Shown here piece by piece: positions 1 through 64,000 of a DNA stretch of 64,000 nucleotides. Each line of letters starts with the position of its first letter. The first letter of the stretch is position 1. The position numbers and the translations under genes were made by a program. The notes below the pieces were generated by a model. That model was not told where the DNA came from, ran no database searches, and was given only the letters and a program-made list of their open reading frames with translations. This DNA comes from Tetradesmus obliquus (lineage: Eukaryota; Chlorophyta; Chlorophyceae; Sphaeropleales; Scenedesmaceae): the NCBI GenBank assembly GCA_030272155.1, contig CP126206.1, positions 744,001 to 808,000 on the forward strand, in the 5' to 3' direction.

Positions 1-2146
1 CGGCACACACAAAGACTCCTCTTGCGGCTGCGCACCATGTTCCACAAATCTGGCAGCTTCAATACATCAGCCATGACAGATGCAGCTGTGATCTTCATAA
101 AGGTGTTGTACAGGCCGTGCTGCAGGTCTCGCGGCTTCACATCAGCACCACCCAGCTGGCAGCTGTTATACAAGTAGTTGCGGAAGGCTGCTTTGAGGCT
201 GCCAAATGCATGTTCAATGGGCTTGTTGAAATCTGGGGAGTAGGGTGCAAAGTGCAGCAGTTGATCTTCATTGATGCCACCTGCAACCAACATCTGTAGG
301 CCATCCTTCCCCAGGTGAACACTTGGGTTGTCAAAGATGTACAGCGGCGTAGTGCCGCGCTGCGCCTGCTGTTGGTTGGCTATGTCTTTGATCTCCATCA
401 TGCAGTGAACAAACTCCAGCTGAGTCATGCTCTTGGCCTGCTGGGTTGGTTTGTCCTTCAACTGCAGGTGCAAGAATTGCCGGATTGGCAGCGCGCAGCC
501 TTGTTAGCAGCGCAGGAGCGCAACGCAGCGGTGTGGATGGATGCGATGGGACGCTTCTACATCAGGCTCAGTGCAGACAAGGTCAGATACATCACCAAGT
601 CTATGAGGGGGCAGAGATTGTTCTGGGGCTTGACTGGCTGCTTGCCAGGTGTGCAGCACTTCAAGTTCTGCGCGCCGCGTGCAGTCGCCACAGCAGCAGC
701 GCTTCAGTGCAAGATGTGTGCATGTGTGCTGGCTGATATGGTTGGCACATGCATGGGCTACATGCACACAAGCGAGGAGCAGCTGGTGTGCATGCTGTAC
801 TGGTTAGGCACCAGCAGCAGTATGTGTGCTCAGGTAGCAGTGGACTGGTGGGATGGGCGGATTGATTTCCTCCATGCACAGCACAACATGCTGATTCAAG
901 CTGATGGCTCATGTCATGACAAGGGTTATTACAGCAGCAGCAGGCAGCTGGTGCTGGAGCGCGACTTTGAGTTCTGCGCTGCAGCATATGACAACTGGCT
1001 GCAGCCAGGGGGCAGTGTGCTGCGCGTGAGCACGCGCGGATGTGACATGCACCAATCCTTGCACATTGGTTTCCAGCTTGCTGCTGCAGGTGGTGTCATT
1101 GTACTGTCACCAAGTTACTCTGCTGTTATGTTCACAGCAGAGGACGGGCAGCGCTGCAGCTTCACTACAGCACTAAAAAAAGCACTGCGGGACTGTTACT
1201 ACACAGTACAGCAGGGCTGGCATGTCTTTCAATGGCAGGCGCCTGCGCAGTAGCAGCGCACACTCACCATGTACGGTACATTGAGGTTGCCAACATGGTC
1301 CTTGTTGTCTGTTGTGCCGGTGACAAACTTGCAGTAGACGGGCCCGTGCACAGCGTTGACGGCGCAGACAAAGTGCAACTTGACCGGCTCTGCGTCCTTG
1401 CCCTTGCGCATCCATTTGCATGGCAGCACAGCATGCACGTTTTCATCGTGTGCATCACAATAGACCTTGACGGAGCCGCCTGCCAGGTCTGACATCCAGA
1501 ATTTGCACTCATCAATGAAATATATGCGCTGCAGCATGTCGGGGTCACTTTGGTACTTCTGCCACAGCGCCGCAGCTGCTGCCTTTCGCCTTTGTTTCTG
1601 TATCTTTGTCAAGTCCAGCTTCACATCTATTCTCCTGCGCACCAGGTCGGGGTCAGCCCATTTCATGTACTTCAGCAGTCTCTTGGGTGTGATGTTGTAG
1701 TCAGTGCACAGCTGGCGCAGTGTGTCATTTTCCTGACATGCGACTTCGATTGAAGTCCACCACACGTGCACATCAACCTTTCTCTTTGATTCTGCAGATG
1801 GGTAGGCCTTTACCACCTTGCCAGCCTTGAATATTGTGCTGGCATGGAAGGCGACAGCATGTGGGACATTTGAGGGCCTGCCGCCATGCTTGGGTGTAGC
1901 CACTGTGCCGTTTGCTGTGAAGTTCTTGTGATGAAGTTTGCAGAACCGGTTCAGGTCCCCGTGTACCTCCTTGGCGTAGTCAGGGTACTGCTCTCTGTAA
2001 TAATATGCGGGCGTAAACTTTTCGTCAGCTGTGGTCAAAGCCATTATCACACACACCACCGCCGCCACCCTCATGGCCGTGGTGCTGCGGTTGCTCTTCC
2101 ATCCTGAAGGGTGCTTGCGCACCATGGACAGCCCCCCTGCAGGCAT
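1..2146 (-). CDS. Tc1/mariner-like DDE transposase, array copy 1 (cut by the window edge)
   Basis: Exon 1 is 2146-1268 and exon 2 starts at 461 and runs off the window at position 1. The intron is 1267-462, with donor GTGAGTG and an acceptor ending CTGCAG. Only the second catalytic Asp and the conserved SPDFNKPIE block of exon 2 fall inside the window; the C-terminal end is missing. Copy 2 (4223-6426) is complete and is described in full there. Confidence 0.88.
468..1253 (+). CDS. PD-(D/E)XK-like nuclease, array copy 1 (exon 2 only)
   Basis: This is the large exon of the nuclease gene lying inside the transposase intron on the opposite strand. The short first exon would sit 429 bases upstream of 468, outside the window. 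The frame is open through the left end, but codons before 468 are antisense to transposase exon 2 and are probably not translated. The stop is 14 bp short of the transposase exon boundary. An internal start at 537 is a possible alternative. Confidence 0.65.
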   Translation: MQELPDWQRAALLAAQERNAAVWMDAMGRFYIRLSADKVRYITKSMRGQRLFWGLTGCLPGVQHFKFCAPRAVATAAALQCKMCACVLADMVGTCMGYMHTSEEQLVCMLYWLGTSSSMCAQVAVDWWDGRIDFLHAQHNMLIQADGSCHDKGYYSSSRQLVLERDFEFCAAAYDNWLQPGGSVLRVSTRGCDMHQSLHIGFQLAAAGGVIVLSPSYSAVMFTAEDGQRCSFTTALKKALRDCYYTVQQGWHVFQWQAPAQ

Positions 2147-2254
2147 GAATCCAAAACATATGGATATGTTAGCTGTGCTTCTAGCAGCAGTGTGAACAGA
2201 AGTAACTGGTCAGGTCAAACAACAGCCTGCGGCATCATGGAGTTTGACCGGTCT

Positions 2255-2975
2255 CAGCTGGGCATGGTACAAATGTAGCGAACAAGTGGCCTACATATAA
2301 ATGTCAAGCTTTCAACGACGAATCTAAATCAATTTGAGCTGTTAGCAGTGGCACAGTGTGCTGCAAGAAAAGTGCTAAAACACGTTGCCCTGAAGTGCCC
2401 CGACTCGGCTGTTACATATGTTAACTTGCGCTGTAGAGTGTTGCTGTGGGTGCTGCTGCCTGCAACATGTTTTGATGTGTATTGTAATTCTTCTGGGCTT
2501 CCCTTGCTGGCTGATCAGGCACTGCAGTTCTGGTGTGCCAAGTGCCCTGCCGCTGCTGTTGCGCTCTGCTGCTTGGCGCTGTGCGCTGCACATACAGTTT
2601 CAACTGTCATATCTGTTACATACTGCGCAACACCGCTTCAGGCCCACCGGCAGCTGCTGCGCGCGTGCAGCTAGTGTGGCTGCACAGAGTTTGTTGAGTA
2701 CTAGTATTCTACACAGTTTCCTGCAAACATCCTTCTTGTGTGATCAAGGCGAATTCTGGAGCTCAAAATTACTAGCAGTTTGGAGCTGCTGCTGCTGGCA
2801 GGTGAGGCCCTGCTGTGCAGTTGGGATGCAAGCAAACCAAAGCAGCAGCACTGGCAGCTGTGCCTTACTGTGCCTGCCACATACAGCAGGTTGCTATGCC
2901 AGCATGGCTGTCTGCTTGCAAGCTGTGTTGATTTGTTGCAAAATGCAGATGCTGCGTTTGTACCATGCCCAGCTG
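2255..2975. repeat. Terminal direct repeat of the array element, copy 1 (721 bp, inverted ends)
   Basis: The left end reads CAGCTGGGCATGGTACAAA and the right end is its exact reverse complement. With the bases just outside, the arms match for 23 bp, and for 29 bp with two mismatches. A TATAAATG motif lies 41 bp inside the left end on the plus strand. A Cys/Leu-rich plus-strand frame (about 2348-2674, continuing in the same frame after a stop from 2675 to 3127) fills much of the repeat but has no ATG at its start; its coding status is doubtful. The ends were set by the inverted arms and by the array stopping at this same point at 24375/24376. Confidence 0.8.
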
Positions 2976-4038
2976 AGACTGTGATTGCATGCCAGCCTTT
3001 GCTGCAGCAGTTCTTAGCCTGCACTGCATCCCTTCTGTTGCTGTTCCTGGACTTGGTGCCTGAAGTGCACACCTACCTTTTTATGCTATGGCTGATGTGC
3101 TCCTGCTGCTGCTGGGTATGCAGCTGATTTTACTGCGGCAGTAGCACTGTTTGCAATCTATGATATCTGCCTGGGCAGGAGCAGCAGCAGCAGCAGACGA
3201 CAGGAAACGTTACAGCTATGTGTGCTTTGAATCACGGTGGCATGTGCTTTTCAACTGCAGTTGTTGGTGGGCGTGACAGCAGCAGCATGTGCCAGCAGGT
3301 GCCTCACTGCTGCTACCTAATTTTTTTGCGAAGGCTTTCAGTACAGCGCTGTGTTCAACGTCGTTTAATGTTCATTCCAAATTGTTTACAGGTGCTGCAG
3401 CAACGCGATTGAGCTGCAGTGCTCTGGACATCCGTGTTGACCCGTCAGGCTCACCTGCAACGTGGGCTTGCGAGGGCCCTTCAGGATTGGTTTTCTGCCT
3501 CAACCAAAGGTACGTTGCATAATGTGTCGACGATGATGAGTTGGCAGCGTGGCAGCTGTGTGGCTCGGAGCAGGCTTGTTTCAGGGCACCTTTCCGTCTT
3601 GAAGTTCTTCACCATACCGCAGTTTATTTCGGCTCGAGCCATGCTTAAATCAATCATCAAATATAAAAGTTAATTTACCGCAAGGTTTCTTGCAGGCTCC
3701 GTGCATAAAGCTTGGCAGGCCAACAGTCGTCACAACTCACGCGAGTGACAGCAGCAGGAGCCATGTTCAAGAGCTACGAGCGTAGTTGAATTATGCCAGG
3801 AATTTTTCCGTTACATTCGGCAATTCAGCATGACTGCAAATGCCTGTATGTGAAATGGCCACCAAGTGCCTTGCTGCCTTGCAGCAGTTGTTTGAAGCAG
3901 GAACCGCTCCTGACAAGTCTGAGCACCAAAGCACAACATCCACATGTAGTTTACTCATACAATAAGCTTCTGAACATGCCATTTTGTTCCCACACTCGCT
4001 CTCAGGTGAACACCAGGAAGTAACCACCCTACAGCAGC
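2976..4038. other. Non-coding spacer of the array unit (recurs every 4280 bp)
   Basis: No convincing gene is visible here. A good TATA box, TATAAAA, lies at 3662-3668 on the plus strand, about 377 bp before the first ATG of the nuclease gene, and could be its promoter. Several short plus-strand frames occur (64-84 codons) without recognisable motifs. The equivalent stretches of later copies are 7256-8318, 11536-12598, 15816-16878 and 20096-21158; they are not listed again. Confidence 0.5.
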
Positions 4039-5512
4039 ATGGTGCCAGCACCTCCCAAGCCCCGGGCGGTGCGAACATGCAGGACGGCGACAAGCGCAGG
4101 TGCCCTCAAACAGGTGAGCTCAAGGGCTCTCTGAGTGACACCCTGTGCACTGCTGGCTAGCCATCTTGCATGCAGCTGACAGCCACAATCCCTACATGCC
4201 ATGCAGCAGCACAACAGCAGACTCAGCGCTGGTCTTTCCTGGGGTAGTCGCCAGCAGTGCCGCGGCGCTGCTTCCCGTCTCGGCACACACAAAGACTCCT
4301 CTTGCGGCTGCGCACCATGTTCCACAAATCTGGCAGCTTCAATACATCAGCCATGACAGATGCAGCTGTGATCTTCATAAAGGTGTTGTACAGGCCGTGC
4401 TGCAGGTCTCGCGGCTTCACATCAGCACCACCCAGCTGGCAGCTGTTATACAAGTAGTTGCGGAAGGCTGCTTTGAGGCTGCCAAATGCATGTTCAATGG
4501 GCTTGTTGAAATCTGGGGAGTAGGGTGCAAAGTGCAGCAGTTGATCTTCATTGATGCCACCTGCAACCAACATCTGTAGGCCATCCTTCCCCAGGTGAAC
4601 ACTTGGGTTGTCAAAGATGTACAGCGGCGTAGTGCCGCGCTGCGCCTGCTGTTGGTTGGCTATGTCTTTGATCTCCATCATGCAGTGAACAAACTCCAGC
4701 TGAGTCATGCTCTTGGCCTGCTGGGTTGGTTTGTCCTTCAACTGCAGGTGCAAGAATTGCCGGATTGGCAGCGCGCAGCCTTGTTAGCAGCGCAGGAGCG
4801 CAACGCAGCGGTGTGGATGGATGCGATGGGACGCTTCTACATCAGGCTCAGTGCAGACAAGGTCAGATACATCACCAAGTCTATGAGGGGGCAGAGATTG
4901 TTCTGGGGCTTGACTGGCTGCTTGCCAGGTGTGCAGCACTTCAAGTTCTGCGCGCCGCGTGCAGTCGCCACAGCAGCAGCGCTTCAGTGCAAGATGTGTG
5001 CATGTGTGCTGGCTGATATGGTTGGCACATGCATGGGCTACATGCACACAAGCGAGGAGCAGCTGGTGTGCATGCTGTACTGGTTAGGCACCAGCAGCAG
5101 TATGTGTGCTCAGGTAGCAGTGGACTGGTGGGATGGGCGGATTGATTTCCTCCATGCACAGCACAACATGCTGATTCAAGCTGATGGCTCATGTCATGAC
5201 AAGGGTTATTACAGCAGCAGCAGGCAGCTGGTGCTGGAGCGCGACTTTGAGTTCTGCGCTGCAGCATATGACAACTGGCTGCAGCCAGGGGGCAGTGTGC
5301 TGCGCGTGAGCACGCGCGGATGTGACATGCACCAATCCTTGCACATTGGTTTCCAGCTTGCTGCTGCAGGTGGTGTCATTGTACTGTCACCAAGTTACTC
5401 TGCTGTTATGTTCACAGCAGAGGACGGGCAGCGCTGCAGCTTCACTACAGCACTAAAAAAAGCACTGCGGGACTGTTACTACACAGTACAGCAGGGCTGG
5501 CATGTCTTTTAA
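4039..5512 (+). CDS. PD-(D/E)XK-like nuclease nested antisense to the transposase, array copy 2
   Basis: Proposed exon 1 is 4039-4113 (25 codons, ending CAG before GTGAGC). Proposed exon 2 is 4748-5512, after a pyrimidine-rich acceptor ending CTGCAG; both junctions are phase 0. The intact copies encode about 286 residues. Exon 2 shows a Cys cluster with a CKMC pair, then SEEQ, then GRIDF followed ten residues later by LIQADG and a His, then ERDFEF and VLRVS. This is the order of the Vsr/DUF559-like branch of the PD-(D/E)XK fold, which cuts DNA. The usual catalytic Glu is Gln here. The homologous gene at 54799-56122 keeps Glu, which supports the assignment. In this copy alone a C-to-T change at about 5510 creates an early stop that removes seven residues. 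Exon 1 is inferred from splice phase only. Confidence 0.7.
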
Positions 5513-6426
5513 TGGCAGGCGCCTGCGCAGTAGCAGCGCACACTCACCATGTACGGTACATTGAGGTTGCCAACATGGTCCTTGTTGTCTGTTGTGCCGG
5601 TGACAAACTTGCAGTAGACGGGCCCGTGCACAGCGTTGACGGCGCAGACAAAGTGCAACTTGACCGGCTCTGCGTCCTTGCCCTTGCGCATCCATTTGCA
5701 TGGCAGCACAGCATGCACGTTTTCATCGTGTGCATCACAATAGACCTTGACGGAGCCGCCTGCCAGGTCTGACATCCAGAATTTGCACTCATCAATGAAA
5801 TATATGCGCTGCAGCATGTCGGGGTCACTTTGGTACTTCTGCCACAGCGCCGCAGCTGCTGCCTTTCGCCTTTGTTTCTGTATCTTTGTCAAGTCCAGCT
5901 TCACATCTATTCTCCTGCGCACCAGGTCGGGGTCAGCCCATTTCATGTACTTCAGCAGTCTCTTGGGTGTGATGTTGTAGTCAGTGCACAGCTGGCGCAG
6001 TGTGTCATTTTCCTGACATGCGACTTCGATTGAAGTCCACCACACGTGCACATCAACCTTTCTCTTTGATTCTGCAGATGGGTAGGCCTTTACCACCTTG
6101 CCAGCCTTGAATATTGTGCTGGCATGGAAGGCGACAGCATGTGGGACATTTGAGGGCCTGCCGCCATGCTTGGGTGTAGCCACTGTGCCGTTTGCTGTGA
6201 AGTTCTTGTGATGAAGTTTGCAGAACCGGTTCAGGTCCCCGTGTACCTCCTTGGCGTAGTCAGGGTACTGCTCTCTGTAATAATATGCGGGCGTAAACTT
6301 TTCGTCAGCTGTGGTCAAAGCCATTATCACACACACCACCGCCGCCACCCTCATGGCCGTGGTGCTGCGGTTGCTCTTCCATCCTGAAGGGTGCTTGCGC
6401 ACCATGGACAGCCCCCCTGCAGGCAT
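4223..6426 (-). CDS. Tc1/mariner (IS630)-like DDE transposase, array copy 2 (complete reference copy)
   Basis: Exon 1 is 6426-5548 and exon 2 is 4741-4223, joined phase 0 across an 806-bp intron (donor GTGAGTG, acceptor CTGCAG). The product is 465 residues from the first ATG. An N-terminal basic, helix-turn-helix-like region (about residues 90-190) contains PKHGGRPS and the NITPKRLLKYM segment. The catalytic triad is visible as D212 in YFIDECKFW, D337 in YIFDNPSVH and E376 in SPDFNKPIEH, so the spacing is DD38E rather than the DD34E of classical Tc1. Such enzymes cut and paste elements at TA sites in known families. The intron is filled by an antisense nuclease exon. Later in-frame ATGs (for example at residue 8 or 25) could be the real start. 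Confidence 0.9.
4742..4747. promoter_or_regulatory. Palindromic CTGCAG serving as 3' splice site on both strands
   Basis: The minus-strand transposase intron ends with the CAG of this hexamer (exon 2 begins at 4741). The plus-strand nuclease intron ends with the CAG of the same hexamer (exon 2 begins at 4748). The two exons are therefore separated by only six bases. The site recurs in each unit, at 462-467, 9022, 13302, 17582 and 21862. Use in vivo is inferred. Confidence 0.6.
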
Positions 6427-6534
6427 GAATCCAAAACATATGGATATGTTAGCTGTGCTTCTAGCAGCAGTGTGAACAGAAGTAACTGGTCAGGTCAAAC
6501 AACAGCCTGCGGCATCATGGAGTTTGACCGGTCT

Positions 6535-7255
6535 CAGCTGGGCATGGTACAAATGTAGCGAACAAGTGGCCTACATATAAATGTCAAGCTTTCAACGACG
6601 AATCTAAATCAATTTGAGCTGTTAGCAGTGGCACAGTGTGCTGCAAGAAAAGTGCTAAAACACGTTGCCCTGAAGTGCCCCGACTCGGCTGTTACATATG
6701 TTAACTTGCGCTGTAGAGTGTTGCTGTGGGTGCTGCTGCCTGCAACATGTTTTGATGTGTATTGTAATTCTTCTGGGCTTCCCTTGCTGGCTGATCAGGC
6801 ACTGCAGTTCTGGTGTGCCAAGTGCCCTGCCGCTGCTGTTGCGCTCTGCTGCTTGGCGCTGTGCGCTGCACATACAGTTTCAACTGTCATATCTGTTACA
6901 TACTGCGCAACACCGCTTCAGGCCCACCGGCAGCTGCTGCGCGCGTGCAGCTAGTGTGGCTGCACAGAGTTTGTTGAGTACTAGTATTCTACACAGTTTC
7001 CTGCAAACATCCTTCTTGTGTGATCAAGGCGAATTCTGGAGCTCAAAATTACTAGCAGTTTGGAGCTGCTGCTGCTGGCAGGTGAGGCCCTGCTGTGCAG
7101 TTGGGATGCAAGCAAACCAAAGCAGCAGCACTGGCAGCTGTGCCTTACTGTGCCTGCCACATACAGCAGGTTGCTATGCCAGCATGGCTGTCTGCTTGCA
7201 AGCTGTGTTGATTTGTTGCAAAATGCAGATGCTGCGTTTGTACCATGCCCAGCTG
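6535..7255. repeat. Terminal direct repeat of the array element, copy 2
   Basis: This is the same 721-bp segment as 2255-2975, one period later. It has the same inverted ends and no difference was noticed by eye. Confidence 0.8.
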
Positions 7256-8318
7256 AGACTGTGATTGCATGCCAGCCTTTGCTGCAGCAGTTCTTAGCCT
7301 GCACTGCATCCCTTCTGTTGCTGTTCCTGGACTTGGTGCCTGAAGTGCACACCTACCTTTTTATGCTATGGCTGATGTGCTCCTGCTGCTGCTGGGTATG
7401 CAGCTGATTTTACTGCGGCAGTAGCACTGTTTGCAATCTATGATATCTGCCTGGGCAGGAGCAGCAGCAGCAGCAGACGACAGGAAACGTTACAGCTATG
7501 TGTGCTTTGAATCACGGTGGCATGTGCTTTTCAACTGCAGTTGTTGGTGGGCGTGACAGCAGCAGCATGTGCCAGCAGGTGCCTCACTGCTGCTACCTAA
7601 TTTTTTTGCGAAGGCTTTCAGTACAGCGCTGTGTTCAACGTCGTTTAATGTTCATTCCAAATTGTTTACAGGTGCTGCAGCAACGCGATTGAGCTGCAGT
7701 GCTCTGGACATCCGTGTTGACCCGTCAGGCTCACCTGCAACGTGGGCTTGCGAGGGCCCTTCAGGATTGGTTTTCTGCCTCAACCAAAGGTACGTTGCAT
7801 AATGTGTCGACGATGATGAGTTGGCAGCGTGGCAGCTGTGTGGCTCGGAGCAGGCTTGTTTCAGGGCACCTTTCCGTCTTGAAGTTCTTCACCATACCGC
7901 AGTTTATTTCGGCTCGAGCCATGCTTAAATCAATCATCAAATATAAAAGTTAATTTACCGCAAGGTTTCTTGCAGGCTCCGTGCATAAAGCTTGGCAGGC
8001 CAACAGTCGTCACAACTCACGCGAGTGACAGCAGCAGGAGCCATGTTCAAGAGCTACGAGCGTAGTTGAATTATGCCAGGAATTTTTCCGTTACATTCGG
8101 CAATTCAGCATGACTGCAAATGCCTGTATGTGAAATGGCCACCAAGTGCCTTGCTGCCTTGCAGCAGTTGTTTGAAGCAGGAACCGCTCCTGACAAGTCT
8201 GAGCACCAAAGCACAACATCCACATGTAGTTTACTCATACAATAAGCTTCTGAACATGCCATTTTGTTCCCACACTCGCTCTCAGGTGAACACCAGGAAG
8301 TAACCACCCTACAGCAGC

Positions 8319-9813
8319 ATGGTGCCAGCACCTCCCAAGCCCCGGGCGGTGCGAACATGCAGGACGGCGACAAGCGCAGGTGCCCTCAAACAGGTGAGCT
8401 CAAGGGCTCTCTGAGTGACACCCTGTGCACTGCTGGCTAGCCATCTTGCATGCAGCTGACAGCCACAATCCCTACATGCCATGCAGCAGCACAACAGCAG
8501 ACTCAGCGCTGGTCTTTCCTGGGGTAGTCGCCAGCAGTGCCGCGGCGCTGCTTCCCGTCTCGGCACACACAAAGACTCCTCTTGCGGCTGCGCACCATGT
8601 TCCACAAATCTGGCAGCTTCAATACATCAGCCATGACAGATGCAGCTGTGATCTTCATAAAGGTGTTGTACAGGCCGTGCTGCAGGTCTCGCGGCTTCAC
8701 ATCAGCACCACCCAGCTGGCAGCTGTTATACAAGTAGTTGCGGAAGGCTGCTTTGAGGCTGCCAAATGCATGTTCAATGGGCTTGTTGAAATCTGGGGAG
8801 TAGGGTGCAAAGTGCAGCAGTTGATCTTCATTGATGCCACCTGCAACCAACATCTGTAGGCCATCCTTCCCCAGGTGAACACTTGGGTTGTCAAAGATGT
8901 ACAGCGGCGTAGTGCCGCGCTGCGCCTGCTGTTGGTTGGCTATGTCTTTGATCTCCATCATGCAGTGAACAAACTCCAGCTGAGTCATGCTCTTGGCCTG
9001 CTGGGTTGGTTTGTCCTTCAACTGCAGGTGCAAGAATTGCCGGATTGGCAGCGCGCAGCCTTGTTAGCAGCGCAGGAGCGCAACGCAGCGGTGTGGATGG
9101 ATGCGATGGGACGCTTCTACATCAGGCTCAGTGCAGACAAGGTCAGATACATCACCAAGTCTATGAGGGGGCAGAGATTGTTCTGGGGCTTGACTGGCTG
9201 CTTGCCAGGTGTGCAGCACTTCAAGTTCTGCGCGCCGCGTGCAGTCGCCACAGCAGCAGCGCTTCAGTGCAAGATGTGTGCATGTGTGCTGGCTGATATG
9301 GTTGGCACATGCATGGGCTACATGCACACAAGCGAGGAGCAGCTGGTGTGCATGCTGTACTGGTTAGGCACCAGCAGCAGTATGTGTGCTCAGGTAGCAG
9401 TGGACTGGTGGGATGGGCGGATTGATTTCCTCCATGCACAGCACAACATGCTGATTCAAGCTGATGGCTCATGTCATGACAAGGGTTATTACAGCAGCAG
9501 CAGGCAGCTGGTGCTGGAGCGCGACTTTGAGTTCTGCGCTGCAGCATATGACAACTGGCTGCAGCCAGGGGGCAGTGTGCTGCGCGTGAGCACGCGCGGA
9601 TGTGACATGCACCAATCCTTGCACATTGGTTTCCAGCTTGCTGCTGCAGGTGGTGTCATTGTACTGTCACCAAGTTACTCTGCTGTTATGTTCACAGCAG
9701 AGGACGGGCAGCGCTGCAGCTTCACTACAGCACTAAAAAAAGCACTGCGGGACTGTTACTACACAGTACAGCAGGGCTGGCATGTCTTTCAATGGCAGGC
9801 GCCTGCGCAGTAG
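8319..9813 (+). CDS. PD-(D/E)XK-like nuclease, array copy 3
   Basis: Exons are 8319-8393 and 9028-9813. The last seven codons lost in copy 2 are present, giving about 286 residues. The gene is otherwise identical in visible sequence to copy 2. Confidence 0.7.
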
Positions 9814-10706
9814 CAGCGCACACTCACCATGTACGGTACATTGAGGTTGCCAACATGGTCCTTGTTGTCTGTTGTGCCGGTGACAAACTTGCAGTAGACG
9901 GGCCCGTGCACAGCGTTGACGGCGCAGACAAAGTGCAACTTGACCGGCTCTGCGTCCTTGCCCTTGCGCATCCATTTGCATGGCAGCACAGCATGCACGT
10001 TTTCATCGTGTGCATCACAATAGACCTTGACGGAGCCGCCTGCCAGGTCTGACATCCAGAATTTGCACTCATCAATGAAATATATGCGCTGCAGCATGTC
10101 GGGGTCACTTTGGTACTTCTGCCACAGCGCCGCAGCTGCTGCCTTTCGCCTTTGTTTCTGTATCTTTGTCAAGTCCAGCTTCACATCTATTCTCCTGCGC
10201 ACCAGGTCGGGGTCAGCCCATTTCATGTACTTCAGCAGTCTCTTGGGTGTGATGTTGTAGTCAGTGCACAGCTGGCGCAGTGTGTCATTTTCCTGACATG
10301 CGACTTCGATTGAAGTCCACCACACGTGCACATCAACCTTTCTCTTTGATTCTGCAGATGGGTAGGCCTTTACCACCTTGCCAGCCTTGAATATTGTGCT
10401 GGCATGGAAGGCGACAGCATGTGGGACATTTGAGGGCCTGCCGCCATGCTTGGGTGTAGCCACTGTGCCGTTTGCTGTGAAGTTCTTGTGATGAAGTTTG
10501 CAGAACCGGTTCAGGTCCCCGTGTACCTCCTTGGCGTAGTCAGGGTACTGCTCTCTGTAATAATATGCGGGCGTAAACTTTTCGTCAGCTGTGGTCAAAG
10601 CCATTATCACACACACCACCGCCGCCACCCTCATGGCCGTGGTGCTGCGGTTGCTCTTCCATCCTGAAGGGTGCTTGCGCACCATGGACAGCCCCCCTGC
10701 AGGCAT
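8503..10706 (-). CDS. Tc1/mariner-like transposase, array copy 3
   Basis: Exons are 10706-9828 and 9021-8503, with the same 465-residue product as copy 2. The nuclease exon of this copy lies wholly within its intron. Confidence 0.9.
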
Positions 10707-10814
10707 GAATCCAAAACATATGGATATGTTAGCTGTGCTTCTAGCAGCAGTGTGAACAGAAGTAACTGGTCAGGTCAAACAACAGCCTGCGGCATCATGG
10801 AGTTTGACCGGTCT

Positions 10815-11535
10815 CAGCTGGGCATGGTACAAATGTAGCGAACAAGTGGCCTACATATAAATGTCAAGCTTTCAACGACGAATCTAAATCAATTTGAGCT
10901 GTTAGCAGTGGCACAGTGTGCTGCAAGAAAAGTGCTAAAACACGTTGCCCTGAAGTGCCCCGACTCGGCTGTTACATATGTTAACTTGCGCTGTAGAGTG
11001 TTGCTGTGGGTGCTGCTGCCTGCAACATGTTTTGATGTGTATTGTAATTCTTCTGGGCTTCCCTTGCTGGCTGATCAGGCACTGCAGTTCTGGTGTGCCA
11101 AGTGCCCTGCCGCTGCTGTTGCGCTCTGCTGCTTGGCGCTGTGCGCTGCACATACAGTTTCAACTGTCATATCTGTTACATACTGCGCAACACCGCTTCA
11201 GGCCCACCGGCAGCTGCTGCGCGCGTGCAGCTAGTGTGGCTGCACAGAGTTTGTTGAGTACTAGTATTCTACACAGTTTCCTGCAAACATCCTTCTTGTG
11301 TGATCAAGGCGAATTCTGGAGCTCAAAATTACTAGCAGTTTGGAGCTGCTGCTGCTGGCAGGTGAGGCCCTGCTGTGCAGTTGGGATGCAAGCAAACCAA
11401 AGCAGCAGCACTGGCAGCTGTGCCTTACTGTGCCTGCCACATACAGCAGGTTGCTATGCCAGCATGGCTGTCTGCTTGCAAGCTGTGTTGATTTGTTGCA
11501 AAATGCAGATGCTGCGTTTGTACCATGCCCAGCTG
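10815..11535. repeat. Terminal direct repeat of the array element, copy 3
   Basis: This is the 721-bp repeat again, with CAG...CTG inverted ends, separating interiors 2 and 3 of the array. Confidence 0.8.
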
Positions 11536-12598
11536 AGACTGTGATTGCATGCCAGCCTTTGCTGCAGCAGTTCTTAGCCTGCACTGCATCCCTTCTGTTG
11601 CTGTTCCTGGACTTGGTGCCTGAAGTGCACACCTACCTTTTTATGCTATGGCTGATGTGCTCCTGCTGCTGCTGGGTATGCAGCTGATTTTACTGCGGCA
11701 GTAGCACTGTTTGCAATCTATGATATCTGCCTGGGCAGGAGCAGCAGCAGCAGCAGACGACAGGAAACGTTACAGCTATGTGTGCTTTGAATCACGGTGG
11801 CATGTGCTTTTCAACTGCAGTTGTTGGTGGGCGTGACAGCAGCAGCATGTGCCAGCAGGTGCCTCACTGCTGCTACCTAATTTTTTTGCGAAGGCTTTCA
11901 GTACAGCGCTGTGTTCAACGTCGTTTAATGTTCATTCCAAATTGTTTACAGGTGCTGCAGCAACGCGATTGAGCTGCAGTGCTCTGGACATCCGTGTTGA
12001 CCCGTCAGGCTCACCTGCAACGTGGGCTTGCGAGGGCCCTTCAGGATTGGTTTTCTGCCTCAACCAAAGGTACGTTGCATAATGTGTCGACGATGATGAG
12101 TTGGCAGCGTGGCAGCTGTGTGGCTCGGAGCAGGCTTGTTTCAGGGCACCTTTCCGTCTTGAAGTTCTTCACCATACCGCAGTTTATTTCGGCTCGAGCC
12201 ATGCTTAAATCAATCATCAAATATAAAAGTTAATTTACCGCAAGGTTTCTTGCAGGCTCCGTGCATAAAGCTTGGCAGGCCAACAGTCGTCACAACTCAC
12301 GCGAGTGACAGCAGCAGGAGCCATGTTCAAGAGCTACGAGCGTAGTTGAATTATGCCAGGAATTTTTCCGTTACATTCGGCAATTCAGCATGACTGCAAA
12401 TGCCTGTATGTGAAATGGCCACCAAGTGCCTTGCTGCCTTGCAGCAGTTGTTTGAAGCAGGAACCGCTCCTGACAAGTCTGAGCACCAAAGCACAACATC
12501 CACATGTAGTTTACTCATACAATAAGCTTCTGAACATGCCATTTTGTTCCCACACTCGCTCTCAGGTGAACACCAGGAAGTAACCACCCTACAGCAGC

Positions 12599-14093
12599 AT
12601 GGTGCCAGCACCTCCCAAGCCCCGGGCGGTGCGAACATGCAGGACGGCGACAAGCGCAGGTGCCCTCAAACAGGTGAGCTCAAGGGCTCTCTGAGTGACA
12701 CCCTGTGCACTGCTGGCTAGCCATCTTGCATGCAGCTGACAGCCACAATCCCTACATGCCATGCAGCAGCACAACAGCAGACTCAGCGCTGGTCTTTCCT
12801 GGGGTAGTCGCCAGCAGTGCCGCGGCGCTGCTTCCCGTCTCGGCACACACAAAGACTCCTCTTGCGGCTGCGCACCATGTTCCACAAATCTGGCAGCTTC
12901 AATACATCAGCCATGACAGATGCAGCTGTGATCTTCATAAAGGTGTTGTACAGGCCGTGCTGCAGGTCTCGCGGCTTCACATCAGCACCACCCAGCTGGC
13001 AGCTGTTATACAAGTAGTTGCGGAAGGCTGCTTTGAGGCTGCCAAATGCATGTTCAATGGGCTTGTTGAAATCTGGGGAGTAGGGTGCAAAGTGCAGCAG
13101 TTGATCTTCATTGATGCCACCTGCAACCAACATCTGTAGGCCATCCTTCCCCAGGTGAACACTTGGGTTGTCAAAGATGTACAGCGGCGTAGTGCCGCGC
13201 TGCGCCTGCTGTTGGTTGGCTATGTCTTTGATCTCCATCATGCAGTGAACAAACTCCAGCTGAGTCATGCTCTTGGCCTGCTGGGTTGGTTTGTCCTTCA
13301 ACTGCAGGTGCAAGAATTGCCGGATTGGCAGCGCGCAGCCTTGTTAGCAGCGCAGGAGCGCAACGCAGCGGTGTGGATGGATGCGATGGGACGCTTCTAC
13401 ATCAGGCTCAGTGCAGACAAGGTCAGATACATCACCAAGTCTATGAGGGGGCAGAGATTGTTCTGGGGCTTGACTGGCTGCTTGCCAGGTGTGCAGCACT
13501 TCAAGTTCTGCGCGCCGCGTGCAGTCGCCACAGCAGCAGCGCTTCAGTGCAAGATGTGTGCATGTGTGCTGGCTGATATGGTTGGCACATGCATGGGCTA
13601 CATGCACACAAGCGAGGAGCAGCTGGTGTGCATGCTGTACTGGTTAGGCACCAGCAGCAGTATGTGTGCTCAGGTAGCAGTGGACTGGTGGGATGGGCGG
13701 ATTGATTTCCTCCATGCACAGCACAACATGCTGATTCAAGCTGATGGCTCATGTCATGACAAGGGTTATTACAGCAGCAGCAGGCAGCTGGTGCTGGAGC
13801 GCGACTTTGAGTTCTGCGCTGCAGCATATGACAACTGGCTGCAGCCAGGGGGCAGTGTGCTGCGCGTGAGCACGCGCGGATGTGACATGCACCAATCCTT
13901 GCACATTGGTTTCCAGCTTGCTGCTGCAGGTGGTGTCATTGTACTGTCACCAAGTTACTCTGCTGTTATGTTCACAGCAGAGGACGGGCAGCGCTGCAGC
14001 TTCACTACAGCACTAAAAAAAGCACTGCGGGACTGTTACTACACAGTACAGCAGGGCTGGCATGTCTTTCAATGGCAGGCGCCTGCGCAGTAG
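12599..14093 (+). CDS. PD-(D/E)XK-like nuclease, array copy 4
   Basis: Exons are 12599-12673 and 13308-14093, an intact frame of about 286 residues matching copy 3. Confidence 0.7.
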
Positions 14094-14986
14094 CAGCGCA
14101 CACTCACCATGTACGGTACATTGAGGTTGCCAACATGGTCCTTGTTGTCTGTTGTGCCGGTGACAAACTTGCAGTAGACGGGCCCGTGCACAGCGTTGAC
14201 GGCGCAGACAAAGTGCAACTTGACCGGCTCTGCGTCCTTGCCCTTGCGCATCCATTTGCATGGCAGCACAGCATGCACGTTTTCATCGTGTGCATCACAA
14301 TAGACCTTGACGGAGCCGCCTGCCAGGTCTGACATCCAGAATTTGCACTCATCAATGAAATATATGCGCTGCAGCATGTCGGGGTCACTTTGGTACTTCT
14401 GCCACAGCGCCGCAGCTGCTGCCTTTCGCCTTTGTTTCTGTATCTTTGTCAAGTCCAGCTTCACATCTATTCTCCTGCGCACCAGGTCGGGGTCAGCCCA
14501 TTTCATGTACTTCAGCAGTCTCTTGGGTGTGATGTTGTAGTCAGTGCACAGCTGGCGCAGTGTGTCATTTTCCTGACATGCGACTTCGATTGAAGTCCAC
14601 CACACGTGCACATCAACCTTTCTCTTTGATTCTGCAGATGGGTAGGCCTTTACCACCTTGCCAGCCTTGAATATTGTGCTGGCATGGAAGGCGACAGCAT
14701 GTGGGACATTTGAGGGCCTGCCGCCATGCTTGGGTGTAGCCACTGTGCCGTTTGCTGTGAAGTTCTTGTGATGAAGTTTGCAGAACCGGTTCAGGTCCCC
14801 GTGTACCTCCTTGGCGTAGTCAGGGTACTGCTCTCTGTAATAATATGCGGGCGTAAACTTTTCGTCAGCTGTGGTCAAAGCCATTATCACACACACCACC
14901 GCCGCCACCCTCATGGCCGTGGTGCTGCGGTTGCTCTTCCATCCTGAAGGGTGCTTGCGCACCATGGACAGCCCCCCTGCAGGCAT
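12783..14986 (-). CDS. Tc1/mariner-like transposase, array copy 4
   Basis: Exons are 14986-14108 and 13301-12783. The frame and catalytic residues are intact. Confidence 0.9.
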
Positions 14987-15094
14987 GAATCCAAAACATA
15001 TGGATATGTTAGCTGTGCTTCTAGCAGCAGTGTGAACAGAAGTAACTGGTCAGGTCAAACAACAGCCTGCGGCATCATGGAGTTTGACCGGTCT

Positions 15095-15815
15095 CAGCTG
15101 GGCATGGTACAAATGTAGCGAACAAGTGGCCTACATATAAATGTCAAGCTTTCAACGACGAATCTAAATCAATTTGAGCTGTTAGCAGTGGCACAGTGTG
15201 CTGCAAGAAAAGTGCTAAAACACGTTGCCCTGAAGTGCCCCGACTCGGCTGTTACATATGTTAACTTGCGCTGTAGAGTGTTGCTGTGGGTGCTGCTGCC
15301 TGCAACATGTTTTGATGTGTATTGTAATTCTTCTGGGCTTCCCTTGCTGGCTGATCAGGCACTGCAGTTCTGGTGTGCCAAGTGCCCTGCCGCTGCTGTT
15401 GCGCTCTGCTGCTTGGCGCTGTGCGCTGCACATACAGTTTCAACTGTCATATCTGTTACATACTGCGCAACACCGCTTCAGGCCCACCGGCAGCTGCTGC
15501 GCGCGTGCAGCTAGTGTGGCTGCACAGAGTTTGTTGAGTACTAGTATTCTACACAGTTTCCTGCAAACATCCTTCTTGTGTGATCAAGGCGAATTCTGGA
15601 GCTCAAAATTACTAGCAGTTTGGAGCTGCTGCTGCTGGCAGGTGAGGCCCTGCTGTGCAGTTGGGATGCAAGCAAACCAAAGCAGCAGCACTGGCAGCTG
15701 TGCCTTACTGTGCCTGCCACATACAGCAGGTTGCTATGCCAGCATGGCTGTCTGCTTGCAAGCTGTGTTGATTTGTTGCAAAATGCAGATGCTGCGTTTG
15801 TACCATGCCCAGCTG
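15095..15815. repeat. Terminal direct repeat of the array element, copy 4
   Basis: This is the same 721-bp segment with the same inverted ends. Confidence 0.8.
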
Positions 15816-16878
15816 AGACTGTGATTGCATGCCAGCCTTTGCTGCAGCAGTTCTTAGCCTGCACTGCATCCCTTCTGTTGCTGTTCCTGGACTTGGTGCC
15901 TGAAGTGCACACCTACCTTTTTATGCTATGGCTGATGTGCTCCTGCTGCTGCTGGGTATGCAGCTGATTTTACTGCGGCAGTAGCACTGTTTGCAATCTA
16001 TGATATCTGCCTGGGCAGGAGCAGCAGCAGCAGCAGACGACAGGAAACGTTACAGCTATGTGTGCTTTGAATCACGGTGGCATGTGCTTTTCAACTGCAG
16101 TTGTTGGTGGGCGTGACAGCAGCAGCATGTGCCAGCAGGTGCCTCACTGCTGCTACCTAATTTTTTTGCGAAGGCTTTCAGTACAGCGCTGTGTTCAACG
16201 TCGTTTAATGTTCATTCCAAATTGTTTACAGGTGCTGCAGCAACGCGATTGAGCTGCAGTGCTCTGGACATCCGTGTTGACCCGTCAGGCTCACCTGCAA
16301 CGTGGGCTTGCGAGGGCCCTTCAGGATTGGTTTTCTGCCTCAACCAAAGGTACGTTGCATAATGTGTCGACGATGATGAGTTGGCAGCGTGGCAGCTGTG
16401 TGGCTCGGAGCAGGCTTGTTTCAGGGCACCTTTCCGTCTTGAAGTTCTTCACCATACCGCAGTTTATTTCGGCTCGAGCCATGCTTAAATCAATCATCAA
16501 ATATAAAAGTTAATTTACCGCAAGGTTTCTTGCAGGCTCCGTGCATAAAGCTTGGCAGGCCAACAGTCGTCACAACTCACGCGAGTGACAGCAGCAGGAG
16601 CCATGTTCAAGAGCTACGAGCGTAGTTGAATTATGCCAGGAATTTTTCCGTTACATTCGGCAATTCAGCATGACTGCAAATGCCTGTATGTGAAATGGCC
16701 ACCAAGTGCCTTGCTGCCTTGCAGCAGTTGTTTGAAGCAGGAACCGCTCCTGACAAGTCTGAGCACCAAAGCACAACATCCACATGTAGTTTACTCATAC
16801 AATAAGCTTCTGAACATGCCATTTTGTTCCCACACTCGCTCTCAGGTGAACACCAGGAAGTAACCACCCTACAGCAGC

Positions 16879-18373
16879 ATGGTGCCAGCACCTCCCAAGC
16901 CCCGGGCGGTGCGAACATGCAGGACGGCGACAAGCGCAGGTGCCCTCAAACAGGTGAGCTCAAGGGCTCTCTGAGTGACACCCTGTGCACTGCTGGCTAG
17001 CCATCTTGCATGCAGCTGACAGCCACAATCCCTACATGCCATGCAGCAGCACAACAGCAGACTCAGCGCTGGTCTTTCCTGGGGTAGTCGCCAGCAGTGC
17101 CGCGGCGCTGCTTCCCGTCTCGGCACACACAAAGACTCCTCTTGCGGCTGCGCACCATGTTCCACAAATCTGGCAGCTTCAATACATCAGCCATGACAGA
17201 TGCAGCTGTGATCTTCATAAAGGTGTTGTACAGGCCGTGCTGCAGGTCTCGCGGCTTCACATCAGCACCACCCAGCTGGCAGCTGTTATACAAGTAGTTG
17301 CGGAAGGCTGCTTTGAGGCTGCCAAATGCATGTTCAATGGGCTTGTTGAAATCTGGGGAGTAGGGTGCAAAGTGCAGCAGTTGATCTTCATTGATGCCAC
17401 CTGCAACCAACATCTGTAGGCCATCCTTCCCCAGGTGAACACTTGGGTTGTCAAAGATGTACAGCGGCGTAGTGCCGCGCTGCGCCTGCTGTTGGTTGGC
17501 TATGTCTTTGATCTCCATCATGCAGTGAACAAACTCCAGCTGAGTCATGCTCTTGGCCTGCTGGGTTGGTTTGTCCTTCAACTGCAGGTGCAAGAATTGC
17601 CGGATTGGCAGCGCGCAGCCTTGTTAGCAGCGCAGGAGCGCAACGCAGCGGTGTGGATGGATGCGATGGGACGCTTCTACATCAGGCTCAGTGCAGACAA
17701 GGTCAGATACATCACCAAGTCTATGAGGGGGCAGAGATTGTTCTGGGGCTTGACTGGCTGCTTGCCAGGTGTGCAGCACTTCAAGTTCTGCGCGCCGCGT
17801 GCAGTCGCCACAGCAGCAGCGCTTCAGTGCAAGATGTGTGCATGTGTGCTGGCTGATATGGTTGGCACATGCATGGGCTACATGCACACAAGCGAGGAGC
17901 AGCTGGTGTGCATGCTGTACTGGTTAGGCACCAGCAGCAGTATGTGTGCTCAGGTAGCAGTGGACTGGTGGGATGGGCGGATTGATTTCCTCCATGCACA
18001 GCACAACATGCTGATTCAAGCTGATGGCTCATGTCATGACAAGGGTTATTACAGCAGCAGCAGGCAGCTGGTGCTGGAGCGCGACTTTGAGTTCTGCGCT
18101 GCAGCATATGACAACTGGCTGCAGCCAGGGGGCAGTGTGCTGCGCGTGAGCACGCGCGGATGTGACATGCACCAATCCTTGCACATTGGTTTCCAGCTTG
18201 CTGCTGCAGGTGGTGTCATTGTACTGTCACCAAGTTACTCTGCTGTTATGTTCACAGCAGAGGACGGGCAGCGCTGCAGCTTCACTACAGCACTAAAAAA
18301 AGCACTGCGGGACTGTTACTACACAGTACAGCAGGGCTGGCATGTCTTTCAATGGCAGGCGCCTGCGCAGTAG
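16879..18373 (+). CDS. PD-(D/E)XK-like nuclease, array copy 5
   Basis: Exons are 16879-16953 and 17588-18373, with an intact frame. Confidence 0.7.
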
Positions 18374-19266
18374 CAGCGCACACTCACCATGTACGGTACA
18401 TTGAGGTTGCCAACATGGTCCTTGTTGTCTGTTGTGCCGGTGACAAACTTGCAGTAGACGGGCCCGTGCACAGCGTTGACGGCGCAGACAAAGTGCAACT
18501 TGACCGGCTCTGCGTCCTTGCCCTTGCGCATCCATTTGCATGGCAGCACAGCATGCACGTTTTCATCGTGTGCATCACAATAGACCTTGACGGAGCCGCC
18601 TGCCAGGTCTGACATCCAGAATTTGCACTCATCAATGAAATATATGCGCTGCAGCATGTCGGGGTCACTTTGGTACTTCTGCCACAGCGCCGCAGCTGCT
18701 GCCTTTCGCCTTTGTTTCTGTATCTTTGTCAAGTCCAGCTTCACATCTATTCTCCTGCGCACCAGGTCGGGGTCAGCCCATTTCATGTACTTCAGCAGTC
18801 TCTTGGGTGTGATGTTGTAGTCAGTGCACAGCTGGCGCAGTGTGTCATTTTCCTGACATGCGACTTCGATTGAAGTCCACCACACGTGCACATCAACCTT
18901 TCTCTTTGATTCTGCAGATGGGTAGGCCTTTACCACCTTGCCAGCCTTGAATATTGTGCTGGCATGGAAGGCGACAGCATGTGGGACATTTGAGGGCCTG
19001 CCGCCATGCTTGGGTGTAGCCACTGTGCCGTTTGCTGTGAAGTTCTTGTGATGAAGTTTGCAGAACCGGTTCAGGTCCCCGTGTACCTCCTTGGCGTAGT
19101 CAGGGTACTGCTCTCTGTAATAATATGCGGGCGTAAACTTTTCGTCAGCTGTGGTCAAAGCCATTATCACACACACCACCGCCGCCACCCTCATGGCCGT
19201 GGTGCTGCGGTTGCTCTTCCATCCTGAAGGGTGCTTGCGCACCATGGACAGCCCCCCTGCAGGCAT
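17063..19266 (-). CDS. Tc1/mariner-like transposase, array copy 5
   Basis: Exons are 19266-18388 and 17581-17063, with an intact frame. Confidence 0.9.
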
Positions 19267-19374
19267 GAATCCAAAACATATGGATATGTTAGCTGTGCTT
19301 CTAGCAGCAGTGTGAACAGAAGTAACTGGTCAGGTCAAACAACAGCCTGCGGCATCATGGAGTTTGACCGGTCT

Positions 19375-20095
19375 CAGCTGGGCATGGTACAAATGTAGCG
19401 AACAAGTGGCCTACATATAAATGTCAAGCTTTCAACGACGAATCTAAATCAATTTGAGCTGTTAGCAGTGGCACAGTGTGCTGCAAGAAAAGTGCTAAAA
19501 CACGTTGCCCTGAAGTGCCCCGACTCGGCTGTTACATATGTTAACTTGCGCTGTAGAGTGTTGCTGTGGGTGCTGCTGCCTGCAACATGTTTTGATGTGT
19601 ATTGTAATTCTTCTGGGCTTCCCTTGCTGGCTGATCAGGCACTGCAGTTCTGGTGTGCCAAGTGCCCTGCCGCTGCTGTTGCGCTCTGCTGCTTGGCGCT
19701 GTGCGCTGCACATACAGTTTCAACTGTCATATCTGTTACATACTGCGCAACACCGCTTCAGGCCCACCGGCAGCTGCTGCGCGCGTGCAGCTAGTGTGGC
19801 TGCACAGAGTTTGTTGAGTACTAGTATTCTACACAGTTTCCTGCAAACATCCTTCTTGTGTGATCAAGGCGAATTCTGGAGCTCAAAATTACTAGCAGTT
19901 TGGAGCTGCTGCTGCTGGCAGGTGAGGCCCTGCTGTGCAGTTGGGATGCAAGCAAACCAAAGCAGCAGCACTGGCAGCTGTGCCTTACTGTGCCTGCCAC
20001 ATACAGCAGGTTGCTATGCCAGCATGGCTGTCTGCTTGCAAGCTGTGTTGATTTGTTGCAAAATGCAGATGCTGCGTTTGTACCATGCCCAGCTG
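19375..20095. repeat. Terminal direct repeat of the array element, copy 5
   Basis: This is the same 721-bp segment with the same inverted ends. Confidence 0.8.
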
Positions 20096-21158
20096 AGACT
20101 GTGATTGCATGCCAGCCTTTGCTGCAGCAGTTCTTAGCCTGCACTGCATCCCTTCTGTTGCTGTTCCTGGACTTGGTGCCTGAAGTGCACACCTACCTTT
20201 TTATGCTATGGCTGATGTGCTCCTGCTGCTGCTGGGTATGCAGCTGATTTTACTGCGGCAGTAGCACTGTTTGCAATCTATGATATCTGCCTGGGCAGGA
20301 GCAGCAGCAGCAGCAGACGACAGGAAACGTTACAGCTATGTGTGCTTTGAATCACGGTGGCATGTGCTTTTCAACTGCAGTTGTTGGTGGGCGTGACAGC
20401 AGCAGCATGTGCCAGCAGGTGCCTCACTGCTGCTACCTAATTTTTTTGCGAAGGCTTTCAGTACAGCGCTGTGTTCAACGTCGTTTAATGTTCATTCCAA
20501 ATTGTTTACAGGTGCTGCAGCAACGCGATTGAGCTGCAGTGCTCTGGACATCCGTGTTGACCCGTCAGGCTCACCTGCAACGTGGGCTTGCGAGGGCCCT
20601 TCAGGATTGGTTTTCTGCCTCAACCAAAGGTACGTTGCATAATGTGTCGACGATGATGAGTTGGCAGCGTGGCAGCTGTGTGGCTCGGAGCAGGCTTGTT
20701 TCAGGGCACCTTTCCGTCTTGAAGTTCTTCACCATACCGCAGTTTATTTCGGCTCGAGCCATGCTTAAATCAATCATCAAATATAAAAGTTAATTTACCG
20801 CAAGGTTTCTTGCAGGCTCCGTGCATAAAGCTTGGCAGGCCAACAGTCGTCACAACTCACGCGAGTGACAGCAGCAGGAGCCATGTTCAAGAGCTACGAG
20901 CGTAGTTGAATTATGCCAGGAATTTTTCCGTTACATTCGGCAATTCAGCATGACTGCAAATGCCTGTATGTGAAATGGCCACCAAGTGCCTTGCTGCCTT
21001 GCAGCAGTTGTTTGAAGCAGGAACCGCTCCTGACAAGTCTGAGCACCAAAGCACAACATCCACATGTAGTTTACTCATACAATAAGCTTCTGAACATGCC
21101 ATTTTGTTCCCACACTCGCTCTCAGGTGAACACCAGGAAGTAACCACCCTACAGCAGC

Positions 21159-22653
21159 ATGGTGCCAGCACCTCCCAAGCCCCGGGCGGTGCGAACATGC
21201 AGGACGGCGACAAGCGCAGGTGCCCTCAAACAGGTGAGCTCAAGGGCTCTCTGAGTGACACCCTGTGCACTGCTGGCTAGCCATCTTGCATGCAGCTGAC
21301 AGCCACAATCCCTACATGCCATGCAGCAGCACAACAGCAGACTCAGCGCTGGTCTTTCCTGGGGTAGTCGCCAGCAGTGCCGCGGCGCTGCTTCCCGTCT
21401 CGGCACACACAAAGACTCCTCTTGCGGCTGCGCACCATGTTCCACAAATCTGGCAGCTTCAATACATCAGCCATGACAGATGCAGCTGTGATCTTCATAA
21501 AGGTGTTGTACAGGCCGTGCTGCAGGTCTCGCGGCTTCACATCAGCACCACCCAGCTGGCAGCTGTTATACAAGTAGTTGCGGAAGGCTGCTTTGAGGCT
21601 GCCAAATGCATGTTCAATGGGCTTGTTGAAATCTGGGGAGTAGGGTGCAAAGTGCAGCAGTTGATCTTCATTGATGCCACCTGCAACCAACATCTGTAGG
21701 CCATCCTTCCCCAGGTGAACACTTGGGTTGTCAAAGATGTACAGCGGCGTAGTGCCGCGCTGCGCCTGCTGTTGGTTGGCTATGTCTTTGATCTCCATCA
21801 TGCAGTGAACAAACTCCAGCTGAGTCATGCTCTTGGCCTGCTGGGTTGGTTTGTCCTTCAACTGCAGGTGCAAGAATTGCCGGATTGGCAGCGCGCAGCC
21901 TTGTTAGCAGCGCAGGAGCGCAACGCAGCGGTGTGGATGGATGCGATGGGACGCTTCTACATCAGGCTCAGTGCAGACAAGGTCAGATACATCACCAAGT
22001 CTATGAGGGGGCAGAGATTGTTCTGGGGCTTGACTGGCTGCTTGCCAGGTGTGCAGCACTTCAAGTTCTGCGCGCCGCGTGCAGTCGCCACAGCAGCAGC
22101 GCTTCAGTGCAAGATGTGTGCATGTGTGCTGGCTGATATGGTTGGCACATGCATGGGCTACATGCACACAAGCGAGGAGCAGCTGGTGTGCATGCTGTAC
22201 TGGTTAGGCACCAGCAGCAGTATGTGTGCTCAGGTAGCAGTGGACTGGTGGGATGGGCGGATTGATTTCCTCCATGCACAGCACAACATGCTGATTCAAG
22301 CTGATGGCTCATGTCATGACAAGGGTTATTACAGCAGCAGCAGGCAGCTGGTGCTGGAGCGCGACTTTGAGTTCTGCGCTGCAGCATATGACAACTGGCT
22401 GCAGCCAGGGGGCAGTGTGCTGCGCGTGAGCACGCGCGGATGTGACATGCACCAATCCTTGCACATTGGTTTCCAGCTTGCTGCTGCAGGTGGTGTCATT
22501 GTACTGTCACCAAGTTACTCTGCTGTTATGTTCACAGCAGAGGACGGGCAGCGCTGCAGCTTCACTACAGCACTAAAAAAAGCACTGCGGGACTGTTACT
22601 ACACAGTACAGCAGGGCTGGCATGTCTTTCAATGGCAGGCGCCTGCGCAGTAG
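21159..22653 (+). CDS. PD-(D/E)XK-like nuclease, array copy 6
   Basis: Exons are 21159-21233 and 21868-22653, with an intact frame. It is the copy nearest to gene A. Confidence 0.7.
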
Positions 22654-23546
22654 CAGCGCACACTCACCATGTACGGTACATTGAGGTTGCCAACATGGTC
22701 CTTGTTGTCTGTTGTGCCGGTGACAAACTTGCAGTAGACGGGCCCGTGCACAGCGTTGACGGCGCAGACAAAGTGCAACTTGACCGGCTCTGCGTCCTTG
22801 CCCTTGCGCATCCATTTGCATGGCAGCACAGCATGCACGTTTTCATCGTGTGCATCACAATAGACCTTGACGGAGCCGCCTGCCAGGTCTGACATCCAGA
22901 ATTTGCACTCATCAATGAAATATATGCGCTGCAGCATGTCGGGGTCACTTTGGTACTTCTGCCACAGCGCCGCAGCTGCTGCCTTTCGCCTTTGTTTCTG
23001 TATCTTTGTCAAGTCCAGCTTCACATCTATTCTCCTGCGCACCAGGTCGGGGTCAGCCCATTTCATGTACTTCAGCAGTCTCTTGGGTGTGATGTTGTAG
23101 TCAGTGCACAGCTGGCGCAGTGTGTCATTTTCCTGACATGCGACTTCGATTGAAGTCCACCACACGTGCACATCAACCTTTCTCTTTGATTCTGCAGATG
23201 GGTAGGCCTTTACCACCTTGCCAGCCTTGAATATTGTGCTGGCATGGAAGGCGACAGCATGTGGGACATTTGAGGGCCTGCCGCCATGCTTGGGTGTAGC
23301 CACTGTGCCGTTTGCTGTGAAGTTCTTGTGATGAAGTTTGCAGAACCGGTTCAGGTCCCCGTGTACCTCCTTGGCGTAGTCAGGGTACTGCTCTCTGTAA
23401 TAATATGCGGGCGTAAACTTTTCGTCAGCTGTGGTCAAAGCCATTATCACACACACCACCGCCGCCACCCTCATGGCCGTGGTGCTGCGGTTGCTCTTCC
23501 ATCCTGAAGGGTGCTTGCGCACCATGGACAGCCCCCCTGCAGGCAT
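21343..23546 (-). CDS. Tc1/mariner-like transposase, array copy 6
   Basis: Exons are 23546-22668 and 21861-21343, with an intact frame. It is the last complete transposase before the array ends. Confidence 0.9.
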
Positions 23547-23654
23547 GAATCCAAAACATATGGATATGTTAGCTGTGCTTCTAGCAGCAGTGTGAACAGA
23601 AGTAACTGGTCAGGTCAAACAACAGCCTGCGGCATCATGGAGTTTGACCGGTCT

Positions 23655-24375
23655 CAGCTGGGCATGGTACAAATGTAGCGAACAAGTGGCCTACATATAA
23701 ATGTCAAGCTTTCAACGACGAATCTAAATCAATTTGAGCTGTTAGCAGTGGCACAGTGTGCTGCAAGAAAAGTGCTAAAACACGTTGCCCTGAAGTGCCC
23801 CGACTCGGCTGTTACATATGTTAACTTGCGCTGTAGAGTGTTGCTGTGGGTGCTGCTGCCTGCAACATGTTTTGATGTGTATTGTAATTCTTCTGGGCTT
23901 CCCTTGCTGGCTGATCAGGCACTGCAGTTCTGGTGTGCCAAGTGCCCTGCCGCTGCTGTTGCGCTCTGCTGCTTGGCGCTGTGCGCTGCACATACAGTTT
24001 CAACTGTCATATCTGTTACATACTGCGCAACACCGCTTCAGGCCCACCGGCAGCTGCTGCGCGCGTGCAGCTAGTGTGGCTGCACAGAGTTTGTTGAGTA
24101 CTAGTATTCTACACAGTTTCCTGCAAACATCCTTCTTGTGTGATCAAGGCGAATTCTGGAGCTCAAAATTACTAGCAGTTTGGAGCTGCTGCTGCTGGCA
24201 GGTGAGGCCCTGCTGTGCAGTTGGGATGCAAGCAAACCAAAGCAGCAGCACTGGCAGCTGTGCCTTACTGTGCCTGCCACATACAGCAGGTTGCTATGCC
24301 AGCATGGCTGTCTGCTTGCAAGCTGTGTTGATTTGTTGCAAAATGCAGATGCTGCGTTTGTACCATGCCCAGCTG
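23655..24375. repeat. Outermost terminal direct repeat; right end of the array
   Basis: The segment matches the other five copies up to its CTG terminus plus one A, then the sequence becomes single-copy promoter DNA of gene A. The array thus ends at the inverted-repeat terminus, as expected for a true element end. It places that end 178 bp before the gene A start codon. Confidence 0.85.
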
Positions 24376-24553
24376 ACAATTGTCCTGTGGCGCTGGCGCC
24401 GGGCTCTGGAAGCACAGGGACAAGTTGTACCCAGCTTACTAGTAATAGCGATCGACTCGGGTAATTTTCTTCGTCGAGCTTCACGGCCCCCATTTAACAG
24501 CTGCAGTAGAGCCCTAAGTGGCCACTTCAGCAAACACGCGGCAACTATCAACC
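24376..24553 (+). promoter_or_regulatory. Upstream region of gene A, joined to the transposon array
   Basis: The first bases (ACAATTGTCCTG and the next roughly 40) match the upstream region of paralog gene B read on its own strand. There the motif is the right arm of a palindrome (52733-52754). The left arm is missing here because the array begins. No clear TATA box is visible in the remaining 178 bp. Confidence 0.55.
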
Positions 24554-27500
24554 ATGAGGACGCTAGTTGCCTTCCTACTCTTCGCCGGGGCTCTAGGAGT
24601 GTTCGCAGGCCGAACAACGTCCTTCAGTGAGTAGCAGCTGCAGGCTGTGCTGCCTGATTCGCAGCTGTCACGTGAACCGGCCGGGGTACTGCTCGAGGCT
24701 GCGTGTGTGGCCGAAAAGCAGGCTTTAGACGAGAACTTACAGCGAATTGAATTACTTACCACCTTATGAACTGCCTTATACTGCCCGCAGGCCGCAACCT
24801 CCAGCAGGTCACCTACAACTGCACTCTGGAGTTGGGATGCACTAGCTGTCCTGTTGGATGCAATGCTACCGCCGTGGGCAGTTGCATTGCGGGTGACACA
24901 GCTGGCCGCTTCAGGTGCATGAGGTGCCAGCTGCTACCCAACGCAAACAACACGAAGCAAAACCTGAGGCCCGCAGCTGACGGGTCCTGCGGTACGTGCC
25001 AAACTGTCACATGATTTGCATGTCTGTGACAGACGCTGCAGCACTCATGAATTGGAACTACACACAGGCCAGAACAAAAGCATCCAGCCGTGTTGTGATG
25101 GTTGAACCATGCCACATCACATTTCCAGCATGTGACAACTAAGCAGCTGCAGCAACGCCGCGTGTGTCCCATCAAACATATCATCATCAAAGGTTGCTGC
25201 AGCACTGCTGCATCAACACGGATCAAGATCCTGCACACCTGCAGCAATGTTCCTGTGATGCTTGTACCGCTTTTCTTCTCACAGCTGCTCAATCTTCACT
25301 GCTTGCACTACCCCTGCCTCCCCCTACCTCACTCCCCCGCATCCACCTCAGGCTGTGCTCCTGGCTGGTACCTAAACACCAATGCCAACCCCAGGAGGTG
25401 TGTCATCTGCCCGAAGGACTCCTGGTGCCCCGGAGGCACAGAGTCTGCCTCCAAGTGGGTGACGTCAGGGGACCCTGGCATTGTTGCCTGCCCCAACCTT
25501 ATGGTGACCATCAACCCCGGTGCTAACAACAGGCTGATGTGCGGTGAGTGCCATGCGTAGGGCTGGCTGCGTATGTACCTGCATTGTGCACACATTTTAA
25601 AACATGCAGGCCTTTGCTGGTTGCATTCAGTGCACCAACAACGCATTTGAGGCTGTCCGGCGCAGCAACCTATGCGGTAATCACAGCCTGCAGGCACGTG
25701 TCGGTGTAACGCATGTTGCCACGACAACTCACGCCATCGGCCTTTGCAGCTGTGTCAGTACCGACGATAAATCGCTAACTAGACCCAAACCGCTGCCCTC
25801 CCTGTGCTGCTCTGTAGTGAACCTGTGATCACACCTCAACTGCTGCCCTCCCTGTGCTGCTCTGTAGTGAACCAGCCTGGCTATTCATGGATCAAGCCAG
25901 TTGGCCAAGCAGATCCTTCCGTGGCTGTGTGCCCTGAGAACACATTCAGCACCGGCCTGAGGAAGCAGCCAAACTGCACAGCTTGCCCCAGTGAGTAGCT
26001 GCAAAGGGCCCGCGCCAGCACCAAGGTGGCATGGTTAGCCCTGGGTTGTTGAGCCAGGCCTTGTTGTTCTGGCCTCATGAGTGCTGCAGCAGGCACAATA
26101 GCTGCGTTCGAGCTGCAGCAAGCACACTAGCTGCAGCAGGCACAGTAGCTGCATTCGAGCTGTAGCAAGCACACTAGCTGCAGCAGGCACAGTAGCTGCA
26201 TTCGAGCTGTAGCAAGCACACTAGCTGCAGCAGGCACAGTAGCTGCATTCAAGCTATAGCAGGCACAGTAGCTGCATTCGAGCTGTAGCAGGCACAGTAG
26301 CTGCATTGCAGCTGTAGCGGGCACGGTAGCTGCATTGAAGCTGTAGCAGGCACAGTAGCTGCATTGGAGCTGTAGCAGGCACAGCGCCTGCCGGGGGGCA
26401 GCCTTCCGCTCTGCAAACCATGCGACCATGTTGACATCAGCAAAGCACTTCCCTGGCATGTTTGCAAGTCTTGATTGGCACTCGGCTGTGCAACCCTCAG
26501 CGCTGATTGACGCTATGCTGCATCATATACACCGCTGCCTTTGACAACTGTCATGTTGGGCGACTCGTGAAGTTATGTATCAACTTTTGCTGATCTCTCT
26601 GTTTGTTGCTGGTGAGCTGCTGCCACCAGAGTCCTTTATTGACCAGGCTGTGTTCAACACCGCCATTCGTTGCTGCTGTACTGTTCAGGCGGTATGAAGA
26701 CCAACAATGGCTTGCCAGTCATCAACTTCAGCCCCAATGCTCCTAATGGCTATGCCAATACTTACAACGACAGCGCAGGCACTACTACGCGTGTGTCTGC
26801 AGATGCTTGCCGTGAGTGCACTGCTCACCAGATGATTGCTTGAACATCATGTCACTTTCGATGTCCCTGCCCATAAGAAGTAAGCACGGTTGCTAAGGAC
26901 TACATCAACTCATGAACAGGCGGAACTATGACACGTCACAGTAGATCAGCATGTCAGTCTGCGTGCCACGTCTGTAGCAGCCCCTACAACATCTGGGGCA
27001 GCACCTACCGCCTTGTATATGCTGGAGCAGCATGCACCAGCAGGTCAGGCAAGAAGTCTCGTGCCATGCACAGTGTGTTGTGGTGAGATAGGGCACAGCA
27101 GCAAACTTGAGGTAGATCGATATAAATAGCGCTGCTTCTGAGTGCATTTGCCCAGTCAAATCCGCCAGGGCATGGCAATGCCACAAAGCATGCCCAGCAT
27201 GTCGCAGAGATGCTCAGTGTCTCTAGAACACTGCTCACATGACGCTCACATGCCTGGCGTGTGCCACACCGCTGTCCCTGCAGTGGTGCCGCCTGGCTGG
27301 TACTACACCAGCAGCAACAAGGTGGTGCGCTGCCCCGAAGGAGAGTACAGGGCAGGCTATGTTGCTGCAAACGCCACAGGGGCCAACCAGTGTGTGCGCT
27401 GCCCCAGGGGCACCACCACCTTTGCTTCCGCGAGCCCAGAAATCAAGTACTGTGATGGTGAGTGCAACATGGCTGCTCTTCACAACCTGTCATATGTGGA

Positions 27501-30500
27501 GCCAGCTACTGTGTTACAACAATATAATACATTCAAACCAGCTGCAGCCTCAAGCACCAGGACTGTACTGCCAGCAGTGCAGGCCTTGCAGCGGTGCGGA
27601 TAGTGCCGTTCACACTGCTCGAGGTGAAGTGCATGCTCTTGCATGTGCATCTGGCAGTTGCGGTGCGCTCGAGCACCTCTCTTGCTGGCCATGCAGAGTA
27701 GGGTCCGATTGATTATGCGCTTTGCGTGCATTGTGCAGTCCTGGTGCCTGGTTTCTACTGGATTGACAGCACCAAGAGGCCAGGCTTTGGAACCACACCC
27801 AATGGAAATCCTCCCCAGTACACCAAGATATGCGAGCAGAACTTTTACTGGTGAGTGTCATTGAGGAATCCGAAAGGTTCTATTCAAGTTATGTGCTGAA
27901 ACATTTTGCTGGTGTTTGTGCATATTTTATTGCTGAACCAAGCTCCTTCTGCTGTGTGTCACTGCCTCCACGGACGAAACCCATATGCAGCCATTTGCAC
28001 CAAACCCACTTGTTGCAAGGTTTGCAAGTTGCTCTTAATGTGCGTGGGTCTGACACCCAAAGCTGCACTCGGTGGACCAGCCTAGCACTGCATAGGCAGG
28101 AGCTGTTGACTGTACATGGCCATATCTACACAGGATGTGCTATGCATGACGACACGTAATCTGTGCAGGCCTGCAGGCGTTTTTTCAGAGGTGCTTTGTA
28201 GGCGTTAGTCAGTGTGGCAGGAGGTATCTGCGCCGCGGCTACAACCATGCTTCGTACACACCTCAACTGTCAGTCAGCTGTCAGCGGTAACCATTCACGG
28301 TGGGCATCATATGAAGCTCTGACTGCAGTTATCATAGTCGTCCATTTACTGACGAGCAGTGCTGCCGCTTGCTGCCGCTGCTTGCTGCAAACAGCCCAGG
28401 AAACTATCCTTCCGACTCAGACGGGAAAACCGATTGCCCCAGAGGCCTGTGGACCAAGAACGTCAGGTCGACCTCTTCTGCAGACTGCTGTAAGTGCACA
28501 GCTACTCCAGCGTTATCCAACTACTTCTGAGCGCAGCATTCCTCCCAGATGCACCCAACAGCCCATCCGTTGCAGCTCCTCACATGTATGTTTTGGTGCT
28601 CACGGGTGCTGATGCAAGCTAAGCTGTGCTCGTTACTCAATACCTCGAGCCCTGCGTCTGCACCTGGCCACGGGCTGAAATTCTGGCAACCAACTCGTTT
28701 GTTGCCCACTGCTTCTGCTTGCCTCTGCCTACAGTGGTGCCGCCAGGGTACAGGCTTCCAGCCACAGCAGGGTCAAACATCACCAAGTGTCAGAACAACC
28801 AAGGGGAGTACTTTCCCGAGTGGAGGCGCACCACAGAAGCAGATGTGGACACGTGCAAGACATGCGGCTCAGGCATCATGTCCGACGACAACGAGCCAAT
28901 CAACCAGTTTGCGCTGGACTCTACCGGCTTTGCCGCGGCCGCACCTACCTTTGTGTACGCGCCGCAGACGTCTGCCTCCTGCTGTGAGTTGGCGGGTGCT
29001 GACGCTAGGTGGTAGCCAGCCTGCACACGCAGCAACCGCAACAACAGCTGCAGCAGCAGCTGCCAGTTCAGCACGCACCGCCAGCGCATAAATGTATGCG
29101 GCCATGCAGAGCCCCACAACTTGCACACCAGACGAGTGCAGTCTCTGACGACAGAATGCACTTGCCAAGGTGCACAGCAAGCCAGTGGCTACGCCTGCGC
29201 AACAGCCACAAGGAACCCATCGGCGGCTCTGTGTACTCCGTATGTGTCGGCTCCACCAAAGGCAACAGGCCAAGTACACGCATGCCGTGCGCCCTGCAAA
29301 TAGCCATTGTTGGTCATCCAACAGTACCTGCATACTCCGCCCTTGCTTCGTCTGTTGCCGTGACAGTGCACCACTGACGACACCGAGTTTAAATCTTGCC
29401 GCAGACATCAGCCAAGGCCAGGGCATGTCCACAAACATGTCTGACCCAACCCAGTTCAGGGCAACAACCTGCACTGGCAACACTTACGGCGTTGCTGAGA
29501 AGACATACGAGCTGCGCGTAAACCCCTGCAAGGACTGCCCCGCCAACACCTTCACAACCGGCAGCGGCGTGTGTGGAAACAGCGACTCCTACAGGGCTCC
29601 TGGCAGTGGCGGCTTCTTTGACCCCCGGGCCTGCTGCACCAGGCCAGGCTGGGGGTATGACGGCGTCAGGGCTGCTGTGTGCGCTCAAGGTGAGGAGCCT
29701 TGCTGCAACTGACCTGTGTGGAGTCAGTCCCGCAATCATTTACAGGTGGCAAATGTTTACTTTGACAGAGAGAGGTCTAGGGTTTAGGGTTTAAGGTTGA
29801 GGCGTGTGTGGAAACAGCGACTCCTACAGGGCTCCTGGCGGTGGCGGCTTCTTTGACCCCCGGGCCTGCTGCACCCGGCCTGGCTGGGGCTATGACGGCG
29901 TCAGGGCTGCTGTGTGCGCTCAAGGTGAGGGGCCTTGAACCCACTGTATTTACACGTCGCTGGTTTCATGGGCCTGATGACGGCGGCCGTGTTGCTGGGG
30001 CTATGACGGCGTCAGGTCTGCCGTGTGCGCTCAAGGTGGGCTACTTGTATTGCTTTTCTATGAGAGGGAGCGAAGCTTGAGCTGCCTCAGGCCCGCTTAG
30101 ATTCAAGGCTTCTGGATTCACGGGCCAGATGACGGCGGCCATGTTGCTGGGGAAATGATGGCACTAGGGCTACCATGTGCGCTGCATGTGAGGCCATGCC
30201 ACCTGTGCATGCACCTGCCTCTGTGCAGATGCTGATGTGTGCAGGCACCTACAGCCTGGCCGAATCCAAGCCGGAGCTGCTGCATGCCTTGGTACTGGCA
30301 CATGATTGTGCACTTTGGCAGGCTGACACGCAGTGTCTGGCCAACCTGATGCGTGCGTCACCTACAACCCGGCCGACTCTGCAGTAACTGTTACACGCCT
30401 TGCACTGCATGGTGATGTTCCCTGCAAAATTTGACATGCAGTTGTCGTCCAACGTCTTGATGATGTGTGCAGGCACCTACAACCCGGCCGACTCCGAGCC

Positions 30501-33279
30501 TGCAGACAAGTGCAGGGACTGCCCTCCTGGTACCACCACGGCCCCTGGCAACGTGACTGCGGCCGCCGTTGACAACATCAACGACTGCAGCTTCACGCTG
30601 CCTGGCTTTGGAGTCCAGGATGCCGCCAACGAGCTGAATGCTGGTGTCATCAAGCAAGCTGGCCTCAGGGAGTGCGACGTTGGTGAGCAGCAGCTGCCCG
30701 CGAAAGTTGAAAGTTGAAAGTTGTATGCCAGTGCTGCACGTACAGCATGCAAGTGCAGGCGCCATGTGCAAGCTGCAACGCAGGCTGTGTCGTCTTTTTG
30801 GGTGCAGAGTTACCGTGCAAACGGCAAATTTTGTTGGTGCTGTCACATGCAACCCCTTGCAAGATGCAGAGGGTGTTGTGCGTGCAGCAGCATCATGCAC
30901 CTGCCTGGGCATGCAAGATTGTCCTAGTGTGTGAGCTGAGTATAGGCCACTGCAGCAGCAACATCATTTAAGATATTTGAAAAGGAATTTGATGCTGCTG
31001 CGCACATGCCCAGTCAGTCAGCACATGCCCACTGCTCCCTCCCCACTACACATGTGTACTGCCCCCTCCCTCCTCCCCTTGCAGGCAAGTTCAGCATTGG
31101 CGGTGAGGCGTTAACCACTGCCAACTGCCAGCCGTGCCCAAAGAAGAGGACGACACGGTTCTCAGGAGCAACAAATGGAACCACCGAGTGCGACGGTGAG
31201 GCCAGATGCATAGCTGATGCTTGCTGTTGCATATCACATCACGTGCACCACCTGCTGTTAAACCTACCATGTGTAAAACGGAGAGCTTGCGAATCTCATG
31301 ACTTGTTTCAGGTGCAGCTGTGTGGAGTGCTGGTGTATGCATTGTCCCTTGGCTCAGCTTTTCATCTTCTGCCATGTCAATCTTACTAGTCTCCTCCTCA
31401 CCTTCTTCTTTCCCATGACCACCCATAATCCTCGCCCTTGCACAACCAAAGAAACTACATCCAAGCCGTGTACATGTCTGCCGCTGCATGTGTACGTGTA
31501 CGTGTATGCGCACCTGATGCCACTTGCTCTGTTGCTTCAATACATTATGTATGCTCTGCCGCTGTCGTTGTGTGCAGTGTGCCCTGCTGGGATGGGAACC
31601 ACCAATGCCGCAGGCACCGCAGGCGACTGCAACAACTGCAACCCCGGTTTCTTCGGTGACATCGGCCGCGAAGGTGGTGACACCGAGTGCAAGCAGTGCC
31701 CTGGCAACCTCGTCAGTTCCTTCAACTTCTACATCAACGGCAGCGCAAACACACTTGATGTTGGCGTTGTGAGCGAGGCTGGGGCTGTCTCCTCGCAGCA
31801 GTGCCTGCTGCAGTTTGCTGCCATCGAAACTGGCAACTGGTGAGCGGGGGCCACTGCTGTTGGAGATGAATAGACACCACATCACGCATCACGCTGTTTG
31901 CTGCAACCAAGACTGGCGACTGGCGTGGGGCGACTTGCTGGCAGTAGTAATAGACACGCATCACTCTTGAGCAATGCCTGTTGCAGTTTGCTGCTATTGA
32001 GACTGGCGATTGATGATTGGGGCAACAGCTTCTTTGACAAGGGCATCATGCGTGACCTTGCCACAGCCGGCACATGCCAGCTCCGATGAATGAATGAATG
32101 AATGTATGAGCTACGCGTGGTGTGTTCACACTAACACCCGCGTTAGTTAAGGAGGGGGGCGTGTGAGGCCATAAGGAATCACATGCGCCTCCACGCCTTC
32201 TACCATGGCCAGCTCCATGCAAGCTGCAGTGCCCGCTTGAACTGAAGTGTGTCTGGCCGGTGGGTTGCTGCTGCGCTGACCAGGTTCCTGCCGACAACAG
32301 CCGGTGTGGTTCTGTCAACGATCACCCTGACATCTCCCCCAACAGATCAGAAGTGCATGGATGCTTGCCAGGCGGACGACCTTTGCCAGTTCTTCACGTA
32401 CGACTACAACAGCCAAGCATGCCAGCACAGGAGGGCCCTCACAGCGTCTAACCCTAGTCAAGCAACTGGCTTGTGAGTGCTCTGTTGGTCTTGCACCATA
32501 TGCACAGATGTCTGGTTGTTGCTGCTTGGCTGATATGTTGAACACCCTGCAACACATGCATATGCCCAAACCAAGTGTAGAACCAACACAGTTTCAGGGT
32601 AAAAAGAAGGCCAGAGTCGCTCTTTGAAGGTTAACTCTGCAGTGTCCTAGCTATGGGCATCCTTCGATTTGCCGTCATCAGCAGCGTAGCTCTGCTCGCT
32701 GGGGTAGTTCCTTGAGGCAGGTTTCAGTCTTGAGATGCATTGAAATGTTATGCTATATTTCTACACGTCAGTGCAGGCATTCTGACATTGTGCACGCTAT
32801 CAGCTGCTAATGATGTGCCATGCGCGGCAAGGATCTGACCCGCATACCGCATCCACGCCGCTGCTTCCTGCTACAGGACAAAGATCGCCTACAAGGTGCT
32901 GGCTGGCAATGGCCTGGGCTTCGAAAACAGGCTGGCCAAAACCCCGGTTAACCCCAAGGAGGCCGGCTCCGGGGTTTTCTCGTGGTTCAACGATGACAAG
33001 GCAGCTGAGATTGGTGACACCTTCACCATCAGCCCCGCGCCCAGTCCCGTTACAATCGTCAACTGCCTCACCGCGTGCAATGACGAGCCAACGTGTGCCG
33101 CAGTGGTGCTGACCATGACGAATACCACCTCCAACACCCTGGCGACAACAGGCACCCCATGCGTGTTCAAGCGTGGTGTGCTCAGCATGCCTTCCACATC
33201 CCCAGGAACCTCTGACACAACCAACAGGCGCACCATGGTCAAGTACAGGACGACCCCAGGCGCTGTGAGGCCGTTTTAG
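24554..33279 (+). CDS. Gene A: secreted cysteine-rich multi-module protein with PAN/Apple-like C-terminus (15 exons, 933 aa)
   Basis: Exons are 24554-24626, 24791-24991, 25352-25543, 25868-25990, 26689-26811, 27284-27457, 27739-27850, 28395-28489, 28735-28983, 29405-29689, 30473-30682, 31085-31195, 31578-31839, 32284-32472 and 32877-33279. All junctions are GT-AG and keep one frame to the TAG. Residues 1-18 form a signal peptide. Exons 2-13 encode successive Cys-rich modules with CxxCP and PPGW/PPGY motifs, resembling the ephrin-receptor-like/GCC2-GCC3 or TNFR-like type. Exon 14 (about 738-800) and exon 15 hold two Cys-spaced PAN/Apple-like segments (CMDACQADDLCQFF; NCLTACNDEPTC). There is no C-terminal membrane segment, so a cell-wall or extracellular role is likely but inferred. 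Exon 4's acceptor is tandemly duplicated (25791-25868). Gene B is its paralog. Confidence 0.88.
26095..26390. repeat. Minisatellite in intron 4 of gene A
   Basis: Units of about 30-60 bp repeat, built on AGCTGCAGCAGGCACAGTAG and TGCATTCGAGCTGTAGCA variants. The open minus-strand frames here arise from the repeat. Confidence 0.8.
29778..29793. repeat. Telomere-like tract (TTTAGGG type) at an exon-duplication junction
   Basis: The sequence TAGGGTTTAGGGTTTA contains two units of the TTTAGGG telomere repeat known from many plants and some green algae. It ends nine bases before a duplicated exon segment begins at 29802. Confidence 0.5.
29802..29924 (+). pseudogene. Duplicated 3' part of gene A exon 10 inside intron 10
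   Basis: This 123-bp segment repeats the end of exon 10 (29567-29689) almost exactly. It keeps the GTGAGG donor and follows an AG. Read in the gene's phase (1 in, 1 out) it encodes 41 in-frame codons without a stop, so it could act as an extra or alternative exon. The region before its AG is purine-rich, a poor acceptor, so a silent duplicate is also possible. RNA evidence would decide. Confidence 0.55.
29990..30405 (+). pseudogene. Decayed partial copies of exon 10 end and exon 11 start
   Basis: Two shorter, diverging copies of the exon 10 tail occur at about 29990-30040 and 30145-30195. Two partial copies of the exon 11 head (GTYNPADSE in the true exon at 30473) occur at about 30238-30285 and 30357-30390. 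They contain stops or lack splice sites. They look like the remains of repeated local duplications across the exon 10/11 junction. Confidence 0.6.
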
Positions 33280-36200
33280 ATGGGCTGGCAGCTGTCTGGC
33301 TGAAGTGAGATTCCTCAGCAGCCGTGTGGCAGGCACTTTGGGCGTTTGCAGGTGTAGCTTGTGCAAGCAAGGATGGATTCTACACACTGCTTGCTGGAGG
33401 GCGGCGCGGATGCAAAGTAAGCATGGCATGCATGAAGAATTGCATGGCTGCCCTGAGAAAAATTGTGTTTGTGGAAATGACGATGTGCAGCCACTGGCAA
33501 ATTCCTGTGCAGCTGCTGGCTGCCTGCAGGCTGCTGTCCAGAGAGATGCTACAGCTACTGCTGCACTTGCTTGGTACATATCAATATCTTGTGTTCCGTG
33601 TGTTGAGTATATTGAGCTTTGAGACAGCTGGCACGTGCACGTTGCATGAGTTTGCCAGGCAGAGATACTACTGCCACATATGCACTATTATTGGTGCTTA
33701 TCTTGCACGACATGTGTTGAGTACTTTGAGCTTTGAGACAGCTGGCACGTGCACGTTGCATGAGTTTGCCAGGCAGAGATACTACTGCCACATATGCACT
33801 ATTCTCAGTGCTTATCTTGCACGACAGGTGTTGAGTACTTTGAGCGCTGAAAAAGCTGGCAATGCACGTTGCATGACTCTGTCAAGAAGAGATACTACTG
33901 CTACTGATACACTTTGTTTGGTTCCTATCTTGCGCGACATGCGTTGAGTACTTTGAGCGCTGAGACAGCTGGTGTTGCATGTTGCATGGCTTTGCCAGGC
34001 AAAGATACTACTGCCACTGATGCAGTTTGTCTGATATGTATCTTGCGCTACATCTGTTGAGTTCCTTGAGCGCTGAGACAGCTGGCATTGCATGTTGCAT
34101 AACTCTGCCAAGAAGAGATGCTACTTATATAAGTTGGTTGCTATGTATATCTTGCGCGCCATGCGTTGAGTACTTTGAGCGCTGAGACAGCTGGCATTGC
34201 ATGTTGCATAACTTTGCCAGGCAGAGATACTACTGCTACTTCTGCAATTTTCTTGGTGTCTATCTTGAGCGGCATGTGTTGAGGTATTGAGCTGTGAGAC
34301 ATCTGGCATTGCATGCTGTATGTCTCATCAAGCTTGAGAGGCTCTGGTATGGTAGCATACAGCAGGCACAGCAAAATGGCAGTTGTGGCTTGTGTATCAG
34401 CCAGTAAAGCCTTTATGCTCTAGAGGGTTTATCTGCTGTACAGCTGACATACACGTATGTTTGCAAGCCTCTAGCTGTGGCCCTTTGCTGGTTTCTCTTG
34501 TTATGACCTGCATGCTTTCAGGGCACTTATACCAAGCACTGTATAGATCGAGTGTGAAGCTGTCGTTTGACCAGCCTCAGTTGTTGTACGGAGTCTGCCA
34601 ATAAGGGTTATTGAAAGCCAGCACAGGCAAGGAAGGTCGAAATCTTTGCTGTGTGTGGCTTGGTGATGTCATTGTGTGTCCCTATGAATCAAGCACCATG
34701 GCATGCCTGTGACGCTGTCCGATTGCTGAGACTGTGTCTGCCTTGCAATGCCCGCATCTATTGTGTGTCAACAGTCAGCACACGAGAGGCCAGAGGCCAG
34801 TTTTATGTTGTGCGGCTGAGCACTGCCCGCCTGTCGGTACCGTGGATCCGGATTTTCATCAAGAGACGAGGGCTTGTGCAGTTGGTACCAGATTACGTTC
34901 CAGCCAAGCAATACGCATGCTGTGTACACAAAGTGCACGTGGTGGTTTACAGCCTTTGATATGGCGTGGCCATGCAGTGTGGCTAGTGTCCTTGAGGGCT
35001 GGACTTGGTGCAAGCAGCTTGACAGCTCATACGTAGCTAAACGCTTTTTGGCAAGCCCCACAGAACTTGTGTGCTGATGTGTACTTGATATTGCAATCAA
35101 TTGCAGCCGGTTTTGGCTGCAAGGCCTGCTGCTTGACTCAGAGGGTGACAGGAACCGTTCCTCCCTCTCTCTTTGAGCCATGCGAATGATGCTGCACAAC
35201 ATTGGTTTGCACACTGCACTGCCGTATGGTGCCTTGCTTGTCACTGCCTAAGGCATGCCTGGGCAGGATCGCGGGCATCAGCAGCTGTGGCAGTAGCTAT
35301 TGCAGCGGTTGACCCCTCAATAACTTTAACTTGAAGGCGTGGTTTGTCACTGCTGTGAATATGCGTTCAGGTGAGGCCACCGGACATGTTGCCAGTGGCT
35401 CTCACCCTGCGCTGATCAGAACACTGCTTGGCTGTTACAATTATGTAAAGCAAAGGGGCACACAGTGGATTGGCACGGCGTCAAGACGACCTGCTAGCGA
35501 AACAAAACACCTGCACTTCTCAGGGCAGGTGCAGCCATGATGGGCAACAGGCCTTACTAGCTGAGACAATAATGACCTGCTCCTTCTGCCCGCACATGTT
35601 GCACATCACAGTGCTCTAAAAACAAACACAACACAGCTGCTGTCTCAGGTGCAGGCTTCTGATCACAGGGGCTTCATAAAGGCAAGCTTTGCTGTCGTAC
35701 TGCTGTCACATGTATGGCCAAGGTGCCTGCAATTGCTGCGGGGCCCTGCTTGACAAACTGTTTTGAAGAAAGGCACACAATGCAGCAGGCAGACGAACAG
35801 CAACACAATGTGTACCACACACCATTTCATACGGAGCCGCTGAGGCAATGTAGTGACTCCTTGGTGTGGCCCCTGCAATGCACGCAGTTGCGCCAGTGGG
35901 GCCGCAAATTACAACAGCAGAAGATATATAAGCGCAGGTGATGGCGCAGGTGGTGGCGGGCAGGGCGCACCATATATGTGCTGTGTAAATGATTGAGGCA
36001 GGGGTGTGCGCTGTAGAGCGTTGGATGCTGGAATGAAAGGCCTCGCGGATGAAGTTGGTGGTGCGCAGGGCAATCAAAGGTGGCAGCTAAGCCAGCTGTG
36101 CCTGCAGGGTGCATTTAGGTGAGCCAGGATGTGTGTGCAGTTTTGCAGCACCTGCAAGAGCAAGGGCGACATGCCCTGTTAGCGCCTGTTTCTGGGGTGC

Positions 36201-36734
36201 CTGACGCAGCACTGGTGCTGCTGGGAGAGACATATGTATTCCGCAGCATCAAGGGAATAGCAATTGACCACAGGCTGCGAGGCCTGCCACAAGCAAGGGA
36301 GGGGTGATGCTGGCAAGCCAGCTGTGGTGTTTTGGCGGTCGGTGCGGGTGCTGCGTCTTGTTGGTGCCTGGCAGTAGAGGATACGCAGGGCTTCCCTATC
36401 AGGCCTGCATATGCAGAGAAGGCACTGAAGCCTGTTGGGGTGCAGAAGTGGCATCTTCATGCTTCGCAGTCAATGCGCAGGGGTGGGGCGAGCTGGGCCT
36501 GCTAGGCTCCTTTACATACTACTGCTGCAGTTGCCAAACCTACCATGTGTGTAACTTACATTTGCAGTGGACCAGGACTTGCCGTGTCGGACTGAGGCAG
36601 GGTTCCCAGCCGGACACGGTTACAATGCTTGTAGTGAGGCCCAGCAATGCCAGCTTGGCCATTTCTGATGAAGTGCCCCTGGCCCTTCTGGCAGATGTGC
36701 CATTAGTCCCCTATGAGCAGGGCCTGCAACAACA
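33280..36734. other. Intergenic stretch downstream of gene A, no supported gene
   Basis: Apart from the minisatellite at 33601-34325 nothing is identifiable. Short open frames (for example 34651-34959 plus, 35706-36077 minus, 36304-36804 plus) have no known motif. The 3' end of gene A must lie here, but no TGTAA poly(A) signal was seen near its stop. Confidence 0.4.
33601..34325. repeat. Minisatellite with about 114-bp units (6+ copies) after gene A
   Basis: Units start with TGTTGAGTACTTTGAGC-like sequence at about 33601, 33715, 33829, 33942, 34055, 34164 and 34277. Each contains a GCCAGGCAGAGATACTACTG-like block. The copies have diverged, so the array is not young. Confidence 0.85.
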
Positions 36735-36799
36735 CGCACGCACACGCACACGCACACACGCACGCACACACGCACGCACGCACGCACGCACGCACGCAC
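36735..36799. repeat. (CACG)n/(CA)n microsatellite abutting the retrotransposon LTR
   Basis: Alternating CACG and CACA units run directly into the TG of the LTR at 36800. A repeat of the same kind lies at the other, truncated end of the element. Confidence 0.9.
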
Positions 36800-37029
36800 T
36801 GTAACGACTGAGGAAGCGTAGGGAAGCGTATAGAAGACAAAAATGATTAATAGGATATTATGATAAGCCCGTGGGGAACTCTCAGGAGTCGAATCCCTCC
36901 CCTCCTACATTGCAGGGCCTATGTAGTTCTCTCGTCCAACTACCCCGGCTAGGGTATAGGTCTCATCTTTGACCTACGGCACGGCTCTCTCTCTAGACCC
37001 TACAGTATCTATTATACTGTGCCGTTACA
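36800..37029 (-). repeat. 3' LTR of the chromovirus (230 bp)
   Basis: The ends are TGTAACG and CGTTACA, a 7-bp perfect inverted repeat with the TG...CA of LTRs. No second LTR was found in the window. Confidence 0.85.
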
Positions 37030-37045
37030 TACCTCCCCCCTTAGG
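37030..37045 (-). promoter_or_regulatory. Polypurine tract priming plus-strand DNA
   Basis: On the element's strand, CCTAAGGGGGGAGGTA lies immediately before the LTR start, where a polypurine tract must be. Confidence 0.8.
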
Positions 37046-37386
37046 TAGATTGACTGCCCTCAGTCAGCACTTAGAGGCGTGTAACGCATATATGTTTTGT
37101 ATGAACATATCTGGCCAAAACTGCTACAGCACACAGCTGCACAGCAGGGGTACCACCAAAATCACTCCTCAAACTACAACCAGGTTGCAGAGAGCTCAGC
37201 GTAGCACCCTTGAGGTTAGGCTACACGACAGGCTTCGCTCCCCCAGTTGCAGTACAGCACCGAAATGCGTGATCCCAGTAAGAGTGTAAAGCACTTGGCT
37301 GGTGACACCAGTCACCACACTCGTGGGTCTGTAGTGTGTGTTTAATGCCCCATGAAGGCAACGCGCGCATAAATGTGAATAAACCT

Positions 37387-37848
37387 TTACACACCAGAAG
37401 CAGTAGAACGTAAACGCTTGGATGAGCGCACAGGCTGTAGACCTCCATCTACAGTACGTTTCTGCTTATTCGTGCCGGCTCCTGCTCGGATTCGAGCAAA
37501 GTAAGCATCGATCTGGTCCTGGCAATTAGTACAATTGCGCTCAGGCTCCCATGTGTTGTTGCTCTCATCAAAGCCTTTCCACTTGATGAGGTATTGCCTT
37601 GCCAGAACAGGCGTCTTTGCTCTGTTCTTCTTCCTTCTCACTTGTACATCTCTGTGAGCCAAAACTGACTCAACCTCGTACTCCAGCTCACCTTCCAAGA
37701 GCTCAGGTACGGGAGGTGGTTGCACACGCCCACCTTGCTGGTAAGGCTTCAGCAGTGACACGTGGAACACAGGATGAATCTTGAGACTTGGAGGCAGTGT
37801 CAACTTGTAGGCCACTTCATTCACACATTGAAGTACCTTGAACGGGCC
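37387..37848 (-). pseudogene. Chromovirus integrase C-terminus and chromodomain
   Basis: The frame continues from the integrase after a TGA at 37851-37849 that replaces the expected Trp of a KWIGPF-type motif. It shows HPVFHVSLLKPY, typical of the integrase tail, then EYEVESVLAHR and YLIKWKGFDESNNTWEPE, the aromatic-cage chromodomain core. In chromoviruses this domain directs integration to modified histones. It has a stop at 37387-37389 and a basic tail. Confidence 0.9.
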
Positions 37849-37851
37849 AAT

Positions 37852-38577
37852 TCACTTTGGCAACAGCTTGTGTGTTCCAGCTGTTTTCACCTTGATGTTC
37901 TTTGTGCTCAAAAGAACTTCATCACCAACTGCCAACAGCAGCTCTCTTCTGTGCGTATCTGCATACGCCTTCTGTCTTTGCTGTGCTGCCTGCAAACATA
38001 ACTTTGCCCGTGCAACAGCAATCTGTATGCGTTCAGCCAGTGATGTTGCTGAATCACATGTGGCAGTGCTCTCCTCCCCCCTTGGAAGCACAAGATCCAA
38101 AGGCAGGTAGGGCCGTTTGCCATACAGCAGCTCAAAGGGTACAGCGCGGATGGATTCCTGGTAGGACTTGTTGATGGAGAATTGCACCATCGGCAGCAAT
38201 GAATCCCAGGTGGTCTGTGTGGGATCAATGTAGTGCCGCAGCATATCTTCCAGCACACGATTAACACGTTCAGTGTTACCATCGCTCTGTGGGTGGAATG
38301 CAGTGCTCATGCCATGCTGAACACGCATCTGGGCCACAAAGGCCTTCCAGAACTTACTTGTAAACCTAATATCGCGATCTGTAACAACACAGCGGGGCAC
38401 ACCATGATTTGCCACCACCTGAGCAACAAAGATGTCCGCTAGTTGCTCAGCGCTCACATCATCAGCACATGGCGCCAGGTGCACCATTTTTGACAACCTG
38501 TCAACAAAGACAGCGATGGCTGTGAATCCTGCAGCAGTCCGCGGCAGGGACACGATGAGGTCCATGCTAACGGACAT
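37852..38577 (-). pseudogene. Chromovirus integrase catalytic core
   Basis: SMDLIVSLP with FVDRLSKMVH gives the first Asp, VTDRDIRF the second, and FHPQSDGNTERVNR the Glu of the DDE triad. The segment is bounded by TGA codons at both sides (38580-38578 and 37851-37849). Both stand where Trp is expected. Confidence 0.92.
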
Positions 38578-39413
38578 TCAAGTGTCACCAGGCACTGGCA
38601 GAGGACGCAGCATACCAGCAGGTTTCTGGTTGCTGCTCTTGTTGCGTTGGCAGGAGTCACACTCCTTGACATACGCGCAACATCACGTGCTATGCCAGGC
38701 CAGTAGAAGTATCGTTGCACATTCTTCAACGTGCGCTTGGTTCCAACATGACCAGCATACAGCGCATCATAACATTCGTACAGCACCAGCTGCTGCAGCG
38801 CAGCATCGGCTGGCAGTACCAGTGTCTTGCCTTTGTAAAAGAGACCAGCCTTTTCTGTCCAACTGTTTGCATCTGGTGCAAAAGCAGTATCAACGGCATA
38901 TGCTGCACGCAACCGCACCATAAAGGCTGAGTTCTGCAGCAGTGCGGCCTGGACAGTAGATGCTGTCAAAACACCAACATATGACACCATACCTGGCTCT
39001 GAGTCCACTGCAGGATGACGACTGAGCGCGTCAGCCACAACATTTTGCTTGCCAGGCTTGTAATTCCATTTCAGCCTGTAGCCCTGCAGCGCTTCAAGCC
39101 ATCTTGCAGACCGGCGGGACTGCATGGTGTTAGTGTCAAAGAAGGTGTTGGGTTTGTGATCTGTAAATACATTCACATCTCTGCCTTCAATGTAACAACG
39201 CCACTTCTTGACGCAGTACACCACAGCAAGCATCTCAAGCTCTGTGGGCGAGTAGTTACGTTCTGCTGGTGTTAGTTTGCGTGATTCAAACGCAATTGGA
39301 TGCCCTGTTTGCATCAACACACCAGACACACCCAAATATGATGCGTCACACACCATTTCAAATGGTTCCTGACTATGCCAGTCCGGCAAAATCAACACAG
39401 GTGCTGTCGTCAA
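38454..39413 (-). pseudogene. Chromovirus RNase H and integrase zinc-binding region
   Basis: MVCDASYLGVSGVLMQ, FESRKLTPAERNYSPTELEM and VFTDHKP mark the Ty3-type RNase H. The HHCC zinc domain follows (YAGHVGTKRTLKNVQRYFYW). The frame is then lost at about 38667; the expected CDSC of the zinc site lies in the next frame. About 120 bases at the 3' end overlap the integrase frame only because of this shift. Confidence 0.9.
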
Positions 39414-40791
39414 CAGCTCCGGAAGGATCCTTTACTTGTTCAAACGCAGTGTGACAAGCTGTCGACCAGCGAAAAGCTGCGTCGCCTTTCAGAAGGTCTG
39501 TCATAGGATGAACAACCTGTGCATATCTCTTGATGAATTTCCTGAAGTAATTCGTCAGCCCGAGAAAAGAACGTAGGTGTGAAACATCTTTAGGTGCAGG
39601 GAACTCCTTGACTGCTTTCACTTCAGCAGGGTCAACGCGAACTCCCTGTGCATCGACAATATGCCCGAGGAATAACACTTCTTTCTGATAAAAGGAACAT
39701 TTCCAATGAGCAGCTGTCAAGTTGTTCGCCTTGAGAATGTTCAGTATGATTCTCAAGTGTTTTTCGTGTTCTGCTTCATTCTTACTGTACACGATGATGT
39801 CGTCAAGGTACACCATAACGAACTTGTACAGGTGCTTCGCAAATAGTTTGTTCATCAGGCTCTGGATCGCTGATGGGGCGTTCACCAGACCGAAACTAAG
39901 TGTTAGGTATTCATAGTGACCGAAGGGCGTCCTAAACGCCGTCTTTGGTACATCCGTATCAAGCACCTTTGCCTGATGATAAGCTTGACGAAGATCAATC
40001 AAGCTGAACACCTTTGCACCTGTCAAGTGGTCCAGCATCTCGTCAATACGAGGAAGTGGGAAGGCAATACGCCTCGTTAATCGATTTATCGCTCGATAAT
40101 CGATGCACATACGCAGCTCAGTTGAGCGTGGTTTCTTAACAAACAGCACAGGAGCACCAAACGGTGACAGTGAAGGCTGTATGTAACCAAGCTCAAGTAG
40201 CTGCTGTATCTGCTTCTCCATTTCTTCCATTTCAGCTGGAGAATAACGAAACATAGGTCGCAAAATAGGCGACGTACCTGGTTCCAGAGGAATCACCTCA
40301 TAGTCGATCTGGAGTTTTGAGCCTCCATGTGGTGGGTGGTCCGTGAACACCGTAGGGTAATCAGCTTGCAGTTGTGCCACACGAGGATCCTGTGACTCAG
40401 TAGCTGCAGCTGCACACACAACAGTAGCATCACTGTCAGTGGGTGCATGTACCTGTTTCACCACAAACAAGCAGTACCAGAACTCTTGTTTACTCAACCG
40501 TTTAGCTTGTGCATAAGATAATACAGTAGGCTGAACAGGCGAAGGCTTCTGTGAAGGCACATCCATGAACAAAATAACAGGGGTTTTACCCTTGCCCTTG
40601 ACTGTACATGTGGCAGATGCATAATCTAGCTGAGCCTTCATACTGGTCAGCCAAGCATCTCCAAGAATAACATCAAATGCTGAAGGCATGTCTATCACAA
40701 CAAAGTTGAGCTGTGACGCAAACCCTTGCATACGTAAAGTGACAGTGCACTGCTGCGCAGCGTGTGCAGCAGCGCCTGCAACACCAATCAC
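39373..40791 (-). pseudogene. Chromovirus protease C-terminus and reverse transcriptase
   Basis: FDVILGDAWL closes the protease. YIQPSLSPFGAPVLFVKK, FSLIDLRQAYHQ, LSFGLVNAPS and VMVYLDDIIVYS are the reverse transcriptase blocks, with the catalytic YLDD intact. FLGHIVDAQGVRVDPAE and LRSFLGLTNYFRKF belong to the thumb and connection. The frame breaks at about 39400, just before RNase H. Confidence 0.93.
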
Positions 40792-42689
40792 AGACAGCGG
40801 GCACTTGCTCTGTCGCAGTGCAACTCCAACTCTCCAACTCTCTCACAGAAAGCAGCAGAAATGTAGTTATGCTGTTCTGCGCCACTGTCAAACAGCACTT
40901 GTGCTGTGGCACCCGCAACGGCACCAGTCAGTTGCATCACATGTGTTGTGGTAGGACGCACAGTGTCCTCCTGACTCGTATCAGGTGTATCAGCAGCAGT
41001 AGAGGCACAGAACTGTGCTCGTGCCTGCTGTACTGACTCAATATGTGGCTTGTCCACATACACAACAAAATCACACTTGGATCTCACAGTTTGCCCTGAG
41101 GCGGCATCAACAAACAGCGGCGTATTGCGCGCAAAACGCCGCAACAGTGTCATGCCGCGCAGCACTGGTGATCTGTACTTGGCTGGAAGCAAAACGCAGG
41201 CGCCAAGCTCTGGACACCGCAGCTTATGCAGCCTGTACCTGGTGAGAAACAACTCACAATGCTGTCTAGGGGTATGTAACCAAAGGAAGTCACCAGCTGC
41301 AAATTTTCTATCAAAGAATGACTTGCTACCAGCAGCACAGTAATCTGGCAGCAGTGCATTACTGCCATCTGCTACTGCACATGCATCAATCCTGCATGTC
41401 GTAACAAGCTCACTTTGCAGCTCAGCAAAAATGGCTGGAGTGATCTGCAGTTCATCGTCTGCGTCGAAAGGATTTATTTGCTGGGTAACAGCCGCAGTTA
41501 CGCCGTGCTGTGAGCCACCAGCTACACCACTCTCCTCACGCTGCTGCCTGGCAGCACCCCAACTCTGCTGCTTCGGCACGCCAGCTGCAGAAAAACTGCA
41601 CACTCCAGCAGCTTGCACACTAGCGTCTGCTAGCTGCTGCTTGCTCTGCATCTTGCAGGAACCACCATCCGCCTGGCCTGCAGGCCTGTCACTGGCGGTG
41701 TGGGCTGCGATCAGCGCATCCAGCGCTGCCAGCTCATCACTTCTGCTGCACACAGCAGGCACAGTGGCAACAACAGCAGTAACCACGTTACTCTGTTTGC
41801 TCACTGAAGCAGTAACCTCGTTACTCTGTGCACTCACTGCACCCTCACGGCCCGCAAAGGGATCATATGAGGTACGGCCTAGGCCGAAGATGGCATCACG
41901 CCATTCAGTTGACATGTCAGCAATCAGTGCATAGTAACGCTCCTCCAGCGTCGCTTCACTGCCTTCTGACAGCGTGCTTGCATCTGCTGACAGCTCAGCA
42001 TCACGCAGCTCATCTAGCGCTGCGTAGCTGTTTGCATGTACAGGCAGTATGCTAGCACACAGGTCTGCAGCAGGCGGCAGGCATGCATCAGGCTCGGCCG
42101 CACTGGACACAGCGCGCAGCATCTCCTGCTGGCCTGCTACACTGCTGAGCAGCATGTAATCCTGCTGCGTAAGACTGCTGCCAACTGCAGCACATATTGA
42201 CGGCTCTGCACTGCTGCTGTGCAGCTGCACAGCACTGCTGTCAATGCAAGGCACAGCCACTGCTGTGCTCACCTGTGCCTCCTTGGGGCAGTTGCGCTTG
42301 ATGTGCCCCTGCTCGCCGCAGCCGTAGCAGGTCACTGGCTCACGCTTGCCGGTGAACTTGGGCTTGGGCTGGAACTTACCCTTGCCGTGCTGTGGCTTCT
42401 GCACGCCGCCAGCTGGTTTGAAGGGCTGGCGCGGAGGGAAGCCACGTTGCTGGCTGCGGCGGTCGCAGGAGTTGAAACCATTGCCGCCGCCGCCGTTGCT
42501 GGACTGGCGCGCTGCTGCGCGAGCAGTCTGCTGGTCAAAAGGCACTGCGTGATTGACCACGTTAGCACGGAAGTCAGCATAGAGCAGCCATGGTTTCATG
42601 TCAGCTGTGTATGCAATCATGTCCTTCAGCTTTGCATGCACTGCTCTGTGCACCAAGCAGATCTTGAGGAAGTCACTCACTGGCTTCTG

Positions 42690-42690
<1 letters not shown>
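40788..42690 (-). pseudogene. Chromovirus Gag C-terminal half and protease start
   Basis: The zinc knuckle CYGCGEQGHIKRNCP binds RNA, after a Gly/Arg/Pro-rich stretch. A long low-complexity linker leads to the aspartic protease motif VLFDSGAEQHNYI. The frame must slip back one base at about 40790 to reach the reverse transcriptase frame; this could be a programmed shift or damage. The N-terminal capsid part is replaced by the CA repeat. Confidence 0.85.
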
Positions 42691-45069
<2,379 letters not shown>

Positions 45070-48000
45070 TTACCACGGCAGAGGGGGCTTGACTAATGCA
45101 ACAGAAGCCTCGGTCCTGTACCGCACCATGGTGCGCTTGGTGGAGTCAGAGGGCAGGGAGGAGCCTGATGGCACACTCACAATGCCGCGCTTGAACACAC
45201 ACCGATTACTCGCTGATATCAATGTTGCAGAGCCGGGGACATTGAACCTGAGCACGACTGCTGCGCAAGCTGCTTCGTCATTGCACTGCTGCAGGCAGGC
45301 TGCGACTGTATTGGCAGCTGACATGGTGGTTATGGTGTCGCCGATTTGGTCTGCCTCGTCGTCATCAAACCAGGAGAATATGCCTGAGCCAATCTCCTTG
45401 CGCTTGACGCCTCCCAGCAGTGAGCGCTTCCTATTCTCGCTGCCCAGCCCGTTGCCAGCCAGCACCTTGTAGGCGATCTTCATCCTGCAGGAACAAGCAG
45501 CACCATCGAACGTGTTTCAGCCTTGCACAATGGATGTGGTATTATGATCGAACATGGCTGATTGCCTTCAGTTGGCCTGTCGTCAAAGCACCTGCAACAC
45601 GTCTGTCCGTGGTTTTGCAGCAACCCTAGGTACGTCTCTGTTTTGGGGTATGTAGTGTACATGTGCAGCTGCTAACGCTGGCTAAGGTTACGTAACAGCA
45701 ACGTGGTGGGCCAACGTGTTTAGTGAACAGAGCAAACATGGTTGAGAGGTGAGGTCTGTGGAGCTGGGCGTGGCTAAAAGAGCGTAGCAACAGGCCGTGC
45801 ATGATGGCTTCCGTCGAAGGGTTGCGACAGCTATTGGTGCTGTTGTAATGGATAAACCACATCATAGACTAATTTGTGCCTGCCTTCAAACCACCCTGTA
45901 GAGTGCAGTGGGTAGCACCACAGGCTGGGGTCAGGCACTCACGTGCCAGTAGGAGTAAGTCCGGCCTTCCTGTAGTAACACGTCCCATCCAAGTAATCAT
46001 ATGTAAAAAACTCGCACAGTGCGTTGACATCATTCCTGCATGCTGTCATGCAGGCTGCAGCATCTGCTTGAGATGAGGTCTCCAGGTTCAGACCTGCTGC
46101 TGTTGGAAGGTACCTGATCAGGGCAGCGGCAGCCAACAGGGGAAGGGTGCATTTATCAGGCATGTGCGTATATTGGTAGCAGCACCGCTGAATTCTCAGT
46201 GCTGGCTATTGCCATGTGCGGCTGCCGCTTCTTACCTAGCTGACAGTTTATCGCTTGACTTTATACATACTTGTGTTGAGGCACCAGTCTGCTGCAGCTG
46301 CTGCTGGGGCTGTGTTTAACCGATTAATGCTAGCAGCATTGCACGCGAGCCGCCAGGGTTGACAAAAAAGAACACAGCTGGACGCGTCCACCAAAAAACA
46401 CATAGCGCCTCTGATCTCATCGCCACTTGCTACATGCCGTCAAGCAAATTGCAGTCGCCCCAGGAGGCACTTGCATCTTGCAATGCGCTGATTTGCCCAG
46501 AACATGGTGGGTACATGCCTGATACCAGCACGGCAGTGGTTCCTCTCACCAGTTGTCTGCCTCAATCGCAGCAAACTCTAACAGGCAGCTTTGGGCGGAT
46601 GTGGCGCCTCCCTCTGACACGGGGTTGACGCTAACTGTGTTTGGGCTGTTGTTGATCTGGAAGTTGAAGGAGCTGCCGGCGGTGCCAGGGCATGCGCTGC
46701 AAGCATAAGTGCCACCTGGGCGGCTGATGTCACCGAATTGGCCCACAGGGCAGGCGGCGCAGGCGACTGATGCAGGGGCAGTGCTACCCTGTCCAGCAGG
46801 GCACACTGCGCAAACAGCACGGCGGAGCACACACGGTTGTCAGTAATTGTCAAGTGGGTTCCAGCAGGTAACAATGTAGTGCCAATGCTTTGGGTTTGAA
46901 CTCAGGGTGCTGGTGCTGTGGATCTTGTAAAAGGTGACGTTTGCTGTCGGTGCGCAGGATGCGGCATGTGCTCATCGCGCCACATGACTACCAGCACTGG
47001 AGGGATCGGTCAGACATATACAGGGTTTACAAAACCTCAAGAGGGCGTGTTGATTGACCTGCATCACAAAAGGCTGGTTGTTGCTGCCAGCCGTCAGGAC
47101 TGGCATTTCAAGACTCTCACCGTCGCACTCTGTGTTTCTTGTCGCTCCTTCAAACCGAGTGGATTTCCCTAGGGGACATCCAACGCAGTTGCCGCCTGCG
47201 TTGATCGCCGTGAAACCAGTGCTGAATGTCCCTGCAACGGCGGCACGGTGATTGGGATGATTATGAATTGTCGGTAGACTGAAAAGTAACCAGGAGTGTA
47301 AGCTGATTTATGCTGCCAGGCGTTGTTGCTGTCCCGTCCTGTCATGCCAGGGTGTTGATGTCTACAGCACGAGCACTGAATTCTGCACTGTTACACTTCT
47401 TATGGTGTGCAATGTGACGCTTGTGTCGATGCCAACTCAAAATTGACAGATCTGGGTATCAACAGGTGAACATGCAGCATGCTCTTTCTTCAAGGCTCTG
47501 CAGTAGTGCTGGCATCACACAGTGTACTGGCTACGTCTCTGCAGCAGCATCTCAGACGCTGCGGCAACTTGTGCTGTTACAGGGGCTTACGAGAGCCAGC
47601 TGCAGCCCTTGATATATGTACTGGAGTGATGTTTTGTTTAAGGTCATTGTACACAGTGCTGGACAGTTTGATGCAGACGTTATGTGCGGAATTTTGTGTA
47701 TTGGCTACACGTCAGCTTGCAGCTGAAGCTCACCAATGGGGCACTCCTGGAGGCCTGCAGGGTTGCCCGGCACATCTCCCGCAGATTGAGCCCCGAAACC
47801 AGGAAGAGTGTTGGAGCAATCCATGATATCATCGACGTAGGACGGAAGTGTGGGTGTGCTGGGGTTGGTTGTGGTGCCAGGTGGGCAGTCCTTGCACTTG
47901 TCAGCTGGCTCAGATGTTGCCGGGTTGTACGTACCTGCACGCATCAGTCAGCAGCTGCAGGTCAGCCACCCAGGCGAAGCACTGCCAATGCTATTCGAAC

Positions 48001-49535
48001 AGCAGTGACTGAGCAGCACACCACATGATGCCTAGTGCCTAGCAGTTCCGTGCCGCACACGACCTGTACTGCAGGTACCAGCAACAAAAGCCAGCAGCAC
48101 GCTGCAAAAATAGGCATTGGTGGCTCCTGTTGTGGCCTTACCTGCAGCGCAGATAGAAGCCCTGACACCGTCGTAGCCCCAGCCTGGCTTCGTGCAGCAA
48201 GCCCCAGGGTCGAAAAATCCGCCTTTGCCTGTCGTTGTCAGCGCTTTGTAGTTGGAACCACCAGTGTAGCATACACCGGAGGCGTCTGTCTGCATGTTGG
48301 TTGGGCAGTCCTTGCAGGGAGACAGGCGCAGCTCGTACTGCTTGTTAGCAACACCGTAGTTGTTGCCCACACAGTTCACTGCCCTGTAGACAGGGTCTGC
48401 CGTACTGGTGCCAGGCGAGACCAGCATGGTTCCCTGTCCCTTCTCAATAACTGCACACATACAACAGAGTTCGAGCATAGTTGGTCTTGTACCTGATGTG
48501 CTGGATGATGAGCTGGCAGCAGCGCAGGCATTGGACGTTGGTCAGTGGCAGCTGCTTGCAAGCGATGAGCTGCCGTGTTGAGCTTGTCAAGGTAAACCTT
48601 TTCAACTGTATGTGCACGCCACCTGTGTTGCATCTAGTCATGGACACTTTACGCATGATGTGCCAGAGCCGGCAGACAACAACGCGCCTGACGTCGCCTT
48701 ATATCTTCAGACAGGCAACTCACAGCATGAGGCAGATGTCTGCGGCACCTTCAGGACTGGCCCGGCAGCGGCAACAAAGCCGGATGCGTCCAGCCCAAAC
48801 ACGCCCAGGGGCTCCACATCATCAGATTGGATACCAGAGCCACAAACTTTGCAAGAGTCGGCCCCAGTGCCGGGCCTCCTCCAGGTAGGAGCATACTCGC
48901 CGGGATCGTTGCTGCACTTGGTGACAGTTCCTAATGCCAGCTTGTGTCCTGGTGGGATCACTGCAAACAGAAGACAGCAGGAGTAGCACGCACGTGATTG
49001 ATGGTGCAGTTGCACACTTGGTACACCTGCTTTATGACAGCCACCCAAAACAGCTGTGCATTCGAACGTCACACGACTGTTGACTGTTGATGTGATTTAT
49101 ATGGACGGCTTACAAGCATTCTGTGGTTGCCACCAGGCCTTGCACATGTTGCTTTTGTATGTCACTGGCTCCGCAGGTGACATGCACTCACCCAAAAAAA
49201 ATTGATGAGCTGGCTCTGGAGCAAGGTTTGCTCGAACTGACGTGTGGGCGGCTACTAACACGTGCAGGAGTAGCACTGCTTACAGCTCTGTGACACGTTG
49301 ACGGCAAACTGCCATCCCCATCATCTGCTTACAATTCTGTGACATGTTGAAGGCAAACTGCCACCACCATCATCTGCTTTTATGCATACTGTGATGGCTG
49401 TGCCAGAGCTGAAATACACTCACAGCAGTCGGTGTCGGCTGTTGCCCCAATGTTTTTTGTCCAGAGGCCGTTGGGACACATAAATCTCCCATCAAAGTTG
49501 TCCGTGTCAGTAGGATATCCTCCAGGGCTGTTTCA

Positions 49536-49581
<46 letters not shown>

Positions 49582-52520
49582 GCGGAAGCAAGCTTCACGT
49601 CGCAGGCTGATGCACTGAATGCAGCAGCACTCGGTCCCCATGCAGTTTGCGGTTCCGCTAGATACATTACAGACTCATGCGGGCAGAACATGCAGCAAGA
49701 ATGACATCGTGCATCTTGCTAAAATCCATGGTCGAAAATCCACTCCAAGCATAATCAGAGCGTATCATTCAGCTTAACCCGGGTGCATTCGTGCTTGGCA
49801 GCTTCTACCTCATTTTTGTGTTTGACAGTTTTGCCTCCAGTTTCACATGGCTACTGTCTGCCACAGAACCGGACACTGTCAGTGACTGGCTCCCGATTTT
49901 ACAACACTGCGTGGCGAGTTGACTAGTGTGGTGCAGCCTCCATGGCGGTGCAACTCACCAGTATGAGCTTTGCGCGCAGGGACTGGTGTAAATCCCATTT
50001 GCAGGCACATTCTGCCATCCCGGCCTCACTTCTGGATCCACCCAATAGAAGCCACGAACCAAGACTGCAGCATGGAGCACAGATTTCACTGGTCAGGGCG
50101 CAGTATGCGTGGCGGTGTTGGCGCGTGGCGTGCAGCAGACAGCTTGTCGCTGTGACAGTGCCCTACCCTGAAATGTGATAAATAAAACTCTACACACCAA
50201 AGGCAGCACACCCAAAGAGCATTATATCAAGGGAAATTTCATCAGGGGCTGCAGCCTCACTACACGCGCTGCATGACAGCTATACAATGACCGAGAGGCT
50301 TGCTGGTGAGTTGCATAGCTGGGTGGAAACTCACCATCGCAGAACCTGAACTGAGGGCTTGCTGCAGCATTGGTGGTGGTTCCTCTTGGGCAGCGCAGGC
50401 ACTTGTTGGCCGATGCACTCGTTGGAGAAACATAGGTCTCCCTGAACTCGCCTTTAGGGCAGCGGACCACTTTGTTGCTGCTGGTGACGTACCAGCCGGG
50501 TGGCACCACTGCGGGTGCGGGAGTTGGTGACACACAGCACATGCTCAGGGCCATGAGGTTGTTGAACAGACCATGCATGTTATTGTGAGGGAGGCATGCA
50601 CAACTGTGAGGGAGGCATGCGCAACTGTGAGGGAGGCATGCGTACACATTCAAACACACTCCTATCTTGTCTCCTGCCACTGTGTGTACTTATGTGCTAT
50701 CCCATCCTCGCGTCTCGTCATGTAGCTTCTCTTTATAAATAATCTGCATTGAAAAAAGTACAACTGACCCAAGACATAAATAGTAGCAAGCACGTCCTGC
50801 CAAAAACCATGCATGAACATTACGGGTTTGCTTTTGGGCTTTGATACTTACGGCAAGCAAGAGCAGATACCTCTTGCGTAGACCCAGCTCCATCGTCGAA
50901 AGTCGTGGCATAGTTGGGGAGAAGCGTTGTGCTGAAGGCGGTAGGCGGCAGTCCCTTGTCCGTCTTCATACCACCTGCAGTGGACAGCAGCAGACAATCA
51001 CATATGGTCGTGACAGAAGACTTGACAGGAAATCAGCAGCCCAACACCAACAACACAGCCTGAAATCGATCATTAGCAGATCTCTACAACACTTTGATGT
51101 CAGCAAGTTGGGCTGAAACAAGCCTGTCCTCGCCACCCTGCAACAGGAGCTGTCAGGTCATGTGCTCAAGGGAGCCTCTTGCAAACGTCCAAGTGTTGAC
51201 CAACGCTAACATTCAGGCTGGTCACTGTTTCTGAGGATCAACTCACTGGGGCACGGTGTGCAAGCGGCCTGGCGCTTCAAGCCAGCGCTGAATGTGTTCT
51301 CAGGGCATGACACTTGGTTAGGGTTTCCTGTGCTGGGGTCTGGGTTGACGTAGGAGAAGCCCGGCTTGTTGACTGCAGAGCAGCAAGGCAGCAAGCCTAT
51401 ATGTAAGAAAGCAGACCTTGAGGCAACAACAGAGCGCTATTAGAGGTTAAAATGGTGTACATGATCATGGTTTTTGGCAGTGCAGCACATTGCTCCCAGA
51501 GTTGCTGCGTTGGCTGCCAGTTGCTGCATATGGCTGTCTACAATTCCTCAGGAAAGGCAGTGCTGTGCAAAAGGCATGCAGGCATGTCGCTCACCGCAGC
51601 GAAGGATGCTTGGGGCGGCAAGGTTGACTGTGACCAGCAGGTTGGGGCAGGTGACTGGTGCTGCTGATGACTCGGCCTCCGTGCCGCCGGGGCAGTAAGA
51701 GTCAGCAAGGCATGGCGCGCACCTCCTCGGATTGAATGCTGGGTTGATGTACCAGCCAGGGGCACAACCTGCAGTGCCAAATCAATGGTGTGTGTGCGCA
51801 GACAGAGGAGAGTCAAGGGCAGTGCAGGTGGTGAGAATCAGCTGGAGAAGTGCATGCTGCTTCACAGCATCAACAACCCCCAACATGTGGCTACGCAAGC
51901 CACACCTTGACTTCAACAGGTTCACAATTCGCTCAACTGTACAGACTGCATGCTGCTGCAGGCTCTGAAAAGCAAACAATGTTTTCCCGTGCGACAAGAC
52001 TGTTGCTGCTTGGCATGTTGCGCGCAAATAATCTGTAGCACTACAGTTGCACTAATGCAGCACTCACCGCATGACCCGTCAGATGCAGGTCTCAGACTCT
52101 TCTTGGGGTTGATTGGTGTGGAAGAATCTACAGTGCACCTCTTGCACAGGAAGAGGCCATTGGTGTCCGCTCCAATGCAGCTCCCAGGAGTTGAAAGCAA
52201 GCACCCGTCTGGACAGCGGGTGCAGCCTTGTGCTGTACATGTGTAGAGTGCTTGCTGGAGGGTGCGGCCTGCGATGCGATCAGTCAGGTAATTCTTAGCG
52301 ACCAGGCAATTTGTTGAATGCGTTGAGCATGGCGCTTGCTGTTGGATCGGGTGCAACTGCGAGCCAAACCGACCACGACGAGCACACGCGTGCACGCGCA
52401 CCACTGGTGCGCTGAGCTGGGACAACATATATGCACCTGCCACTCACCGAAAGTTGGCGCACGGTTAGCAAGCGTTTCGAGCGCCCCAATGAGGAACAGG
52501 AAGGCTACAAGAGCCCTCAT
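45070..52520 (-). CDS. Gene B: secreted cysteine-rich multi-module protein, paralog of gene A (15 exons, 926 aa)
   Basis: Exons, 5' to 3' on the minus strand: 52520-52448, 52268-52068, 51768-51595, 51372-51247, 50974-50852, 50508-50335, 50064-49959, 49527-49424, 48960-48724, 48450-48142, 47934-47734, 47231-47121, 46805-46550, 46113-45943 and 45484-45070. Every intron has the same phase as its counterpart in gene A, and exons 1, 2, 5, 6 and 12 have identical lengths. A signal peptide opens the protein. Cys-rich CxxCP modules fill residues 25 to about 730, and two PAN/Apple-like segments end it (ACMTACRND; CLQQCNDEAACAAVV). It lacks the exon 10 duplications of gene A. It is probably a secreted wall or matrix component; no specific partner can be named. 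Confidence 0.88.
49538..49586. repeat. (CAG)n tract in intron 7 of gene B, next to exon 8
   Basis: About 16 near-perfect CAG triplets (CTG on the gene strand) start 11 bp upstream of the exon 8 boundary. They supply part of the polypyrimidine context of its acceptor. Confidence 0.9.
50584..50643. repeat. Three short tandem repeats in intron 5 of gene B
   Basis: TGTGAGGGAGGCATGC is repeated three times at a spacing of about 20 bp. Confidence 0.8.
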
Positions 52521-52754
52521 GGTTGGTGATCAGCGCGTGCTGACTTGGGGCCCGTTTCTTTGGCCGTGAACACCTGACCGTGACCGTGTTGTGTCACCCT
52601 GATCGCACCGAGATGCCTTAACCATGTAGAGGCACGCTGATTTATAAGTTTTGGCATTTAGTGGTCTGGTACATGTTTTGTCTCTGTAGTTGGGACAAGG
52701 TCAGGGTATTGTACCAGCACTGACGCCAGTGCCCAGGACAATTATTTGTCCTGG
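52521..52754 (-). promoter_or_regulatory. Promoter region of gene B with TATA box and 9-bp-arm palindrome
   Basis: TATAAAT lies at 52646-52640, 120 bp before the start codon. A perfect palindrome, CCAGGACAA and TTGTCCTGG around four bases, lies at 52733-52754. Its right half and the next 40 or so bases are conserved before gene A, which suggests a regulatory site, although shared ancestry alone could explain it. Confidence 0.55.
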
Positions 52755-53061
52755 CGAGCAATACAGCAATTACAGCAGCAGTCAAACACACTGAAGAAAA
52801 TTTGTCGTGGATAGTCGGCTCAGCATATCAGGATCCACCAAAGCGCTAGTCATGTGCAGGCGCTGGCGTGCAAGCTTGTCAGATCTCGACTGCAGCGACG
52901 AGCAGCTGCCTCGATTGATGCTCTCACAGTGCAATTGTAGCTCGCTCTAAAATATGAGCAGTCGAATTGCCTTGATAAAGCGGTTATACACCTTCAGGAC
53001 TGGATTATGCCGCATCCTGCCCATGTCATACAGATCAGCATGCTACGTAGTATACTGCATG

Positions 53062-53322
53062 TTACTGCCGCAGTAACTTCAGCTGGTACAAGCTAAGAAC
53101 AGTCCACGCAACCATGCACCGCAATTCCAGAATAACAGCAATATCGTAGATGACTTTGGGCGAGTTAGGCTGTCCCGTGCACGGCATTGCTTGCCGGAGA
53201 ATTGTGTTCTCTGTGCATGGCGCAGCATTCGGGATCCTTGGGTCAAGGGCATGCTGCAACGTGGCACCGGTTTCTGTTAGGACAGTTTTGTTGTCGTTCA
53301 AGCGCCAGCCATCCTCCATGGT
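53062..53322 (-). CDS. Terminal exon of an unidentified host gene, probably cut off by transposon insertion
   Basis: The frame follows a good acceptor (a T-rich run ending TCAG at 53325-53323) and runs 86 codons to TAA, starting with Thr-Met-Glu-Asp-Gly-Trp. It has mixed, non-repetitive composition, unlike nearby chance frames, and ends with a hydrophobic stretch. No family is recognised. The upstream part should lie to the right, beyond the transposon inserted at 53408-57760. Fragments such as the MGRPSKPNLADV frame near 57804 are candidates but unproven. Confidence 0.4.
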   Translation of the reverse strand, partial: TMEDGWRLNDNKTVLTETGATLQHALDPRIPNAAPCTENTILRQAMPCTGQPNSPKVIYDIAVILELRCMVAWTVLSLYQLKLLRQ

Positions 53323-53407
53323 CTGAGAAACAATGTAAAAGCGGCCTAGGTGTCAGGCTGCAAATACAGCTTAAGCAGCATCAACTGCCACAAAGGAGGA
53401 TGCAGAG

Positions 53408-54127
53408 CAGTAGGCTGCAAAAAGAAGCCTGACGGTTGTTGTATTGCCGGTTGATGCAAGCATCGATTCAGCGCTCGAAACTCCAGCATTACGTTTATTG
53501 GTGTCCCACTTGTACTCCCAGAAGTACGGGCGGAACAGCCTCTGCAGCCACACAAAGCATCCCAGAACTCGTCGTGTTACCAATGAAAAAGTAACAACAT
53601 AGGTTTGACCGCGCTGCACTCTGCAAGCACAGCCGCTGAGGACCGGCTCGCACCAGCCGCGCACGCAGGGGCCTTTGGGTGACACCACCAGCAGCAGCAG
53701 CACAGGTGGGCAGCAACACGACCAGTGCATTTTACATTCTGCACAGGCACCAAAAATAGGGGGCTCCAAAACACGTCTTTTCAGTGCCAGGCAGTCATGG
53801 CAGCACACAGTCAGCTGCCAGTTGCAAGATGCGTGCAACACATCATCACGAATACACACATGCAGCTGCAGCACAAGGCACGCAATAGACAATAAGAAAC
53901 CAATGAGGCATTCCAGGAACAGCAGGGGGGCTGCAGCAGCCAGAAACAGCCGCTCCCGCCATTTCTTAAGGGCACCCGTTTAATCGAATTGTGGAGTCTA
54001 CAGACGTCCCAGCGGCAATATAAGCACACCAGATGGCAGCCACACATCTCGTATTTCATCCATCAATTTGGCTCAGACTTCCGCCGTATCCACCAATTTG
54101 GCTCAGACTTCTTTTTGCAGCCTACTG
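53408..54127. repeat. Left terminal direct repeat of the second element (720 bp)
   Basis: It has perfect 20-bp inverted ends. It differs from the right copy by a 30-bp internal tandem duplication of a CCACCAATTTGGCTCAGACTT-like block near 54062-54110 and by scattered substitutions. A minus-strand frame is open for about 200 codons (53977-53371). It has a hydrophobic N-terminal part and many Cys, but no ATG at its beginning. Confidence 0.88.
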
Positions 54128-54798
54128 ATGCGGTGCAGGCGTTTGGAGGTTTTGGTACATTCGGCACTTGCTGCTAGCACGCTTGATCTCCAGGCCCCTC
54201 GCTTTTCGTAATTGTGCATTCACTATACTAGTTTGTTTGTATGGCGTCTGAGCTTCGTTTGTCTCCGCTTGAGATCGGCAGCAGCTGAGAAGTACTGCTT
54301 TTGCTCTGTTGGCCCTTCGTGGGCACATTGTAGCGACACAGATCCATGGCTGCAGTTCGAATCAGCTTCTTGTTTATTACAAGCATCTGATGTGCCAGGC
54401 ACGCTTGTAGCAGCGCCGGATTGTGTCAGCTGAGGGCCACCAGACAGGACCGCACCAGCCAGGCTTACGCTGCCGTCTGCCATCGCAACGCCGGCGAACT
54501 GGCAGGTATGCGCTCTTCCAAACAACTTGAAATAAACGTGTGACAAACTTTGCAGCATGCAGTGGCAGTGACCTGCGCAGCAGCGTGCACTTCACTCGCC
54601 ATGCTTCAAGCAGCAGTTGCTGCCCAAGAGGCACAAAGGATTGCAGGAACATGACTAGAGCGCGTAAATGCTTTCAAAATAATATACTGAAACACGTGCG
54701 TTGTGGCCTGGGGCCATGTCTGCTGCCTGCTGCAGGCATTTGAACCAAATACATCTGCACTGCTGCTGGCTGCAGCAGCAGCACCAACGGATCAGTAA
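54128..54798. other. Left interior of the second element, no supported gene
   Basis: A minus-strand frame of 111 codons (54223-54558) and a plus-strand frame (54540-54743) lack recognisable motifs. The segment starts ATGCGG, and the interior ends GCGGCAT, a short inverted pair just inside the two direct repeats. Confidence 0.4.
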
Positions 54799-56122
54799 AT
54801 GGTGTACAGCACCAGGAGCAAGGGCAGGGCCCCCACAGCAGGTGATTATTGTGCATGCTGGACCTATGCAAAAACAACCACAGTATCTTAATAGCCTGCC
54901 ATGTACAAAGGGGTTCAGTATGCTTGCACTGCTGTGCAGCACGCAGTAGCAGCAGCGCGCAGCCCGTGGCAGCGCTCAGCGGAACTGGCTGGTGACATGG
55001 CCACCACCAGCCAGAACAATGGCCTCATATGTCTCCACCAGGGACTCCACATCCCTCTGAATGCTCTCCTTCTTCAGCACATTGTAGAAGAGGTGCTGCA
55101 GCTGCTGCTTGCATGCGTCAATCGTCAGCTCCTTGCGGTTTTGCTTCTGCAGCCAGAGCTGCATGTGGTGATCCAGCCAGCCATGCACGTGCTCCACCGT
55201 CTTGTGCATGTCACTGGACAGCTCAGGCAGGTCAAACCTGTGCTCTGGCTTGATCCCCATCTTGCTCATGTCAGCCCCCTTGTGGATCTTGTCATTGTCC
55301 CAGCTGTACAGCCAGTGCTCGCCACGGCGCAGGTGCGCCATGTTTCCAGGCTCCTCTGCCTTCTCCTTGAACAGCTTCATGATGTCGTTGACCTCCATGG
55401 ATGTGACGCCCCTTGCCTTCTTGCCCTTCTTGGTCTGCAATGCAGTTGCAGGTGTGCAGCAGCAGCGGCGGCGCAGGGGGCGGCCGCGTCAGCGATTGCC
55501 AGCAGCAGCATATGCCGCCTACGTGCCACGGCTGAACAAGGGCAAGCTGGAAGTACAGCCTTCTTACAGCTCAGTTAAGAAGGTGTTTAAGAGCAGCTGC
55601 AGCTGCAGGACACACATGCGTGTTATGTCCTGCCAGCAAGTGACACGCACAGATGCGGCGCTGCCCTGCAGAGTGTGCAAGGGCAAGGGCAGCAGTTATG
55701 AGCGCGAAGCGTACGCAGCACTGGATGAGTCCACACTAATCACAGCCTGGGCAGCTGAGGCATATGTTGTGCAGGAGACAGTTGTGCATCAGGGGGAAGA
55801 GGTGAATGCAAGCAGACGCAGCTACGATATTGCAGTGTTAGAACCTGGCAAGGTGCTGGTTGAGGTGCAAGGCGAGCAGCACAGCAGCAAGCTTAACACT
55901 CAGGCTAACAATGCTGATGCAAGCCTGGCTGACAGGGTCGGCAGGGACGCAGCACTGGCAGCTGCAGCCAAGGCAGCAGGTTACAGTGTGGTGTGGCTCA
56001 GGGTGGAGGCTGCGCACACTCAGACCAACCGGCGGCAGCAGCGGCGCGGGACCATCGAGCGCGCAGTGCGCTACATGCAAGTAAAGAGCAATCAACACAA
56101 GCCGATGGAGTTCCATGGCTGA
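54799..56122 (+). CDS. PD-(D/E)XK nuclease of the second element, antisense within the transposase intron
   Basis: Exon 1 is proposed as 54799-54841 (donor GTGATT, phase 1) and exon 2 as 55446-56122, giving about 239 residues; an acceptor six bases later is also in frame. The large exon shows CSCRT, MSC and CRVC cysteines, then SYEREAYAAL, RRSYDIAV, LVEVQGEQH and GRDAALAAAAKAAGYSVVWLR. The D-x11-E-x-Q pattern, with D at 55826, E at 55862 and Q at 55868, followed by RD...AGY.v..R, is typical of Vsr/DUF559/DUF2726-like endonucleases, with Lys replaced by Gln. It aligns with the array nuclease along its length (RLxxxK, C...C, AALxCxxC, SxxE). The stop is six bases from the transposase exon boundary. 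Exon 1 is inferred from phase only. Confidence 0.72.
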
Positions 56123-56886
56123 ACTCACCTTGTAAGGTGCGCCGGGGTTGCGGTCAGCTGGCATGCCGGTGGTGCCTGTGTAGAACACCAGCTCCAGCGC
56201 GCCCAGCAGGTAGTTGACTGCTATGTAGTACTTGAGCACCAGCGGCTGCTTCAGGTTGGTCGGCAGCGTTGTCTCAAACGTGTCCTTCTCTGAGGGGACG
56301 AACCAGCCCTTCTTGCTGTTCACCTGCATGGGCATGGTCTTTGCATCTATCCAGATGACGCGCTGACCCACCCTGAAGCTGGTGGTGAAGGTTTCGAGGT
56401 GCCCTGCAGCTGTGCTGTACCTGTCGTTGAGCTGCTTGCATGTGTACTTGGGCTTGACTACTAGATCTCCAAATACCATCTCTGGGCACTCATATTGCAC
56501 TGCCCGCTCCACGGTGCTTTCTGATGCACCTCTGGCCTGCAGCATCTCATCCAACTCCGGACACTCTTGCCGTAGTTCTCTGATTGACCCGTACACCCCG
56601 CCGTCTGCGTCTACCCTGCCTTTCTTCAGATACCCCACCACCAGCTGACCATCATCCGATGAGAGCATGCGCTTCCGGCCGCTGTTGCTGCCATGGCCCT
56701 CGATGGACCCGTGCTCCACCCAGCGCTGCCCCACCGCTCAACAAAGCTGGCTGCGTCCCTAGGAGCTTTGATCTCCAGATTCTGGCAGCGCGTGAGGAAC
56801 TCGGCTGTGGCTGTTGGTATGTCACCCTTTTTTGCAACATACGCTTCTGCTGCAAGCGGGCGGTGCATGTCTGCAAACTCCTTCAT
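54976..56886 (-). CDS. Tc1/mariner-like DD34E transposase of the second element, with one frame break
   Basis: Exon 2 of the model is 55434-54976 and the main exon is 56886-56129. The intron is 56128-55435 (donor GTGAGTT, acceptor TGCAG), phase 0. The triad is visible in RVIWIDAKTM, YSWDNDKIH and SSDMHKTVEHV, with 34 residues between the last two (DD34E). A putative start is the ATG at 56886, behind an acceptor-like CCCCCACAG, so an upstream exon may exist. The frame shifts at the CCCC run 56729-56732. One missing base there would join FLTRCQNLEIKAPRDAAS to the rest, giving about 405 residues. It is either a broken gene or a homopolymer sequencing error. Confidence 0.85.
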
Positions 56887-57070
56887 GTGGGACTGTGGGG
56901 GTGGGGGCAGAACATTGGACAAATTTGCAAGGGCAGCAGCGCGGCTGTTTGTGAGTGAATTGTGGCAAGCTTGATGGTGCATATGCATGTGTGGGTGGTG
57001 TGCGCAACTGCGTTTGTGGCGGCACTAAACCCTGTGCCCTGGCAGCTGTGCACTGGTCTGACTGCGGCAT

Positions 57071-57760
57071 CAGTAGGCTGCAAAAAGAAGCCTGACGGTT
57101 GTTGTATTGCCGGTTGATGCAAGCATCGATTCAGCGCTCGAAACTCCAGCATTACGTTTATTGGTGCCCCACTTGTACTCCCAGAAGTACGGGCGGAACA
57201 GCCTCTGCAGCCACACAAAGCATCCCAGAACTCGTCGTGTTACCAATGAAAAAGTAACAACATAGGTTTGACCGCGCTGCACTCTGCAAGCACAGCCGCT
57301 GAGGACCGGCTCGCACCAGCCGCGCACGCAGGGGCCTTTGGGTGACACCACCAGCAGCAGCAGCACAGGTGGGCAGCAACACGACCAGTGCATTCCACAT
57401 TCTGCACAGGCACCAAAAATAGGGGGCTCCAAAACACGTCTTTTCAGTGCCAGGCAGTCAAGGCAGCACACAGCCAGCTGCCAGTCGCATGATGCGTGCA
57501 ACACATCATCACGAATACACACATGCAGCTGCAGCACAAGGCACGCAATAGACAATAAGAAACCAATGAGGCATTCCAGGAACAGCAGGGGGGCTGCAGC
57601 AGCCAGAAACAGCCGCTCCCGCCATTTCTTAAGGGCACCCGTTTAATCGAATTGTGGAGTCTACAGACGTCCCAGCGGCGATATAAGCACACCAGATGGC
57701 AGCCACACATCTCTATTTTTATCCACCAATTTGGCTGAGACTTCTTTTTGCAGCCTACTG
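57071..57760. repeat. Right terminal direct repeat of the second element (690 bp)
   Basis: Same sequence and 20-bp inverted ends as 53408-54127, without the 30-bp duplication. Its long minus-strand frame (57642-57070) also stays open despite substitutions, ending in TGA formed at the repeat terminus. Confidence 0.88.
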
Positions 57761-58617
57761 AGAGGCATACGTCCGCCAAGTTAGGTTTGCTTGGTCGGCC
57801 CATGATAGCACCATGGGCACTACGGCAGTCCTGCCCTACAGAGAGGCACAGCAAAGCATAGCATATCTCTATATTGCAGGTCGAAGCAAGCAATAGAACT
57901 GCACACCAAGCGGCCAGCAGTGGTTTTGATTTGGCAGGGTACAAATAGTATGATTGAGTCATACTTCAGACCAATTTCACCGCGCAAAACTTTTAAAAAG
58001 GAAGCAGCTGCTGCAGCTGCAGTTGATCTGCAAGCAGACAGGTAGCAATGGTGTATGTTTTTTTTACATCTTTTTTGTCCCTCATGCAGCATCTCATGCT
58101 GTCGTACTCCACTGTTGTTGTACTGGACTCCATGCTGACGGGGCTTTGAAATGGTTTGGACATTCTCAACAACCAGCACAGTCCCTTCAGAGCCTTGCAC
58201 AATCAGAACCACGCAACTGCCCCTGAAGGTGCATGCATGACTCTGTGTGCAGCTTGTCTGCTGAACGCACTGCTGGCAGCAAGCGACTGGATATCATGCC
58301 TGCATCAGTGGCATATCACAGATGCCACACTCCATAACAACGGCGCTGCGTGTTGGCACGCACGCAGCGCAGGGGGCTGTGGATGCACAACGTGTCACAT
58401 TGCCGTCCACTTGGTAGCTCGGATGTTGCTGAGCTTTGGGCTGCTGCAAATGTCAGCCAGCCGGCACCAGCCAGCAGTGTATCATAATCAAGCATGTAAA
58501 ACAGTGTAGAAGTCAGAAGTGTGTAGGCAGGATGCCTTGCAGTCTCGTACGCCACAACATGCTCCATTCACAACGTACATGACGCATGATACTATAGCAT
58601 GCTTGCATCTGTTGCAG
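57761..58617. other. Right flank of the second element, no supported gene
   Basis: Minus-strand frames (57820-58212 and others) may hold pieces of the host gene whose last exon is at 53062-53322, but no splice chain could be built. Confidence 0.35.
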
Positions 58618-58961
58618 CATCGATGATGCTGTACGGGAAAGTGTGCAGCCCTCCAGGAACTTTTATTCGATAGCCCAACAAGCCATTGCCAACGTCAACG
58701 ACAGCTGCATGGTGTGCAGCAGCAACGCTCGCAAAGCGAGCAAGCTGTGCACAGCATACACATCAGCACAGTGAGCTTTGCATTGCATGCAGGCATGCTG
58801 CGGCTCTGCCCAGGCCCCACCCAGCCGAAAACAACGTGAATCAGGAGGCGCGATATGCACTCAACATACTAGAGCAGCAGATTGTAGCAGAGCAAGCCAG
58901 CAGGCTGTCTGCACTTGCTGGGCAAGCAGATAGATCTGCATGGTTGACACTACTCGTATGA
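58618..58961 (+). pseudogene. Possible remnant of a third nuclease gene of the same family
   Basis: After an acceptor-like TTGCAG, one frame reads FYSIAQQAIANVNDSCMVCSS with later Cys and stops at about 58772. A second frame continues with ELCIACRH and NQEARYALNILEQQ to 58961. The order of CxxC pairs followed by an ExxxYAL-like helix resembles the N-terminal half of the nucleases at 4039 and 54799. The catalytic part is missing and a frame break is needed. Similarity by eye only. Confidence 0.25.
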
Positions 58962-61900
58962 TCAGGATGCTTTAAGTGTACATGGGGCAGCAGTGCAGCA
59001 ATTTTGTACTAGAAGGGTTGTGACCAGCATACAGCCCGGTTTTGGCAAGGCAAGCCATCAGCCTGAGGCAGAACAGCACCCATGTGGAGGTATGAGACAG
59101 CTGTATGGTAGCAGGCAGCAGCGCCACAACAGACACACCTGCTGCGGCTGCGGCTAGAAGCCACAGGTTGGCAGCTGCCACAGATTGGCAGCACTGCTGA
59201 AACAGGCAAGCAGTGCTGCTGCCACGGAATCGAAGTGCTGCTGCCCTGCCACAGAAAAAGAACAGCTGCCACCAAAATCCAGCTGCCTTTGAAAAGCAAG
59301 CGCTGCTGCCGCCAACAGCTAGCGCTGCGGTCACAGACGTGAAGCACTGCTGCCACGGACAGGCAACACCGTCACAGACAGAAGTCTGTGTTACTTCATC
59401 AAGGCTTCATGAAGGCAGTGCTGCTGCCACAGACAGGCAGCGCTGCTGCCGCAGACATGAAGCACTGCTGCCACCGACAGCAAGCGCAGCGGCCGAAACA
59501 TGGAAGCACTGCTGCCATACAAGGGCCGAGCTGCTGCCACAGACAGGCAGAGTTGCTGCCTGCGCCTGCGAGGTTACAACCTGCTCGCAGGGATTCTCAA
59601 GTATACTTGAGAATGAGTTGGGGGCAGTCTCTCCACAAGCTGGCCCTGAACATTAAAGTGCATCATGGAAAGACAACAGCTGTACAATTTGTTGTATGTA
59701 TGTGATATGAGTGTGGTGAGAGCACCGCAGCTGACATCCTGCATGAAGCAGGGTGCACTGACACAAAATTAAGACCATACCTGCTGCTCAGTCACTCAGG
59801 CCAGGCGTTCACCTCGATTTCATTATGAGATGCCGGTGCTGCACACAACCGACAACCTGCCTACTCAAACCCACATGCAGAGACTGCAAAAAAGCAGAGC
59901 GTAATGCCACATGCGCTGCCCATCTATGCCGCAGGCCTGTTGTGTGAGCAGGTAAAGTGGGTGGAAATGGGGCCGGGATACACCAGGGATGTGCCAACAA
60001 GCCCCAGACTGCCAGCATACATTGTGTGCAGCACAAGTACAGCATCTGGAGATGCACTCAACCCTATTCGCGCTCAGATATGTAGCCGAAGCAGCCTGCT
60101 GCCTTGCTGCTGTGCACATCCAGGGCAGCGCAGCAAATTGCAAGAGGCCAGAGGCCGGTCTACCAGACAGAGGCTACCCTGCAGGCGCTTGGCAGCCACC
60201 AGGTGGGTACAGAACGCATGCATACGGCAGTGCAAAAGAAGCACACACCACCCCGATTAAAAAAGGGCGCAAACCAGTCATGCTGCCTCTTACAAGCAGA
60301 AATGATGCGACCATAGCCACCTTGCAGGACAACCTGCGCCTGCAGTGCGTTACCCTTTCTCCATGGAAACAGTGGCTGCACATGTGGCAGTGGTCGCCAT
60401 ACCTCCAACAAAGGTGGCCATATGCTTGAGTAGGGACCGTTCCTTGGCTAATGTGCTGAACATATGATCAGCACACGCATTGAAACTGATCAAAGTCGAC
60501 GCAACATTGTGTCGGCACCCAGCTGTGTGAACGCCATCCCTGCTCAGCAGTGTCAAACACAGCTGTGATTGCACGAGACCACGCGTGTAAGCGCAGATTA
60601 GTATGATATTAGTCATCTGCATGACCTGCGCAAGCAACACACCCAAAAGATTCCCTGCTCAGCAAACCCAACAGCTCGTGGGGTGGCTGTGCCCTACATC
60701 TGTCTGCTGTGCCATAGACTGCTATGCCATAGACTGGTCAGTAAAACCCTGAAAAACCTCAGCCTGTTGTCCTTGCATTTGAAGGACGTCCATTGACTGC
60801 ATTGTGGACAGCACACTCTGCGCACCATGTAACATGTAGAATATACATATTCAACGCCTTGCAGCTGATGCAGCAGCTAGCGCACTCTTTCCTGCAAATG
60901 TCTAAGGACGTGTAGCCTCCGGACAAAGCATCAACTGCTGCCAGCTCCCTGCCATTTGCTGCCGAGCTGCATGACACATGCCTGTCTCTGGTCTGATTGC
61001 ACTTTAGCAACCGGCAAAAATGGTCCACAGCTGATCGGAAACAACAGCAAAGATGGTCTGCCAGATGACACCATTATATATCTTCTTCTGTACTCGACGC
61101 TGTAAACCCGGCGCCATATGAAACCCCTGCAGAGGCACACCACAATCAGCAACCTGAGAACTAGCACGACACATCATCCTGCAGCAAAGTGCTCCACACT
61201 TGCCCTGCTTGCAGCACGCCCATCAGCTCTGCTGGTAATAGTCCGCGCCAGGCTAGGCCGACAGACGGTGACCTAGCAGTGCAGTGCAACGCCTACCGCA
61301 CGGTGCAGCTGCTCAGCTGAAACACAATACAGTCAGGTTTTCCACCTGACCCAGCTACAGCGGAATGCTCATCCAGAACAGGATATGAGCGTCATATGCA
61401 CTCTGCTGGGCAGCCAGCAAGGGCGTATCTGCATGCATGCTTTCTGTCAAGACCCATGTCGTCATGCACTCTGCGTGCCAGTTTCATGTCGGAACCGCAT
61501 GCAGCAGCGACCATCCTGTGCGCACTGCGAGTGCATCGCCCTGTGCACGCCTGGCGCCAATTCCAGCATTGGCGGTGCAGCAGGTGCCTGCCTGTGCCGC
61601 ACAACACCAGAAGCAGCAGCAGCTGCCAGAAGACGTTATGCTCAAAAGACACACACAGCCTCATCACAGACACTGCCTGCTAGCCACAGAGAGGTCTCAT
61701 GGTGATATTCGCGCTGGCGCTTGCGCTTTTGAAACATATGTAACTGCGGAAATTGCAGTCAACCACCATAATAGCTGAAATGGCCACATCTCAAAGAACC
61801 CCACCCTCGCCAACCTCGCCCCCCTTGAGTGTGTGGATTGTGTCAGCATCTTGATGGCAAAGACACCACACCAGTGCAGCCGTCAACCCAGAACTGCTGT

Positions 61901-63478
61901 GCGTGCAGCAGCCGCCAACATCCCCCAAATCAGACCCTCTGCAGCATGCGTTGCATTGTTATACTTCATGGTATGAGACACCCACAGACGCCCTATAAAG
62001 GCCATCCGCATTTAAAACCATCCTGTACGCCATCATAACAGCAAACCAGACACTACTTCGGACACTGCAAAACTGAGGTCAGCGTGCTGCCATTGGACGG
62101 ACTCAGCACAACTTCCCCACACTGTGCAGGTTCAATGCATCATCACGTGGACACAGCACAGCACACACCCGCCAAAGAAAGAACACCGCATTTGAAACCT
62201 CCCTACAAGTTGAAACATCTTTCTCCACAATCTCGAACACGCCTCGGCACTGTGTATTTGCCCGACCACATTCTTAGTTGACACAACTCCAGTGTGACCC
62301 GTGTGCCACGCCCAGCTGTGTTCTGTGAAGCGTGTCAGCATCATTTGCCGGCACCGCACTCACACAAACCAGCAGCCCACCCATTACAACCATGCCCAAG
62401 CACCCGCTGCTGATATTGCCGCCACCAAGATCACGCCTGTAAGACCGCATGATCTTAGGCAATTATGCCCAACTCTGCATCACAGACAACAAGCTAGGCA
62501 TGCCCGAACAATTGCTGCCGTTTATGATTCCCACTTCTTCCACACCAACCAAAGTGAAGCTTGACTGCTGCACACGACCTGGCAAATTACTGCCAAGCAA
62601 TGAGCCCTGATAAGGTGGCAAAGGTACAAGCGCATTTGACGGCTGTCGGCAGTAAACAACACAGCCAACATCCTCCCACCAACCTCTGTTTGTGTGTGTA
62701 CTGCAGCGCTCAGCAGCATTCTTCACACTGTGAAGTTCACAGGCACATGGCGGGCAATCAACACCAGCCTATTCTCCATGTTGCAAGGACCTGTCTCCCC
62801 CCCCCCAATCACCACCACCAAAAAAAAAACGCAGACCCAGTGAACCAAGGCCACAAGTGCAGGAGTGCAGTGTACGTACGCCTGCGATACTGCATAAGCA
62901 GCAGTACTGCCCTTAAAGCAGCACAGCTGTGCCACTTGCGCGCCTGTGAGAAGCGCTTGATTCTAAATGTGAACAAGCAGCATGTTGGCTGTAACGCTGC
63001 ATTGCTCTATTGTGTGCTCTAAAAGCGAACGGTGTCAGAACCCAATGCACCGGCTGTGCCTCCAGAGGCACATGTTCTGCCTGCCTCCCTAATACAACCG
63101 GCCCACACCTCCAAGCGGCATACAGCAGCCACAGTTTTCAACCATCTCATGGGACAGAGCCGCACGAAGCCATCCTGTGTCACAAAGCCACATGTTATAC
63201 CAGACACCATCCCTAATAAGAATTGGGCCGATTGGCCCGAGAACCCAGGGTGCACACCTTGGTGCGAAGTGCATCTACACATGCGCCTGATCCTCTAAAC
63301 GCATGTGTATCCCGCCACCAGCCGATCGGCAGCTCCAGCCAAACCCTAAACTATGGACACACCTGAACCCTGCCACATGCCTAAACCTTGCCACCAGCTC
63401 ATCAAACCCTGAACCTGCACAAACAGCCGTTGCTGCCAGGACCCCCGCAACCTATGCAACCTTCCTCCAGGCGCATGC
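58962..63478. other. Unassigned sequence at the right of the window
   Basis: No gene is supported beyond the repeat at 59200-59560. Around 59820-60430 the plus strand has a Cys-rich frame (MRCRCC...CRDCKKAE) and neighbouring frames of non-repetitive composition that may be broken coding sequence. Another composition-wise plausible piece is the minus strand at 60350-60646. No family is recognised for any of them. Confidence 0.3.
59200..59560. repeat. Degenerate minisatellite of GCTGCTGCCACAGACAGGCA-type units
   Basis: Units of about 24-40 bp with GCACTGCTGCC and ACAGACAGGCAG cores repeat roughly ten times. The 147-codon plus-strand frame over it (59213-59656) is built mostly from the repeat. 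Confidence 0.8.
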
Positions 63479-64000
63479 GTCAGCCCAGCCCGGCCGCCAG
63501 CGCACTGCACAGATGCAGCACACATATGCATCACCACACAGCCGTAAAATACTCAATGCATGCATTGCTGTCACAAGCGTTGATGAACACAAAGCCCAGC
63601 ATATTTTTGTTTGCCTGAGCCCTGCCACCCGCTGCCAGCAAGTTCAACGATCAAGCATGCATTGGCGTGCAGGAATCTTCAACACTCAAACCCTAACAGT
63701 GCTTGTCACCTCCCGCCAGGTGCTTGCTTACTGCCAGCATCAGCCCAGCCCTGCCGCCATCGCACTGCACAGCTGCAGCACCCAGAAAAAAGCCACACAG
63801 CCGTAAAGTAATCGATGCATGCATTGCTGTCACCAGCTACCCCAGGCCCTGGGCAGCACTGAAAACAACACCCTGCACATGTTGTGTGCCTAAGCCAGCA
63901 CCAACTTCACCATTAAGCGCACGCAGCAGCCATGGATGCATAGACCCTCTCCATCACAGAATGTGCCTGCATCAGGCCAGCCCTGCCACCAGCGCACTGC
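63479..64000. repeat. Tandem repeat of about 250-bp units at the window end
   Basis: The block CAGCCCAGCCC-GCCGCCA-CGCACTGCACAG with a following AGCCGTAAA-AT--T--ATGCATGCATTGCTGTCAC segment occurs at about 63481 and 63740, and begins again at about 63972. Confidence 0.7.

Follow-up and report, generated by a model that had tools for sequence, protein, structure and literature searches.

A candidate composite transposon in Tetradesmus obliquus with predicted interlocked transposase and Vsr-like nuclease genes

Locus and gene models

In the 64,000-nt stretch of Tetradesmus obliquus DNA analysed here (the window), a transposase gene on one strand and a nuclease gene on the other appear to run through one another. 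Are both of them genuine genes, what kind of element carries them, and what might a transposon gain from a nuclease? The window belongs to a 104.66-Mb assembly of 17 contigs, with plant-type telomere repeats (TTTAGGG) at 4/4 contig ends inspected. The gene models of the studied copy are as follows.

4039-4113, plus strand: nuclease exon 1 (75 nt; 25 codons, basic)
4114-4747, plus strand: nuclease intron (GT-AG, phase 0), with transposase exon 2 inside it on the opposite strand
4748-5512, plus strand: nuclease exon 2, ending at an early TAA stop; the sister copies read on to the equivalent of 5533
4742-4747, no strand: CTGCAG palindrome, predicted 3' splice site of both genes; CTTCAACTGCAGGTGCA is unchanged in 6/6 aligned copies
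5548-6426, minus strand: transposase exon 1, with the N-terminal part and the first catalytic D (16 relatives)
4742-5547, minus strand: transposase intron (GT-AG, phase 0), almost entirely taken up by nuclease exon 2 of the plus strand
4220-4741, minus strand: transposase exon 2 with stop, carrying the second D and the E (coding 4741-4223, stop 4222-4220)

The first-pass annotation had proposed that the large exon of each gene lies in the intron of the other, and its coordinates proved correct on re-reading. As described there, the two introns have GT-AG ends and phase 0, and one CTGCAG does stand at both predicted 3' splice sites. The nuclease donor is CAG/GTGAGC and its acceptor CTGCAG/GTG (slashes mark the junctions); on the minus strand, the transposase donor is ATG/GTGAGT and the acceptor CTGCAG/TTG. 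We infer splicing of both genes at these junctions from the gene models. Because the exons interlock, the two coding sequences fit into about 2.4 kb in common with zero overlap.

A further proposal, that the nuclease exon ends 14 bp or less from the far intron edge, holds for the family and fails for the studied copy. In five other array copies in the window, the nuclease frame runs to a TAG at the position matching 5531-5533, which leaves 14 bp to the intron edge; the studied copy stops at a TAA (5510-5512), 35 bp short of it, because a single base (5510) differs from the five sister copies. Judged by frame length, such an early end occurs in 2/10 copies of the window's array.

Conservation and selection within the genome

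Six copies were aligned: the window copy (W) and five named by contig (C4, C13, C6a, C6b and C16b). The subfamilies represented by C4 and C13 have approximately 73% DNA identity to W, and in both of them nuclease exon 1 is free of indels, the nuclease GTGAGC, CTTCAACTGCAGGTGCA and the transposase GTGAGT are unchanged, and both proteins are open. Nuclease exon 1 retains its 75 nt, without indel and with GTGAGC, in C4, C13, C6a and C16b. Two of the six copies are decayed: C6a has a transposase frameshift and lacks the transposase N-terminus, and C6b has a nuclease exon 1 that is not alignable, one nuclease stop and an altered transposase C-terminus. Genome-wide, the nuclease frame occurs in at least 128 copies with 98-100% identity (best 128 of 282 candidates scored) and at least 103 of the diverged subfamily on C4, C14, C13 and C10 (103 of the 146 matches listed).

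Between W and C4, dN/dS is 0.59 for nuclease exon 2 and 0.37 for each of the transposase exons; the five alternative frames of nuclease exon 2 (W versus C13) give 0.69-1.19, with 2-11 stops. When the 217 observed W/C4 substitutions were placed at random in nuclease exon 2 (5000 trials), a mean of 6.2 stops arose versus 0 observed, and the exon remained stop-free in 7/5000 trials. The 107 observed amino-acid changes compare to a random mean of 132.1, and no trial (0/5000) had as few; the same is true of both transposase exons (0/5000, W/C4). Nuclease exon 1 does not have the length for a strong test (1491/5000 for W/C4, 86/5000 for C6a/C4), and the nuclease of the close pair C6a/C13 is indistinguishable from random (497/5000). 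Selection on the plus-strand frame, set beforehand as one of the points on which that frame might be refuted, is thus present for nuclease exon 2. As judged from the substitutions, both proteins are under selection, more weakly so the nuclease than the transposase, and the gene models are kept across subfamilies. TGTAA motifs were considered as poly(A) signals and are uninformative: the conserved TGTAA sits in transposase coding sequence.

Transposase

Profile searches, listed by the first-pass annotation as a check on both proteins, match the transposase to DDE_3 of Pfam (E 2.2e-5; 24.8 bits, under the curated cut-off of 28.6) and to the IS630 model of NCBIfam (E 2.7e-4; 20.5 bits, under the curated cut-off of 100). 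The catalytic triad, placed by motif, is D212, D337 and E376, with a D-to-E spacing of 38 residues, and the N-terminal part contains a GRP-like motif. The protein looks like an IS630/Tc1-like transposase of DD38E type.

The element shares the GRP-like motif, terminal inverted repeats and probably the DDE domain type with the IS630-Tc1-mariner group (Tc1/mariner, pogo, Sailor, Zator). Like the present element, Tc1 and Sleeping Beauty have a CAG terminal triplet, and the CAG or CTG scars that they leave resemble its core-core junctions; Zator also makes 3-bp target duplications. IS630-Tc1-mariner transposons are described as duplicating TA, with TAA or TAAA in Fot types and TATA in Sailor (PMC7386202, PMC8533490); the present element instead duplicates 3 bp of any sequence. 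The initial assignment to Tc1/mariner is supported with respect to the kind of transposase by the sub-cut-off DDE_3 and IS630 matches, but this is not an ordinary Tc1/mariner element: its 3-bp duplications follow no TA rule (13/13), and it is organized as LTDR-core-LTDR, often in tandem arrays. It would add an IS630/Tc1-like element with varied 3-bp duplications to a group described as TA-targeting (PMC8533490).

Nuclease

The nuclease was modelled from a wider alignment (pLDDT 89.4), and this model replaced a first one with a pLDDT of 54. Structure alignment A3 leaves out P0004, P0018 and P0021, and A5 leaves out P0017, P0018, P0021 and P0045. The predicted fold of residues ~97-254 is nearest, weakly, to Vsr endonuclease (1cw0, 1vsr), in agreement with the earlier suggestion that the plus-strand product is a nuclease. 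In the profile search, DUF559 is matched by 12 of the 27 nuclease members (best E 0.0074), and no His-Me family is among the Pfam matches of the 27 at E up to 1. Sequence searches gave no match in the PDB at E <0.26 and none in PHROGs at E <0.29. Four residues (D133, Q144, G147 and R186) are invariant in the 27 sequences and two more (D146 and H150) nearly so. At the position of the invariant Q, an E or D is usual in PD-(D/E)XK enzymes, a difference from the present protein, which also differs from Vsr endonuclease in an extra N-terminal Cys/His-rich part. From the model, the product looks like a Vsr-like protein and a putative enzyme.

Composite structure, arrays and insertion sites

The two genes lie in the core of a larger repeated unit, bounded by long terminal direct repeats (LTDRs).

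1-24375, no strand: array of LTDR-core units in tandem, repeating every 4280 bp; it starts left of the window, at C16:724855
2255-2975, no strand: left LTDR of the studied unit, 721 bp, with ends CAGCTGGGCATGGTACAAA and TTTGTACCATGCCCAGCTG
2976-6534, no strand: core, 3559 bp, with both genes; it begins AGACTG and ends ACCGGTCT
6535-7255, no strand: right LTDR, 721 bp, common to the next unit

A blastn search with one unit returns 4280-bp copies with 1 mismatch each, a near-perfect array over the first 24 kb. In full, the window's array has 11 LTDRs and 10 cores, and ACA is duplicated at its two ends. Each LTDR has its own CAG...CTG inverted ends, with terminal inverted repeats of 19 bp. A single copy at C1:6.40 Mb is LTDR-core-LTDR, with 722-bp direct repeats that are 100% identical; other lone copies with their own duplications are found at C1:10.84 Mb and C5:3.65 Mb (core inferred from spacing). 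The outermost LTDR ends have identical 3-bp flanks at 13/13 sites, arrays included, the duplications being ACA, TAC, CGG, AAT, TCA, GCA, TTT, GGT, CCT and GCC. These 13 sites are a chosen sample with both ends read rather than every insertion, and the count leaves out C6a (L069, which has no right end in its stretch) and the truncated copy at C16:279.9 kb. The latter was considered as a solo LTDR and rejected, its left side being core sequence. Likewise, a TA-flanked Tc1-like end (inverted repeat I1, TA/CCATG) was discarded: the border is at CAG, as seen from the 3-bp duplications and the array and single-copy ends.

The array on C12 has 24 cores over approximately 97 kb and a CGG duplication. 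Since one 3-bp duplication surrounds a whole array, each array is a single insertion that grew, or one that arrived as a multimer. Where cores abut, the LTDR is replaced by 3 bp of its end, CAG on C12 or CTG on C4 and C13, resembling a staggered-excision scar. On C12, seven spacings of 4280-4281 are followed by a stretch in which 3562 and 4280 mostly alternate: this is a higher-order repeat, of the kind that unequal exchange produces. The cores end in short inverted repeats, GTCT with AGAC or GCCTT with AAGGC, which differ by subfamily and remain complementary; core-core junctions are therefore near-palindromes and a possible site of action for the nuclease or the transposase. These core-end inverted repeats are seen at L007 ~3455, at L071 ~3580 and in L050. 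The diverged copy on C6 (L069 834-1480, and 1510 onward) has its LTDR inverted relative to the core, and unrelated sequence stands in place of its transposase N-terminal part.

Protein relatives

Protein database searches yielded 30 relatives of the nuclease (21, then 9 more), which keep the invariant residues down to 28-31% identity, and 16 of the transposase, at 28-99% identity over the aligned part. Exon 2 is covered in 0/16 transposase relatives, none reading on past the donor into it, and none of the 16 is intron-free; the length limits of the search admitted full-length intron-free proteins. At the first intron codon, 15/16 have valine (a GT codon), P0035 being the exception as aligned, and 12 of those 15 have Val-Ser, the reading of GTGAGT.

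These read-through tails were compared to the nuclease C-termini for antisense compatibility, using the C-terminal 45 residues of the 16 transposase relatives and the 30 nuclease relatives (480 real pairs). The P0031 tail and the C-terminus of P0046 are encodable on opposite strands over 52 nt, and those of P0029 and P0014 over 50 nt, versus 31 nt for the best of 300 shuffled pairs; the remaining transposase tails (14/16) reach at most 25 nt, inside the shuffled range. Two diverged transposase/nuclease pairs can thus, by their predicted coding, overlap antisense like the window copy. P0031 and P0046 are probably on one contig, since each lists a longest contig of 3536 bp and the source lgn. 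In P0001, the antisense of transposase exon 2 precedes the nuclease, and by eye the N-terminus of P0018 resembles nuclease exon 1. The conserved start of C4 exon 2 precedes its first methionine, and so an upstream exon is called for. Searches of viral_contigs and genome_contigs with the nuclease and transposase alignments gave 15, 31, 34 and 54 pattern matches, with 0 confirmed. When P0032 and P0033 served as queries for more remote transposase families of this genome, all matches among the candidates scored (best 115/400 and 122/355) were to the family of this element.

Comparison to known systems

The closest counterpart is KolobokP, a group of animal composite-like DNA transposons with the structure LTDR-INT-LTDR (Kojima and Bao 2022, PMC9587614). 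According to that paper, KolobokP multimers lie within a single target duplication of roughly 3-5 bp, their INT-INT junctions have no LTDR, and the authors speculate that nuclease cuts induce unequal exchange. Like KolobokP, the present element has LTDR-INT-LTDR structure, short inverted LTDR ends and multimers in one duplication, and pairs a DDE transposase with a small nuclease on the complementary strand. The two appear to differ in their enzymes: a Kolobok transposase and a His-Me finger nuclease in KolobokP, versus a transposase that is IS630/Tc1-like by Pfam and NCBIfam profiles and a predicted Vsr-like fold here. The KolobokP nuclease gene lies downstream, whereas the exons are interlocked here; INT-INT junctions lose 3-4 bp of INT in KolobokP and keep 3 bp of LTDR here; and the termini are 5'-RR...YY-3' and 5'-CA...TG-3', respectively. 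Since the transposase and nuclease are apparently of other kinds, the comparison suggests convergence on one architecture.

Mutual nesting itself has a parallel in the Drosophila genes Dync2h1 and CG5674, each nested in the other (PMC10556659). Those are host genes, whereas here both genes belong to one mobile element and have a common palindromic 3' splice site. Among the literature matches listed (open-licence papers), KolobokP was the one LTDR-type DNA transposon recognised, and none of the transposons had genes nested reciprocally.

Proposed mechanism and alternatives

We favour, with a probability of about 60%, the reading that this is a composite transposon in which an interlocked DD38E transposase moves the units and a Vsr-like nuclease makes cuts that grow the arrays. 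The transposase would act on LTDR ends, mobilizing LTDR-core-LTDR units, and would sometimes excise a lone LTDR, leaving CAG or CTG behind. The nuclease would cut inside an LTDR, at its border or where two cores meet, and units would be added when the break is mended from a misaligned copy. By analogy to the proposal for KolobokP, nuclease-induced unequal exchange is the most likely route of array growth.

Other readings differ in which part of this they deny. In one of them, the plus-strand frame arose by chance, antisense to the transposase intron; the weaker constraint on it would fit, but we regard this reading as refuted by the 30 protein relatives with invariant residues (to about 28-31% identity), the conservation between subfamilies, the randomisation of nuclease exon 2 and the confident predicted fold. 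It is also very improbable that the arrays represent a chromosomal satellite (a centromeric one, for example) that captured a transposon: long near-identical arrays do occur on several chromosomes, but lone LTDR-core-LTDR copies have duplications of their own (C1:6.40 Mb, C1:10.84 Mb, C5:3.65 Mb), contigs such as C16 and C5 have several arrays each, and the varied duplications indicate separate insertions.

A mobile element with two real genes still leaves the role of the nuclease to be weighed. It may have no part in mobility or array growth and serve elsewhere, for example against rival elements or host repair, with arrays growing by ordinary exchange between LTDRs. The 721-bp direct repeats would suffice for unequal exchange, copies within an array differ by 1 base in 4280, and no nuclease target is known; against this, LTDRs, a nuclease and multimers also occur together in KolobokP, whose transposase and nuclease are different ones (PMC9587614), and we consider the idea unlikely, if worth keeping in view. 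We give less credence to a homing-type selfish nuclease, an idea that the first-pass annotation had raised. Such a nuclease would travel between elements, cutting transposase genes that lack it and inserting its own copy there as an antisense intron, which splicing would make tolerable. The transposase intron is almost wholly occupied by nuclease exon 2, and C13 and C6a are unusually alike at ~4590-5740 around that exon and far less so beyond. However, intron-free relatives number 0/16 and one nuclease exon lies outside the transposase intron. The C13/C6a tract was rejected as a conversion tract matching the intron: it overshoots both intron edges, and is a single case, although overshoot would also fit co-conversion of flanks.

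Under the composite transposon reading, the zipper-like arrangement of exons would pack and link two spliced genes. For most of their length, the two predicted pre-mRNAs would be complementary to each other, so that each may limit the other; the arrangement may serve compactness, linkage of the enzymes or mutual antisense control. The interlock would be old, and its simplest origin would be a nuclease gene placed antisense within the transposase gene, followed by joint evolution; since every relative found has the intron, such an insertion, if it was the origin, would be old as well. Somewhat short of even odds, and so tentatively, we suggest as a general picture that nuclease-bearing composites arose at least twice, that the nuclease drives the arrays, and that the reciprocal introns lock the genes together while their transcripts check each other. 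An apparently independent case of the KolobokP architecture makes the speculative nuclease-driven multimerisation directly testable, and the exon zipper offers a clean case, over deep divergence, of two spliced genes on both strands without coding overlap.

Other features of the window

Rfam and tRNA scans of the 64,000-nt window gave no match. A minisatellite at 33599-34313 comprises 6.4 copies of 113-bp units with 81% matches. From 42794 to 43603, a (CA)n repeat continues without a mismatch for 405 units, and the surrounding DNA is strongly skewed in GC and AT.
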